NCBI GenBank assembly: GCA_019448385.1
Contig: JAGTXO010000023.1
Coordinates: forward strand, 248,001-312,000
Direction: 5' to 3'
From: Diacronema lutheri
Lineage: Eukaryota > Haptophyta > Pavlovophyceae > Pavlovales > Pavlovaceae
DNA: 64,000 nucleotides
Part shown: one piece after another, positions 1-64,000 of the stretch
Layout: each line of letters starts with the position of its first letter
How positions within the stretch are numbered: the stretch's first letter is position 1
Translations under genes and position numbers: made by a program
The notes under the pieces: generated by a model
Told to the model about the DNA's origin: nothing
The model's database searches: none
What the model saw: the letters and a program-made list of their open reading frames with translations, nothing else

Positions 1-472
1 CGCGCGCCCGGCGGACGCGCGTGCCGCTGTGCATTTCGCCTCGCCCAGCTCGCCGCACGGCCGGTGCGCGCGCGCGCACGGCGCGTCGCTGTGACCGCGC
101 GGCCGTGCCAGCTCCGGCCAGGCGGCGCCTTCGCGCGCCGCGCCGCGTGCCTGACCGCGCACTCGCGCGAATGCGATTCGCTGCCAAACTGCCGCACGCG
201 CGCGCCCACAGGAGGCGACCGTCGGGCTTTCACCCGCACCACCGCTCGCTGCCCGCAGCGACCAGCGCGGCCCAGTCCGTGTAGCTCGCTCGCACACTCG
301 TGAGTCTTCACCCGAAGCCAGCCTGAAAGCTGCCCAAACTCCCGGGCGGATATCGAAATTCTGACGCCCCCAACAGTTCAATCAATCAATCGTCGTTGTG
401 ACCGTTTCACCGCACAAACCCTTTTCTGGAGCTCACCTTTCCAGCGCAACCGCCCACGCCTCTATCAGCACC
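1..472. other. Left-edge flank, no gene recognised
   Basis: About 470 bases of very GC-rich sequence before the first gene. Open frames exist on both strands but they are Arg/Ala-rich readings of CG repeats with no recognisable domain. The last 100 bases are less GC-rich, include a short CAAT-type tandem near 377-392, and probably hold the promoter and 5' UTR of the next gene. The sequence shows no TATA box. Confidence 0.5.
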
Positions 473-1377
473 ATGTACGGCCGCAGCACCTACATCTCGC
501 CCACGCCCGCGGGCTTTGTCGCGTCGGCGGAGTTCTATGACTTCGCGCCGATGAGCTGCGTGTGCCTCCAGTGCCTCGTTAGCGAGGACCAGCGCAAGCG
601 CACCTACGCACACGGTGCGCGCGCGCGCTAGCCCGTACGCCCTTGCTACCCACACGCGCGCGCGGCCGCCTCGTGGCGCGCTCGGCCAAGCGCGAGCGCG
701 CTCTTCCGCCGCTCACACCTGCTCGTCGCCACGTCGCTGTCCGCTTGCCCGCGCAGTGTATGAGAACCGCGTCGAGGTCAACATCCCGTTTGCGCCGTTC
801 GCGTGCCTCACGCGCGAGCTCTGCATCCAGGACTGCATTCGCGTCGCGTACTTTGACAAGGCGCCCGCGCGGTCGGGCCTCGCGCCGCCGCCCTTCTGCT
901 GCATCCCGTTCACGTGCTGCGGCCCCCCCGTCATCTACGTCAACACGCCCAAGTGCTGCTGCCTCGACATGAAGACGTGCTTTGGCCAGCAGATCATGTC
1001 TGCGCCGTGCAACTTGTTCAACCTGAAGAGCCTGATCTGCTGCGGTGCGCGCGCGCGCGCGCGCGCGGCACGCGTTCCTCTGCAGTTCGCGTTGGTCGCT
1101 GGCGAGCGCCAGTCCGGCGCTCACCCCGCCTCGTGCCGGCGCGGCCTGATGCGTGCGCACAGGCGCGCCGTGCTACACGTGCTGCGCGTTGCCGATCATC
1201 CCGGCGGTGTCCAACGGCGACAAGTTCCTTTCGGCGATGAAGTACGCCGTCACGCAGTACGCGCGCCGCGTCGACCTGCCCGAGACGCAGGTTGCCATCT
1301 TCCAGGAGGTCGAGGACAACATCTTTGACTTTGGCAAGGCCAAGGGCCTCCAGGAGCTCAAGATGAGCCGCCAGTAG
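473..1377 (+). CDS. Conserved-looking Cys-rich protein, function unknown
   Basis: Exons 473-614, 757-1044 and 1163-1377, both introns phase 1 with GTGCGCGCGC donors and CAG acceptors. They join into 214 residues. The start at 473 has a good context (caccATG). Exon 2 and the start of exon 3 hold clusters such as FCCIPFTCC, KCCCLD, ICCG and CYTCC. This suggests metal binding or lipid-modified, membrane-proximal cysteines. The C-terminal 60 residues are a charged amphipathic stretch ending KMSRQ. No signal peptide or clear membrane segment is visible. The clean open reading across two splices supports a real gene. I cannot place it in a named family. Confidence 0.8.
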
Positions 1378-1753
1378 TTATATACGGCGTCGTCCCGGGT
1401 ACACCGGGGCGCCTCTCTGGAGGCGCTGAGCTCTGCGAGCCATGAGCAAGACGCGCCGCAAATTGCGGCGCAGTCTTGCTGACACCGTGCATAATTGCCC
1501 TTTGCTTCGAGAGCCGCAGTCCGGTGATCCGATGTTCTGGGTTAGGAGGGAGGGGGGGTGTGCGTGTCGCCACGTGGGGCAAAAGGTGCGCATGGGCGCG
1601 CCGAGCCCTCTGTGTGCGGCGAGCCGCTCGTGGTACATGCGCATCGCCCCTTTCGATCCGCGGATTGTGGCAGTGGTCAGGCCACTTTTCGCCAGCTGCT
1701 GTGTAGGCAGTGGAGCTCCTGGACGCCCTTTTCATCTTGGCGGTTCAGCCCGA
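1378..1753. other. Convergent intergenic region with hairpin
   Basis: Gap of 376 bases between the stop codons of two convergent genes. No convincing coding sequence. It holds one strong inverted repeat at 1445-1480, listed separately, and a short G-rich run near 1548-1560. Confidence 0.6.
1445..1480. terminator. Intergenic hairpin downstream of Cys-rich gene
   Basis: The left arm AGCAAGACGCGCCGCAA and right arm TTGCGGCGCAGTCTTGCT are complementary except for one unpaired base, with essentially no loop. The hairpin lies 68 bases after the stop at 1377, between convergent genes. That suits a 3'-end processing or transcription-blocking element. The pairing is read directly from the sequence. 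The terminator role is inference. Confidence 0.45.
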
Positions 1754-2800
1754 TCACTGACTCGCTGGTCCTTCCGATCCTCTGCGTGGAGGGGCCGAGG
1801 TGCCGGGTGAAGGGGCCGCAGCTGTGCCACCACGCGATTCGCCTGCAGCTGCATCGAGCTCGACAAAGACGAAAAAGGTGCCCTCCCAGCAGTTGGACCC
1901 CATCAGCTCGACCGTGCCCGGCGCGCAGCGGCGCGAGAATGTCGGCCCCGCGTACGGGCCGTTGGGAAAGCCCGTAGAGACGGGCGAGACGATCGACTCG
2001 TCGCGCGCCCAGCCGCCGACGCGCAGCCAGCGCTCGGCGCCCGACGCGAGCAGGTGGCGCTCTTCGCTGCGGAAATTGACGAACACGGTCGCGCCGACGC
2101 GCAGATGCAGCGTCCACATGACCGCGGAGCTGCTCGTCCTCCGATCGTCGTTGCACGCCATCAGGTAGAGCGTGTGCGCGCGCTCGGCAAACGAGCCGAG
2201 CGACTCGAAGTGGTACGGCCGGTCCCAGTGACACAGAGCGCCGACGGGCGGCACGGCGATCAGCTCGATCGTCGAGCCCGAAGAAGCGGACGCGTCGACG
2301 GGCAATGCGGCGTGCATGTCCGCGCGACAGAGCGGGCAGTGCGCGCGGCCGCCGGGCGCGCAAGTCGAGACGAGCCAGCTTTCGACGCAGCGGCGGTGAA
2401 AGAGGTGGCCGCACGGCGTCCTACTCACGCCTGACGCGAGCGCGCACAGGCAGATCGCGCAGTCCTCTTCGCTTGGCGTCGCGTCCTCAAGAAGCAGCGG
2501 GGCGGGTGCGCCGTTCGCGAGGGCGTGCTGCGCGCGCGCCGAATCGAACGCCTGTGAGACAAAGCGCTGTGCCGTCGCGAGCACGGCACGCACCGTCGAC
2601 CCGAATGCATCCTCCACCCTCTCCGCGTCGCTACCGCCGCCGTCGTGCTCGTTTCCCTCCTCGTCCGGCCTTTCGCCCTCCTCGGCCGTATCACGATCAG
2701 CGCTGGACGGTTGTGCACGTCGATCCCGCGCCTGATCAGGAGGACGGCCATTCGGCATCGGCGAGCAAATCGAGTCACTCAGAGTTTGGACAGTGAGCAT
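1754..2800 (-). CDS. RING-H2 finger protein, putative E3 ubiquitin ligase
   Basis: Single exon, 348 residues. After a polar acidic N-terminus, a RING-H2 domain occupies roughly residues 112-162. CAIC begins it, CGHLFHRRC supplies the Cys-His-His-Cys ligands, and CPLC closes it. Such domains bind two zinc ions and recruit a ubiquitin-loaded E2. The roughly 180 residues after the RING are unusual. They are rich in aromatic and Gly residues (for example WLRVGGWARDES and GSNCWEGTFFVFVEL) and look like a folded beta domain that I do not recognise, perhaps the substrate-binding part. A second Met at residue 15 could be the true start. Confidence 0.8.
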   Translation of the reverse strand: MLTVQTLSDSICSPMPNGRPPDQARDRRAQPSSADRDTAEEGERPDEEGNEHDGGGSDAERVEDAFGSTVRAVLATAQRFVSQAFDSARAQHALANGAPAPLLLEDATPSEEDCAICLCALASGVSRTPCGHLFHRRCVESWLVSTCAPGGRAHCPLCRADMHAALPVDASASSGSTIELIAVPPVGALCHWDRPYHFESLGSFAERAHTLYLMACNDDRRTSSSAVMWTLHLRVGATVFVNFRSEERHLLASGAERWLRVGGWARDESIVSPVSTGFPNGPYAGPTFSRRCAPGTVELMGSNCWEGTFFVFVELDAAAGESRGGTAAAPSPGTSAPPRRGSEGPASQ

Positions 2801-2875
2801 GCCGCGATCTCACCGCTGAGCACGCCGGACCTCCGCTGCGCACGATCCGCCCCTCCTCACCGCCCGGCCTTACCG

Positions 2876-4139
2876 TCAGCGCCGGAGCACGCCGGACGCG
2901 ACGAGCGCGCGGTAGACCGCGCCGGCGGCGTCCTCCTCCTTCCCGTCGCCGTCGCCGTCGCCGTCGGCACGCGCCTCCGCAGCGTAGGCCTTTGCAAAAA
3001 AGGGGCGGAACTCCTCGGGGCGCATGTAGTGCTGCGCGATCGTGTCGCGCTGGAAGAGTGGGAGTGGCCTGTACGGCCGGACGCCCTCGGCGTGCACGCG
3101 CGTCACGCCCAGCTCGCCGGCGAGCGCGACGCCGACGGGCACGTCAAAGACGCGCATGAAGCGCAGGGCCGAGGCGTTCGGCGCGCGCATCGGCGCACGT
3201 GCGACGAAGACGCCGAGCACGAGGTCTGCGGAGAGCGCAAAGCAGCAGCCCGAAGCAAAAGGCGGGAAAGTGTCGTCCGCCCACTGTTCGAATGGCACGT
3301 AGCTGCGCACGAGGCGGGGGAGGGGGGCGATGTCATCGGCGCTCAGCCGACAGAGGAGACGGTCGAGGCGCGGCGCGCACTGGCGCGGCGCGCGCGGCGC
3401 AACGATTTTGCCGCCTCGTCGCGGATAGGACGCGTGCGCGAGCCGCCGCCCGCGAGGTGCGCGCTCTCGGGCAAGTTCCAAAAATAGCCATAGTAGAGGC
3501 CGCGCGCTGGCAAGCGGTCGGAGCGCAGCTCGGCGCACAGCCGCTCGAGCCGCACGAAGCTGTCGTCGTCCGCGTGCGCCACGTGGGCAAAGTCGAGGTG
3601 GTGCGCCGCCCAGCGGAAGCCGGCGATCAGTTTTGGAAAGAGGTTGTCGTAGCAGTCGTACACGGAGACGCGGAGCACGTCACCGTGCTGCGCCGATTCC
3701 GCGTCGAGCGCCGCCTCCGCCGCCGCGTCGGTCGAGCGGCCGACGAGGAAGCGCATGACGATCGCCGCTGCGTCCACCGCGCTCAGCCCGCCCGGCAGCC
3801 GCTCACGCAGCGCGCGCGCGTACCTGCGGCAGCGGCACGCGGCATAGAGCATGGGCGCCGGGCGCCCGTCTGCCAAGATCAGCACCCAGCGGCGCGCCAA
3901 CGCCGCGCGAGCGCCGCCGCGTCGCGATGGCGCGCCTCGCGACGGCCGTACGTCGCTCTGATCGCGGCTCTGCGCTCTGTGTATATGGCTGCGCTCGAGA
4001 CAAACAGGACAAGGAAGCAGCGCGTGCGCTCGCCCAGCAGCGCGGGCCACGTCTCCGCCGCCGCCGTCGCCATCGCCTCCTCCCCGCTAGGCACACCGAG
4101 GTGGGCGGCCCTCTCGTGCAAGCCCGTCCATGGCTTCAT
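2876..4139 (-). CDS. GT31 beta-1,3-galactosyltransferase-like glycosyltransferase
   Basis: Exons (minus strand) 4139-3886, 3823-3404 and 3302-2876, both introns phase 2. The first conserved block ERRAAIRATYG is the usual GT31 opening. It is followed by MRFLVG, the region containing DCYDNLFPKL, then HADDDSFV, the DxD-type motif that binds metal and nucleotide sugar. Next comes YVPFEQWADDTFPPFASG, matching the family YPPYCSG block. Members transfer Gal or GlcNAc in the Golgi. The start is uncertain: Met codons at 4181, 4139 and 4073 are all possible, and none adds the usual N-terminal membrane anchor. The divergent SPB1 start lies 120 bp away. The intron at 3303-3403 has a GTTGCG donor. Confidence 0.75.
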
Positions 4140-4259
4140 TTTCAACCCGCGCTCCTCGCGTGTGTCACTGCGGTCTGTCATGAACGGTGACGTCACGCGG
4201 GGAGGAGTGCACGAGGCGGACCGCGTGGCTGCCGTCCGCATCGGCCGGATCGGCGCGCC

Positions 4260-6506
4260 ATGGGGCAGCGCAAGGGCGTGGCGAAGAAGCGCCTTGACAA
4301 GTACTACCACCTCGCTAAGGAGCGCGGGTATCGCTCGCGCGCCGCCTTTAAGCTCGTGCAGCTCAACAAGAAGTTCGACTTTCTGTCGGGCGCGCGCGGC
4401 GTGCTCGACCTGTGCGCCGCGCCCGGCTCGTGGCTGCAGGTCGCGCGCGAGTACATGCCCGTGTCGGGCGTGCTCGTCGGTGTAGATCTCGTGCCAATCA
4501 AGTCGGTGCCGCGCGCGGTCACTCTCGTCGAGGACATCACGACCGACAAGTGCCGTGCGGCGCTCAAGAAGCAGTTCAAGGACGTTCGGTGCGACGTCGT
4601 GCTGCACGACGGCGCGCCGAACGTCGGGCAGACGTGGATCAAGGACGCGTACGGGCAGTCGGAGCTCGTGCTTGCTTCGCTCAAGCTCGGCGCGCAGTTC
4701 CTCGCGCCGGGCGGCTGGTTTGTCACCAAGGTGTTCCGCTCGGCCGACTACAACGCGCTCCTTTGGGTCTTCAACCAGCTCTTCGACAAGGCACGCCACA
4801 CGCGCGCGCGTGCCGCGTGCGGCATGGCGCGACATCTTCGCTGTGCTTGCTGCGCCGCGGCTGGCGGGCGTTGCTCCGTTCGCGCCCGCCCGTGCCGCGT
4901 CACCTCACGCTCGGTCTCGCGGGGCGCACCGTCACCGCGGCGGCTTGGCCCGTGCGCCCCACGCCCACCGCGCGCAGGTCGAGGCGACCAAGCCCCTCGC
5001 GTCGCGCAACGAGTCTGCGGAGATCTTCGTCGTCTGCTCGCGCTTCACCTCCGCCAAGATCGACCCGCGCCTCTTCGACCCGAAATGCGTCTTCTCCGAC
5101 CTCACCGAGCTGCGCGCCGCGAACGCGCTGCAGACCAAGGTGGGCTACAAGGCGCCCGCGCTCGGGTACGAGAAGGGCGACTTGACGCTCTACCACACCG
5201 CGCCCGTCGTCGACTTTGTCCGCTCCGAGCAGCCCATCCGTGTGCTCTCCGAGAAGTCTGCGCTCATCTGGCCCGCCAACGACGCCGCGTGCGCCTTCTA
5301 CGACGAGCAGATCGCCACAACGGACGAGGCGCGCGCGCGCTCGCGCTCGCGCTCTCCACCGCGGCGCGCGGCCGCGCCGGCGTGCGCGCGTCGACGGCAC
5401 GTGTCCTTCGCGCTGCCCGTCTACGCGCGCCGGCGCGCCGCGCGAAACTGTGTCCGCTTACGCGCGGCACGCCCGCCTCTCCGCCGTTCCCCTCCCCCCC
5501 TCGCACCCGCCTCTCCGCCGTTCCCCTCCCCCTCGCACCCGCCGGCGCGGAGCAGGTGAAACGGCTGTGCAGCGACCTCAAGGTGCTGGGCAGGGGCGAC
5601 CTGCGCACGCTGCTCAAGTGGCGCCTCAAGATGCGCGCGCGCTGGCGCGAGGCTGCGGAGGCACGCGCGGCGGCCGCCGGCGCAGAGGGCGCGCCCGCGC
5701 CCGAGCCGGCGCGCGACGAGGACGAGGCGGCGCTCGAGGAGCTGGGCGCGCTCGCGGCGGAGGCGAGCGCGCGCGAGCGCCTCGCCGTGCGTAAGGCCAA
5801 GCTGCGCCTGAGCAAGCAGAAGGAGCGCCTTGCCCTCAAGATGGAGCTGCCCGGCGACAGGCTCGACGTGCAGGAGGATGCCGAGCTCTTCTCGCTTTCT
5901 AAAATCAAGGGCGAGCAGCACCTGCAGGCCATCCTCGGGCCGGACGACGGCGCGGGCGTCTCCGCCGACCTTGTCCTCGACGACGACGACGACGGCGCCC
6001 CGCGCACCGCCGCCGCCGCCGCGCGCGCCGCCGCCGCGGCCGAGCGCGAGGCGGAGGACGACGCGGAGTACGCCGCGCGGCTCGAGGGCGAGCTGGATGG
6101 CATGTACGCGCAGTACAAGGCGAAGAGCCGCTCCAAGGCGGCGCAGCAGCGCGACCTCGCCACGCGCTACAAGACCGACGCGCACATCGAGAGCGGGAAG
6201 CGCGCGCGCACGGCGCAGGACGATGACGACGACGACAACGACGACGACGACGATGCCGGCGCGGATGCCGCCGCCGCACGCGGTGGCAAGCGCGCGCGCA
6301 ACCCGCTGCTTCATGGCGGCGGCGGCAGCGACGAGGACGGCGCGGACGGCGCACAGCTCGACAGCTGGTTCGACCAGCCCATCTTCGATGGCCTCGCGCG
6401 CGCGCGCAAGGCGGCGAGCGCGGGCGCGGATGGCGGCGGCGAGGGTGCGCGCGCCGCGCTGGGCGGCTACCAATCCGAGGACGAGGAGGAGGAGGAGGAC
6501 GAGACG

Positions 6507-6544
<38 letters not shown>

Positions 6545-7883
6545 TGAGCTTGAGGACGACGAGGAGGCGGAGGGGGCAGCTGTCCGCGGGTCGCACGGAC
6601 AGAGCCAGCGTCAGCAAAGCGGCGAGCAGCGGCCGCGCGCCACCGGAGCCGCGCTCGCGGGTGCGAAGGCCAAGGCCGGCGGCGCGCGCGCCACGCCGCC
6701 TGCGCACGGCAGCACCGCAGACGCGCTGCCGGCGAGCCGCGCGGCGTCGCGCGCCGCCGCGGCCGCGCGCGCCCTCGCGGCGGGCGGGCCGCTCGCCGTC
6801 GGCTCCGACTCGGACTCTGACGGCGGCTGCTCTGACGAGGAGGTGCCCTTCGCCTTCCACGGCAACGCGCATGCGGCTCGGCAGGCCAAGCTGATGCGCG
6901 AGGCGGAGAAGATTGCGCTCGGCCAGGCGGTGATCCGAAAGCGCAAGCGCGAGGACCTGGTCGACAATGCGTACAACCGGCATACGTTTGCCGACAAGGG
7001 TGCGCCGTGCGCTTGCCGCAGCGCTGCAGCGAGGCGCGCTGCCGCCGCTGCGCCGCTCGCCGCGCCGCTCGCCACGTGGCCAGCCTGGCGAAACGCGTGC
7101 TCGGCGCTCACCCCGGCGTGCCGCGCACGCCTCGCACGCCCACGCACGGCCCGTGCTCGCGCGCGCGCCTCGCCCTTGCCCGCCCCCACAGGCCTGCCCG
7201 ACTGGTTCCGCGACGACGAGCGCAAGGTGACGCGCACCGGCATCGCCCTCGTCGACGAGGCGTCTCTCAATGCCACGGCCGATGCGCTGCGCACCATCGA
7301 CGCGCGCTCGATCGGCAAGGTCGTCGAGGCCAAGGCGCGCAAGAAGCGCCGGATGGTCAAGATGATCGAGAAGGTGCCGCGTTCCCGCGATGCCGCCGCG
7401 CCGCCGCGCCGGGCGCGCGCCCCTGCCGGCGTTCGTGCGGCTGGCCGCGCGCTGCGGCGTGCTTGTCGCCCACTCTCGCCGCCCACTCTCGCTGCGCGCG
7501 CCGTGCTGCGCCCGCGACGTGCGGCGTGTGCGTAGCTCAAAAAGTCGGCAAACTCGATCGTCGGCAAGGACGACATGAGCGAGCGCGAAAAGTCCAAGGC
7601 GATCGAGCAGCTCTACTCCAAAAAGCTCAAGACGAAACGGCCCTCCGCGAAGCTCGTCGTCACGTCCAAGGGCGGCAAGCAGGGTGTCGCGAAGGCCAAG
7701 TCGGGCGGCAAGGGCGCGGGCAGCGGCAGGGTGAAGACCGTTGACAAGCGGATGCTCAAGGACAAGCGCGGCGAGAAGCGCGCGGCGAGCAAGGGCAAGA
7801 AGGGCGGCAAAGGCGGCAAGGGTAAGGGCGGCAAGGGCGGCAAGGGCGGTAGGGGCAGCAAGGGCAAGGGCGGAAGGCGATGA
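4260..7883 (+). CDS. SPB1: SPB1/FTSJ3-type rRNA 2'-O-methyltransferase, ribosome biogenesis
   Basis: Exons 4260-4790, 4978-5328, 5556-6999, 7192-7373 and 7536-7883. The N-terminal RrmJ/FtsJ domain has the SAM loop DLCAAPGSW and the catalytic tetrad K31, D117 (LHDGAPN), K157 (FVTKVFRS) and E192 (SAEIFVVC). In SPB1 proteins this domain 2'-O-methylates the 25S/28S A-loop during 60S assembly in the nucleolus. The middle is acidic with long Asp/Glu runs. The C-terminal domain continues through [16 protein letters not shown] and [17 protein letters not shown] to a Lys/Gly-rich tail. Introns 1 and 2 use GC donors (AAG|GCACGC and GAG|GCGCGC). Only these give the conserved joins DK-VEATKP and TDE-VKRL. 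A large antisense frame here is a composition artefact. Confidence 0.93.
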
Positions 7884-8046
7884 ACCTGAGTCGCTTGGCT
7901 CGAGTGCACGCGTGCACGATTGATTGCGTGTGCACGGGCTTCCCTGCGCGTTCACTTTTCCGCGTCAAATTCTTGTGAATAGAAAATAATTGTCACCAGC
8001 AACCAGGCAGAGGACAAGTTCCGTGTTCGCTGTTTCCTGTGCAGCG

Positions 8047-11000
8047 ATGGCGCCGTTCTTCAAGCTGGGGCTCGTGAGAGGGGCGCCGGGCGCGGTTCCG
8101 GCGCCCGAGCAGCAGCCGCCGCCGCCGCCGCAGCCGCCGCCCTCGGCCCCGCCTACTCAGCTGCCATCCATCGTCCCGGCCGCCATCTCCGCGCCCGAAG
8201 ACGTGCCGCCGTCGCCGGGTGTCGGCTTTGCGGGCTTCTCGAGCCTGAAGTCTCTGCGCGACCCGAACAAGCTGCCGTCGTGCCGCGCGCGCACGCCCAA
8301 TTTTTCTCCCTCGCGTGCGTCGCGCCGCTATTCGCGCGCCGAGCTCGTCGCGCGCCGGCGGTCGCAGCGGCAGACGGTCTTCAACTCAAAGTTCTCGCTC
8401 AACAAGAAGGTGCTGCTCATGACCGACCTGTATGGCGAGGAGATCAAGGTGGCGTGGGAGCTGTCCGTGATGGTCGAGCTCGGCCTCATCCTGTGCTACA
8501 TTCCGCTTAAAGCCGCGCTTGAGCCGCGTCACGTTTCCTCGCCCGGCTGGCTCCTCTTCTTTGAGGTGCTGCAGCTCGTCGACCTGTGCGTCACGATCGC
8601 GCTCGTGCCGACACAGGACCTGGACGCGGCGCCGCTGCGTACCGACGCGATCGCCGACGCGTCGGTGGAGGTGCCCGGTCTGCTCTCTGCCGAGATGACG
8701 CGCGTCTACCTCTCCTCGCCCCACTTTGTGCTCGACGCGATCGGCGCACTCGCGCCGATCGTCGGCGACGCGCTCGGCGCGTACGGTGCGCGCGCGGGCT
8801 CAACGTCGAGCGTGGTGATCGCGCTGCGCCTGCTCGCGTTTTCGCGCGCGCCGCGCCTCTTGCGCGCGCACGAGTATGTGACCAAGTACACCGAGTTCTT
8901 CAACACGCACGACTATTTGCTCAAGTTTGCGGTCGTGCTGCTCGTCTACGCGCTGTCGGCACACTTCTCCGCATGCGCCTTCATCGCGCTCATCGCGCGC
9001 GGCTGGATGGAGGTGGACGAGCTCGTCGCGCGCTGCCCGACCGGCGGCATGCCGCTCTCCGAGAGCGGCGAGTGCTACGCCGACACGCTCTTCTGGGCGA
9101 TTGGCATTTTCACGATGTGGGGCTACCCGTCGAGCTACACGCCCACCACCACCGCGGAGAAGCTGCTCTCGATCGGGATGATCACGACGGGCGCGATGAT
9201 CAACGCGCTCATCTTCGGCACGATCGCAAACTACGTGCAGCAGGTCAGCCGCGACGCCAACCTGCGCACGACGGTGCTCGACGACATGAATGACTTCCTC
9301 GCCGACAATGCGCACCGCTTGCCCTACGACCTGCAGCACACGCTCCGGCTGCACACCTTTTACATGCACAAGAACAAGAGCCTCGCGAACAACGACATGC
9401 TCGCGCTCATGCCCTACTCCGTCCGCCAGGACGTGCGTCGCGTCGCGCGCGCCGTGCCGCGCCGCGCAACGGCGTGCCGCGCCGCGCCGCGCCGCGCCGC
9501 GCCGCGCCCACCCGCGCGCCGCCGCGCCGCGCCGCGCCCGCCGCGCGCTCGCAGGTGGCGTACGCGATGCACCACGAGCTGCTCGAGAGCGTGGCGCAGT
9601 TTGGCCTGCTCCGGCCGATCGCGATTGCGCAGCTCGCGCTGCACCTGGTGACCGCAAACTACATGCCCGGCGACTCGGTGATGACGCAGGGCGAGAGCCA
9701 GGAGGACCCGCAGCTCTTCTTCGTGCAGGAGGGCGTGTGCGCGGCCATCAAGATGGTGACCGCAAGCGAGGTGCGCCGCGCCACTGCGTCGCCGCCGCGC
9801 GCGCAGCCGCCGAGCACTCCCTTCCCCTTCCCATCCCCCCACGCACACGGCGCGTGGGCGAGCGGCCGTGCGTGCGCCGCTGCGTGCGCTGCCGCGTGCG
9901 CCGCAACGCGGCCGCTCCGCTCGCATCGTCGCCCAACCGCACGCCGTGCTCCCTCTCGACACGCCGCGCGCAGGCCATCAACATGCCCGACGCCGTCGTC
10001 ACCGAGCAGATGGAGCACTGGAATATTGGGCGCACGCGCATTCCGACGGCACGCGCGAGGCTCGAGGCCAAGTCGGCGACGCGGAGCGGGCCGGTCAAGG
10101 CGCAGAAGGCGGGCGGGTCGGGCCTCGCCGGGCTATCGCGCCGCTCGTCGCTCGTGCGCGCGCAGCTTGCCGCGGGCGGGCGCAACGCGCCGGCGGTCGG
10201 CCGACGGCGCGCAACGAGCGCTGCGGAAGGCCGCGACAAGCTGCGCCCCGTGTTCGTGGCGATGATGGGTCGCGGCGAGCACTTTGGCGAGATCTCGGTG
10301 CTGCTCGGCGTGCCGCGCACGGTGACGGTGCAGGCCATCTCGCGCTGCGTCCTCCTCGCGCTCCACTCGTCCGACTTTTTGCGCATCCTCGACGACTCGC
10401 CCGAGACGCTGCGCGAGATGATCGCACTCACACACCAGCGGCTCAAGCCGAGGCAGCGCTGGCAGGACAACATGGGCAAGCTGAGCTCGCTCAAGGCTGC
10501 GGTCAGCGGCTTCTCCGCTGGCGCTGCCTCAGCCGCGGAGAGGCGCGGCGGCGCCGACGGCGGCGGCTGCGAGCGCGGCAGTGGAGAAGCCGGGCTCGCC
10601 GCTGTCGAGTTTCTTACGCGCAGCGCGCCGCCACGCGGCGTCACGCTGCCGCAGACGGCGCGCGCGGCGGGCGCGCGGAACAAGCAGGTGCACCCCGTGC
10701 AGCCGCCGCTGCCGCCGCCGCCCGCCGACGCGGCGAGCGGCGGCGCGACCGCGCCCGGCGCGGCCGACGTCTGCGCTTCGGCGCGCGCTCCGCCCACGCG
10801 CTCACCGCTCGCCGCCAAGATCTTCGGCGCCGCGATCGGCGGCACGCGCGGCGCGTTGCCCTCGCCCGCGCACGTGCGGCCGGGCACAACCTTTCGGCGC
10901 GGCGCGCTGCGGCGCGCGAACAGCAGCGCCGACGCGCAGCGGGCCGGCTGTGCGGGGTGCGCGCCCGCGGGTGCAGAACGCCTGTCGAGCGGCACAGCGC

Positions 11001-12376
11001 CACGCTCGACGATGTGCACGCCGCGCATTCACATCAAGCCGACGGACGAGTCAGACGCGCGCGACGAGACACCGCTGCCGCCCAGCGCCTCCGGCGAGCG
11101 CGCCAGCCAACCCGCTGCAGCCGCCGCCACGCCCGCCGTCTCGGACGGCAGCCTGGCTCGTGGCATGCACGCGCGCCAGCGCCTGCTCCGCGTCTCCGTC
11201 GGCACGAACCGGCCCGAAGTGCCCGTGCTCGCGCTCAGCCGCTCGGATGGCGGCGACGACGGCGACGCTCCGGCAAGCGACGAGTGCAGCGACGGGCGGA
11301 GCAGCGATGCGCGCGGCCACGTCACCACTTTGGCAGCCATTGCTGGCACGCAGCGGCTCAGCGACGCCAGCAGCAACGGCGATGGCTGTGAGTCAAGCGG
11401 CCGCGAGTCGGGCTCGACGGACGAGCGCAACGATGGCGTCGGCGGAGCGCGCGCCACGCTCGCGCTGCGCGCGCGCGCCGTTTCGACCGCCTCGTCCGCC
11501 GCGGCGCGCGCCGAGGCCGGCGACGAAGTGTCGCCCCTCAACGATGGCGACGGCGCATTTGGCCGCGGCCGGGGCGACGGCGAGCTGCACGACTCTGTGG
11601 ATGAGCGGTACATGGCCGCCGTCGAAACCCGCGCCATGCTGATCGCGCGCGAGCTCGTGCGCACGCGCCCGGCGCTTGCAAACCGCCCGTTGCACGACGA
11701 GCTGCTCGAAGCCGCGCGCAGCCCGTACCGCCCGGCGTGCGGCGCGGCGCACGATGGCGTCGCGCAGCTCATGCACGCGCCGCAGACGCCGTTGCGCTCA
11801 CCGTCCACCGCGGCGAGCAGCGCCCGCTCGGCGTCGCGCTGGGGTGCGGGCGCGCTCGCTGCGCCCACCGACCCGGTGCAGCGCCGGGTCGGGTCGCGCG
11901 ATGTGCCCTCCATCGAGGTGGCGCGCGCTGCCCATGGCGGGTTGGTCGCGTCGCGCCAAAACTCCAAGCTGTCGCTCCTTCTCCGCTCGCCCGTGCGCGG
12001 CGCGGGGCGGCGGAGCGACGAGTACAACACCGGGCAGTGGACTGCACGCTCGGCTGCGGATGACGAGGCGCTCCTCTCGCAGGAGATGGACGCGGTGCGC
12101 AGCGCGCTCATGGCGGACGACCCCGAGCTGCGGCGGATCATGCGCAGGAAGGCGAACGCCAACGGCTCGCCCGACAAGTTTGGCCGCCGCGTCACGTCGA
12201 GCAGCTTAAGCGGTGCAGCCGCAGCCGAAGCTGGGCCATCGTCATCAGCGGCGGCCGGTGCGCCCCCCGCCGCGTCCGCTGATTCGAGCGCGATGCTGTT
12301 GAGCGTGCTGCACGAGTTGCGCAGCCTCTCCAAGCAGGTGCAGCAGCTGCAGCAGGCGCGCGACTCGGTCGGTTGA
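8047..12376 (+). CDS. CNG/HCN-like cation channel with cyclic-nucleotide-binding domain
   Basis: Exons 8047-9432, 9555-9770 and 9974-12376 give about 1,334 residues. After a Pro-rich N-terminus there are about five to six hydrophobic segments. An S4-like stretch (RLLAFSRAPRLLRA, about 257-278) has few basic residues. S5 follows, then a pore loop with TMWGYP at about 356-361 and S6. A C-linker leads to a cyclic-nucleotide-binding fold split by an insert of about 100 residues. Its phosphate-binding cassette is HFGEISVLLGVPRTVTV, close to the family FGE...R-T pattern. The last 650 residues are low-complexity and probably disordered, ending in a short coiled coil (LRSLSKQVQQLQQ). The pore lacks the GYGD potassium filter, so ion selectivity cannot be assumed. 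Confidence 0.85.
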
Positions 12377-12441
12377 TTTTCAACTCGGGAAGGGCCACGC
12401 GTAGGCGGCATCGTGTGTAAGATTCTCAAAAGATTCTCAAC

Positions 12442-14634
12442 TCACACCACGGCCTGCTGCAGCCACGCTGCAATCGCGGACGCCTCGCGCTCGCGCGCCT
12501 CAGCGGTGCCCGGCGGGTCGCGCGGGTCGGACGCGCGCAGGTCGAGATGGTGCGCGCCACGCGGCAGCAGCACGGCGGGCAGCGACGGCGAGAGGTCCTC
12601 GAGGAACCCGCCGCCGTGCCACGGGTCGAGCAGCCCGTTGGAAAAGAGGATGTTGGACGCACCCGAGCGAAAGCCGCGTGCCGGGTCCTCGGCCGTGCCG
12701 CCAAACGACGCCTGCGCCCAGCGCACATTTGGACGCACACCCCACGTGCGCTCGCAGTAGGCGCGTAGCTCGGCTTCGCGCCATGCATATGGTGGGAACG
12801 GGTCGGTCGTATTGTCCGTCGAGACGAGCAGGTGCATTTCTGAGCACGACTGGTAGTCCCATGCGAGCGCCGTGTCGCCCAGCCCGCAGCCCGTCTGATC
12901 AGCGCACTCGACGTACTCGGACGAGAGGTCAAAGCACGACTGCACACCCGGTGCCGCGCCGCCCGGCGCCGCGCCCGCGCCGTCCGCCCGGCTGCGCGCC
13001 GAGCGCGCCCACCGCGCGCGGCTTGTCGCGCGCACGTGCGCGGCGAGCGAGCGCGCGTCGTGCGCGGCCGCGGATGCGTTGTACACGAGCGCGGTGACGG
13101 CGGCGAGGCCGTCGAGCGACGAGGCGGCGGAGCGCATCAACTCGCACGCGGCGTGCACGGGCCACGCAGGCAGCGGCGCGAGGAAGGAGGATGGGTAGCT
13201 GTGGCGCATGGCGAGAGGAAGGAGGATGGAGGAAGGACGAAAGGGGAAGGGGTGGGTAGCTGCGGCGCATGGCGAGAGGGAGGAGGATGGGGGAAGGACG
13301 AAAGGGGAAGGGGTGGGTAGCTGCGGCGCATGGCGAGAGGGAGGAGGATGGGGGAAGGACGAAAGGGGAAGGGGTGGGTAGCTGCGGCGCATGGCGAGAG
13401 GGAGGAGGATGGGGGAAGGACGAAAGGGGAAGGGGTGGGTAGCTGCGGCGCATGGCGAGAGGGAGGAGGATGGGGGAAGGACGAAAGGGGAAGGGGTGGG
13501 TAGCTGCGGCGCATGGCGAGAGGAAGGAGGATGGGGGAAGGACGGGTGGGTAGCTGCGGCGCATGGCGCGGCCGCCCGTCACGAGTGGCGGGCAGGGCAG
13601 GCAGCGGCAGCTTATTAGGCGGGGAGAGGGGTTGGAGAGGGCGCGAGGCTGCGACGGCACGGTCAGGCTCGCACGGCGAGATCACGCGCGCGTACGGGTA
13701 GTCGCACATCGAGAGCACCACGAAGCCGTTGCGCGCCCACGCGAGCACGTGCTGCACCTCGCGCCGCGGCAGGCTGCCGCCGCACAGCCGAAGCCGCCGC
13801 GCCAGCGCACGGCGCGACGCGTCCGCATCGGCCGAATCATCGGACGGGCGCGCGAGCGCGAGGAGTTGCGTGAAACCGTCGCGCACACGCTCGGAGCAGC
13901 CGGCGTCCGCGTCGGCGAGGTCGCGGCCGACCGCCTCGTAGAAGCCCGGCTTGGCGGGCGCGCCGACGGGGAAGCGGAGGGGTGCGCTCGCAGCGATGGC
14001 GCCGGCGAAGACCGACGGGTACTTGGCACGCGCCCATGCGCTGAGCATGCCGCCATATGAACCGCCGAATGCGATCGTCGGCGCGGAGGGCGGCAGCCCG
14101 TACCTCGCCTTGAGGCCCGGCAGTAACTGCGGCGCGGTGCGCGGCGGACGAATTGGCCCCGGCGTGAGCCTCTGACGGGAGATGGCACGCGTGAGCGATT
14201 GCGCGCTCGGAACGGCGGCGTACCATTGCGAAGTCGGCGAGCGCCTGCTCGACGGAGAGCTTGCCTACCTTGTTGCGCGCGAACGAGCCCGAGCGGCCCG
14301 GGCCGTACGGCATCGACTTGCCGTAGTACCGGTGCTCGCAGAAAGCCACAAGCGCACCGAAGCGCGGCGCGAGCTCGTCAAGCAATCCGGCGCTCGCCGC
14401 AAACTCCTCGATCGGCCCTTCGTTTCCCGTGTAGAAGAAGACGGGCGGGGGAGGAACGCCTGACCGCGCGCGCGCGCGCATAGCGGACGCGTCGACGAGG
14501 CAACGCTGCTTGAAGACAGCGGTCGATGACAAGTCGAAGTGGTCGATGGCGCTCTCGAACCAGACTTCTTCGCGCTTCGCCGCGGCCGTCGCGGCGATGA
14601 GCACGAGCCCTCGAAGAACGATGCTCACCGCCAT
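12442..14634 (-). CDS. S28 serine carboxypeptidase (prolyl carboxypeptidase/DPP2-like), secreted
   Basis: Exons (minus strand) 14634-14224, 14126-13696 and 13198-12442 give 532 residues. It starts with a signal peptide (MAVSIVLRGLVLIAATAAA), so it enters the secretory or lysosomal path. Family landmarks are FYTGNEGPIEEF, FCEHRYYGKSMPYG, the nucleophile Ser in AFGGSYGGML, the Asp in NGLLDPWHGG and the His in GAHHLDL. S28 enzymes remove residues next to proline. The second intron (13199-13695) is filled with a 61-bp minisatellite. The correct splice gives DYPY-PSSFLAPLPAWPV, which matches the family. Introns are GT-AG (GTACGC donors). The catalytic triad looks intact. Confidence 0.9.
13195..13570. 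repeat. 61-bp intronic minisatellite in S28 peptidase gene
   Basis: Units begin at 13195, 13256, 13317, 13378, 13439 and 13500. The unit starting at 13500 is shortened to 50 bp, and a partial unit starts at 13550. The first five are 61 bp and nearly identical. Each unit, read on the minus strand, contains CGCCGCAGCTACCC, a close copy of the real intron-exon junction (CCACAG|CTACCC). The array therefore holds several potential 3' splice sites in a row. The unit is not a multiple of three, so use of an upstream copy would shift the frame. Confidence 0.95.
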
Positions 14635-15471
14635 CCTATGGACGGCCGCCGAGTTTGATTTTCGTCCACGCCGCGCGAGTCCGCGACCGACGGCGCGGAC
14701 TCGTGCGCGACGCTTGGCTTGGCTACGCCGGCGCACCGATGACGATGGCGTGGCGGATGATCTCGACAAATTGGACACGCTCGAGTCGCTGCGCTACCTC
14801 ACCGCAGCTCAAGGACATCGTCAACGCGCACACGCTTGCGTGCACAAGGCATGAAGTGTACGTTGAAGCGAGGCTGCGCGCGCGTGCGCGCCGCGCGCCC
14901 GGCGCTCGTCGGCACGGGCGAGAGCACAGCAAAGCCCTTGTGGGGCAACGCAAAGTGGTAGATGTTGCAGCATCATTCGGGCAAAGCGTGGCGCATCGGC
15001 AAAGCCGCAAACGTCGACCCGAACCGCATGACGGATGCGATGCTCAACATCTCGGGCCTGGCGATGGCCAACAAGCGGGGTTGGGTCGACGTTTGCGGCT
15101 GTGCCGATGCGTCACGCCTTGCCCGAATGATGCTGCGACATCTGCCACTTCGCTTTGCCCCAGAAGGGCTTTGCCGTGCTCTCGCCCGTGCCGATGAGCG
15201 CCGGGCTCGAGAACTGCGCCGTCTCATCGCGGAACAGAGAGACGCCCTCGCCTTCCGTCGGCGTGCCGTTGGGCGCGATCGTGTCGCACCACGGGCCGAC
15301 CTGCTGCGTCCGCGCGTTGAGCTCCGGGCGAGCGAGCTGGGCTCTCTGGTCGATCACCGCCGGCGCGCGCGCGACGCTGAGGGGGCGCGCGACCGCAACT
15401 CTGGGCCTTGTTGGGCCGTTGGCTGAAAGCCGTGCGGATGGCCGCGGCACACCGCCCACCTCACGCGCGCT
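14635..15471. other. Non-genic region with decayed coding fragments
   Basis: Gap of 837 bases between two minus-strand genes. The part nearest the S28 gene (14635-14900) is probably its promoter and 5' UTR. From 14901 to 15202 lies an imperfect inverted repeat. Minus-strand reading from about 15459 to 15112 looks protein-like (VGPWCDTIAPNGTPTEGEG, then LFRDETAQFSSP) before a stop. I could not assemble an intact gene. Confidence 0.5.
14901..15202. repeat. Imperfect inverted repeat, two 120-bp arms
   Basis: Arm 1 is 14901-15020 and arm 2 is 15083-15202, with a spacer of 62 bases. The reverse complement of arm 2 matches arm 1 at roughly nine bases in ten by eye. Both arms encode the same peptide pieces (GTGESTAKP and QHHSGKA). 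Arm 1 read on the plus strand has a TAG after AKW but reads through SGKAWRIGKAANVDPN. Arm 2 read on the minus strand lacks that TAG but has a TGA after SGKA. These look like two decaying inverted copies of a coding segment. The parent gene is not in the window. Confidence 0.85.
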
Positions 15472-16812
15472 TCATTGGCACTCCTGCGGCGTGGCGCGCG
15501 ACTGCTGCCGCGCGACCGCAGGCGCCGGCCTCTGCTTGCGCTTGGCGCCAAACGATGCCGTCTGCCGCGTGCGCTCTAGCCACGGCGCGCGCGCGCCCGG
15601 GTCAGCGCGGGTAACGTCGCTCGGGCCGCGCGCGAGAGGGCCCAGTTCGCCGCACTCGTGCCGCGCAAACGCGGCGCGGCACGCCGGCGCCGCGTCGCCG
15701 GGCGCGCAGCAGTAGTCGCGCACGGATGCGCACATCGCGTCGTCGCGCGCGTTGCACGCGTCCGCGGCGCCCGCGGCGAGCAGCAGCTCGAGCGCGGCGC
15801 CGTCGTCGCGCAGCGCGACAATCCAGAGCGCGCCGCCGCCCTGCGCGTCGATTGGCGCCGGGTCCGCCCCGTGGCGCAGCAGCAGCTCGATGAGCGCGAG
15901 GCAAGGCTGGCGCGCACCAAGAGCCGCGTGCAGCATCGAGCGGCCGGCAGCGCGCGCGTTGGGTGCGGCGCCGTGCCAGAGCAGCGCGCGCGCGAGCGTA
16001 AGGTCGGACTGCGCGATCGCGTCCGCGAGCGCCGCGTCGAGCGCGCGCTGCGCCTCGTGCGCGAACGCGTGCGCGTGGCCAATGTCGACGAGTCGCTGCA
16101 CGGGCGCGCCGAACGCGTCGAGTGGGCGCGCGGTTGGGAGCGCACCCGCGCGGAGGAGCTCGCGCACGAGGTCGGCGTCGGAGAGGTCAAGCGCCATGTC
16201 GAGCATCGATCGGCCGTCCGTCGCGCGCGCGAGCGCGTCCGCGCCGCGGTCGAGGAGGATGCGCGCGATACGGAGCGCGCTGTCAGGATCGCGGACCGAG
16301 AGCGTGATCGCGTGGTAAAGGAGGGGCTCGCACTCCCACGCGTGGTAATCGGGATCGGCGCCCTGCTCGTCAAGCAGCTGCACGATCCGCGCGCGCAGCG
16401 CGGGCCACTCGTCGAGCCCGGCGGGTGTGGCGGCGAGCGCGCGCTTGCGTGCGCGAACGTGCGTCGGCGAGCGTCCGGGCAGGCGCACGAGGCCGGCGAT
16501 GCAGTCGTACAGCGCCATCGACGCCGAGGGCGAGCTGTCAGCGCCACTCGTACCGTGAGCGATCGCCGCCTTGCCTCGCTTGGCGGTCGGTGGCGACGAC
16601 GGCGGCGGTGGCTGCGCGGCGTCGACGCACGGCGGCGCGAGGGGCTCCTGCGTCTCGAACGCGCAGAACATGTCGTCCAGCCCGCCAAGCACGGCCTTGG
16701 GCTGTGGCAGCGTCAGGCTCATCTGAACGCCCTCGAGCGCGCTCTCGAACGGGTCCTCGCGCGCCGCGTCCGCCCGCGCGTCGGCCTGAGCGCGCCGCCC
16801 GTAGCCGCGCAT
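15472..16812 (-). CDS. Ankyrin-repeat protein
   Basis: Single exon. The start at 16812 (MRGYGRRAQADARAD) is chosen because the divergent gene begins at 16889, although the frame stays open upstream to 17175. It gives 446 residues. From about residue 165 there are several ankyrin-type helix-turn-helix units with the usual LLxxGAxP and LLLRHGADP endings, for example IARILLDRGADALAR and LIELLLRHGADPAPID. These repeats mediate protein binding. No enzymatic, transmembrane or DNA-binding domain is visible. The C-terminal tail is basic. The two divergent start codons are 76 bp apart, so a shared promoter is likely. Confidence 0.8.
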   Translation of the reverse strand: MRGYGRRAQADARADAAREDPFESALEGVQMSLTLPQPKAVLGGLDDMFCAFETQEPLAPPCVDAAQPPPPSSPPTAKRGKAAIAHGTSGADSSPSASMALYDCIAGLVRLPGRSPTHVRARKRALAATPAGLDEWPALRARIVQLLDEQGADPDYHAWECEPLLYHAITLSVRDPDSALRIARILLDRGADALARATDGRSMLDMALDLSDADLVRELLRAGALPTARPLDAFGAPVQRLVDIGHAHAFAHEAQRALDAALADAIAQSDLTLARALLWHGAAPNARAAGRSMLHAALGARQPCLALIELLLRHGADPAPIDAQGGGALWIVALRDDGAALELLLAAGAADACNARDDAMCASVRDYCCAPGDAAPACRAAFARHECGELGPLARGPSDVTRADPGARAPWLERTRQTASFGAKRKQRPAPAVARQQSRATPQECQ

Positions 16813-16888
16813 GCGGCACGCCCAAGGACGCGCAGTTTCGCGCCAAAAGTGGACAGCCGTCGCCCGCACGCCGGTCCGGTCCGATCTG

Positions 16889-18277
16889 ATGGAGTCGTGC
16901 TCGGAGGAGGGCGGCACGTCGGACGACGAGGACTCGGAGGAGGAGGCCGTCGCGCCCGACCCGCCAACGGCCTGGCTGCCGCCGCTGCTTGCAAGCGAGC
17001 GAATTCGCCACGTCGCCTGGCGCTTTGACGCGCTTCCCGAGGTTGCGCTGCTCGCGCTCTCCATCTCGAGCGAGCCCGCGCCGCCGCCCGCCGCCGCCGG
17101 CTCGGCGGCCGTCGCGCCGGGCGACTCGGCGGTGCGGCACGTGGTCGTTGGGCACGGGCCCGGACGCTTCATCATCTACCTCGACGCGGCTGCCCCGTCC
17201 GAGCTGCTCTGCGACATTGGCGGGCTGCCGCCGTGCCTGTGGGTCCCGCTCGGCGCGTCCGAGGAGGACGTGCTCTCCGCGCTCTCGCAGCTCGCCGCTG
17301 TCTATCCGTTCGCCGCCAAAGCGCAGCCAGCGGAGGCCATATGGGCCAGCCGGCCGCCGGCCACCGCCTCGCCCAGCCCCGCCACGCTCCTCCCGCGCCT
17401 CCTGCTCGGCGGCGACGACGACGTGCCGCCGCCCGAGCCGTCCGGTCCGCCTCCGCCGCCTCCATCCTTGCCCTCGTCGCTCGGCGCCATCTTCGACGCG
17501 CTGCTCGCGACGCCGTTCGTCGTCTCGGCGGACTCGCCCGCGGAGGTGCGTGCCGCAGAGCTCGGCTGCTCGCACACGGAGCTCCTCGAGGTCGAGCTGC
17601 GCGCCGTGCACTCGGGCAAGCAGATTTGGCTCCACGCGCTCGCGGGGATGCGCGCGCTCTCGGCGCAGCCGGCGACGCTGCGCGCCGAGCACGTGTGCGC
17701 TGAGGTGGTCGACGGCGTCAACGCTGAGCTGGGCACGTGCTACGACACGCGCACACCGCTCGACGTGATCGCCGCGCTGCTCGCCGCGGGCGTGCAGTGC
17801 ATCGGCGCCGGCGCACTGCGCGCCGCGCTCGCGCCACCGCCCGCCGACGGCCGCATCGACGGAGGCGGCGACGGTGACGCGGACGATGGCGGCGAGGGCG
17901 CCGCGAGCGCGCTGCACGTGCTGCACTTCCTGCGCGCGCCGAACTTCCTCGACGACGTGCTCGCCGCCGCCGCGCACTGCGCGCCTGCAGTGCGCGCCGC
18001 TGCGGCCGCTGTCGCGGCGCAGCTCGGCGCCGCGCCCGGGCACGATGCGGCGCGCGCGTGCAAGCTGCTCGATACAATGGCGGCGGCGGAGGCGGATGAC
18101 GTGGTGTGCGACGTCATCGCGCGCGCGCGCGAGCACGTCGACGCGGGCCGGCTTGCGGCGGGCAGCGATTCGCCCCGTACGGCCGGCGCGAGCGGCTCGG
18201 CCGGCTCGGCCGGTGCGGCCCGGTTGACGGACGCGCATTCCATCAAGAAGCGCCATCGATCAGGGCGCAAGCGCTGA
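16889..18277 (+). CDS. Unrecognised acidic-to-helical protein
   Basis: Single exon of 462 residues. The N-terminus is highly acidic (SDDEDSEEE). A central stretch is rich in Pro and Gly. The C-terminal half is Ala-rich and helical, with blocks such as LHVLHFLRAPNFLDDVLAAAAHCA. The end is basic (KKRHRSGRKR), which could serve as a nuclear localisation signal. Hydrophobic patterning is regular and the codon use matches the neighbours, so I accept it as a gene. I recognise no domain. It diverges from the ankyrin gene. Confidence 0.65.
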   Translation: MESCSEEGGTSDDEDSEEEAVAPDPPTAWLPPLLASERIRHVAWRFDALPEVALLALSISSEPAPPPAAAGSAAVAPGDSAVRHVVVGHGPGRFIIYLDAAAPSELLCDIGGLPPCLWVPLGASEEDVLSALSQLAAVYPFAAKAQPAEAIWASRPPATASPSPATLLPRLLLGGDDDVPPPEPSGPPPPPPSLPSSLGAIFDALLATPFVVSADSPAEVRAAELGCSHTELLEVELRAVHSGKQIWLHALAGMRALSAQPATLRAEHVCAEVVDGVNAELGTCYDTRTPLDVIAALLAAGVQCIGAGALRAALAPPPADGRIDGGGDGDADDGGEGAASALHVLHFLRAPNFLDDVLAAAAHCAPAVRAAAAAVAAQLGAAPGHDAARACKLLDTMAAAEADDVVCDVIARAREHVDAGRLAAGSDSPRTAGASGSAGSAGAARLTDAHSIKKRHRSGRKR

Positions 18278-18422
18278 TCCGCGCCAGATTTTGCAAACAA
18301 ATTCATCTGAAATTTAATACTAACGGCGCTTACGTCAGGACAGCGGGGTCAGCACCAGCTGCGGGGGAATCGAGTAGCCACCAATGTCGTCGATCCCCGC
18401 ACATCCCGGTCACCAGCGAAAT

Positions 18423-20221
18423 TTAATCCACGCTGTTCGCGAGCTGCTTGGCCTTGAGCACGCCCAGCAGTGCGTATGCCGCGAGCTTGGGCTGGTAGGA
18501 CGTGTCGAAGATGTGCGCGTACTGGTTGTACCACGAGCTCGGCAGCGCGCCCGCCCCCCAGTTGCCATCGCGCCAGCTGTACTTGTCCGTGGAGCCCCAC
18601 ATTTGGTAGACGGTGCACGCGGGGGTCGCCAGGCAGTGCGCAAGGATGCGCGCGAACGCGCCGGCCTGCTCCTCCTGCCGTGCGCCCGGGTTGTAATTGA
18701 GCCAAGACGCCGGGCACGGTAGCGTGGGCACGTTGCAGCCCACGTCGATCTCGGTCACGTGCACCTCGACGCCGAGTGCGCCAAACCGATTGAACTGCAC
18801 GCGCACCCCGTCCATGTATGAACCGAAGAGGAGCGCGCCACTTACGCCCTCGCCGTTGTGGATGTTCGCGATGTGGAACTGGAAGCCGACCGCGTCGATC
18901 GGCACGCCGCGCGCGAGCGCCGCCTGCACGTACGCGTAGACTCGCTCGTTCTTGTCGGAGTCGACGAGGTCGCTGGTTGACTCGAAACCGTAGTCGTTGT
19001 ACACAAGCGTCCGGTTGGGGCCGAGGATGTCGCGCGCGAGGCGGAAGGCGACGTCAATGTAATCGGGCACGTCGGGGTACCACGTCGAGTGCTTGCCACC
19101 CTTGAGCAGCCCGAGGTCCTGCGCGCGGCCGAGGCTCGGATCGCAGTTCTGCTTCGCGGGCGTAAAGAGCACGCTGTCGCACACCGCCTCGTTCACCACG
19201 TCCCACATGGTGATGTGCGCGCGGAGCTTGTAGCGCTCGAGGATGGCGCGCATCATCGCGAGCAGTGCGCCGCGCTTCTGGTCGGCGGGCAGCGCGTTCA
19301 CCCATTCCGGATTCCAATCGCCCCACGCCGTCACGTGCCTGCACACGCGTTCCGGCCAGACGGGGGAGTGGGCGCGGCCGAGTGGAACGCGCGCGCGCCG
19401 CGTCGCTCAAGATCGCGTGAGGGTGGGCGTTGGTGATCACAAGGAGCGTGGATGTGGCGAAAAATCGGACGGATGCAGGCGCACATTCGCATCTTGAGAC
19501 CGTGCGCTTCCGTCCAATCGACGACGCGGTCGCACGGGCCAAACGTGGGCGCGTCGAGGCCGGCCGCGAAGATGGCGGCGGTTTTGCAGCCGTTCTCCGG
19601 TGTGATGACGTCGTACTGCTCGATCAAGTGCCGCTCGTAGCGCGCCGTTTCGGCGTCGTCGTCGAGGTCGAAGACGCGCCCTTCGTTGTGGATCGCGCCG
19701 ATGAGTCGGCCGGTCCCACGTGCAGCCGCCTTGAGCGGCGAGAAGACCGTTGGGATCGGGACGTTGGGCAGCGCAGCGAGCGACGGCACGCCCGGCACGG
19801 ACCCGAGGGATGGGAGCGCAGGCAGGCTGGGGATGGTGAGGTCGGAGATTCCCGGGATGAAGCCGAGGTTTGCCTCGCCCAGGAGCGGCGACCAACCGGA
19901 GCTGAAGGAGCCGGAGAAGGGCGGCGATGCGTCCTCGCTCGGCTCGGTGGAGCTGGAGTCGGACGCGTCGTCAGCGTCGGACGCGTTGGCCGGGGCCGGC
20001 GCACTCGCGACCACCGGCGGTGGAGGCGCTGAGTCGCGCCGCACGAACACGTAGAGCAGCACCGCCGCGATCGCGAGCACGACGACGACTGCGCCGATCG
20101 CGGCAAAGGCCTTGCGCTTCGACGGGCGACTTGTCGGCGCGTTGCCGACCCCGCCAAGCTCTACCTTGGTGAGGCCTGCCTCGTCCTCAGGCTCGGCGTC
20201 GTTTGACCTCACGCGCGTCAT
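18423..20221 (-). CDS. Membrane-anchored GH10 endo-beta-1,4-xylanase-like hydrolase
   Basis: Exons (minus strand) 20221-19485 and 19338-18423 give 550 residues. A cytoplasmic N-terminus is followed by one membrane span (AAIGAVVVVLAIAAVLLYVF), a Ser/Asp-rich linker, then a GH10 barrel. The acid/base Glu is E296 in WDVVNEAV and the nucleophile is E442 in VHVTEIDV, the two expected GH10 positions. QYDVITPENGCK and the splice-restored region HVTAWGDWNPEW fit the strands before them. GH10 enzymes cut beta-1,4-xylan with retention of configuration. A type II anchor would place the enzyme in the Golgi or at the cell surface. A role in remodelling the cell's own glycans is as likely as feeding. Confidence 0.88.
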
Positions 20222-20569
20222 CTCCAGCCTCCGGCCACTTTTGACTTTTCGTCGCGCCAAAAGCGCCCGGAAGCTCACTTTTTGAAGGGCCCCCAGAATA
20301 CTTAACGATGGGGCCGAAGCGTGACGAACGGAGCGAGCGAGTGTGCACGCAGCGTCGGTCCGGACTCCGGAGTCAGGGCGTCGACCCCTGTGCACGCCAG
20401 CAGCGGGGACGGCCGGGACGGCAAGGACGCGGCCGGAATCGAGTATAGGCCGCTTGGCCCGCCGTCGTGCGCCGACCCGACAGAGAAACGTCTCACGAGT
20501 CACAATCATGCGCGGCGCGCGCGGCGCATCGCGCCCGCGTCATTCTGCGCCCGGCGTCACTTTGCGGCG
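20222..20569. other. Intergenic region, no gene
   Basis: Gap of 348 bases between two minus-strand genes. It should hold the xylanase promoter. Short imperfect tandem copies built on CGTCATTTTGCGCC lie at about 20540-20586, next to the upstream gene's stop codon. Nothing coding is supported. Confidence 0.5.
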
Positions 20570-21379
20570 TCATTTTGCGCCTGGCTGGCGCGAGCCCTTG
20601 ATGTGCTGCACGAACTCGTCGATGGCCGAGCGGAGCGCAACGTTGGGCACGAGGACCTGGTCTTTGGCAGGGATCACCATGTTGGAGAGCGGGTCGGTTG
20701 ACTTGGTCGAGAGCCACTTTGCAATCTCCTCGCGCTCGTACGTGTTCCCCGAGCCGACGATCATCACCGGGTCGCGCATGAGCTCGCCCGAGATGGAGCA
20801 GACGTAGGCAGACGGGATCTCGACCTCCTCCAGCACCTTCGGGTCGATGCCCCAATCCTTCACGCCGGCGCCGCCAAGGCCGGCGACAATAGCCGGGCCG
20901 ACGGGCCGCGCCACCGCCGTCGGGATGCACGGCGCGCTCGCGCGCTGCGGCTCGGCGGGCGAGACGGCCGTGGCCACGGCAGTTGGGCCTCCTAGCCTCA
21001 AAGCGTCGCGCGGGTCGGTCCAGGTCGTGCGGCGGTTGGCGTGGTCAACAAAATAGCGGCGGCCATTGGTCTCGCGCTCCTCCCAGCCGACGGGCAGCGG
21101 CGGCTCCCACGTCGTCCGCTTCGCCGTGTGGTCCAAATAGTAGGGCCGCCGATCGGCTGTGAAGGCGAGCTCCCAGTTGGGCGGCAGCGGATAGGTGGCG
21201 GCGACATAGCGCGGCGCGGTGGTCTGGGCGGGCTGCACGAGCTGAGCGGGCTGCATGCGCACGGCCGGCGCGCTCGGCGCCGGCGACGGGACGCTTGTCG
21301 GCCTGCGGTTCACGGGCGCACCTCCAAGGAAGGAGAACATCAGCTGCTGCCCCCCTCCTCCAACCAAAAGGGTGGCCAA
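20570..21379 (-). CDS. WW-WW-U-box protein, putative E3 ubiquitin ligase
   Basis: Single exon of 269 residues. Two WW domains lie in tandem at about residues 66-122. The first is [20 protein letters not shown] with the closing TTWEPP. The second is [16 protein letters not shown] with TTWTDP. WW domains bind Pro-rich peptides such as PPxY. The U-box follows at about 195-262, with the hallmark [27 protein letters not shown] and [12 protein letters not shown]-boxes recruit E2 enzymes without zinc. The WW/U-box combination suggests ubiquitination of Pro-rich partners. Both domains look complete. Confidence 0.9.
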
Positions 21380-21538
21380 AGAATTTGGCCTGGACTAGGG
21401 AAAAATAAAAAAAACGTTTTCGCCGGGGGAAATTTCAATTATTAATATTTCGACTGCCAGGGGTTCGGCCTTTTGACTTTTCCAACTGCCAGCAGGTCGA
21501 GGACGCGGTCTCGGCGCGTGTGCCGAGCAGCCGCGACG

Positions 21539-23742
21539 ATGGACTTCTTCTCGCCGGTGCCGCAGATGGACGTCGCGCTCGCAATCCTGCGCTGCTGCTC
21601 GTGGCGCGATCGCACAGCGATGCTCGCGCTAAACCGCGCGTGGGCCGGCGAGGTGCGCGCGCGCTCGTGGAAGCTGTTCGCGCAGGAGCTCGACGAGCGT
21701 CACCAGCTCTACGTGCCCGCACCGCCGGCCGGGCGCGACTGGACGGTGGACGAGTGGCGTGAGCTCTTCCTACGATTGTGGCCGAGCGTGCACGTGTGGA
21801 GCGCCGCGCCCGCCGACGCGCCCACAGTCACGCACAAGGTGACGATGCGCGTGTGCGCGCGCTTCCGCCCGAGGCGCGCGCGGCCGCTCGGCGAGGGCGA
21901 GGCCGGCACGGAGGCGCGCGCGAGCGAGGAGACGCGCGTCGTGCTGCCATTGCATCAGCGCCTCCAGCTAATCAAGGCGTCGCACGGCTGCTCCTCATAT
22001 GAGGCGCAAAAGCTGCTCTGGGCGGGCTCTGACGCGCGCACCCACGAGAACGACCCGTTTGCCGCGCCAAAGGGTGCGTCCGAGGCGCGCGCGCTTTCGC
22101 CGCCCAGCGCGGACGGTGCTCCGCTCGCCGACCGAACGAACGCAGCGGGACGCGCGACGGAGCGCGCCGCGGACGAGCCGCTCGAAGGCTCCGACCTCGC
22201 CTCCAGCGCAGTGCCCGCCGTCAGCACGCGCGCGGGCGTCGTCGCGGTCGGCGAGTCGGGTGCGAGCGTCGTCGTGTGCGCGCCCACGATCGGGCTGCGC
22301 GAGTTCCGCTTCACGGCAACGTTTGGCGCCAAGGCGGAGCAGGCGGCCGTGTACGAGCGCTCGCTTCGGCCGCTCGTAGTCGACTTGCTGAATGGTCGTT
22401 CTGGCTGCCTCCTCTGCTTTGGACAGACGGGATCCGGTGCGACCCGCCAACCTCACGCCGAGCGCCGAGGCGCGCGGCGCCGGGGCAAGCGGTCGCACCG
22501 CGCTCTTCCGCTGACCGGCGCGCGCGCCCGCTGCCTGTCCCCCTCCCCCGGGCCTTCCCAGGCAAGACCTTCACCATGTCCGGCCCCGACGAGGCGGCCG
22601 CCACATCCCTCGGCATGGGCGTGGTGCTCGACGGCGCCGCCGGGCTCGTGCCACGCGCTCTGCGCGAGCTGCTCGACGCGCGCGACGCACGGCGCGGCGC
22701 GCACAACCTCGCGAGCGAGATCCGCGTCTCATTCGTCGAGGTGTACGGCGACGACGTCACCGACCTGCTCCACGATGGCGACGGGCCGGCGCGCATCGGC
22801 GCGTGGCGCGGCGTCGCGGCGCGCGCGATCGCCGAGGGGCGCGTCGATGTGCCGCTCGCCGACGCGCCGCACGCGACGGCGCTGCTGCTGCGCGCGGAGC
22901 GCGCGAAGCGGCGCGCGGCGACGGCGATGAATGAACGGTCGTCACGCGCCCACGCGCTGCTCACCATCACGCTGGTGCAGACGGACGCGTCGCTGCGCGA
23001 GGTGCGCTCGACGCTCTGCCTCGCAGATCTCGGAGGCTCGGAGCAGCTCAAGCGGTCGCAGGCGCACGGCGAGCGGTTGCGCGAGGCGGTCAACATCAAC
23101 CTGGGGCTGCTCGCGCTCAAGAACTGCGTTGGCGCGCTCACGTCGGGCGCGAGGTGCGCGCGCTCGCCGCGAGCGCGCGCGGCGCGCGTCGGCGGCGCCC
23201 CCGCGTGCGGCGCTCGCGCTCACGCGCCGCCCGCCGCTCCCGCCCCGCCGCGCCGCGCCGCGCGCGCTCGGTCGGTCGGCCGGCCGGCCGGCCGCAGCCA
23301 CGTGCCGTACCACAACTCGAAGCTCACGACGCTGCTCATGCCAGGCCTCTCTGGCCGCTCGCAGACCGTCGTCGTCGTGTGCGCGTCGCCCGAGGCGGCG
23401 GACGCGGGCGAGACGATGGAGGCCCTCCGCTTTGGCGAGCTCTGTGCCGTTGTCGAGTCGTCGGCGAAGTTGCCGTCGGCGTCGTTGATGGAGCAGACGC
23501 TGCGCACGCTCGACGCCGAGATTGCGCGCATTGAGGGCGAGGTCGTCGCCAAGGAGCGGTGGGAGACAGAGGTTGAGCATCGCCTTGACGAGCGCGCCCT
23601 CGATGACCAGGCCGGCCACGACCGCGCGCGCGCGCACGAGCGCATCCTCAAGACCAAGCTGGTGGGCGCCGAGGCGGAGCGCGCGCAGCTCGAGGAGCTG
23701 CTTGAGCGCCGGCGCGAGCTGCTCGGCGAGGGCAGCGTGTGA
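21539..23742 (+). CDS. Kinesin motor protein with F-box-like N-terminus
   Basis: Exons 21539-22436, 22562-23153 and 23298-23742 give about 644 residues. The motor domain starts near residue 104 (VTMRVCARFRP). The P-loop GQTGSGKTFTMSGP is rebuilt exactly across intron 1. Switch I is NERSSRAH, switch II is LADLGGSE, and SHVPYHNSKLT is rebuilt across intron 2. A coiled coil of about 100 residues follows. The first 55 residues (VALAILRCCSWRDRTAMLAL, then NRAW) resemble an F-box, though no clear LP start is present. The motor hydrolyses ATP to move on microtubules. There is a long insert between the start of the motor and the P-loop. I cannot assign a kinesin family. Confidence 0.88.
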
Positions 23743-23762
23743 GGGCGGGCGGGGTTTGCGCG

Positions 23763-23825
23763 TTGGTTGTTGGCTTGCCGTCTCGTTTTGTTGGCTTGCT
23801 AACGCGTTCGTTTTGTTGGCTTGCT
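23763..23825. repeat. Short TGTTGGCTTGC tandem between convergent genes
   Basis: Three copies of TGTTGGCTTGC separated by T-rich spacers lie in the 97-bp gap between the kinesin stop and the stop of the convergent gene. It is the most T-rich stretch nearby and may carry 3'-end signals. Confidence 0.6.
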
Positions 23826-23839
23826 TTTCGTGGCGCGTG

Positions 23840-26332
23840 TCAGGAATGTGTAGCGTCCCGTCGGCGGCGCTTCTTGGCCGGTGCATCCGTGTGCGTGCCG
23901 CCATGCTGCTGACGCGCTCGCCCCACGGCTGTGGGAGCGACACGCGCGGGCGTGGGAGCTTGCCGCGGGCGTGGCAGGGCAGCCGTTGCCGCCGCAACCG
24001 TCGTCGCGGCCGCTGTCCGAGTGCCATTGGGCAGCCCACGCTCGCTCAGAGCCGCACCGGCTGCAGTGCGCCTCACGCATGCGCGCGTCGGCTCAGATGC
24101 CGATTCGGCGCGCCGCACGAGCGCGGCGATGGCGGGCAAGAGCCGACTGTGGTATGCAAAGTGTTGCAGCATCGTCACGGCGATGGCAGGTGGTATAGGA
24201 GCCGCACCGCGCGCGCCATTCAGACGGATGGGCCACGTGCGCACGGGCGGCACAGCGGTGCGCGCGCCGTCTGCGGCCGGCGGAAACGCCTCTTGCACGG
24301 CCGCGGCCCAGTCCGGCGCGCACGACGGCCGCCGGCCAGCCTCCGCAGTAGGCGCGCCGCCACCTGCCTCGTGAGCGCGCGGCGCGGCGCGCGCGCAGGG
24401 TGACACGGCGCAGAAGAGCACGACATGCGCGGCTGGCGTGCCGCACCTGCCGCCGTCAGCCTGCCCGCCGCACGCGCACCGCTGCGCGTACGCGTCGGCC
24501 GCAAGGTCCCAAGCCTCTGCGTCCGGACTTGCCTCCGCGTCCGGACTTGCCTCCGCGTCGAGGCAGAGGAGCGTCGGCCGCGCGCCGCAGGCAACGCGCG
24601 CAAGGGCGCGCGCGAGGCTGAGCGGCGCGCCCGCGCCACGCGCGGCCGCATCGCGCGCGTCGCAGATCGCGCGCAGAAGCTGCGCCTCAGACGGGGCGGC
24701 ACGGTGCGCGGCAGCCATTGCTGCGACGAGCGCGCCTTGCTCGAGCGTGAGCACGCGTCCGCACGCAAAGGCGAGCGTCAGCACGGTGCACACGCCGCTC
24801 TGCGTCGGCGTGCCCGCGCCCGCCTCCACGCCGTCAGCGCCGGCGGCGTCTGCCGCGTACGCACGCCCCGCCGGCAACTCGGCGTCCACGCTGGCCGTCA
24901 CCTCGCCCGCGAGGCGCGAGCGCCAGAGCGCGCACACGACGAGCCGCAGCAGTGGGTGCGCAGCGGCGCGCGCCGCGTGCGCCGCGCCGCCGCGCGACAG
25001 GTCGCGCGCGTCGTCCAGCTCGTGCGCGCCGAGATGGATAGCGGCAACGACGTGGAGCAGTGGTGGTGCGCGCACCACTCGTGCCGCGTCGATCGCCGCC
25101 GCGTCGGCGCGCGGCGCGGCGCGCGCGCGAGCGATCGGAGCCAGCCGGCGCCTAAATGGCGCAGCCACCACGCTGCCCGCGCCCTCCGCCTCAGCGCCGG
25201 AGGATGCCGCGCGCGGGCGGTGCAACAGCCCGTCGAGCGCAGGGCCGAGCACGCGCGCGCGCGCGTGGAAGGCGATGGCGGCCATGATCTTTGAGGTGAA
25301 CTCGGCGGTGCGGCCAAGGTTGGCGGTGGCGATGGGCACGCCCAGCGCTGCGCACGCGCGCGCAAGGGCGAGGTCCTCCGCGTCCGTCATGTCGCGCACA
25401 GCTCCGAGGAATGCGACGACGTGCAGACACGGACTGGGCCGCGCCGCACGCTCGCGCGCGCTGACCGGCGGCCGCTCGACGAAGACGGGAAGCTCATCGG
25501 CGCAATCCTCGTGTAGCAGCAGCGCGGCCGTGCGCCACTCGGAGCCCGCGCCACCAGCCGCGCCAGCGCGCGGCCTGAGCAGGTGCGCCAACGTGTGCTG
25601 AAGCCGCACAGACGCATCGTCGCCCTTGCCCGCGTCTGCGGCAGCCGCGCGCGCCGCCGCGGCGGTGAACGCAGCGGCGTCGGCGCTCGCGGATGGTGCA
25701 AGCTCACCGCCGGCGCACGCGGCGCCCGCGCCTGCCTCGAGCCACGCGGCGTACACCGCAAGCAGTCGCGCCTTGTTCACCTTGCGCAGCGCGGCTGCCG
25801 ACCCGCAGTTGAGGCCGTGCACGCGCAGGAAGGGCAGCTCGCAGCGCGCGTGCAAGAAAGCGAGGATCTCGCGCTTGTCCAGCTGATCAAGATCAGCCCG
25901 ACTCGCGGGCGGCGCGCTCACGTCGCCGCCTCCGCAGCGCGTCGCCGCGCCGCCGCCGGCCGCCTGCGAGTCCGGCTCGAGCATCGCGGCGCGCCACACG
26001 TCGCGCTCGCACCGGATGCCGCGCAAAGTAGGACGCCCAGCAGCCGCATCGCGCCACGCGCTCAGAAGCGCATGCTCAGTTGGCGTCGGACATTCGTCGA
26101 CGGCCGAGCCGTCAATCCTGATCATCGCGAGGTCGTCCGAGTGGAGCAGGCAGACCTCTCTCACGCACGGCGCGCGAACGCCACGGCCGGCCCAAAGCAC
26201 GCCCGCGCACCGGACGAGCGCGTCGCGTCGGCCCCACCACTGCGAGTCGTCCAGCTCGGGGCGGAAGCTGCGCGCGTCCACCGACCCGGAGCAGAACAGG
26301 ACAAAGGTCACCTCGCACTCGAGTTCCTCCAT
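23840..26332 (-). CDS. Unrecognised 830-residue protein
   Basis: Single exon. The start at 26332 (MEELECEVTFVLFCS) is preferred. The same frame runs on upstream to 27634, but there it is Arg-rich and antisense-like and overlaps another gene. Residues about 190-235 (LDKREILAFLHARCEL, then RKVNKARLLAVYAAWLEAG) form a helical pair somewhat like a SAP or SAF motif. The rest is Ala-rich helical sequence. A triplicated DAEASP unit lies near residue 620. The C-terminus is basic (PAKKRRRRD), a possible nuclear signal. I do not recognise a family. Confidence 0.6.
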   Translation of the reverse strand: MEELECEVTFVLFCSGSVDARSFRPELDDSQWWGRRDALVRCAGVLWAGRGVRAPCVREVCLLHSDDLAMIRIDGSAVDECPTPTEHALLSAWRDAAAGRPTLRGIRCERDVWRAAMLEPDSQAAGGGAATRCGGGDVSAPPASRADLDQLDKREILAFLHARCELPFLRVHGLNCGSAAALRKVNKARLLAVYAAWLEAGAGAACAGGELAPSASADAAAFTAAAARAAAADAGKGDDASVRLQHTLAHLLRPRAGAAGGAGSEWRTAALLLHEDCADELPVFVERPPVSARERAARPSPCLHVVAFLGAVRDMTDAEDLALARACAALGVPIATANLGRTAEFTSKIMAAIAFHARARVLGPALDGLLHRPRAASSGAEAEGAGSVVAAPFRRRLAPIARARAAPRADAAAIDAARVVRAPPLLHVVAAIHLGAHELDDARDLSRGGAAHAARAAAHPLLRLVVCALWRSRLAGEVTASVDAELPAGRAYAADAAGADGVEAGAGTPTQSGVCTVLTLAFACGRVLTLEQGALVAAMAAAHRAAPSEAQLLRAICDARDAAARGAGAPLSLARALARVACGARPTLLCLDAEASPDAEASPDAEAWDLAADAYAQRCACGGQADGGRCGTPAAHVVLFCAVSPCARAAPRAHEAGGGAPTAEAGRRPSCAPDWAAAVQEAFPPAADGARTAVPPVRTWPIRLNGARGAAPIPPAIAVTMLQHFAYHSRLLPAIAALVRRAESASEPTRACVRRTAAGAALSERGLPNGTRTAAATTVAAATAALPRPRQAPTPARVAPTAVGRARQQHGGTHTDAPAKKRRRRDATHS

Positions 26333-26438
26333 GCTGATCACGGAGCAAGGTCGAGTTGCCGTTGAAAAAACTGGGCCAGGGTCGAGGGACGACCGGACGA
26401 GGCGCGCAAGACGGTGGCGCAACCTCGAGGCAGTCCAG

Positions 26439-27845
26439 TCACCGACTGCTCGCCGCAAGCGACGCGCTTGCCGCGCGGCGCGCGTCCATTTGCTGCTCAT
26501 GCTGCCTCGCGGCGCGAGGCGCCGGCGCAGCCGCCGGCGCATCGCTGTCACGGCTGACGCACCCGCCGCGAGCGAGGCCAAGGGCAAGAGCCGCCTCGGC
26601 GGACCGTGCGGCAGACTGCGCAGAGGTGCCGCTCGATCGCCGAGCGCCAGAGCCGGCACGCATGAAGCCGCTCGCGCCAGGCGCCGGCGCCGCCTGTTGA
26701 GGCCGCAGCGGCCTGTGCGGCACAAGTGCGCCGCTCGTGCCCATAAGTAACGCGCGGCCCGGCCGTTTCGCCGCGCCAATCGTGTGGATGCCGTCGGACC
26801 CGCACGACGACGTGCAGAGGCCGCGCGCGGCGGCGGCTGCCACCCGGCCGGCTGATTGCGGCGACTCGACGCGCGGCCCGAGCGCCGCATCCACACCGGC
26901 GGACAGCTCGGCGGCACGCGCCGCCGAAAGTTGCGCGGACGCGGCTGGTCGGCAGCGCGCGAGCGCGCGTGCGATCGCGCCGTCCGCCTCGTGCGCGGTG
27001 TCGAGCTCGGTAGATGCGCCGAGCGTCCGCTCATCAACGCTGCCGGCGAGCGCCCTCGCAACCTCCGCGCCAAGCCGCTCGCTCCGCTGTTGCGCGCGCG
27101 CCATCGCGTCCTCAAGGGCCTGCAGCCCGCGCTGCACTGCGCTCGAGCGCTCGGCGAGCGCGTCGACCTGCAACTCGACAGGCGCGCGCGGCGCACGTGC
27201 ACGCGTGTCATCGCCCGTCTCGTCGAACTCGTTGGCTGGCGCGTAGAAGGCGGTGCGCAACTCGTCGAGAAGGGCGGCCTCGACTTGGCGCAACGACTCA
27301 GCGAGCTGCACGCCGCCAGAGCTGACCGCGTCCACGCGGTGCGCGAAGCGCGCGCTGCGCTCGGACATGCGCATGTAGCCGAGGCTTTGCTCCTCGATGA
27401 CCGTTTCCACCTCGTCGCACGCGCCGAGCGCCGCGCCGAGCAGCGCGCTCGGTCCTGCCGCCGAGTCGTCGGCAGCCTCGCCCATGGGCGCGGCAGAGCG
27501 CGCCGCGGGCGCCACGCCTGCGCGCGGCCTGGGCGCGCAAGCGCGCGCGGCAGTCGACACCGAGGGATCTCTGGCAGCGGGGGGCGCGCCGTGCGCCTGC
27601 GCTGACGAGACGCGCGGGCCGCGTAGTGTCGCAACGGCCGTTGGCGTCGGCCCGACGTCGCGGGGCGACGGGCCGGCGCTGTGCAGCTCGGCGGCGGACG
27701 CGACGGAGCTCGCGCTCTGCTGCCGCTTCAGATTGAGCGCAAGCCGAGCCGCCGAGCCGCCGACAGCGTTGGCGATCGTCTCGGCGCGCGCGGGGTCGCG
27801 CAAGCGTCTCGCCAAGCCGTCGCGCTCGCCAGTGGCCATCGCCAT
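26439..27845 (-). CDS. Unrecognised coiled-coil protein
   Basis: Single exon of 468 residues. The N- and C-terminal thirds are Ala/Ser/Pro-rich and probably disordered. Residues about 130-270 have heptad-like hydrophobic spacing (SARFAHRVDAVSSGGVQLAE, VEAALLDELRTAFY, ALAERSSAVQRGLQALEDAM), indicating coiled coil. No catalytic motif is visible. It lies 106 bp upstream of the preceding minus-strand gene. The next plus-strand locus begins 43 bp beyond its start. Confidence 0.65.
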   Translation of the reverse strand: MAMATGERDGLARRLRDPARAETIANAVGGSAARLALNLKRQQSASSVASAAELHSAGPSPRDVGPTPTAVATLRGPRVSSAQAHGAPPAARDPSVSTAARACAPRPRAGVAPAARSAAPMGEAADDSAAGPSALLGAALGACDEVETVIEEQSLGYMRMSERSARFAHRVDAVSSGGVQLAESLRQVEAALLDELRTAFYAPANEFDETGDDTRARAPRAPVELQVDALAERSSAVQRGLQALEDAMARAQQRSERLGAEVARALAGSVDERTLGASTELDTAHEADGAIARALARCRPAASAQLSAARAAELSAGVDAALGPRVESPQSAGRVAAAAARGLCTSSCGSDGIHTIGAAKRPGRALLMGTSGALVPHRPLRPQQAAPAPGASGFMRAGSGARRSSGTSAQSAARSAEAALALGLARGGCVSRDSDAPAAAPAPRAARQHEQQMDARRAASASLAASSR

Positions 27846-27888
27846 GCCAAACCAAAAGCCTTCAACACACGGAGAGAGGAAGGCAGCT

Positions 27889-28558
27889 ATGGAACAGCCC
27901 CTCGACGAGCCCAGGCGGCTGCGCGAGCGGAGGCCTCGGCGCGCTCACGCAGCTACGCTGAAGCCCCACGCGGTGCACGGGCTCGACACCGGCCTGCTGC
28001 CCGAGGACTGATACCGGGGGGCGTCGGGAACGCCGGACGTGCCTTTCGGCTTCATCTGCGGCTTCCCGACTGAGCGCGGCGATCTCTACGGCGGCAGCAT
28101 GTACATGTGCTCGGCGCAAGACTCGCGCAGCTTGCAGGCGCAAGCTGCGGCCGCCGCCCTCGCTCAATGGGGCGAAGGCGAGGCCGGGCGCGAGGTGATC
28201 GCACACCCTGTCTGCAAGGGCAAGTACCGCCCGTGGGCGCCCAACGGCGAGCAGCTCTTTGGCTGCTTCCGGCATTCGGCCATCCGCAAGCGGCGCATCG
28301 ATCGCGCCGGCCTCCGCGACGGCTGGGCGAGCTTTGATCGGTGGCCACGACCACATCTTGGGCCGCCGAGCGCGGGCGAGCCCGGATCGCGACGAGCGGC
28401 TGATGCCGCTGCGGCTTCAGTTCTCCCCTGACCTCAGCATGGAGCCTGGCCCGCATGACCCGCGCGCAGGCCAAATCTTGGCCGCCTTGGCGGCAGGCCG
28501 CGCGCGGCGAGCCGAGGAGCCAGCTACAACTGAGCGGATGAAGCGGCAAGGACCCTAG
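27889..28558 (+). pseudogene. Disrupted reading frame, possibly a broken gene
   Basis: From ATG 27889 a frame runs to LLPED and meets TGA at 28009. The same frame then continues as a plausible protein (YRGASGTPDVPFGFICGFP) to 28431. Near 28340 a different frame takes over with protein-like sequence (GHDHILGRRA, then PLRLQFSPDLSM) ending at 28558. No GT-AG or GC-AG splice explains either break neatly. The TGA could replace a Trp codon, or be a selenocysteine codon, but the second break favours decay or an assembly error. No family recognised. Confidence 0.45.
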
Positions 28559-28669
28559 GAGGGGGGGGAGCTCGGAGTCGATCCCCATCCGCGAGCGTTG
28601 CGAGCGGAGCAGACGCGCGTGCGGTTTGGAGTGCCAGGAACGGTACCGACGGGGGCTTGGTGCGTCCGA

Positions 28670-29104
28670 CTAGGCCATTTGCGCGAGCAGCTCCCCTTTG
28701 CGCCCGATCTTTTCGAGCTGGTTCTTCTCGAGCGGCTCGCCGGCCGCACGCCTCGCCTCGAGCGCCTCGATCTCGCCCAGCTTCTTGCGCAGCTTGGCGT
28801 CCCTCGGGTCCGGCTTCGGTGCCGTTGCGCGCGTCGCGTCCGGCCGTGCGAGCGTGTTGCCCGCCGTGGTGCGCAAAACGTTTGGTGGTGGCGCACATGT
28901 CGCGTGCGTTTGTGCTGCGCGCGCCGCCGCGCGCTGCTCTTCCGAGAGGCTGTCGCCCTTGCGCGCGAGAAACTTGCGCAGGGCGGTGTCTTTGTTGGAA
29001 GTCATCTTGCCGCCCGCCCACGCCATCGTGCGCACTGGCGCGGGCGCCGGGTTCGCCGCTTCTCGAGCGAAGCGCGCGCGTCGAGCCGCGAGCTGATCGG
29101 CCAT
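28670..29104 (-). CDS. Small basic protein with eIF2A/PYM-like C-terminus
   Basis: Single exon of 144 residues. The start at 29104 (MADQLAARRARFAREA) is only 49 bp from the start of the divergent gene. The C-terminal 45 residues (AKLRKKLGEIEALEARRAAG, then EPLEKNQLEKIGRKGELL) resemble the charged helical tail seen in eIF2A and PYM-type proteins, which contacts ribosomal subunits. That is a motif-level resemblance only. The N-terminus is basic. Confidence 0.6.
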   Translation of the reverse strand: MADQLAARRARFAREAANPAPAPVRTMAWAGGKMTSNKDTALRKFLARKGDSLSEEQRAAARAAQTHATCAPPPNVLRTTAGNTLARPDATRATAPKPDPRDAKLRKKLGEIEALEARRAAGEPLEKNQLEKIGRKGELLAQMA

Positions 29105-29153
29105 TTTGAACGTGAAAATCGCGCGCGCTGTGGGCTGGGCGCAACCCCCCGCG

Positions 29154-31057
29154 ATGTCGACGATACCCAAGGACGAGCGGGCAAAGCGCGTCGAGCGTCT
29201 ACTGCAGCGCACGCACGGGCGCGGCGAGCAGCCGATGGCCGGCGCGGGCGATTCGCTGCGCCGCGCACCCGCCGCTTCGCCCGTGGCCCCGCCGCACGGG
29301 CACGCGTCGCGCAGTGCTCCGGCGGCGGGCGCGCAGCCGCGCGCCGCGCGGCCAAGCGGCGAGTCCGCGCCGCTGCCGTCCGCCTCGATATTGACGCCGC
29401 CGCCGTCCGGCCCGCGCTCACTCGCCGCGCGGCCGCCGACGATGCCGCAGTGGCAGCCGACGCCGCCGCCGCAGCCCGCGCCGCCAGCGCTGCCGGCCGG
29501 CGTGCACGCGCCGCCGCGCTCGCCCGCGCCGCCACATCTGGACGCGCGTGCGCCGCGCGCGGTGGACACGGCGGCCGACGCGGCCCCGGGCGGTGGGGAG
29601 CGCATGGTCTCCCGTTCTCTGCCTGAATGCGACGCGCTCGTGTACGCCGCTCGCGCGCGCCTCGACGAGCTCGAGCGCACCAAGCGGCACGTGTGCGATG
29701 CGATCGATGGCGAAAGCGGCCAGCTCGCGCAGCTCCTCGCGCTCCTCGAGCAGCAGGCCTTCGCCGAGCGGTCACACCAGCAGGCGGTGCTTGAGATTGC
29801 TGCGGTGCTCGAGCGGCTCGCCGAGCCCGAGCGCCCGGTCAACGCGCTGCACGCCGCGCTCGCACATGAGCGGACGATGCAGCGGCCGGGCGCGGGCAGC
29901 GCGCTCTCGGCGGAGGCGAGGCGCGCGCTCGACGCGCTCGTCGCACAGGCGGATGTGCAGCCGTGTGGCGCTCAGCCGCAGCCGCAGCAGCAGCCGCCCG
30001 CAGCGGAGCACCAAGCCGCGCGGCACCGCCCGCCGCCCGTTCGCGTCGGCCAGGACGAGGGCGCGGCGCAGCAGCCGGTGCGGCCCGGCGCAGCGGCGCG
30101 GCGATCGTGTGTGTGTCGCGATGGCCGCGGACGGCGCGCGCCTCCTTTTCCGCAGCGCGCGCGCGCTCACGCGCGTGCTCGCTTCCTGCCTCCTCGCGCG
30201 TCGCCTCGCGCCGCGCGCGCACGCCCGCGCAGCCGCTCGGCGAGCGCCCGCCCACCGGCGCGGCCGTCGCCGCCGGTGCGCACGTGCCGCGCACAAATCC
30301 GGCGCCGCCGCGCCTGGCCGCTCTGCGCTCCGAGATCGCCGAGCTCTCGGCCAAGATCTCGACCGAGCTCGAGCAGCAGCGTCGTTCAATCGTGTTCGCG
30401 TCGAACGCGGGCGGGGCGCTCGTCGAGGAAAGCGGCGGGCATCCGTCGCTGGCCGTCGCCGCACTCCCCGACGCGACGGGCCGCGCGGCCGAGCGGCGAC
30501 TGCCGCCGACGCCGGCGACCGCGCACGCGCCTCCGCCGGACGGCCGGCGGTGCTGCGGCCGGGCGTCGGCCGCGGGTGCGGACGCGGTCGATGTGCGCGC
30601 GCTCGCAGGCCTGGCGATCGAGCATGGCGGCCGCGGGGTCGCCGCAAACGGCGCGCGCGAGTTTGACGCGGACGCCGTCGTCGCCGCGCTCGCGTCGCGC
30701 CTCAAGGCTGAGCAGCAGGCGCGGCTACAGACAGAGGAGCAGGCTGCGACGATGCTTGCGCACGAGGAGGCATCGATCACAATCCTCGAGGCGCGCGTGC
30801 GCGATTTGCAGGCGAAGCTCGCGGCCGTGCGGGATGGTCGGCCGCACCATTTGGCGGCAGGCACGCCGCACGCCGTGTCGCGCACGCCCTCGCCCTCCGC
30901 CGCGCTTGCGACGCTCGAACGGAGGCACGACCTCTCAATGCGCGCCATGTCTGCACTCTCAAGCTCACCCCTGGCTGGCCCGCACGCGCCCGCGAGCACA
31001 GTCGGCGCCTCGGCGGCCTCGCCAATTGCCGCGGCGCCGGCAAGCTGCTCCGAATGA
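29154..31057 (+). CDS. Pro-rich coiled-coil protein, function unknown
   Basis: Exons 29154-30077 and 30233-31057 give 582 residues with a phase-0 intron and a GTGCGG donor. A GTGTGT donor 30 bases further on is an alternative. The N-terminal 150 residues are Pro/Ala-rich. Coiled-coil segments lie at about 165-245 (RARLDELERTKRHV, QLAQLLALLEQQAF), in the second exon (LAALRSEIAELSAKISTEL) and near 480-530 (LKAEQQARLQTEEQAATML). The arrangement recalls scaffold or basal-body proteins, but nothing specific is recognisable. Confidence 0.65.
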
Positions 31058-31172
31058 CTTTTCTATCAATTAATTGCGGCGCCGTGGCGGGCTATTTTTG
31101 CACAATCTTTGGCGCCTTCGCCAAAGATAGCTTGGCCGCGCGCAGCGGGATTGCGTCGACCCCGTCTTCAAC

Positions 31173-34100
31173 ATGCTGCTCACCGCGCCGCTCGCCGCCA
31201 CGCTGCTCCTCGTGCCCGCCCTGCCCGTTAACGTCAGCAGCTGCGGGACTTGGACTGCCCCATCCGACCCCAACGCGGTGATCACTGTGCCGGCCGGCGA
31301 GTGCCTCGCTGTCCGCACGTCCGCGTCACTCGCCTTCCGCGGCATCCACGTCGTCGGCCAGCTTGTGCTGGACACGTCCCTTGCGCGCGTCGGCGCGCCG
31401 ATTGATGTGGCCATCACCGCTGAGTACATCTTCGTCGAAGGCATCTTTGCGATCAGGACTGCCGACGACGCCGTGGTGCCCGCGCCGACCGGCCGGATCA
31501 GCATCACGCTCATTGCGCCGCACGACGGGCGGACAGACTTTGTCTTCCAGTCGCTCAAGCGGCCGAGCGCGCCGGCGATCGCAGTCGGCGTGAAGTGTTT
31601 CGTCGTGTGGGGCGGCCAGCTCGACATGCGCGCTCTGCCCCGCTCACCGGCGTGCGTAAGCTGGGCTCGCCTCGAGGATGTGAGCGCTGACGGCGAGCTG
31701 GTGCTCGACCGGGCGGTCGGCCCGTGCTGGGCGGCTGGTGCCGAGCTGCTCGTCACGTCGCACACGATGCTGCATACGGACGCGCAGACGGCCACGATCC
31801 AGAGCTCGAGTGGCAATCGCGTTTTTCTCACCGCACCCCTCGTGCGCCCGACGACTCTGACGGACAGCGCCGACTTCGCGGTCGAGGTCGCGCTCCTCTC
31901 GCGCAACGTGGTCATCCAAGGCGCCGAAGACGACCTCGACAAACGGCGGATCGGTGCGCACCTGATGGTGATGGACACGCCCAGCGTCGCGCAGACCATC
32001 CACGGCCTTCTCTTTCTGCGCATGGGCCAGCAGGGCCTCCTCGGCCGCTACCCGGTGCACACGCACATGTGCCGCCGAGTGGACGGCACGTCGTTCACGC
32101 ACAATGTCATCCGCACGTCCCACCAGCGGTGCATCAACATCCACGGCACGGACAACGTGCTCGTGCAGGACAACGTGGCCTTCGAGACCGCCGGTCATTG
32201 GTGCGGCACGCGCGAATGTCGCGCCCGCAGCGCCTCGTTCCGGCCACCGCCGGGCGCGTGCGGGCGCCCGCACCGTCTGCCTCTTGCACCCGACGCGCTG
32301 CGCGGCGCGCGCGCGATCGCGCGCAGCTTCCTGACGGAGGATGGCGGCGAGACGGGCAACGCGTTTGTACGCAACCTCGGCGCCAGCACGCTCCGCGTAA
32401 CGGCGCTCATCCGTCCCGAGGAGACGGATGACCGTGCGAGCACGTTTTGGATGTCCAATGGCAACAACACGTGGGAAGGCAACGTGGCGGCCGGCTGCGC
32501 GGACGCCGGCTTTTGGCTTGAGCTGCGCACGCGCGTGCGGCCGCCGACGCGCGCTACCCCGGCTGACTATGCGCCGAGTCGCGTGCCGATCCGCCGCTTC
32601 GTCGACAACGTTGCCCACTCCAACGGGCTCAGAGGTGCATGGCGCAGCGTTGCTCGCAAGGCGCGCGCGAACGAAGGCACGAGCCGTCTCATTCCACGCC
32701 CGACCCGACGCGCCGTCCGGCGGCAGGCTTCCAAAACTACCCGGGCGCGCACTTCCAACCGGAACCCCTCGACCCACACGACCCGCGCAAGGTGGGCGCT
32801 CGCATCGTCAACTTTGCGGCGTACCGGAACTCGCACGGCCTGATCTTCAAAAATTCGGGGCCGAGCGAGATCGTTGGCGGCGTGTACGCGGACAACCGCA
32901 TCGCGATTGAGCTCGGGGCGCACACGACGCGCGTGCTGCCGACGACGCGCGTGATTGGGCTCAGCGAGCTCTACTTGTCGCAGCTGGCCGCGCTCTACAG
33001 CAGCGCCGAAGCCGACCAGCGCTCGCCATGCAGCCTGACCGGCCCGCCCGTCGTCGGCATCCAGCTGCGCGCGCAGTCCAACTTTAACCAGATCGAGATC
33101 GGCAACGAGGTGATCGGCGTGTCGATTTCGCGCTACGCAGAGGCCGACACGGGCTGCGCCAATGCGCACGCGATCACCGTCGCACAGGACGGGGTGACGG
33201 ACGATCGCTCGCGCGGGACCTCGTCCGATGAGGTGGACGTGCGCACCTCGTTTGCGCAGATCGCGTGGGAACCGAGCATCTCAGCGCACCACCGCATCAA
33301 CCTGTGCGCGCAGGACGGCGCCGCGGTGCGCTACGTTGCCTTCCGCGACGTGGATGGCTCGCTCGTCGGCTCGAGCGGCGGCTTTGTCGTGTCGGCGAAC
33401 GCTGCACACACCATCGCCCTCATCCCGACGGCATGTGCGCACGTTGCGAGTGCGTGCGTTGTGCTCTGCCCGGGCGCGTGCCTGCGGCAGCTCAAGGTCT
33501 CCGTGAGCGCCCTCGTCTCGAGCAACGTCGTGCTGCGCGTCGCCTCACCCTCGTCTGGCGCGGTCGCCTCCGTGCCCGGCGAGCTCGACTACTTTGACCT
33601 GCACATGCGGCGCTCCGACAACCCTGACAATGCATACCACGTGGTGCGGCGCAGCTTTCACCTCGCGCTGCCCGCAGGCAGCGCGTTCGACGCACACTTT
33701 GCTGTCGACGGCATCGCCCCGGCATGGCCAATCTTCGCGCAGACGCGCGTGCTGGACGAGCCGGGCGCATGCTCGACCGAGCGCGCGATTGTCGCCTTGC
33801 ACATCCCGCCCGTGGACTGCGCGCGGTGGGTCGCAAACGGGGACTTTCAAAACGGCGCGGCGCACTGGTCGCACGAGGACCTGCGCTGCACGCTCGCGCT
33901 CGCGAGCGAGAGCGCAGAAACGGGCGCCGCCGCAAACCACTTTCTTGTCAGCTCGTCGCGCACATCGTCCAGCGCGGGCCCGTCCCAGTACCTCGACACG
34001 CGCTGCTTGTCGGCTGCGATGGTCGGCGACGCGTTTCTGCTCGGCGCGCGCGTCAAGCTGTACAGCGAGGGCGACAGCGACGTGCCGCGCTGCTTTGTTG

Positions 34101-34376
34101 ACCGGCGGCAGGATTGCGTGCACGCCGTGCTGATCGTCGAGTACGCGCCGCCGGCGGGGGGCGCGGATCCGCCACCACCCGCCGAGCTCACTGTCGGAAA
34201 GATGGTCGAGTGGAACTTTGGTGCGTGGAACCGGCTGGCTGGCGTGGTCGAGCTCACGCCCAGTTTGGTGAGCGGCGCCGAAACAGTGCGCATCGCATTC
34301 CGCGCGCCGCGCAGCACGGTGATCGAGCTCGACGACGTTGAGCTCGCGCACGTGCCGCGCGCACCGACCGCGCACA

Positions 34377-34415
<39 letters not shown>

Positions 34416-34987
34416 ACGCGCCGCCGCTATCGCCGCACGCGCCGCCGACAGGTGTGCCATCGCCGCCGCCGCAGAGCGCATCGGGTGGCGGCTGTTCGGC
34501 AGTGGACGGCAACTTGCTGCTCGGCGGCGCAAGCTGGGACGGCCGGCACGGCAGCCTCGCGCAGCTCGCGTTTGACGAGGCACGCGGCGCGAGCATCGTG
34601 CGCAGCTCCGAGCGCTCGACGCGGCTCGACGGCCCGATCCACGCCCTCGTGCGCGGCTGCGTGCCCCCGGGCGCGTCGCTGACGCTGAGCATGGCTGTCA
34701 AGATCGCCGTGCCGCCGGGCCAGAGCTCGGGCTGCACATTGGGCCAGACCAAGCGCTGCGTCAACTGCTGGCGAGAGTCGGTCGCAGCGGACGGCACGCG
34801 CAAGTCTCACCGGTGCGGCTGGCAAACAGGAAAGCTAGCGGGCGCCTGGACGACGATCAGCAACACATTCTCCGCGAAGGACGACGAGACGGGTGAGGGG
34901 GTCGCCTCGTGGAGCATCTTTTTGAACGGTCCAGAGCCGCACAACGACATCCTTTTCGCCGACGTGCGCCTATCGCTTGCCACGTAG
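31173..34987 (+). CDS. Secreted G8-domain/beta-helix protein (CEMIP/TMEM2/PKHD1L1-like)
   Basis: Exons 31173-32200, 32327-32634 and 32727-34987 give 1,198 residues. It begins with a signal peptide (MLLTAPLAATLLLVPALP). A G8 domain follows with conserved strands (VITVPAGECLAV, LVLDTS, AEYIFVEGIFAI). Then comes a parallel beta-helix region with GLLGRYPVHTHM, QRCINIHGTDNVLVQDNVAF and GHCFLTEDGGETGN. This last is restored exactly by the first splice and is the family signature. Relatives include cell-surface hyaluronidases and fibrocystin-like proteins. The C-terminal half has two beta-sandwich-like modules separated by a poly-Pro hinge near 34378-34470. It is probably extracellular and glycan-binding. 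Enzymatic activity is unproven. Confidence 0.88.
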
Positions 34988-35003
34988 CCAAGCCGCCATC
35001 GCG

Positions 35004-38000
35004 TCACACAACGTCGGGCGCGCCTGCCGTGCCCTTGGGCGCACCCGCCACCGTCTCGCGCGCCGGCGCACCGCGCGACGGCGCGGTGCAGGCCTGCGCG
35101 AGCGAGAAGGCGAGGAGCGGCAGCGCACACGCGAGCAGCGCCAGGTCGACCGCCTCGTAGCCGTGCGTGAGCGCGAGCGCGCCGAGCGCGTACTGTGCGC
35201 AGCCGAGCGCGGCGACAAGGAGGTTGATCAGCGCGGAGAGCTTGCCAAAGTTGCAAAAGCCAAAAAGCTTTGCAACTGCCGCGAAGTAGGCGGAGTACAA
35301 AAACTGCTGCGAGAGTGAGACGAGCGCAAAGCACACGCGAAGGGCCCAGTCGGAGCGCAGCAGCACAAGTGCGCCGTACGCGCAGCCGGCGAGATCGACG
35401 AGCAGGAAGCTCGCGCTGAGCGGCCTTGTGTCGAGCAGCCAGCCAATCAGCGGCATGCCCACAAAGCCAAAGGGGAGCGTCGCGCTGAACGCGCCGGCCA
35501 GCCGCGCCGAGCGCGCGGCGTCATCGGGCGAGTGCCCGAAGCGCGTCTGCAGCTGCGCGCCCACAGAGCCCATCACAAACGTGAGCCTGCAACGCGCGCG
35601 GCGGCGGAGGTGGCAGCGGCCGAGTGCGCGCCGATGCCTCGGCGCTCGCGCGCGGGGCCTGCGACCGTCCGGCGCGCAGGCGCGGCGGCGGCTGCGACGC
35701 GCGCGCACCTGAGCGCGTGCAGCGCGGTGAAGAGCGCGAGGTGCACGAACTGCGCCGAGCGCACCTGCCGCGAGAAGGGCTGCTGCTGCAGCCCGCCCGG
35801 TTCGCACCCGTGCGCCGGCTGCTGCTGCTGCGGCGGCTGCTGCTGCCGCTGCTGCTGCTGCTCGCGCGCCTCGCCGCCTGCGCCGCTCAGCGCGCACGGC
35901 GCGGCGGCGGCGCACTCGCGCGCGACGCCGACGAGGTCGAGCGCGCTCGCGCCTCTGGCGGCGGGCGTGCACGCGGCCGCGCGCTGCCGATGCGAGGCCG
36001 CCGCATCAAAGCCGCTGCGCCCTGCATCCGATGCCGCTGCGCGCGCGCCACCGCCGTTGACGCCCCCGCGCGCGGCGGGCAGCGCGCGGCTTGACTCGGC
36101 GAGAAGCGCGCGGCTTGACTCGGCGAGAAGCGCGCGGCTTGACTCGGCGGGCAGCGCGCGGCTTGACTCGGCGGGCAGCGCGCGGCTTGACTCGGCGGGC
36201 AGCGCGCGGCTTGACTCGGCGGGCAGCGCGCGGCTTGACTCGGCGAGAAGCGCGCGGCTTGACTCGGCGGGCAGCGCGCGGCTTGACTCGGCGGGCAGCG
36301 CGCGGCTTGACTCGGCGAGAAGCGCGCGCTCGGGCTCGTTGGCGGCGAGCCGCGCTGCCCAGCTCGGCAGCGTGCGCAGCATCTCGGCGGAGCGGCGTAT
36401 CGACAGGCGCAGCGCGCGCCGCTCTCGCGAAGCGGCGGACTCGACGGAGCCCTGCACGCCGCGCAACGTGCCCGTCGAGGCGTGGCGTGTGCGCGCCAGG
36501 CGGTGCGCGCGGTGTGTGCTCGTCGTGGCGCGCGGCCGCTCGAGCACGGCCGAGGCAAGCGCTCGAGATGTGGTTGGCCCGGCGCTGCGCCTGTCCACCG
36601 CTCGCGGCGAGACGGTGGGCGGCCAGAGGGCACGCCAGCTGAAGGGCGGTTGCGCGCACGCGCACGCCATCGCGTCAGCGCTCTGCTCGCGCGGCGCAGA
36701 GGGCGCGACAGCCGGTGCAGCGCGGTCTGCATGTACGCATGGCGGCGCGTTCACTGTCGAGCGGCGGATCGGCGCCGCGCCGCGCTCGTCGACGGCCGTC
36801 GCGCCCTCGCCGCACCGCTCGCTCCCGTCGTCGTCGCTGCCGCCGTCCGCGCTGGTCACGGCAGAGCAGCGCTCGACGAGCAACCGCCTGCAGTCGCCAC
36901 AGTGAAAGGTGCTCGCATGCCGCACGGGTACGAGCGCACACGCGCCACCGTTCGGCGTCGGTGCGCGCGCGGCCGAGCTCTCCGAGCTCGCGCGCGCGAG
37001 GCCGTAGGCGAGCGGCGCATCGCCCGATTGTCCGTCGCGCGCGGCGCGCGGCGCGCCCGAGGCCGCGCCCGCCTCTGCACGTCGCAGCGCGCCGCGAACT
37101 CCCAGCGGCCCCGCGCGGCAGCCGTGGCGACTCGCCGCGCCGGCGCCATCGCCGCCGTCGTCGGCTCGACCGTGGCTGCATGCACCTTCGTCGCGCAGCG
37201 GCGCGCGCCCCGCAGCGGCGCGCTCGCGCGCGCGCGCATCGCCACCGGTGTCGGCATCGGCGTGCGCGCCGCCGTCGCCGTCCGCCGCCTCGTCGCCGTC
37301 CGAGTCGCTCGCCTCGGCCTCGTACGCCACGCCTCGAGCGCTGGGTGCATGGTCCACCCAGCACAGCTGCCCTGAAACAAGGATGGCCGCACCGACGCAT
37401 GCGTACCCCACAAAGAGCGAATGGAGCGAGACCCCGCGCGCGTGCAGCGCGCCGAACAGGGCAAAGGCGCTCTCGGACGCGTTGAAGAGCGCGGCGAAGA
37501 GGGAGAGAATGCTGCTCGACGCCTCGGGCAGCAGCGCCGCCAGCTGGTATGCCGGCATTTGAATGCCGGGCCCTGCAATGCCGAGAAGCCCAAACCCAAC
37601 AGCCAGCGCATAACCGTCCCATGCGCCCCGTGCCATGCCGAGCGCACCGCCAGCAATGGCGTCGGCGTCGGTCGTGGCGCGCTGCTGCGCCGGCCGCGCC
37701 GCCGCGGCCATCACCAGCGCGCCCGCGATGAGCGTGCTCGCAGCCAGCCGGTTGCACGCGCGCGCGCCATGGCGGTCGAGCAGCGCGCCAAATGCGCAGT
37801 TGGACAAATTTGAACCGAGCACGCCGGCGGAGAAGACGAGGTTGAGGCGCAACGTGCGCGGCGCGCAGCCGTGCTCGCCGCCGCCATCGCGACCCGCCGC
37901 GTCCATCGCCACCTCGCCGGGCCGCGCGCCGCGCCCGTCGCACAGCTCGCTGAGCACACCGTCGCTCGTAAGCATCGGTTCGAGCGCCGCCCAGCCGAAG

Positions 38001-39067
38001 ACGAGGCCAGCGGAGAGGGTGATGTGCGCGCACGCGGTCGCGAGGAGGAGCGCGATGCGCGCGCGCGACGGCGCCTCTCCTTCGGGCGCGTACAAGAGCA
38101 GCGCGCCGTCGTCGCACGCGCCGGCCGCCGCTGCATTCGCCGCCTCCTCCGCGTGCCAGACGGCCGCTGACGCTTTGAGCGTCGACTCGACAGCCGACGT
38201 GGCGCCGATCGACGTGTGCACGGGTGTGCTTGGCGTGAGACTGGCGAGCACTGCAAACCCGACCTCGCCCAGCTCGCGTAGGCTGCGCGCCGCGCTGCGC
38301 GGCAGCAGGGCATCGAGGTCCGAACGGACGCAGCCATCCTCCGAGCTTCGGAAGCGGCTGCCGCGCCCTCCCCTCTCCGAGCCCGCGCGCGGCGCGCCCG
38401 CGCCAGCGAATGCGCACCGGCCGTGCCACTGCGCGCTGCCGTTGGTGCAGCGGCCAAACCCACCGTCGAGCGCGCCGGGCCCCGCGCCGCCGTGCCATGC
38501 GTCGACGCCGACGCCGTCGCGAGCGGCTGACGCAACGGCGAGCAACGGCGCGCGCGCGCCAGTCGGCGCGTCCGCCGCGCTCTCGCCACGGCAGAATGCA
38601 ATGTCGAGCAAGGAACGCTCGTGCGAGCTGAACAGGCCCTGCGACGAGTGCCGCCGGAGCCGCGGCGCCTGCCACGGCGGCGAGGGCGGACGCGGCGCCG
38701 CCGGCTCGCGCGCGGCGCGCGGCGCCTCTGCCAGCGCCGCGCGCCGCGGCGAGTCGGCGGCGCCGCGCTCGAGCACGCGCACAAGGGCGCGCCGCCACGC
38801 CTCCTGCTCCGCGCGGCTGTCGGCGACGAGGCAGACAGACGGGCCGCCCACGTATGCGGCGGACGCGTCCGCGCGCGTGAGCAGCCGGAAGCCGACCGGC
38901 GCGCATCCGCGCAGGCTGAGAGTCCGCCCATCGCCCGTGCGTGCCGCGCGCGCGTCGCAAAAATGCGAGAGCGCGCCATGCTCCTCGTCGAGCACAAAGT
39001 AACGACGTGTCCGTCGGCCGTACGGGTGCGAGGGCTCCTTCGTGAGGTAGCCCTCGATCAACGTCAT
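35004..39067 (-). CDS. PH domain fused to a 12-TM major facilitator transporter
   Basis: Exons (minus strand) 39067-35709 and 35586-35004 give 1,313 residues. Residues 3-100 form a PH domain (IEGYLTKEPS, RRYFVLDEEHGALSHF, EQEAWRRALVRVL), a phosphoinositide or protein-binding module. From about 336 a major facilitator half follows with NLVFSAGVLGSN and GALLDRHGAR, resembling SLC43/FMP42 carriers. TM6 ends near 567. The second half starts near 1100 (VHLALFTALHALRLTFVMGS, joined across the intron) and runs to the C-terminus. The TM6-TM7 loop is about 540 residues and contains an 8-residue tandem repeat and Gln runs. The substrate is unknown. The PH domain may control membrane placement. Confidence 0.82.
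36078..36330. repeat. 24-bp coding minisatellite in MFS gene
   Basis: Ten tandem 24-bp units and a partial one, encoding ALxAESSR on the minus strand with x = Leu or Pro. The only variation is gagaa versus gggca within the unit. The two variants are interspersed rather than blocked. That points to unequal exchange or conversion. The array keeps the reading frame and sits in the large cytoplasmic-side loop of the transporter. Confidence 0.95.
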
Positions 39068-39191
39068 CGTCAGTCACGCGCCATCGTGGCTACGATGGCG
39101 CCCGGTTTTCAACGTCCAAACTTGCAACTCTTCCACACTGGCACCCGTCGCTTGACGCCACAACCCATCGCGGTCGCCCCGCCGCGCGACC

Positions 39192-40157
39192 TCACCCGTC
39201 GCCGCCGTCGGCGACGCTTCCTGCTGCCGCCGGAAGCGCCGGCGTGTGCCCGACCTCGAGCAGCACGCGCCGCACCTCGTACTTGACGCCGCGCTCGAGC
39301 ACCGCAAGCGCGAGCGCGGCGCGCGCCGAGCAGCTGTCGGCGCCCACCGAGCCGCCGTCCGCGGGCGCGTCGTCGCGCACGTCCGCGCGCACGTCCACGC
39401 GCGAGTCCGCGGGCACGCTCGCCGTGCACGTGCCGGCGGCGAGCTCGGCGAGAGAGAGGGAGACGGAAGTCATGTCGTCGCGGCAGCGGTAGCCGCGCAG
39501 ATCCTTCCCGCCGAGCGACCACCACACGACGCGCACGCGCTCCGCGTCGAGGCTGAGCGTGCCGCGCGCTTCATCGAGCACGGTGCCCACCGAGCGGTCT
39601 GCGGGCGCGCCCTTGGCGCTGGCCTCGTGCAGCAGCGTGATCGCGCACGCGGCGGCGAGCGGGCAGCCGAGCGCGCACGCCCAGCCAGCGAGCTCGGCGA
39701 GGCGCGCGTCAGTTACCGCAGGCGAGATCGCCTCGTCGCTCGCCGCCGTGTCCGCCGCGCCCACGCCGTGCGCGCGCCAGCTCGCGCCCAGCCGCCGCGC
39801 AAGCTTCCTGAAGGCCTGCACCGACCAGGTGGCCTCCGAGCGGCCGACCGGCACGCCTTCCTCACGCCGCGCGTCGGTGAGAGCGGCGAGCCAGCGCGCT
39901 CGCGCGCGGCGCCGCTCGGCGACGAACGAGCCGCGCAGCGCGCTCGCCTCAGCCCCGCCGTCGCCGGCTGTGGGGCCGCGCAACGCGAGCCGGCCGAGCA
40001 TCAGCTGCCAAAACTCGGGCGCGCGCGACACGGCCGCAGTCGCGCGGCATGCGCGCGCAAAGTGCGCGACGCCCGCCGTGCGCGGCGGCTCGACCGCGCG
40101 CAGCGCGATCTCGAGGAGCGCGTCGAAGGGAAGGTCCGCGAAGTTCGTGACGGCCAT
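39192..40157 (-). CDS. F-box-like protein
   Basis: Single exon of 321 residues from the Met at 40157 (MAVTNFADLPFDALLEIALR). An alternative Met at 40199 would overlap the divergent gene. The N-terminal 55 residues match an F-box: DLPFDALLEIALR, a helix with FARACRATAAV, then APEFWQLML. This is the segment that binds Skp1 in SCF ubiquitin ligases. The remainder has WSVQAFRKLARRLG and VRVVWWSLGGKDLRGYRCRD, probably a substrate domain. I do not recognise that part. Only 19 bp separate this start codon from that of the divergent gene. Confidence 0.75.
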   Translation of the reverse strand: MAVTNFADLPFDALLEIALRAVEPPRTAGVAHFARACRATAAVSRAPEFWQLMLGRLALRGPTAGDGGAEASALRGSFVAERRRARARWLAALTDARREEGVPVGRSEATWSVQAFRKLARRLGASWRAHGVGAADTAASDEAISPAVTDARLAELAGWACALGCPLAAACAITLLHEASAKGAPADRSVGTVLDEARGTLSLDAERVRVVWWSLGGKDLRGYRCRDDMTSVSLSLAELAAGTCTASVPADSRVDVRADVRDDAPADGGSVGADSCSARAALALAVLERGVKYEVRRVLLEVGHTPALPAAAGSVADGGDG

Positions 40158-40176
40158 CGTTGCGCTGAAGGTGCCG

Positions 40177-41805
40177 ATGGCGCGAGCCGTGGCGCTCATC
40201 GGCTCGTCCGGGGGAGGCGGCGCGACGTTGGGGCACGGCGACCCGAACGCGCTGCGCGCGGCGCTCGATTGGCAGCTCGCCGCCATCGGCGGGGGCGCGC
40301 GCATCGTCGAGGCGCAGCTCGTCGTGTGCGCCGCACCGCTCGACTTTGCGGCCGGCGCCGAGCGCGCGTCGCTGTGGGCGTGCGGCGGTGAGGGCGAGCT
40401 TGTGTGCGTGGCGCGCGGATCACTCGCGCAGGTGAACGCGCGCGCGCACGAGCTAGATGCGCGCCTCGCCGAGCGCCTCGCCGCAGGCGCGCTGCACGGG
40501 CTCGTCTCCGTCTCGGCGGATGCGCGGCCCGGCGGCGTGAACGCGCGCGCGCTCAAAGCCGCCGGGCGCGCCGCGCTGCCGGTCGCGGGTACGGGCGGTT
40601 CGAGCCTATCGATGGCCGCGGCCGAGTACGGCTGTGTGCTCGTCGGCAACAGCGGCGGCTCTGTCGCCACCACGCCCGAGTCGAAGGCGATCGGCGTCGC
40701 AGCTGCGCTTGCCGCCGCATGGCGTGAGCATTTTGCGCCCGCGAGCGCGTCGGGCGGCGGCGCGTGGCACGCGCCGATCGACGGATGCCTGCCCGTCTTC
40801 CTCGCGGTCGCGTGCGCCGCCACGCTTGCCGATCGCGCCGCGCCGCTCCTGCCGCCGCCGCTCGCCAGCGCGGCGGCGGCGTTCGCGGGCGCGCTGCGCG
40901 CGCGCGCGCTCCCACCCGCCGTCGGCGCGATCGCCGCGCAGCACCGGTCGGGGCTGGGCGAGCTGAGCGTGCTCGGCGGCGCGCTCGTCGGCGCGCTGAG
41001 CCGCGACTCGCCGCTCTGCGCGCTCCTCGCCGCCGCCGCGCTCGCGGCCGCGGCGCCGCGCTGCATGGCCGCGTGCGCGCGCGCGTCCGTGCCCGCGACG
41101 GCAACCTCCATCCTCGTCGCGGGCGCGCTGCCCGCGTGCATCGGCGCGGCGGCGCACGCGGCCGCGCCCGCGTGCGCCGCCCTCACCTCGCACGCGCGTG
41201 CGCTCCTCGCGCTCGCGCTCGGCGGCGCGCGCGGCGCGCCGCTCGTTGCGCGCGGCGCGTGCGGCGCGGTGGTGGGCGCAGGCGTCCACTGGGGGAGCCG
41301 GCGCGGGTTCTACCACGCGCTCGTGCTGCCTCTGATCGCGCTTGAGGCCGAGCGCGGCGAGATGGCGCTTCTTGGCGCGCTCGACTTGCTCGCGTTGTGT
41401 GTCGTCGGTGCTGGCGCATGCGCCGCACAGCTCGCGCTCCCGCGCGCGGCGTCGGGCGCGCGCGACGCGCCGCTCGCGCGGCGCGGCCTTGCGCTCAACC
41501 TGGGTTGCGGCGACTACGTTGAAGCATGCTTCCCTTTCCTCGCGCGCGACCGTGCGCTTGACGCCGCCGCGCTCTGCGCGAGCGCCGCCGCGGGCGCGCT
41601 CTGCGCGAGCGCCGGCGGCGTACGCAGCACCGCGTACGTGCCGCTGCCGGTCGCCGTTGTGCTCAGCGACGCACCGCGCGCTCTCGTGCGCGCGGCGCTC
41701 GTCGCCTTTTGCGCGCCCTTTGCCGTTGGCGTCGCGTGCAACGCCGCGGCGAACGCGCGCGGCGCACGGGGCGGCGGCGGTGCGCGCACGCCGCGCGACG
41801 AGTGA
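40177..41805 (+). CDS. Uncharacterised multi-pass membrane protein
   Basis: Single exon of 542 residues. The N-terminal 190 residues look soluble and contain two Gly-rich motifs, LIGSSGGGGATLGHGDP and VAGTGGSSLSMAAAEYG followed by VGNSGGSVATTPES, which look like phosphate or ligand-binding loops. The remaining 350 residues are Ala/Leu-rich with about eight hydrophobic segments (for example FLAVACAATLADRAAPLLP and TSILVAGALPACIGAAAHAA). The start at 40177 is the first Met compatible with the divergent F-box gene. The layout is that of a membrane protein with an N-terminal ligand domain. No family name is claimed. Confidence 0.7.
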   Translation: MARAVALIGSSGGGGATLGHGDPNALRAALDWQLAAIGGGARIVEAQLVVCAAPLDFAAGAERASLWACGGEGELVCVARGSLAQVNARAHELDARLAERLAAGALHGLVSVSADARPGGVNARALKAAGRAALPVAGTGGSSLSMAAAEYGCVLVGNSGGSVATTPESKAIGVAAALAAAWREHFAPASASGGGAWHAPIDGCLPVFLAVACAATLADRAAPLLPPPLASAAAAFAGALRARALPPAVGAIAAQHRSGLGELSVLGGALVGALSRDSPLCALLAAAALAAAAPRCMAACARASVPATATSILVAGALPACIGAAAHAAAPACAALTSHARALLALALGGARGAPLVARGACGAVVGAGVHWGSRRGFYHALVLPLIALEAERGEMALLGALDLLALCVVGAGACAAQLALPRAASGARDAPLARRGLALNLGCGDYVEACFPFLARDRALDAAALCASAAAGALCASAGGVRSTAYVPLPVAVVLSDAPRALVRAALVAFCAPFAVGVACNAAANARGARGGGGARTPRDE

Positions 41806-41966
41806 GCGGCAGCACAGCCGCATGCGTAGTCCCCCTTGGTCTTGTGCTGTTGTGCATGGTGCTGTGCCGAGCAACATCCCGACACGTCGCGTGCTGCCGA
41901 CCAACATCTCAACACGTCACGTGCGCTGCCGAGCACGCCGTCCGCGAGGCGTCCGAGAGGGCAGAT

Positions 41967-42020
<54 letters not shown>

Positions 42021-42176
42021 CTCTGGAGACTGATTTCGGAGCAAGCCCGGGTGAGGGGTCCGGGAGGCCTCTCCCGGAGTCACTTTTCCCGGGCGGACGG
42101 ACGGGTCGGCGGCGAGGCTCCGGTAACGCACACACGGGCCCGCGCTCGCACCCCCTCCGCAGCGCCACCCCACCGC
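41806..42176. other. Intergenic region with short duplication and long poly-G
   Basis: Gap of 371 bases between two plus-strand genes. It holds a degenerate two-copy repeat at about 41866-41935, in which the CAACATC..AACACGTC core recurs, and a 54-base G homopolymer at 41967-42020. The promoter of the zinc-ribbon gene should lie in the last 150 bases. No coding sequence. Confidence 0.6.
41967..42020 (+). repeat. Uninterrupted 54-base poly-G tract
   Basis: Positions 41967-42020 are all G. Such a tract can form G-quadruplexes and is hard to sequence, so its exact length is uncertain. Unlike the other long G/C runs in the window, it lies outside any intron that I modelled. Confidence 0.9.
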
Positions 42177-42641
42177 ATGTTTTGGTTCTTCCTCGGCGGC
42201 GTGGAGCCCGTCGTCACGCGCGTGCTCGAGCGCCGAGTCGGCCGCTGCCCGCTGCCGCACTGCCCGGGCGACCTCGACCGCGCCGAGCTCGCGTCGGTCC
42301 TCTCGCTCTTCGCCGTGCCAGTGTACGCGTTCAACCGGCGCGAGGCGCTGCGCTGCGCGACGTGCGGCTTTGTCGCCACCGTCGAGCAGCGCGAGCACGT
42401 CTTGGCGCGCTCGCGCGAGCGCCCGTCACGCGAGTGCGCGAGCTGCGGCGCCGAGCTGAGCAGCGACAAATGGCGCTTCTGCCCGCACTGCGGCGCGCCG
42501 CGGCAGTGGCCGCACGACACGCCCGGCGCACCCGCAGCGAGCGAGCCGCCCGCGCGCTCGCCGCGGCTGGCGGCCGGCGGCCACGGTGCGCATGGATTTG
42601 AAGGAGCCGCCCACGCGCCCGCCGACTGCCAACGCGGCTAA
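42177..42641 (+). CDS. Zinc-ribbon protein (MFFFFVGGVEQ-type family)
   Basis: Single exon of 154 residues. The opening MFWFFLGGVEPVVTRVLE, the early Cys pair region (GRCPLPHCPGDLD) and LFAVPVYAFNRREALRCATC match a small eukaryotic zinc-ribbon family whose members typically begin MFFFFVGGVEQ and contain LKLFFVPVW. The C-terminal ribbon is CASCGAELSSDKWRFCPHCG, a clean Cys4 zinc site. Function in the family is unknown to me. The tail is disordered. The family resemblance is from memory and motif-level. Confidence 0.78.
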   Translation: MFWFFLGGVEPVVTRVLERRVGRCPLPHCPGDLDRAELASVLSLFAVPVYAFNRREALRCATCGFVATVEQREHVLARSRERPSRECASCGAELSSDKWRFCPHCGAPRQWPHDTPGAPAASEPPARSPRLAAGGHGAHGFEGAAHAPADCQRG

Positions 42642-42818
42642 GTTTCTCCGAAGGCAGAAAATACAGGGGAGGCCGCCCGGGCGCTTCGCGCTGCTCGGAG
42701 ACGCGTGTCACGTGTGATGTGGAACAACAGGCGTGCGGCGTAGACTGCGCCGCTCGCCAGAACGTGTGCAAGCGTGTGCACACAACAATGCGCGGCCAAC
42801 TCGGGCCGGCGCGCGCGC

Positions 42819-45800
42819 TCACAGCTCGGCCATCGCGCCACTCAAGCGCGCCGCGCCCGACATCGGAGCGGCGACGGACACGCCGCCCTCGAAGCGCTCG
42901 AGCGCGGCGAGCGGCCGACTCGCCGCGCGCGCGCCGCCGCGCTCAAACGCACCCGCGAGCAGCGCGCTCGGCGCGCGCGCTGCGCGCTGCGCGAGCTGTG
43001 CGGCCGACGGCGAGAGCGACGCGCCGTTCAGCTGCGCGACGGCCGCACCGACGGGCGAAGGCGTGCCGCCGCATCTTGCCGCGTCGCGCCGCGCGGCCGC
43101 ACCGCCATGCGTGCCCATGGCGCCACCGTTGGCGCCGCCGCCGCCGCCGCCGCCGTCGTCGCCGCCGCCGCCGCCCGTCTCGCTCTGGAGATGATGGTCG
43201 CGCCTGAGGAGGGCAAGCTCGGTAAGCATGGCGCCCATCGCACCCACCAGCTCGTGCTGCGCGCGCGCGAGCGCCTCGAGCGCGTGCGCCGAGTTCGACG
43301 CGGCGTCGCGCAGCGCGTCCTCCGCGCGCGACGCGCCCAACTCCTCGAGCGGCGTGCGCGCGCACTCGGCCGCCTGCGCGGCGCGGACATGCGCGGGCGC
43401 GCGCAGCGGCGCGCCGCCGCCGTTGAGGCTTTCGATCGCGTCGGCGACGCGCGCCGCGGGCGCGCGCAGCGGGTCGAGCTCGACAAACTCAACAGCGCCA
43501 CCTGTGCCGCCATAGCCGACGCCGCCGCCGCCTCCGACGCCGCCGGGCGCGTGGCCTGCGCCCGTCCGGTCGAGAAGACCGCTCGCGTACCCACCGTGCG
43601 CGTCTGCGCCGTCGCCAACCGGCCCCGCGTCGCCGTGCGCCACATTCTCGTATCCGCCGCTCGCGCTGCGTTTCGTCACGGCGCGCACGGCGCCGGCGCC
43701 GCCGCGCCACGACGCCGCCCAGCGCGGCCAGCCCGCGGCGCGCAGGCCTCGGCGCTCGTGGCAGAGGGAGATCGCGTGCCACGCGATGTGCGCTCCGCCG
43801 AGCGCAAAGCAGAGCGCGGCCCCTGCGCGCGTGAGCGCAAGCCACTGCGGCAGCTGCAGGTCGGACGAGCCGAGCACGAGCAGGGACGCGCCGGGGCCGA
43901 CGGGCCGCAGCAGCAGGTACGCGGCGGCGGCGGTCTTGGTCCGCTTGGCAAAGTAGAGCGAGAGCAGCAGCGTCGAGACGGCGAAGGAGCCGAAGATGAC
44001 GAGGTAGCTGTGGGGGGCGGGGAGGGGGGTGAGGGACGAGTGGGCAAGTATCCGCGGGGCGGGCGGGGAGGAGCGCAAGGTGGTCGAGTAGCGCGAGCGC
44101 AGGCGATGGCACACGGCGCGCGCGCCCATGCGCCGTACACGTTGAAGAGCACACGGTCTGCGAGTGTGAGGACACTCGCCTGCGGTGTCTGCTGCTTGAG
44201 TGAGACGTGGAACATTACCGCAGCGATCAAAGTGGAGCCGCACAGGTTGAAGCGCGTCTCGATGGCGGAGGGCGGAATCAGGTAGCTGCAATCACGGCAG
44301 CAGGTGGGAAAGTGCGGGAAAGCGCGGGAAAGCGCGGGAAAGCGCGGGAAAGCACGGGAAAGAGCGGGGCGGAGCGACAGAGGTGCCGCGCGGTGAAGGG
44401 GCGGCGGCGGTTTGAGCGGGCACGCGCCGGTCCCGCGTGAGCGCAACGGCGGGCGCGCGTGGCTGCGCGCGCGCAAGGGTGCGTACGTGGCGAGGTTGAC
44501 GAGGGAGATGACCATCGGCGCGAGAAAGGCGGTGAGCACGGCCGCGAGCTCTGGGAAGCGGAAATGCACCGCAAAGTAGAAGCGAGCCGTCGGCCTCCGC
44601 CCGCCCTTGCAGCCGCACGACTCCCTGTCAAAGCCAGTCACGTTCTCGTCGTAATCATCCACAGTCAGACAGAAGCACATTTGTTCAAAAAGGGTGGGCT
44701 GCTCGTTGGAACATTGACGAACCGGCTGCAGGTACGGAGGGCCGCACCTGCGCCGCGCAGCGCGCGCGCGGCGGACGTGTCGGCCGCGCCGCGCGCACGC
44801 GCGCGTCGCGCGCGTGCCGCACGCGGGCGGCGCGGCGCGCAGGGCGGGGCGCGCACGTCTCAACGACACGCCACGAGTAGGTGAGAAGGCGGTTGTCAAT
44901 TGTGCCAGGTAACCTTATAGACGGCGAGAGGCCTGAGTACTCGGGCATGTGACAGAAGAGCGCGGACGGCGTGGTCGAGACCGCGTCGCGCGCCTCTTCG
45001 AGAAGAATCTGGAGCGCGGTGTAACGGTCGTCGCGGTGTAACGGTCGCGTCCATCGCGCAGCGCACGCGGCGCGTCTTGAGAGGGAGGCGCGGCACGAGA
45101 TTGCGCAAACGAGGCCGCATGGCGAGAGGTTTTGGCGGGCTTTGCGCGGCGAATGCGATCGCGCCCTCAAATCTCGGTGCCCCCGCCCCCTCCCTCCCCC
45201 CCCCCCCCCCCTCTCCTTGCCCTTTGCTGCGCACCTCAAGGGCCTCTGTGTTCAGTGGCCAGAAGGTCACGTTCGTCCTGAAGAAGAAGTAGGACTGCAC
45301 GCGCACGTGGTCGATGCCAAGGGAGCTGTTGCTGTCAGGCACGGCCGTCACCTGCGGCCCACGCGCCGGCGCAGGGGCGGGGGCGGCATCGTGCAGTCGT
45401 CTCAGCGTGTCGGGCGGGGATGGGGGATGGGCGGGGGGGCGGGGGGGGGGGGGGGGGGGGGGGGGGGGCGAAGGGGGCGCACAGCCGCCATCGTTGCGAG
45501 AAGGAGCGGCGGACTCACCTGCCGCAGCCGGTCGACATTGACGAGTCCGAGTCCGGCGTCGATCAGTCCGGCCGTGTCCTCGGGCAGGTAGGGCCGCCAT
45601 CGCAGCAGCGAGCCGCATTCGTTCAACAGCGGGTCGGAGAGCGCATCGACGCCGTACAGCCGGTCATGGCCGTGCTCGTCGACCTCGACGTGCATGAACA
45701 CCTGCGCGGTGCGGAGGGCAGCATGGCGGCGTGGGCAAGCTGTGGACGAGGGGCCAACAAGGCGCGAGTGGGAGGGAGGGAGGGGGGGGGGGGTGCGGAG

Positions 45801-47362
45801 GGGGAAGGGGGGGGGGGGGGGGGCGGTTGGTTGGAGCGGCGTGGCAGCGGCGGTCACTTCAAAATCGGCGTAGAAGCGCCCATTCTGCAGATCGATGTCA
45901 GCCAGATTGAGCACGTGGATACCTACCCCAATGCGCCGGAGCATGGGCTTGACGAAACCGCCGCCACCACCGTCGTCACGCGCGTCGCCACCCGCGGGCG
46001 ACGTTCCGCCGCCGGCGGACCCGCCGCCGCCGCCGCCGCTGCCGCCGCCGCTGCCACCGCCGCCGCCACCGCCCGCTGGGTCGTCGCCCGCCGGTCCGCC
46101 GCACTGGTCGACGGTGAGGCCCGAGCACTGCGCGGAGGTGACGCCCAGGTCCGTCTTGGGCAGGCACCTGGTGAGAGTGCCGACAAGGCGGGTTGGAACG
46201 ACCCACACAGGGCACAAAAGGCCACAAGCGGTTGCCACACGAGCGCAGGGTGAGAGTGCGCGCGGGCGGGCGCCAAAGCGCGTGGGTGGGGCGCGCGCGC
46301 GGCTGCTCGCGCAGACCGCACAACGCGCGGGGGCGGAGCGGGTGCGCGACGCGCGAGCAGCCGCGAACCGCGCAGCCGTGGACCGCGCGCGGCGCGCCGT
46401 TGCGCCGCTGCACTCGCCTCCGATCCGATGCGCACCACGCGCACGCGTGCGAGTGATTGAGGCCCACCGCGTTGTACGCGACGCAGCCGGCGCACAGCGC
46501 GTCCGAAGCGTCGGCGCACGGGTAGCTGCGTCCCGTACCGGGGCGTCCCGTACCGGGGCGGGCGGGCAGAGTGGGGCGGTATACGTGTATACGTGCTGAG
46601 CGCAGCACCACCGCCGCGCGCCAGTGTGGTCGCGTGCCGCGGCACTGGGCGATCTCCTGCCCCAACGCGCCCGACGCGCCTGAGGCCGACACACCGGTGG
46701 CACGGCGCGCGCGGCGCGGCGCAGCGCGGCGCAAGCGCGGCGCGGCGCCCGTACCTCGCCTTGATCGTGAGGTACGGAAGGGCCTCGAGCGGCGGCTCGT
46801 TGCCGAGCTCGACGCTGCTCGCGCCCGTCTGGCTCGCTGCGGCGCGTTGGATCGCCGCGCGCGCGCGCCGCCGCGCGCCGTCGGCGCCGGAGGCCGCGAG
46901 GATCGCGCGCGGCGCGCTCGATGCGAGCAGGCCGGGCGGGAGCGCAACGCGGACGGTGAGGTCGTGGGAGACGTGGAAAGCGCGCAGCTGTGGCACCGTG
47001 ACCCGCAGCGTTCGGTTGTCCGCGCGCTCCCACCGCACCTCGGCGGCCGCGACCGCCGCGTCCCAGCCGGCGTCGTCGTCGCCGTCGCCCGCGCGCGCGA
47101 GCGCCGCGACCACGTCGGCGGCGGCAAGCGAGGTGGCAAACTCCTCGTTCTCGAGGGTGATCGTCAGGTGGTGCGCGACCGACGCGACCGCCTCGGCCAC
47201 CACCGCACGCTCAGACACCAGATTGCCGCTCAGCCGAGCAGTGCGCTGCGGCGGCGGCGCGGGCGGCTCCGGCGGCGGCGAACTGATGCGTCCCACGCAC
47301 GCTCGTGGTGCAGCGGCCAAGGCGAGGAGCTGGATGAGCTCAAGTGCGCGCGCAGAGCGCAT
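42819..47362 (-). CDS. Pentameric ligand-gated ion channel homologue, nine exons
   Basis: Exons (minus strand) 47362-46755, 46525-46436, 46167-45858, 45701-45519, 45351-45235, 45008-44857, 44747-44487, 44285-44139 and 44007-42819. All junctions are in phase, giving 1,018 residues. A signal peptide is followed by a region of about 200 residues, a small Cys-rich insert (ALCAGCVAYN, HACAWCLP), a Gly-rich linker, then the beta-sandwich (IGVGIHVLNLADIDLQNGRF, YADFEVFMHVEV, FWPLNTEALEIL). M1 to M4 follow: LTAFLAPMVISLVNLATYL, IPPSAIETRFNLCGSTLIAA, the M3 block starting LTLADRVLFNVYLVIFGSF, and LTRAGAALCFALGGAHIAW. The order, spacing and M2-M3 loop fit the Cys-loop/GLIC superfamily. The C-terminal tail of 320 residues is cytosolic or disordered. 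Ligand and ion are unknown. Confidence 0.72.
44305..44366. repeat. 10-bp tandem repeat in channel-gene intron
   Basis: About six copies of a GGGAAAGCGC-type unit with a period of exactly 10 bp lie just inside the acceptor end of the intron at 44286-44486. On the sense strand it reads as a pyrimidine-rich TTTCCCGC array upstream of the 3' splice site. Confidence 0.85.
45441..45468. repeat. Poly-G run (sense poly-C) in channel-gene intron
   Basis: A 28-base G run on the plus strand, C on the gene's sense strand, inside the intron at 45352-45518, about 87 bases upstream of its acceptor. A second run of 17 G at 45807-45823 lies in the next upstream intron (45702-45857). Confidence 0.9.
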
Positions 47363-47691
47363 CGCGCCGTGCGCGCGCCGCCGATGCTGCGAGGATGCGC
47401 CGCCCAGAGAAGTGCGCCCTTCACGCTCTCTCATACAGAGAGCGGATCTTGGTGTATGTTCCCATATGGGGATACACCTTCACTTTCAGAAGTTTCGCCG
47501 AAAACGGCGCCATCGGCTTGCCCACGGTGCGGTTCAGCGGTTGGCACTTGGCAGTGGCCGGCCGTCGTGGCCTCTGCTGACCGAATTGGGGCCTTGCCCA
47601 CGGTGCGGTTGAAGGCTGCTGACCGAATTGGGGGTCTGCCTGGCGAGTGGCCAACCGCACGTCTACTCACGCCAACCGGCGCGCGACGCGC
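47363..47691. other. Intergenic region with degenerate duplications
   Basis: Gap of 329 bases between two minus-strand genes. CTTGCCCACGGTGCGGTT occurs at about 47517 and again at about 47592. GCTGACCGAATTGGGG also occurs twice (about 47576 and 47617). This is a nested tandem duplication with no coding sequence that I can support. The channel gene's promoter should be here. Confidence 0.6.
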
Positions 47692-48554
47692 TCAGAGGCT
47701 CGCCGCCGCCGCCTCGCCGCCCAGCTCGGGCGAGCGCGTGAGCTCGGCCTCGAGCTCAGCCATCGAGAGCACGTACCACGGCGTCAGCTTCTTGATCGCC
47801 TCGCGCTCGACCACACCGCCGTACCCGATGAATGCGTCCGCCGGTGGGCACGCCTCCGCGTCCGTCGCGCCGTCGCCGACCATCACGACGGACGAGAGGC
47901 CGTGCGCGGCCTTAAGCCGGCCGATCGCGACGGCCTTGCCGCCCGATCGAGACGTCGGCTCGTCGCGGTCGAAGCCGGCAAACGAGCCGTCTGCGCCGCG
48001 CGCGGCACGCAGCACGCGCCAGGCGAGGGTGATCGGCAACGGCGAGGCTCGCTATACGCGCGGCGCGGCGCGGGGCGGCAGAGCGGCTGGGCGCGTGCGG
48101 CGCGGTGGCTCGTGCCTTCGTTGAAGAAGAGTCGGTTCGCCACCACATCCTCGCGCGCGATGCCGAGCCCGTCCGCCACGGGCTCGATCATCTGCCGAAA
48201 GCCGCCGGACACGAGGAAGACGCGCTTGCCGTCGCGTTTGAGCGCGGCGACAAGGGACTGGACGCCGGGTGAGTACGTGAGCGGGTGCGACGCAATCACA
48301 TCCGCCAGCGCGGCGGCGCTCGGCTGAATCAGCTTGAGCCGCTCCTGCAGCGCGACGTCGAATGGGACGCTGCCGCCCATCGCTTTGGCGGTCCACGCGG
48401 CGACCACCTCGCCCGCGCCGCAGTGGGCAGCGAGGACGTCGATGCCCTCCTCGACGACTGCGGTCGAGTCCACATCGAAGCACACGGCCGCGCACGTGCG
48501 AAAGATATGCTGCACCGCCGCTTTGGTCGTCGGCCGCTCGACGCCGGTCCCCAT
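47692..48554 (-). CDS. SERB: Phosphoserine phosphatase (HAD family)
   Basis: Exons (minus strand) 48554-48116 and 47990-47692 give 245 residues. HAD motif I is CFDVDSTAVVEEG, with Asp27 the phosphorylated residue and Asp29 the acid/base. Motif II is VFLVSGGF, the motif III Lys is in SGGKAVAIG, and motif IV is VGDGATDAEA. The order and spacing, and FFNEDGSFAGFDRDEP rebuilt across the intron, match phosphoserine phosphatases. These release serine in the last step of the phosphorylated pathway. The intron has a GC donor (GAAG|GCACGAG). No targeting peptide is obvious. The next gene diverges with 98 bp between starts. Confidence 0.92.
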
Positions 48555-48652
48555 TGCCCGACCGACACGACGGTGCCGACCCTCGGAACGCCACGCCAAG
48601 AGCCACACGCGCCGTTTGAAAAATCTCCGCGGGGATTTCTGACGACGGTGCG

Positions 48653-50764
48653 ATGGTGTCGAGGCGAGTGCTTAGCCTCGTCGCCTTCGTGGCGTCAGCG
48701 CGCGCGCACGCGGTGCTGGGCGGCGCGGTGCGCGCGTCGGCGTTCGCTCGCACGCCGCGCGCCGCGCCGCGCCTCGCCGCCGGCGCTGCGCCGCCGCAGG
48801 CCGCGTCGAGCGACGTTGCGACGCTCGCGACGTCGCTCGCCGCACGCGTGCCCGAGCTGCTCGCGTTCGCGGGGCAGACACTCGTCGTCAAATACGGGGG
48901 GCACGCGATGACGGACGACGCGCTCGCCGAGTCCTTCTACGCCGACGTTGTCCTGCTCCGCCGCCTCGGCGTCAACGTCGTGATCGTGCACGGCGGCGGC
49001 CCGCAAATCTCAGGCGCGCGCGCCGCGCCCCCGGTCGCGCGGCCGCCCCTCTCGCCCCTCTCTTCCGCCACATCGCCTTTGCCCGGCGGAGTGCATTGAC
49101 GCGTGTCGCAAGCTGAGCCCCTCCGTGTCTGTCGCGCCGAGCTTGCTCGCCCGACGTCGCCCAACCCCTGCGCGCGCGCGCGCGCGCGCGCGCCACTCGC
49201 GCCCACCCAGGGATGCTGAAGGATTTGGGCGTGCAGTCGAGCTTTGTGGACGGGCGGCGCGTCACGGACGAGCGCACGATGGAGGTAGTCGAGATGGTGC
49301 TCGGCGGGCTGGTGAACAACAAGCTGGTCAACGCGCTCTCGCGCGCGGGCGGCAAGGCCGTCGGGTGCGCGCGGCGCGCGGCATGCGATGGCGCCCCTGT
49401 CGCGCAGCTGTGCAGCGGGCACAGCGGGCGCGGTTTGGTCCAGCACGGGAGGACCGGAGTAGGGGAGCGAGGGCAGGGCGGGCAGGGCGGGGCAGGGGGA
49501 GCGTCGGCGAGCGCTCTGGCTGTCGCTCGCCCTCCGCCTGTGCCGCACCATTCGGCCCCCTCCCCCCCCCCACTCAGCGGCTCAACCCTCCCGCCATCCT
49601 GCCCCCCCCACCCCCCACCCCCTTCCTCCCCCCCGGTCTCAGTCTGACAGGCCACGCAGCAGGCGTGATCGGCGCGACCCGCCTCGAGCACTGGACCACC
49701 GACGCCTCCGGCGGCAAGGTGCGCGCAGACCTCGGGCTCGTTGGTGAGCCGACGCATGTCCGTCCCGCGCTGCTGCTCGACCTGGTTGCGTGTGGCGCCA
49801 TTCCTGTCATCGCACCAATTGGTGCGCGCGCCGCGCGCCACGCGCCACGCGCGGCTTTGCCTTGTGCGCGAAGAGCGTCGGCGCAGCGGCGCAGCGGCGC
49901 GGCGCGCGCCACGCCACGCCGCGCCGCGCCACGCCGCCGGCCAGCGACGGCGCACGCCCGCATTGCGCCCCGCAGCGCCCCCGCCCACACCGCCGCGCCC
50001 TTCGCTCAAACGGTGTGCGTGCGCCCGTGCGCCAGGCGTGGGCGTCACCGACGGCCAGTCGTACAACATCAACGCGGACACGGCGGCGGGCGCTGTCGCG
50101 GCGGCGCTCGGCGCGGCCCGGTTGCTGCTGCTCACCGACGTGGTGGGCGTTCTTGACCGTAGCGGCGAGCTGATGCGGGTGGGGCGCACGCGCTGCCTCG
50201 CCGCCTCGCGCGCGAGCCGCTCGCCCGTCATCTGCCGCGATCTGCGCGCCCGCCCGCTCTCCCCGCTCAGCGCCCCCCCCCCCCTTTTTTTCTCTTGCGT
50301 TCTGGTCGTGCAGTCGTTATGCACGGACGATGTGTCCCGCCTCGTCGCAGACGGCACTATTAGCGGCGGGATGATCCCAAAGGCAAGCCAAGCGCAGCCG
50401 CGCAGCGCAGCGGCCGCGCGTCGCAACCGAAGGAGGGGGGCTGCTGCCCGCGGGCCCTCTCGCGCGTGGCGTGCGCACGCCTTTTCACGCCGCGGTGCGC
50501 GCATCCGCTGGCCGTCCCATTGACCTGCTGCCATTCTCACCCACCCCCCCCCCCCTCCCCCCCCCCCCCCCCACCCCCCCCCCCCCCCACCCCCGCCGCC
50601 TTCCGCCCCGCGCACAGCTCGAGACGGCGTGCGATGCGGTCACCGCGGGTGTCGGCGCATCCGTCATCCTTGATGGCCGCGTCGACCATGCGCTGCTCCT
50701 CTCGCTGCTGCCCGGCGTCGGCGTTGGCACGACCGTGGGCGACACAGCCGCTGGGCGGCGCTGA
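48653..50764 (+). CDS. ARGB: Acetylglutamate kinase, probably plastid-targeted
   Basis: Exons 48653-49013, 49211-49364, 49643-49821, 50036-50178, 50314-50382 and 50618-50764 give 350 residues. The enzyme phosphorylates N-acetylglutamate in arginine synthesis. Motifs are [84 protein letters not shown] and GTTV. Residues 1-20 form a signal peptide, followed by [13 protein letters not shown]. That is the bipartite pattern used for plastids of secondary red origin. Introns 1 and 5 have GC donors (CAG|GCGCGC and AAG|GCAAGC). Intron 5 has very long C runs at 50544-50588. Confidence 0.93.
50544..50588 (+). repeat. Near-continuous poly-C tract before NAGK last exon
   Basis: C runs of 12, 16 and 15 bases broken by single T and A. 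They end 29 bases before the acceptor of exon 6 at 50617, where a polypyrimidine tract is expected. Confidence 0.9.
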
Positions 50765-51024
50765 GGCCGTGCAGAGTGAGAGTCGTTGCGCCCTTGTCGC
50801 TTCTCCACCTCGAGCGCTCCGCCTCGAGCGGTCGCTCTGCCCACGCCCGAGACGCTGCTGCCGCGTGCGGCATGGCGACCTCTGCACCGCGCCCAACCGT
50901 GTGAACTCGAATGTCTGAACGGAGGGCCCCTCGCGGCGAACAATTTATCTATGCCGCGCTCGCGGCGAAGCCCGCAGCGTCGCTCGCTGCCGTCGCGCCG
51001 CGCGCGCCGACTTGAATTTTGACG

Positions 51025-51564
51025 TCAGCTGCCGGCGCCGCCGCCCGCGCTGACGGACGACGCCATGTCGAGCGCGGCCTTGGTCGCAGCGAGCCACGCG
51101 GCGTGCCGCTCGCGGAAAGGGACGTGCTGCGGCGGCAGCATCGGTGGCGGGCTCGGTGGCGAGTTGGGCGGCAGGCTCAGCTCGTCGGCATCGCCGAGGG
51201 AGTTTGCGGCGTGCGCGTCCGCGTCTGTGCCGTTCGAGCCGAGCGGCGCACCCACGGCCGCGTCGGTCATAGCTCCCACGGCCGCGGCCGGCGGTGTGCG
51301 GGCGCCCGCGCTCGACGCGCCCACTGATGCCTCGTACCCCACCACAAGACCGACACACGCGAGCGCGACGAGCGCGACGATCGCCGTGCCACCAAACGCG
51401 CCGCGGCGTGGCGCCGCATCTTCGGCGCCGTATCTGTCGGACGGGTGCCACGTCGCGAACGCGGGCTCACCGTAGCGGAAACGCTCGTCGGTGGGCGACG
51501 CCGCGTCGAGCGCCGTGCGGACGGTCGGCAGCATCGCGCCGCGCGCAGCGGATGTCGAGGCCAT
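51025..51564 (-). CDS. Small single-pass membrane protein, unknown
   Basis: Single exon of 179 residues from the Met at 51564. One membrane span (GTAIVALVALACVGLVVGYE, about residues 60-79) separates a polar N-terminus from a Pro/Ser-rich region (LPPNSPPSPPPMLPP). An amphipathic helix (FRERHAAWLAATKAALDMA) lies near the end. No signal peptide and no known domain. Divergent from histone H3 with 169 bp between starts, so the two may share a promoter. Confidence 0.65.
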   Translation of the reverse strand: MASTSAARGAMLPTVRTALDAASPTDERFRYGEPAFATWHPSDRYGAEDAAPRRGAFGGTAIVALVALACVGLVVGYEASVGASSAGARTPPAAAVGAMTDAAVGAPLGSNGTDADAHAANSLGDADELSLPPNSPPSPPPMLPPQHVPFRERHAAWLAATKAALDMASSVSAGGGAGS

Positions 51565-51609
51565 GGCGCCGCCGAGATGGCTGCACAAAATGAACTGCAC
51601 CGCTTTTGA

Positions 51610-52281
<672 letters not shown>

Positions 52282-52322
52282 ATCCCGTGGCGACGCGCGA
52301 GCGCGCGTTGTGCTCCCCAAAC

Positions 52323-52338
52323 GGTGTATATCTACACC
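52323..52338 (+). promoter_or_regulatory. Putative histone mRNA 3' stem-loop
   Basis: GGTGTATATCTACACC forms a perfect 6-bp stem with a 4-base loop, the geometry of the replication-dependent histone stem-loop bound by SLBP. It begins 42 bases after the H3 stop and is preceded by CCCCAAAC, close to the usual CCAAA flank. The stem sequence departs from the animal consensus in the inner pairs. The structure is read directly. The function is inferred from position and geometry. Confidence 0.6.
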
Positions 52339-52526
52339 CCAGGACCCACGTCTCCCCGCGTGCACGTCATCGCCGGTTTCGCCCGCGCCGCGCGATCATG
52401 CCGGGCGTTGCTGAAGGGAGATGGGAGTGGGGAAACCGTGGGCCCACCCCCGTGGGTCCACCCCCCTTTGCAAGCCTGTGACCCCTCTTGACACCTGGCT
52501 GCGTATGGCTACATGGATGACCGCGG

Positions 52527-53135
52527 TCAGCTGTCAAAGTTGTCCCTGAAGTGCATCTCGGTCTCCGACTTCCACGCGCCGCCGAGGAAGCTCGCCGATT
52601 GGCCCGCCTTGCGCTTCTTCTCCGTGCGCGCCTTGACCGACTCTCGCTCCTTGTCGCGCGCGCGCTTGGCCGCATCGGCAGACGGCACCGCGGCGGACGC
52701 GCGGGACGCGGATGGCCCTGGCAAAGCCGACGCGCGAGCAAGGACTGCGGCCGCGGCGTCTGCCGCGGCTGGCGGCGGCACGGGCCCGCTGAGCACGAGC
52801 GTTGGGTGCGCGGGTTGAAGCTGCGCCGGGAGTGCCGGCGCCAATCCCGTCGCCGACGCGAGGATGTCGTCGGCGGACGGGAGCAGCTGCGGTTGTGCGG
52901 TGAGCGCGCTGGCGGTCCCGTCTTCCGCAGGCTGCGGCGCGCTGCCTCGGCCGGAGCCGGCGCCGGCACCGTCTGCCTCGTCTGAATCGTCGTCAGAGCC
53001 GTCACCGACACGCGCGACAAAGCGCTTCGCTGCGTTCTCCTCCCTGCGCTCCTCCTCCTCCTCCGCCTCATCGTCGCCCTCGTCCTCCTCACTCCCATAT
53101 CCCCCTAGGCCGGTGAGCCCGCCGGACGCCGCCAT
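52527..53135 (-). CDS. Acidic nuclear-type protein, unknown
   Basis: Single exon of 202 residues from the Met at 53135. The first 60 residues are rich in Asp/Glu (SEEDEGDDEAEEEEERREEN). A Pro/Ala-rich middle follows. The end is basic then acidic (RARDKERESVKARTEKKRKA, then FLGGAWKSETEMHFRDNFDS). The distinct C-terminal peptide is probably the conserved core, but I do not recognise the family. The next gene diverges. The two putative starts are 40 bp apart, or overlap if the upstream Met is used. Confidence 0.65.
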   Translation of the reverse strand: MAASGGLTGLGGYGSEEDEGDDEAEEEEERREENAAKRFVARVGDGSDDDSDEADGAGAGSGRGSAPQPAEDGTASALTAQPQLLPSADDILASATGLAPALPAQLQPAHPTLVLSGPVPPPAAADAAAAVLARASALPGPSASRASAAVPSADAAKRARDKERESVKARTEKKRKAGQSASFLGGAWKSETEMHFRDNFDS

Positions 53136-53175
53136 GTTTTTGATCGCAGCGCACGAGGGTACGCGGCCTGCGAGG

Positions 53176-56100
53176 ATGAAGTACGCCGGTCGGTGGCTCA
53201 CGGCGCTGCTCCTGGGGGCCATGGGGATGCAGGAGGGCGCCACACTTTGCGGCGCGCGCCTCTTGCGCGCGACCGCACACGTCGCGCGCCCCGCAGCTCG
53301 AGGACGCGCACCCGCCGCGCGTGCGACGCGCATTCGCGCGAGCGATCGCGACGACGGCGTGCGCGAAATGGCAAGCGCCGACAGTTCTATCGGCCTGCTC
53401 ACGCAGGTGGACGTGTGCGACGAGATGCAGACGTCCTACCTCTCGTAAGCTGCGCGTCCACACGCGCAATTCAGCCGCGCCGTCGCGCATACCGCCCGCC
53501 GCGTACGCCCTGCGCGGCGCCGCGGCCGTTCGCGATGCCTTGCTGACGACCCTGCGCTTGCCGCATGCCCTCCGCTCGCAGGTATGCAATGTCGGTCATC
53601 CTCTCGCGCGCGCTACCTGACGTGCGCGACGGTGTGCGCCGCCGGCCATACGCGCGACGGTTGCTCCCGTCCCACCCCCCTCCCGCCACTCCCGCCCCCC
53701 CCCCCCCCCCCCCCCCACCCGCCCTGCCCCCCTGCCCCCCAGTTCCTCACGCACCGCCCTGCGCGCGGCACTCGCACGTGGCGCGCGGCTCGGCCCTCTG
53801 TGCGTGCACAGGCCTCAAGCCCGTGCAGAGGCGGATTCTATACGCGATGGACCAGCTCTCCATTTCGCCCACCGGCCGATACCGCAAATGCGCGCGCGTC
53901 GTTGGCGAAGTGCTCGGAAAGTTCCACCCGCACGGTGACAGCTCCGTCTACGACGCGCTCGTGCGGATGGCACAGCCCTTCAACTTGCGGTGCGCGCGAG
54001 TGCGCGCGCAGCAGGTGGCGCACATGCACGCGCAACCCCCGCTGCCGTGCGCACGCCGTTGGGAACGGGTCACATCGCGCGCGCGCTGCCCTTTTTGAAA
54101 AAGCGCGCGCGCAGAGCACCGCGGCCGCGCGCTCGAGGCAAAGCGCTCGCGCGTGCCTGCCGGCGAATGCGCGCGCGCGCCATCCTCACACGGCGCGCGC
54201 ACCCACGCCTCCCCTCGCTTCCCCTCCCCCTTGCCCTCGCTTCCCCTTCCCCTTGCCCTCGCTTCCCCTCACCCTTGCCCTCGCTTCCCCTCACCCTTGC
54301 CCTCGCTTCCCCTCACCCTTGCCCTCGCTTCCCCTCACCCTTGCCCTCGCTTCCCTTCCCCCTTTCCCTCGCTTCCCCTCCCCCTTGCCCTCCCTCCCCC
54401 TCCCCCTTGCCCTCCCTCCCCCTCCCCCCCTCTCCCCTCCCTCCCCCTCCCCCCTCTCCCCTCGCCCTGCCGTCCAATCCGCCCGTTGGCAGCTCGCCCC
54501 TCATCGACGGGCACGGAAACTTTGGCTCGGCAGACCCCGACCCGCCCGCGGCGATGCGCTACACCGAGTGCCGCCTCTCGCCCCTCGCAGCCGTCGCGCT
54601 CCTCTCCGAGACCTCCCCCGCCACCGTCCCCTTCGCCGACAACTTTGACTCGTCCGAGCGCGAGCCGACGGTGCTGCCCGCCAAGCTGCCGCTGCTGCTT
54701 TTAAATGGGGCGGTCGGGATTGCGGTGGGCATGGCGACGAGCATTCCGCCGCACAACCCGACGGAGCTGTGCGACGCGGTCGCTGCCCTCTTGCGCGAGC
54801 CGGACCTACCGGACAGCGACCTCTTCCGGATCGTCAAGGCGCGCGGCGCGCGGCGCGCACGGCCCCGCGCGGCGCGCGCTCTTTGCCCGCCGCCTCGCTG
54901 GGCGTGTGCTGCGCCAGAGGACGGGGCGCAGAGTGCGCTGCTGCTGCCGCCGCCGCTCCACCCTGCGTGCGCTCGCCAACACCCGCCCGCCGCCGCTCAG
55001 CGCGAGCGCACCACCGCGTCGCCAACCGCGTCGCCCCCCCCCCCCCCCCCGCCCCCCCACCCCCCGCGTTGTTGTCTCGCTTCTGTTGGCGGTGCAGGCG
55101 CCCGACTTCCCCACGGGCGGCGAGATCCTTGGGCTCGAAGGCGTGCGCTCGCTGTACGCCACCGGACAGGGCATTGTCCGGCTGCGCGGCAAGATTACGA
55201 CCGAGGGCAAGCAGGCCACGTCGCGCAATGGCGGCGGTTCGGGCAGCGAGCGTGTTATCCTCGTCGTCACCGAGCTGCCGTGCGCGCGGCCGCCGCGGCG
55301 TGAACGCGGCTCAGCGAGAGCACACGCACCTGCCTCCCTGCCCTCCCTGCCCTCCCCTTCCCTTCCTTTCCCAAACCCCCCCTGCCCCTCCCAGCCTTTA
55401 CGCAATTCGTGCGCGCCCCTCCACCCCACCCCCCCCCCCCCCCCCTCCACCCCCCTCCCCTGCCCCCGCCACGCCACGCCACGCCGCTCGCCGCCCGCCC
55501 CGCCCCGTCCGCACACGCCGCGCTCCGCAGCTACGCGGTGAGCAAGTCAGCCTTCATCGTGAAGGTGGCCGAGCTCGTGCAGGCCGGCAAGCTGCTAGGC
55601 GTCGCTGAGATCCGCGACGAGTCTGACCGCGACGGGATGCGGGTGTGCGCGCGCGCGCGCGCGTGCTGCCGTGCGCGCGGCCTGCTCGCCGCGCCCCCGC
55701 GCCGCTTGCGCACCGCCGCCGCGCGCGGCGCGCCGCGCAAGATCCGCCGCCAAGCGGCGCGTCGCGTCACACGCCTGCACGCCGCGCGCGCGTCCTCCGT
55801 TTTGGCCGACGGCCGCTCGGCGCGCGGCAGGTGGTGATCGAGCTGAAGCGCGACGCCAACCCGGCGCTCATCACCAACCAGCTCTTACAGTCCACGCCGC
55901 TGCAATCGTCCTTTGCGGGCAATATGCTCGCGCTCACTGACGATGGGCGCCAGCCGAGGCGGCTCACCCTCCGCCAGGTGCGCAGGGCAGGGGGCGCGCG
56001 GGTTGGGTGCAGGAAGAGGGGTTGGGCGAAGGGGGAGCAGGGCGGAGGTGCACAGCGACGCGTGTCAGCGGGCTGGCGGGCTGTGCGCGTGCGTCTCAGC

Positions 56101-59100
56101 CCGCGCTGCACGCACTGGCGTACCCGCCCGTTTGCGCCCTTTCCGCTGCGCCTTCAAAACCCCGCCCCGTCCCCGCCCCCTCCCGTCCCCTCCCCTACCT
56201 CAACCCGCGCACGCGCCCCACCCATCAGACACTCGTGGCATTTATCGCATTCCGCAAGCAGACCACACGCAAGCGCGCGGCGGACGAGCTCGCAAAGGCG
56301 CTCGCGCGCCAGCACATTGCGACAGGACTGCGCCTTGCCCTGACGCATATCGACGCCATCGTCAAAGCGCTGCGCAACGCGCGCTCGCTCGGCGAGGCCC
56401 AAGCGGCGCTCACCGCCGGCGGGCCTGTCTCGGCCGAGGCGCCAGTCGGAGATGGGCGCGGGGACAGCGGGGCGGAGGCGGGCGGTGGCGTCGTGGCGGG
56501 CGCGGACGCGGATGGGAGCAGCGGCGCGGCGCTGCCGCCCATTGTGCCCGGCGGGCTGAGCTCGGAGCAGGCGGATGCCATTTTGGCAATGCCGCTGCGC
56601 CGGCTGACTACGCTGGAGACGGGGCGGCTTGACAAGGAGCTGGCGGACCTGGGCGCACAGATCGGCGAGCTGCAGACCCTCATGGCGGACGACACGGTGC
56701 TGACGGACACGCTCCTTGCCGAAACGGCTGCGATGCGCGCGCAGTTTGGCTCCGAGCGCAGGACGCGTATCTCCGACGAGGCCCTCGAGCTGAGCGAGGC
56801 GGGTGCGGCCCATGCGCGCCGCGCAAAGTGCGCGTGCGCCCACCTGCCGCGCACCGCCTCGCGGCCTGTCTGTCCACACGTGTGCACACACCCGCACGCA
56901 CTTTGAAAAGGGGCGGGGTGGGGTATCTTTCCAGAGTCTGCGCTCGCGGAGTGTGCGCGTTGCTGCGGCTGCCGTGCGGGGCTGCAGTGCCCTGCAGCGT
57001 GCGCGACACCGCGTCTCGCGCAGCAGCCGCTCTTCGCGTCCCCCCTGCCCCCCTACGCCCCTTCGTAGCACGCGCGTGGCTCTGCAGCCCCCCTCCCATG
57101 GGCGCGCATCGAGCCGCCAAGCTCTCAGCGTGCGCACACGGACACCTTGCGGACGGCTGTGCCCTGCCGCGCTGGCGACCCTTCTCGCCGTGGCGTTTGC
57201 AGCAGCTGCTCGTCTCTCCGCACAGCCAGCGCTCGCCCTGCCCTCGCCCCGCCAAGCCAGGCTCGTCAAGTGACTGTGCGCGCTGGACTGCCTGGCTGCT
57301 GAGTTTGATTGCCAACCGTTGCATTCCCCCCTGGCCCCCCTCACCCCCCTCGTAGCACGCGCGTGGCTCTGCAGCCCCCCTCCCATGGGCGCGCATCGAG
57401 CCGCCAAGCTCTCAGCGTGCGCACACGGACACCTTGCGGACGGCTGTGCCCTGCCGCGCTGGCGCCCCTTCTCGCCGTGGCGTTTGCAGCAGCTGCTCGT
57501 CTCTCCGCACAGCCAGCGCTCGCTTTTGAAAACCTGCCGGCCGAGTGGCGGCTTCTCGACCCTTTTTGAAAAGAGCCCAGGGGCCTGCGGCGCGTGCAGC
57601 ACGCGGCCGCGCGACGCCCCTCACCGCCGCTCATCAACCCTTCGCGCCCGCCTCTTTTGATTGTGCAGACCTGATTCAAAATGAGCGGTGCGTCGTCCTG
57701 ATGACGAGCAGGGGCTACGTGAAGCGCATGCCGCTTGACGAGTTTGCGGCGCAGGGCAGGGGCACGCGCGGCAAGGCGGCGATGAGCAACCGGGCGGGTG
57801 GCGACGGTGATGGCTCAGCGGACGCTGTCTCCGCTTTCTTCGCGTGCTATCAGGTGAGCGCCCGTCCTCATCCGACCTGCGTGCGCCGCCATGGCGGCAC
57901 GCGCCCGGCCGCGCACCCGCTCGCATCAGGTGCTGCGGCCTGTGCGCTCGCACGCCTCGCACTCGCGCGCACTTAGCCATCGGCCATCGCTCTCCCCTCC
58001 GCGTCGCGGATCGCCGCGCCTCGTGTGATGCTGCGCAGCACGACGTGGTCCTTTGCATCACCGAACGGGGCATCGCGCACACGAGGCGAGCCTACCAAAT
58101 CCCGGTTGCGTCTCGTGCGCGCCGCGTTGCCACTGGAGACGTGTACCGCCCTGCGCGTTTCTCGCGCCAGCCGTGCGCGCACGCGCCTCGACCCGCCGCC
58201 ATCGCCCACCCGACCCGTGCGGCCATGGCCCACCCGCCCGGCCTCCACCCCCTCCCCGCCCCTCGCCGCGCACAGGCACGGCGCTTGGGATGCCCGTCCA
58301 TCAGCTCCTGCCGATCGACCCTACCGAGCGGGTGCAGGGTTTCGTCGCAGTGCCCGCGCACGAGCTCACGCGGCAGGGCAGCGGGGCAGCTGGTCGCCCG
58401 AGCCGCGCGGATGCGCCAGACGCGGACGCGGACGAGGACAGCGGCGCGGAGGCGAGCGGACACGAGGATGGCGACGCGCTGCTGCTCGTGACGCGCTGCG
58501 GGTTGATCAAGAAGACGCCGCTCGCCGCGTTTGCAAACATCAACTCGCGCGGCCTCGTCGCGCTCAAACTTGACGAGGGCGATGGCCTCCTGCGCGTGCT
58601 CAGATGCCCCGGCGGCACGCGCGCGCGCACGGCGAGCGGCACTGCGCTCACCGCCATCGTTGCGAGCAAGAAGGGGCAGGCCGTGCGCTTCTCAATCGAG
58701 GACGACGCGCTCCGACCGACCGGCCGCACGTCACGCGGCGTGCACGCGATGGTGATGCGTGACGGTGACGAGATCGTCGACGCTGACCTGCTCGACGCGG
58801 ACGAGGCGCCCGCCGTCGCGGCGGCTGACCTGGGCACGGCTGCGCGCGACGGCGACGGCGAGGGCGACGGTGGCGACGGCAGCGGCGAGGGCAGCGGCGA
58901 GGGCGAGGGCGACGCGTCCGTATCGGATGGCGAGAGTTATCTGCTCGCTGTGACGGCGGGCGGGTACGGCAAGCGCATGCCCACGTCGGCGTTCCGCGTG
59001 CAGGCGCGGCGAGGCCAGGGTCGGATCGCGCTCAAGTTTAAAAGGGGCGTCGTCGCCGACGGCGAGGACCGGCTCGTCGCGCTCCGGCGCTGCACCGCGT

Positions 59101-59303
59101 CGGACGAGGTGCTCATCTCGACCGGGCGCGGCACGGCCGTGCGCCAGGCCGTGTGCAACATTCCGGCGCAGGGTCGGACAGCTACTGGCGTGCTGCTGCA
59201 GCGGCTAGACGAGAGCGACTTTGTCGCCAACATCGCCATCCTGCCGAGCGTCGAGTCAGACGCGGAGTTGGGAGATGTGGGTGCGGATGAGAATCGCCGT
59301 TGA
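53176..59303 (+). CDS. GYRA: DNA gyrase subunit A, organelle-targeted
   Basis: Exons 53176-53444, 53582-53631, 53812-53989, 54493-54838, 55098-55279, 55531-55642, 55831-55977, 56229-56802, 57669-57853, 58039-58114 and 58276-59303 give 1,048 residues. Motifs are [53 protein letters not shown], and the DNA-cleaving Tyr189 in [10 protein letters not shown]. The C-terminal domain has GyrA-box-like QGRGTRG. With GyrB it introduces negative supercoils. The gene is bacterial in type but carries ten introns. The first 50 residues ([18 protein letters not shown], then basic Arg/Ala) resemble a signal plus transit peptide, so plastid import is likely and mitochondrial import possible. Acidic inserts lie near residues 580 and 870. 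Intron 4 is GC-AG. A Met at 53134 is an alternative start. Confidence 0.95.
54208..54470 (+). repeat. Pyrimidine minisatellite in gyrase intron 3
   Basis: About 260 bases built from a TTGCCCTCGCTTCCCCTC-like unit of 18 bp, becoming CCCTCC-rich towards the acceptor at 54492. The sense strand is almost pure C/T and leads straight into the 3' splice site of exon 4. Confidence 0.85.
57064..57524 (+). repeat. Direct duplication of about 174 bp in gyrase intron 8
   Basis: Copy 1 is about 57064-57237 and copy 2 about 57351-57524, offset by 287 bases. By eye they differ at about one position, where GCGACCC in copy 1 is GCGCCCC in copy 2. The whole segment is within the 866-base intron at 56803-57668, the longest in the window. 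Near identity indicates a recent duplication or ongoing conversion. Confidence 0.92.
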
Positions 59304-59317
59304 GGCGGGCGGCGGGG

Positions 59318-61542
59318 TCATGCCGGGCTGAAGGTGTAATTGGCCGTGGCGATGATCACCACAGCCGACGCGATCGCAATCGGCAGCGTCATCGGACCGC
59401 CGAGCAACGCTGAGCTCGACACGGCGGTGAGCACGATGGACGCAGCGACGGCAATCGATTTGACGATCGAATCAAAGCGCACGATGCACAGCGCGACGAG
59501 GATCCCGCCCGCTGCGCCGATGCCGCTGTTGGCTACCTCCATCAGGCCCCAGTGTGCGAGCGGCGCGCCCGGCCGAGGCGCGTCGAGCAGTGCCATTGGC
59601 ACAAAGACGCAGAGCGACCAGCCGGCAAGCTGCACGTTGCGATGCCAGATCGACAGCGGCGTTGACTTGACGACGCGCTCAAAGTAAACTGGCGCGGCCA
59701 CAAAGTGGGTCGGCGCGGCCCGCGCTCGTGGGCACGCGCGCGCACTCACGCGCGCGGCGGCCTCGTGCGCGCGGCCTGACGCACACCCGTCGCGCAATGC
59801 GCGCAACAGCGCCCCCGCGCCCTGCGCTCGCGCGCGCGCACGCACCTGTCGCAAAGCCCGAGAGCAGCGTCTCGAGGAGGACAGAGGAGACGCCGAGCAC
59901 AAGCGAGCCCTGACCTCGCTCCACGTCGATACCGCCCGACGCGAGCGCGGCGTGCGCGCCGCCGCTCAGCGCCGGGTCGGGCGAGCCGCTCGTGACGTCG
60001 CTTTGCGCGGCCGCGCCGGGCGGCGCGTGCGTCAGCCGCGCGGCCGCGGCAAGCGGCGATGGCGGCGCGCGCCCATCCGCGCCGGCGGCTACGAGCGTCG
60101 CTGCGCGCAGCGCGTGCTCCTCGTGTGTGATCAGAGCAACGCCTGCGAGGAGGAGGAGGAGCGCACGCCACTTGGCCCACGAGAGGCGCCGGCCGAGCAT
60201 TGCGCGAGAGAGCACGGCCGTCGTGACGATCTTGCACTGCTGCAGCACAGCGAACATGCCGGCGGGGCTGCGTGGCCGATGGGGCGGGCGAGGGGGGGGG
60301 GGGGGGGGGGGGAGGGGAGGGGTTGACGCGGGGGAAAGGAAAGCTCAGTGGCGCGCCACAAAGCCAAGGGCCAATCAGCGGGCACGCAGGACGGGGGCCG
60401 GCGGCGCGGGCGAACGCGGCGCGAGCTGCACGCACGCCGCGACGCTCGCGCATTTCGCACGCATACACCGCGCGCTAGCGTCCACCGTGCAACCGCACAT
60501 GTCCATGCAAAGGGGCAACCGCACATGTCCATGCAAAGGGGCAACCGCACATGTCCATGCAAAGGGGCAACCGCACATGTCTATGCAAAGGGGCGCAACT
60601 GCGGAGCGCGGCCCCACGCCGGCCAGCGCCGCCCGCGTTGGGCACGCGCGCCCCGTCTGCCGGCGCGGCGAGGCACCGCGCGGCGCGCACATGTTGCGCA
60701 GCGCGACGAAGCCGAGCACGTTCATCATGAGAAAGATGGCGGCGGGCACAATCATCTTGCCCGAATGCCTGCATAAGGAAGCGGGTGCCGCGCTCCCGCG
60801 CTCGGCCGCGCCGGTGGCAAGCGTGGCATCGCGTCGCAGCATGTGCAGTGCGACGACGAGCTTGATCGCCTCCTGCGCCGCCAGCACGGAAGAGTCGGAC
60901 GCGCGCGAGTTGCGGATGCCCATCGCGTACCTGCGGCGCGCAGCGTTGGGGCCGCGTCGGCGGCTGAGTCGGCGCGCGCGCGCGTCCGACTGCGAGTGCG
61001 TGCAGACGACTACGAGAAGCCACGCCGCACACTCCCCTCCCTCGGATGATCCGAGGGGCCTGCCCGGCCCTTAGCGGGTAGCGAGTCCTGCTCGGCCAGG
61101 CTCAGAGCACGGGGCTGGCGTGGCTGCACGCGCACGCAATGTGTTTTGCGCCGCACCAGCACGGCCTGCGCGGCCCACGCACGGCTCGCCGCAGCGATGC
61201 CCATCGCGTACCTGCGGCCAGCGAGGTGCGCGGGCGCGCGCGCGCGCGCTATCCCGGCGCGGCGCACCTGCGCATGAGCGAGTAGAGCGCGTTCTGCGAG
61301 CACACGAGCACGAGGAGCAGCGCCGACGTGGTGCACACGTCAGCCCGCTCGCATGCGCTCGCTGAGGCGCGCTCCTGCGCCGCTCGCCGGCCCGTGTCCT
61401 CGTCGAACGGCGCGGGCCATTCGCGCTCGGCCGCAAACGGCGACGGCGCTGGCTGGCCGCTCGCCAGGGGCCGCGAGAGCGGCGGCGTGTGGTCGGGTCG
61501 CATCAGAGGCACCGACTCAGCTCCGCCGCGCACCGCAAACAT
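59318..61542 (-). CDS. Nucleotide-sugar transporter (SLC35A/CMP-sialate-UDP-galactose type)
   Basis: Exons (minus strand) 61542-61268, 60930-60691, 60267-59846 and 59688-59318 give 435 residues. Ten-helix carriers of this family exchange nucleotide sugars for nucleotide monophosphates across the Golgi membrane. Landmarks are LLLVLVCSQNALYSLMRRYA, LAAQEAIKLVVAL, LRNIPAGMFAVLQQCKIVTT (joined across intron 2), and SGFATVYFERVVKST (joined across intron 3), which is close to SSGFAGVYFEK in animal members. The region HEEHALRAATL begins a loop insert of about 75 residues not usual in the family. The sugar cannot be read from sequence. The gyrase gene ends 14 bp from this gene's stop codon. Confidence 0.9.
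60292..60312. repeat. 21-base poly-G (sense poly-C) in transporter intron 2
   Basis: Plus-strand G run, C on the transporter's sense strand, 24 bases upstream of the exon 3 acceptor. Confidence 0.9.
60490..60593. repeat. 26-bp tandem repeat, four copies, in transporter intron 2
   Basis: Units begin at 60490, 60516, 60542 and 60568, built on CAACCGCACATGTCCATGCA followed by AAGGGG. The fourth has CTATG for CCATG. The array is in the intron at 60268-60690, and each unit contains the palindrome ACATGT. Confidence 0.95.
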
Positions 61543-61626
61543 CGCCGCCGGCCGCCCGTCGGACCTATCCGACCGTGCACTTTTCAAGAGCGAGGCGCCG
61601 CCATCGCGGCCGTCGGTACTCAAGCG

Positions 61627-62679
61627 ATGAAGCTCGGCGCGACCCTCGCGCGCACGGAGACGCGCCTGGTCATCGCGGACGCGCTGCAGAAGCGGCTCGA
61701 CGCGCTGCGCGAGCGACAAGCCGCGTGCGATGCACAGCGCGCGGCGGTGGTCGCCGAGCTGCTGCAGCTGGCCGCCGAGTTGGGCGACGGCGGCGCGCAC
61801 GAGCGCGGGGGCGCGACCGCGCGCGCGCGCGCGCCGGCCGCCGCGCCGGCGGCGGCGGCGGCGGCCGCCGTCGTGCCCGATTCGCCGGCCACGCGTGGCG
61901 CGCGCACGCCCGTCTCAACGGTCACGTTCCGCGACGTGTCGCACGTGCCGGCCGAGTCGCGCGGCGACACGCTCACCGTGCACGCCGACGAGCCGATCGT
62001 AACGCACATCTGCACGGCATGGAAGGTGTGCGGCGCTCTGCGCTGCCGCCTCGGCTGCATAACGCTCGGTGCCGAGGGCGAGCAGGCCGTCCTCGTCGCG
62101 CACGAGCGCGGGCAGTCGTGGACGAGCGCCGTGCCGCCGCTCGCGCTCGCTGCCGTCCAGGCGCGCGTCGGTGCATCGACCGAGGAGCGCGCCGCGTCGG
62201 AGCAGCGCGTGGCGTACGCGGCGTTCGGCACCGACGACCGGTACTACGTCCGATGGGAGTCCGGGCTGCACGACTGGATCGCAGACGAGGCGTGCTCGGC
62301 GCAGATCAAGGCGCGGCCAGTCGCGACCGTGACGTTTGGCGCCGAGTGGGCGTCGCATTTGATTCTCTTCAAGGACGGCGCGGTCACATACGCGCAGGTG
62401 CCGCCCGCATGCGCACGCGCGCTGCGCGAGCGCGCCTCGCCCGCCGACGCACGGCTGCGCGACGCGGCGCTCGGGCCGGCTGGCGAGTGGTGGCTCGCGT
62501 ACGCGGACGGCACGTGCGCGTGGGGCGGCGTGGGCGCGCAGCTCGACGCCGCGCTGCGCGCGCATGACACGGCGGGTGGCGAGGTGACGTGCGTGCGCTT
62601 TGGTGTCGGCGGCACGTGGGTGCTGCGCGCATCTGAGCGCAGCGACGCTGTTCGCGCGTTGCTGCGAGCAGCGCCGTGA
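61627..62679 (+). CDS. Unrecognised protein with repeated FG..W..DG blocks
   Basis: Single exon of 350 residues. A short N-terminal coiled coil (LVIADALQKRLDALRERQAA) and an Ala-rich linker precede a C-terminal region of about 230 residues. There similar strands recur: AAFGTDDRYYVRWESG, VTFGAEWASHLILFKDG, ALGPAGEWWLAYADG and VRFGVGGTWVLRAS. This spacing of about 45-60 residues looks like blades of a small beta-propeller. No catalytic residues are evident. Divergent from the transporter gene with 84 bp between starts. Confidence 0.65.
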   Translation: MKLGATLARTETRLVIADALQKRLDALRERQAACDAQRAAVVAELLQLAAELGDGGAHERGGATARARAPAAAPAAAAAAAVVPDSPATRGARTPVSTVTFRDVSHVPAESRGDTLTVHADEPIVTHICTAWKVCGALRCRLGCITLGAEGEQAVLVAHERGQSWTSAVPPLALAAVQARVGASTEERAASEQRVAYAAFGTDDRYYVRWESGLHDWIADEACSAQIKARPVATVTFGAEWASHLILFKDGAVTYAQVPPACARALRERASPADARLRDAALGPAGEWWLAYADGTCAWGGVGAQLDAALRAHDTAGGEVTCVRFGVGGTWVLRASERSDAVRALLRAAP

Positions 62680-62885
62680 GTCGTGACACGCGCCGCAGAG
62701 CTTCCGACGTATTGCGCGCCCGCTCCACGAGCCCACGCTAGCCGCGGCCTGTCGCCCAGTGCGCCTGGCGGAGCGGGGGGGGGCAACGGCAGCGGGCGCG
62801 CGGCTCCCAGCGCGCGGCGCCCCGGGCCCGGCCAGCCCTTTCCTCGAAAGTGTCCTAGTCACGTTTTAAGTAAGGTGGAGGTGGC

Positions 62886-64000
62886 ATGGCACGTTTCGCG
62901 CTGCTCTGCCTCGTCGCGGGCGCGGCGCCCGCGCGGGGCGTGCATCCACGCCCAACGGCGGAGGAGCCGCCCGCGCGTGGCCGCTACATCATCCGCTTTG
63001 AGGGCGTGCGCGCGAGCGCGAGCGCGGAGAAGGCGGCCGAGCACGCGCTGCTGAAGGCGGCGCCCAACGGCACGGTTGTCCGACGGCGGTTCGCGCGCGC
63101 GCTACGCGGCTTCGCGGCAGAGCTGAGCGCCGAGGGCATCGCCTACTTTATGAAAGCGGGCGCCATCGTCGAGGAGGATATGCCCGTGCACGCCTACTCC
63201 GTGCCGCGCTCGTGGGGCCTCGACCGCATCGACCAGCCGAGCCTGCCGCTCAATGGCTTGTGTGCGCGCGCGGCTCGCCGTGCCGCGCCGCGTTGCCGCT
63301 GGCTGCACCGCCCGACGTGCCACACGCGTCGCGCCCTTGCAGTCACGCCGCTCATCTATCGGCCCGCGCGGCCCTCTCGCCGACGTGCGCGTCTGTTCGC
63401 CGCGCTGCCGCCCGCAGGTACAGCGGCCCGTCCGGCGCGGGCGCGCACCTCTTCGTGCTCGACACGGGCGTCAATTCGGCGCACAGCGACTTTGCCGGCC
63501 GGATCGCGACGGGCGCAACCGAGCAGTACGACTTTGTGGACGACGACGCCGACCCCGAGGATTGCAACGGCCATGGCACGCACTGCGCGGGCACCGCGCT
63601 CGGCTCGCAGTATGGAGTTGCACAGGGCGCGACGCTGCACACGCTGCGCGTGCTCGGCTGCAATGGAGTCGGCAACATCATGAATATCATCGCAGGACTC
63701 GACTTTGTCGTTGATTGGAAAGTGGCCCATCCGGCGATTGTTGTCGTAGCTTCCCTCTCGCTTGGCGGCGACGCCTCGCCGTCCCTCGACAACGCGGTCA
63801 AGGGCGCCAGTGACGCGGGCGTCATCGTCGTCGCCGCCGCGGGTAACGACGGCAGCGACGCGTGCCTGCGCTCGCCCGCGCGCAGCGCGGCGGTGATCAC
63901 GGTCGGCGCAACCGACCGTTTCGACGTCGCCGCACCGTACAGCAATGCGGGTGCGTGCGTCGACATTTTGGCGCCGGGCTCGGCGATCGTCTCGGCGTGG
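62886..64000 (+). CDS. Subtilisin-like serine protease (S8, proteinase K-type), 5' part
   Basis: Exons 62886-63259 and 63418 to the window edge. The gene continues beyond 64000. A signal peptide ([18 protein letters not shown]) is followed by an I9 inhibitory propeptide ([15 protein letters not shown], then [20 protein letters not shown]) and the mature domain start [14 protein letters not shown]. The catalytic Asp is in [14 protein letters not shown] and the His in [32 protein letters not shown] and [14 protein letters not shown] follow in the right order. The catalytic Ser lies outside the window. It is a secreted or vacuolar endopeptidase. The intron starts GTGTGCGCGC. Confidence 0.9.

Follow-up and report, generated by a model that had tools for sequence, protein, structure and literature searches.

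The analysed window comprises 64,000 nucleotides of contig JAGTXO010000023.1 of the haptophyte Diacronema lutheri, with a GC content of 67-77% per 2 kb. A channel gene is located on the minus strand, which is the strand of all coordinates given for this gene, and runs from an ATG at position 47362 to the end of the stop codon at position 42819. Judged by its sequence it is a genuine gene, in which nine exons form a reading frame of 1024 codons for amino acids. A gene for a zinc-ribbon protein (42177-42641, plus strand; PF17032, E 3.6e-09) is convergent with the channel gene, and a piece of a HAD-type phosphatase (about 48108-48554, minus strand; PF00702, E 2.3e-10), which appeared phosphoserine-phosphatase-like by eye, lies upstream of it. 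The frame at 48620-49099 on the plus strand resembled an N-acetylglutamate kinase by eye. Long G-rich runs were noticed in intergenic DNA (42000-42020) as well as in intron 4 (45441-45468) and intron 3 (45782-45823) of the channel gene.

The eight introns measure 109-250 bases each and keep the phase throughout. Seven of them carry GT-AG boundaries and intron 2 is of the GC-AG type, its GC donor being backed by the related protein P0001, as the residues RCLP run on without a gap in the alignment. Exon 1 (46755..47362) encodes a signal-peptide-like start (residues 1-24, with a hydrophobic stretch at residues 6-24 according to hydropathy) and an N-terminal domain (residues ~39-203; P0001 alignment), exon 2 (46418..46525; residues 203-239) contributes most of a PSI-like cysteine module along with the GC donor, and exon 3 (45858..46167) specifies the end of this module, a Gly-rich linker and the first strands of the ligand-binding domain (RIGVGIHVLN..., up to residue 342). 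The ligand-binding domain extends through exon 4 (45519..45701; residues 343-403; P0001 alignment), exon 5 (45235..45351; residues 404-442), which includes the Pro-loop (NVTFWPLNTEALE), and exon 6 (44857..45008; residues 443-493; P0001 alignment). Exon 7 (44487..44747) supplies the Cys-rich loop C region, the last strand, the pre-M1 Arg and M1, exon 8 (44139..44285) the M1-M2 linker, M2, the M2-M3 loop and the start of M3, and exon 9 (42819..44007) the remainder of M3, M4, M5, the tail and the stop codon. A sequence-only reading of this DNA had joined nine exons in phase into one protein, and this join was confirmed with exact coordinates. Likewise, the motifs IPPSAIETRF ahead of M2, LTLADRVLFNVY at the start of M3, CFCLTVDD and SCGCKGG were all found as claimed. 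That unrelated exons had been strung together by eye might be suspected, since a high GC content yields long chance frames. Such an artefact is nevertheless extremely improbable, because P0001 has counterparts of the N-terminal domain, the cysteine module, the Gly-rich linker and the channel core in matching order and aligns without gaps at eight of eight exon junctions, the closest gap lying three residues past junction 1.

P0001 comes from a different source, where it is encoded on a contig of 10,546 bases, comprises 856 amino acids and shares 56% identity with the target over 94% of target residues 190-740 (E 2.3e-188). Further relatives were gathered stepwise, as a two-sequence profile yielded P0002-P0005 and a six-sequence profile yielded P0006-P0015. 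The counts of cysteines, M2 residues and membrane segments given below refer to six of these 16 sequences, namely the target and P0001-P0005, the other ten being incomplete in the ectodomain or in the membrane part. Searches of the alga's own genome (43,492,796 bases in 103 contigs) with the target core or P0003 as query revealed no close paralogue among the best candidates, which were scored, and none of 50 pattern matches in viral contigs was confirmed as a relative. P0006 is a protein of a Prymnesium sp. metagenome-assembled genome. Since Prymnesium (Prymnesiophyceae) and Diacronema (Pavlovophyceae) belong to separate haptophyte branches, the family probably dates back to early haptophytes; P0006 is the single relative bearing the name of an organism, and transfer is the alternative. 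As far as can be read from the sequences, the design, in which the channel is extended by outer domains, a long tail and, probably, a fifth helix, is common to related environmental and haptophyte proteins.

The assignment of the target to the pentameric ligand-gated ion channels (pLGICs) was made by profile-profile comparison and fold prediction. A bacterial reference set was obtained with a GLIC stretch, which identified one locus among 212 matches, and by searching 292 genomes of the phylum of that locus. pLGIC matches were present in 13 of them, 12 being above the Pfam cut-off. The bacterial profile was built from 12 of the 13 loci, including L030 although it is below the Pfam cut-off; L028 was missed by a filter on frame length and a P-x-D motif. 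Comparison of the six-member family profile with these 12 bacterial pLGICs resulted in an hhalign score of 89.5 over 292 columns, which cover the ectodomain from its first strand onward and the membrane part as far as M4, whereas 60 local shuffles scored at most 25.6. Moreover, an untemplated AlphaFold model of P0002 retrieved GLIC as well as GABA-A and glycine receptors as structural matches with Foldseek and VIA-align, the 50 Foldseek matches listed having TM-scores by query of 0.32-0.38 and rmsd values of 7.0-14.8 A. This second model, of modest confidence (pLDDT 58.4), was based on ten of the 15 homologues, with P0009, P0011 and P0013-P0015 excluded owing to apparent intron read-through or fragmentation. 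The first model, of full-length P0001, had a pLDDT of 42.6, too low for an interpretation of its details; its fold search is in agreement.

Pfam and NCBIfam matches were weak or missing and were rejected as proof of membership. The Neur_chan profile check that the sequence-only reading had proposed found no match in the target up to E 10, and Neur_chan_memb was detected in one of ten relatives (best E 0.016). In the PDB, pLGICs appeared at E 0.084 or worse with the single sequence and at E 0.52 and 0.3 in profile searches. The sole PDB match below 0.001 with profile A1, Tic35, was discarded as a chance similarity of the Gly-rich linker. The target family contains the beta-sandwich ectodomain followed by M1-M4 that characterizes the Pro-loop receptor superfamily, and the Pro-loop proline is invariant in all six sequences and aligned with the bacterial proline: within the target Pro-loop NVTFWPLN, the proline of the family WP motif is aligned with that of YPFD in the GLIC-like locus L019. 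A disulfide-bonded 13-residue Cys-loop is absent: in the target and in P0001-P0005 the Pro-loop proline has no cysteine nearby, the following one lying about 25 residues beyond it. Because no cysteines flank this proline, the earlier label of a Cys-loop receptor has to be replaced by that of a Pro-loop receptor. The profile comparison and the predicted fold thus identify the target as a strongly divergent Pro-loop ("Cys-less") pLGIC homologue, so that the claimed pLGIC homology was upheld by these two lines of evidence and not by Pfam.

The N-terminal region, the CxxC-type insert and the Cys-rich segment before M1 that had been read from the sequence are real and common to relatives. The N-terminal domain is present in P0001 and was weakly detected in P0008 (E 3.3e-5) and P0012 (E 0.0026) within the set of 15 proteins; in the own genome the best match beyond its gene had an E of 0.54, and its model in P0001 has pLDDT values of 21-41 in ten-residue blocks 71-210. 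The PSI-like cysteine spacing at residues 206-261 was recognized by eye; Pfam PSI (PF01437) matched the target with E 2.5 and 8.9 bits, compared with a gathering score of 23.1. Within a limit of E 10 it was listed for five of ten relatives, with 0.0019 as the best value. Eight ectodomain cysteines (target residues 371, 461, 494, 505, 517, 519, 537 and 539) are cysteines in all six sequences. Six of them (494, 505, 517, 519, 537 and 539) fall into the Cys-rich region at 44597..44746 (residues 494-543), around the connection between the final two ectodomain strands predicted by alignment and model. This connection corresponds in position to loop C, which caps the ligand site in known pLGICs. N-glycosylation sequons at residues 411 and 430 were read from the alignment in all six sequences.

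Four membrane helices had been proposed previously, but hydropathy reveals five hydrophobic segments from M1 onward in each of the six sequences; at the threshold of 1.0, weaker stretches elsewhere, such as the signal-peptide-like start, are flagged as well. M1 (44489..44560; residues 556-579) was assigned from hydropathy and the AlphaFold model, segment 4 or M4 (43863..43937; residues 653-677) contains an R-x3-P motif (RPVGP), and segment 5 or M5 (43761..43841; residues 685-711) was delimited by hydropathy, model and segment comparison. The predicted topology therefore departs from the pLGIC pattern of exactly four helices with the C-terminus outside. One might suppose that only four helices are true ones, segment 4 being an in-plane, MX-like helix and segment 5 being M4, followed by an extracellular tail. 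In keeping with this arrangement, segment 4 includes an Arg and prolines, and its hydropathy is clearly below that of segment 5 in five of the six sequences, the two being about equal in the target (KD 1.46 for segment 4 and a moderate 1.49 for segment 5). However, the R-x3-P motif belongs to segment 4, in all six family cores and in five of 12 bacterial M4 segments, and so does the gain in profile score: M1-M3 scored 49.3, which changed to 58.3 with segment 4, to 48.6 with segment 5 instead and to 53.8 with both, in windows for segments 4 and 5 that were placed by eye. Compared alone, the two segments are too short to score well (probability 1.7 for segment 4 and 0.15 for segment 5). Furthermore, among the 50 VIA-align matches listed the aligned range stops at residues 475-479 of the P0002 model, ahead of the helix at 481-503, and the 25 residues after segment 5 comprise 4-8 basic and 0-2 acidic ones in all six sequences, which makes the four-helix arrangement unlikely. 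Segment 4 probably represents the canonical M4, and M5 probably is an additional, real membrane helix. The C-terminal tail (42822..43760) is accordingly predicted to be cytosolic because a fifth membrane segment follows M4. A long cytosolic tail had been claimed before; the tail comprises 313 residues, vs 153 in P0001, and the basic charges favour this location, which needs a fifth helix and not four. A helical tail stretch (43203..43301; residues 865-897), coiled-coil-like by eye, is aligned with the predicted helix 779-828 of P0001. The MX helix of pLGICs is positioned ahead of M4. For Alpo2 of Alvinella, the authors suggested that a five-helix prediction arose from confusion with the MX helix (PMC4801368); the doubtful helix of Alpo2 is aligned with MX, whereas the extra helix of the target family comes after M4. 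No paper joining the phrases for a fifth helix and pLGICs appeared in the searched, mostly non-subscription literature.

The M2 pore helix (44183..44257; residues 590-614) has the same length as that of GLIC, from -2' to 23', when aligned with the GLIC-like locus L019 and numbered in the usual prime scheme. E -2' (residue 589 of the target), S 6', K 19' and P 23' are kept in all six sequences, and variation is seen at 2' (N or S), 9' (I, L or V) and 13' (M or L). The protein likely forms a cation channel opened from outside. Anion receptors more often have lysine at 19', and together with R 0' this residue is reminiscent of them; anion selectivity of the same channel is nonetheless somewhat unlikely in view of E -2' in all six sequences and the missing anionic PAR-type signature. 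The large outer modules, the PSI-like domain and the long tail with its helical stretch would also fit a non-conducting protein of pLGIC fold that acts as a surface receptor or adhesion scaffold and signals via its tail. This role is distinctly unlikely, since M2 keeps polar residues at 2' and 6' along with E -2' in all six sequences, as would be expected if the pore had been kept.

The preferred reading, which we regard as probable on the basis of sequence and model, is that the gene specifies a channel subunit belonging to a haptophyte branch within the Pro-loop (Cys-less) pLGICs, with a ligand-opened cation pore and the tail inside. It draws on the computed pLGIC fold, the order of M1-M4, the Pro-loop proline, the pre-M1 arginine and the conserved outer modules and cysteines. 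The secreted part, consisting of the N-terminal domain, the PSI-like module, the ligand-binding domain and a disulfide-stapled loop C, would face the outside, and five subunits would assemble around a central pore with M2 as its lining, which has N or S at 2', S at 6' and hydrophobic residues at 9' and 13'. An extracellular ligand, which may be a small molecule, a metal ion or a peptide, would bind under the remodelled loop C and open the pore. A ring of E -2' would make the pore cation-selective, so that opening would depolarise the cell or admit calcium. M5 would bring the C-terminus to the inner side of the membrane, and the tail helix may act there as a tether for the channel or for a partner. 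Because of the conserved CxC pairs in loop C, the ligand might at a fair first guess be a metal or redox signal. More tentatively, and rather doubtful as a whole, the family might comprise ancient five-helix pentameric channels of haptophytes whose outer modules and stapled loop C sense metal, redox or peptide signals and whose tail couples opening to an intracellular partner.

The own genome contains at least six further pLGIC-like loci, two of which are above the Pfam cut-off for the ligand-binding domain and four of which have sub-threshold membrane-domain matches. These loci, L001-L006 (contigs C75, C37, C32, C71, C50 and C29), have FPFD loops and more ordinary cores, and the pLGIC set of the alga appears sizeable. 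In L006 the pLGIC-like frame begins with about 90 additional N-terminal residues, which appear SAM-like by eye and yielded no SAM match in Pfam at E 0.01, and the open frame of L005 continues for hundreds of residues past the channel core, possibly as another fused tail. Among 46 matches, no bacterial relative of these canonical channels was found. pLGICs of protists have been published from Emiliania, diatoms and coccolithophores (PMC4795631, PMC11085791), those of Emiliania and diatoms being without the Cys-loop cysteines. Since such proteins are published and the genome contains at least six further loci, the novelty previously seen in the rarity of these channels in algae is not supported. 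PMC4795631 states that no unicellular pLGIC had a known biological role at the time of writing. The apparently single-copy gene in the cultured alga Diacronema lutheri would provide a test system for receptor sensing without a nervous system.

The protist Cys-less pLGICs and L001-L006 belong to the same superfamily as the target and likewise are without the Cys-loop cysteines. The family profile matched five of the six own-genome loci (L001 and L003-L006; L002, split by introns, was excluded) over 78 membrane columns only with a probability of 88.9, whereas the bacterial profile matched the same five over 257 columns with a probability of 99.5. The Pro-loop also differs, being FPFD in all six own-genome loci and WPxN in the target family. 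Animal Cys-loop receptors have a similar predicted fold, from which the target family is distinguished by the lack of the cysteine pair around the Pro-loop and by the fifth segment. The PSI domains of plexins, semaphorins and integrins show a similar cysteine spacing by eye, with the target far below the Pfam cut-off. With GLIC, the proton-gated pLGIC of Gloeobacter, whose chains listed in the PDB search mostly have 311-321 residues, and the cyanobacterial pLGICs, the target has in common the ectodomain fold, the Pro-loop, M1-M4, the length of M2, E -2' and R-x3-P in M4. GLIC is not known to have the N-terminal domain, the PSI-like module, the Cys-rich loop C, the fifth helix or the long tail. 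DeCLIC, which was also matched by Foldseek, resembles the target in that its pLGIC core is preceded by additional modules, which in DeCLIC are rich in beta structure; it differs in that it belongs to a prokaryote and has two jelly-roll lobes together with four helices (PMC9897478). The same article describes N-terminal domains as known in prokaryotic pLGICs and absent from eukaryotic relatives. Within the literature searched, which was mostly non-subscription, a eukaryotic pLGIC family with an N-terminal domain, a PSI-like module, eight ectodomain cysteines, a probable fifth helix and a long tail therefore appears to be new. A family that is invisible to Pfam and combines N-terminal modules with a likely fifth helix would broaden the range of the pLGIC superfamily.
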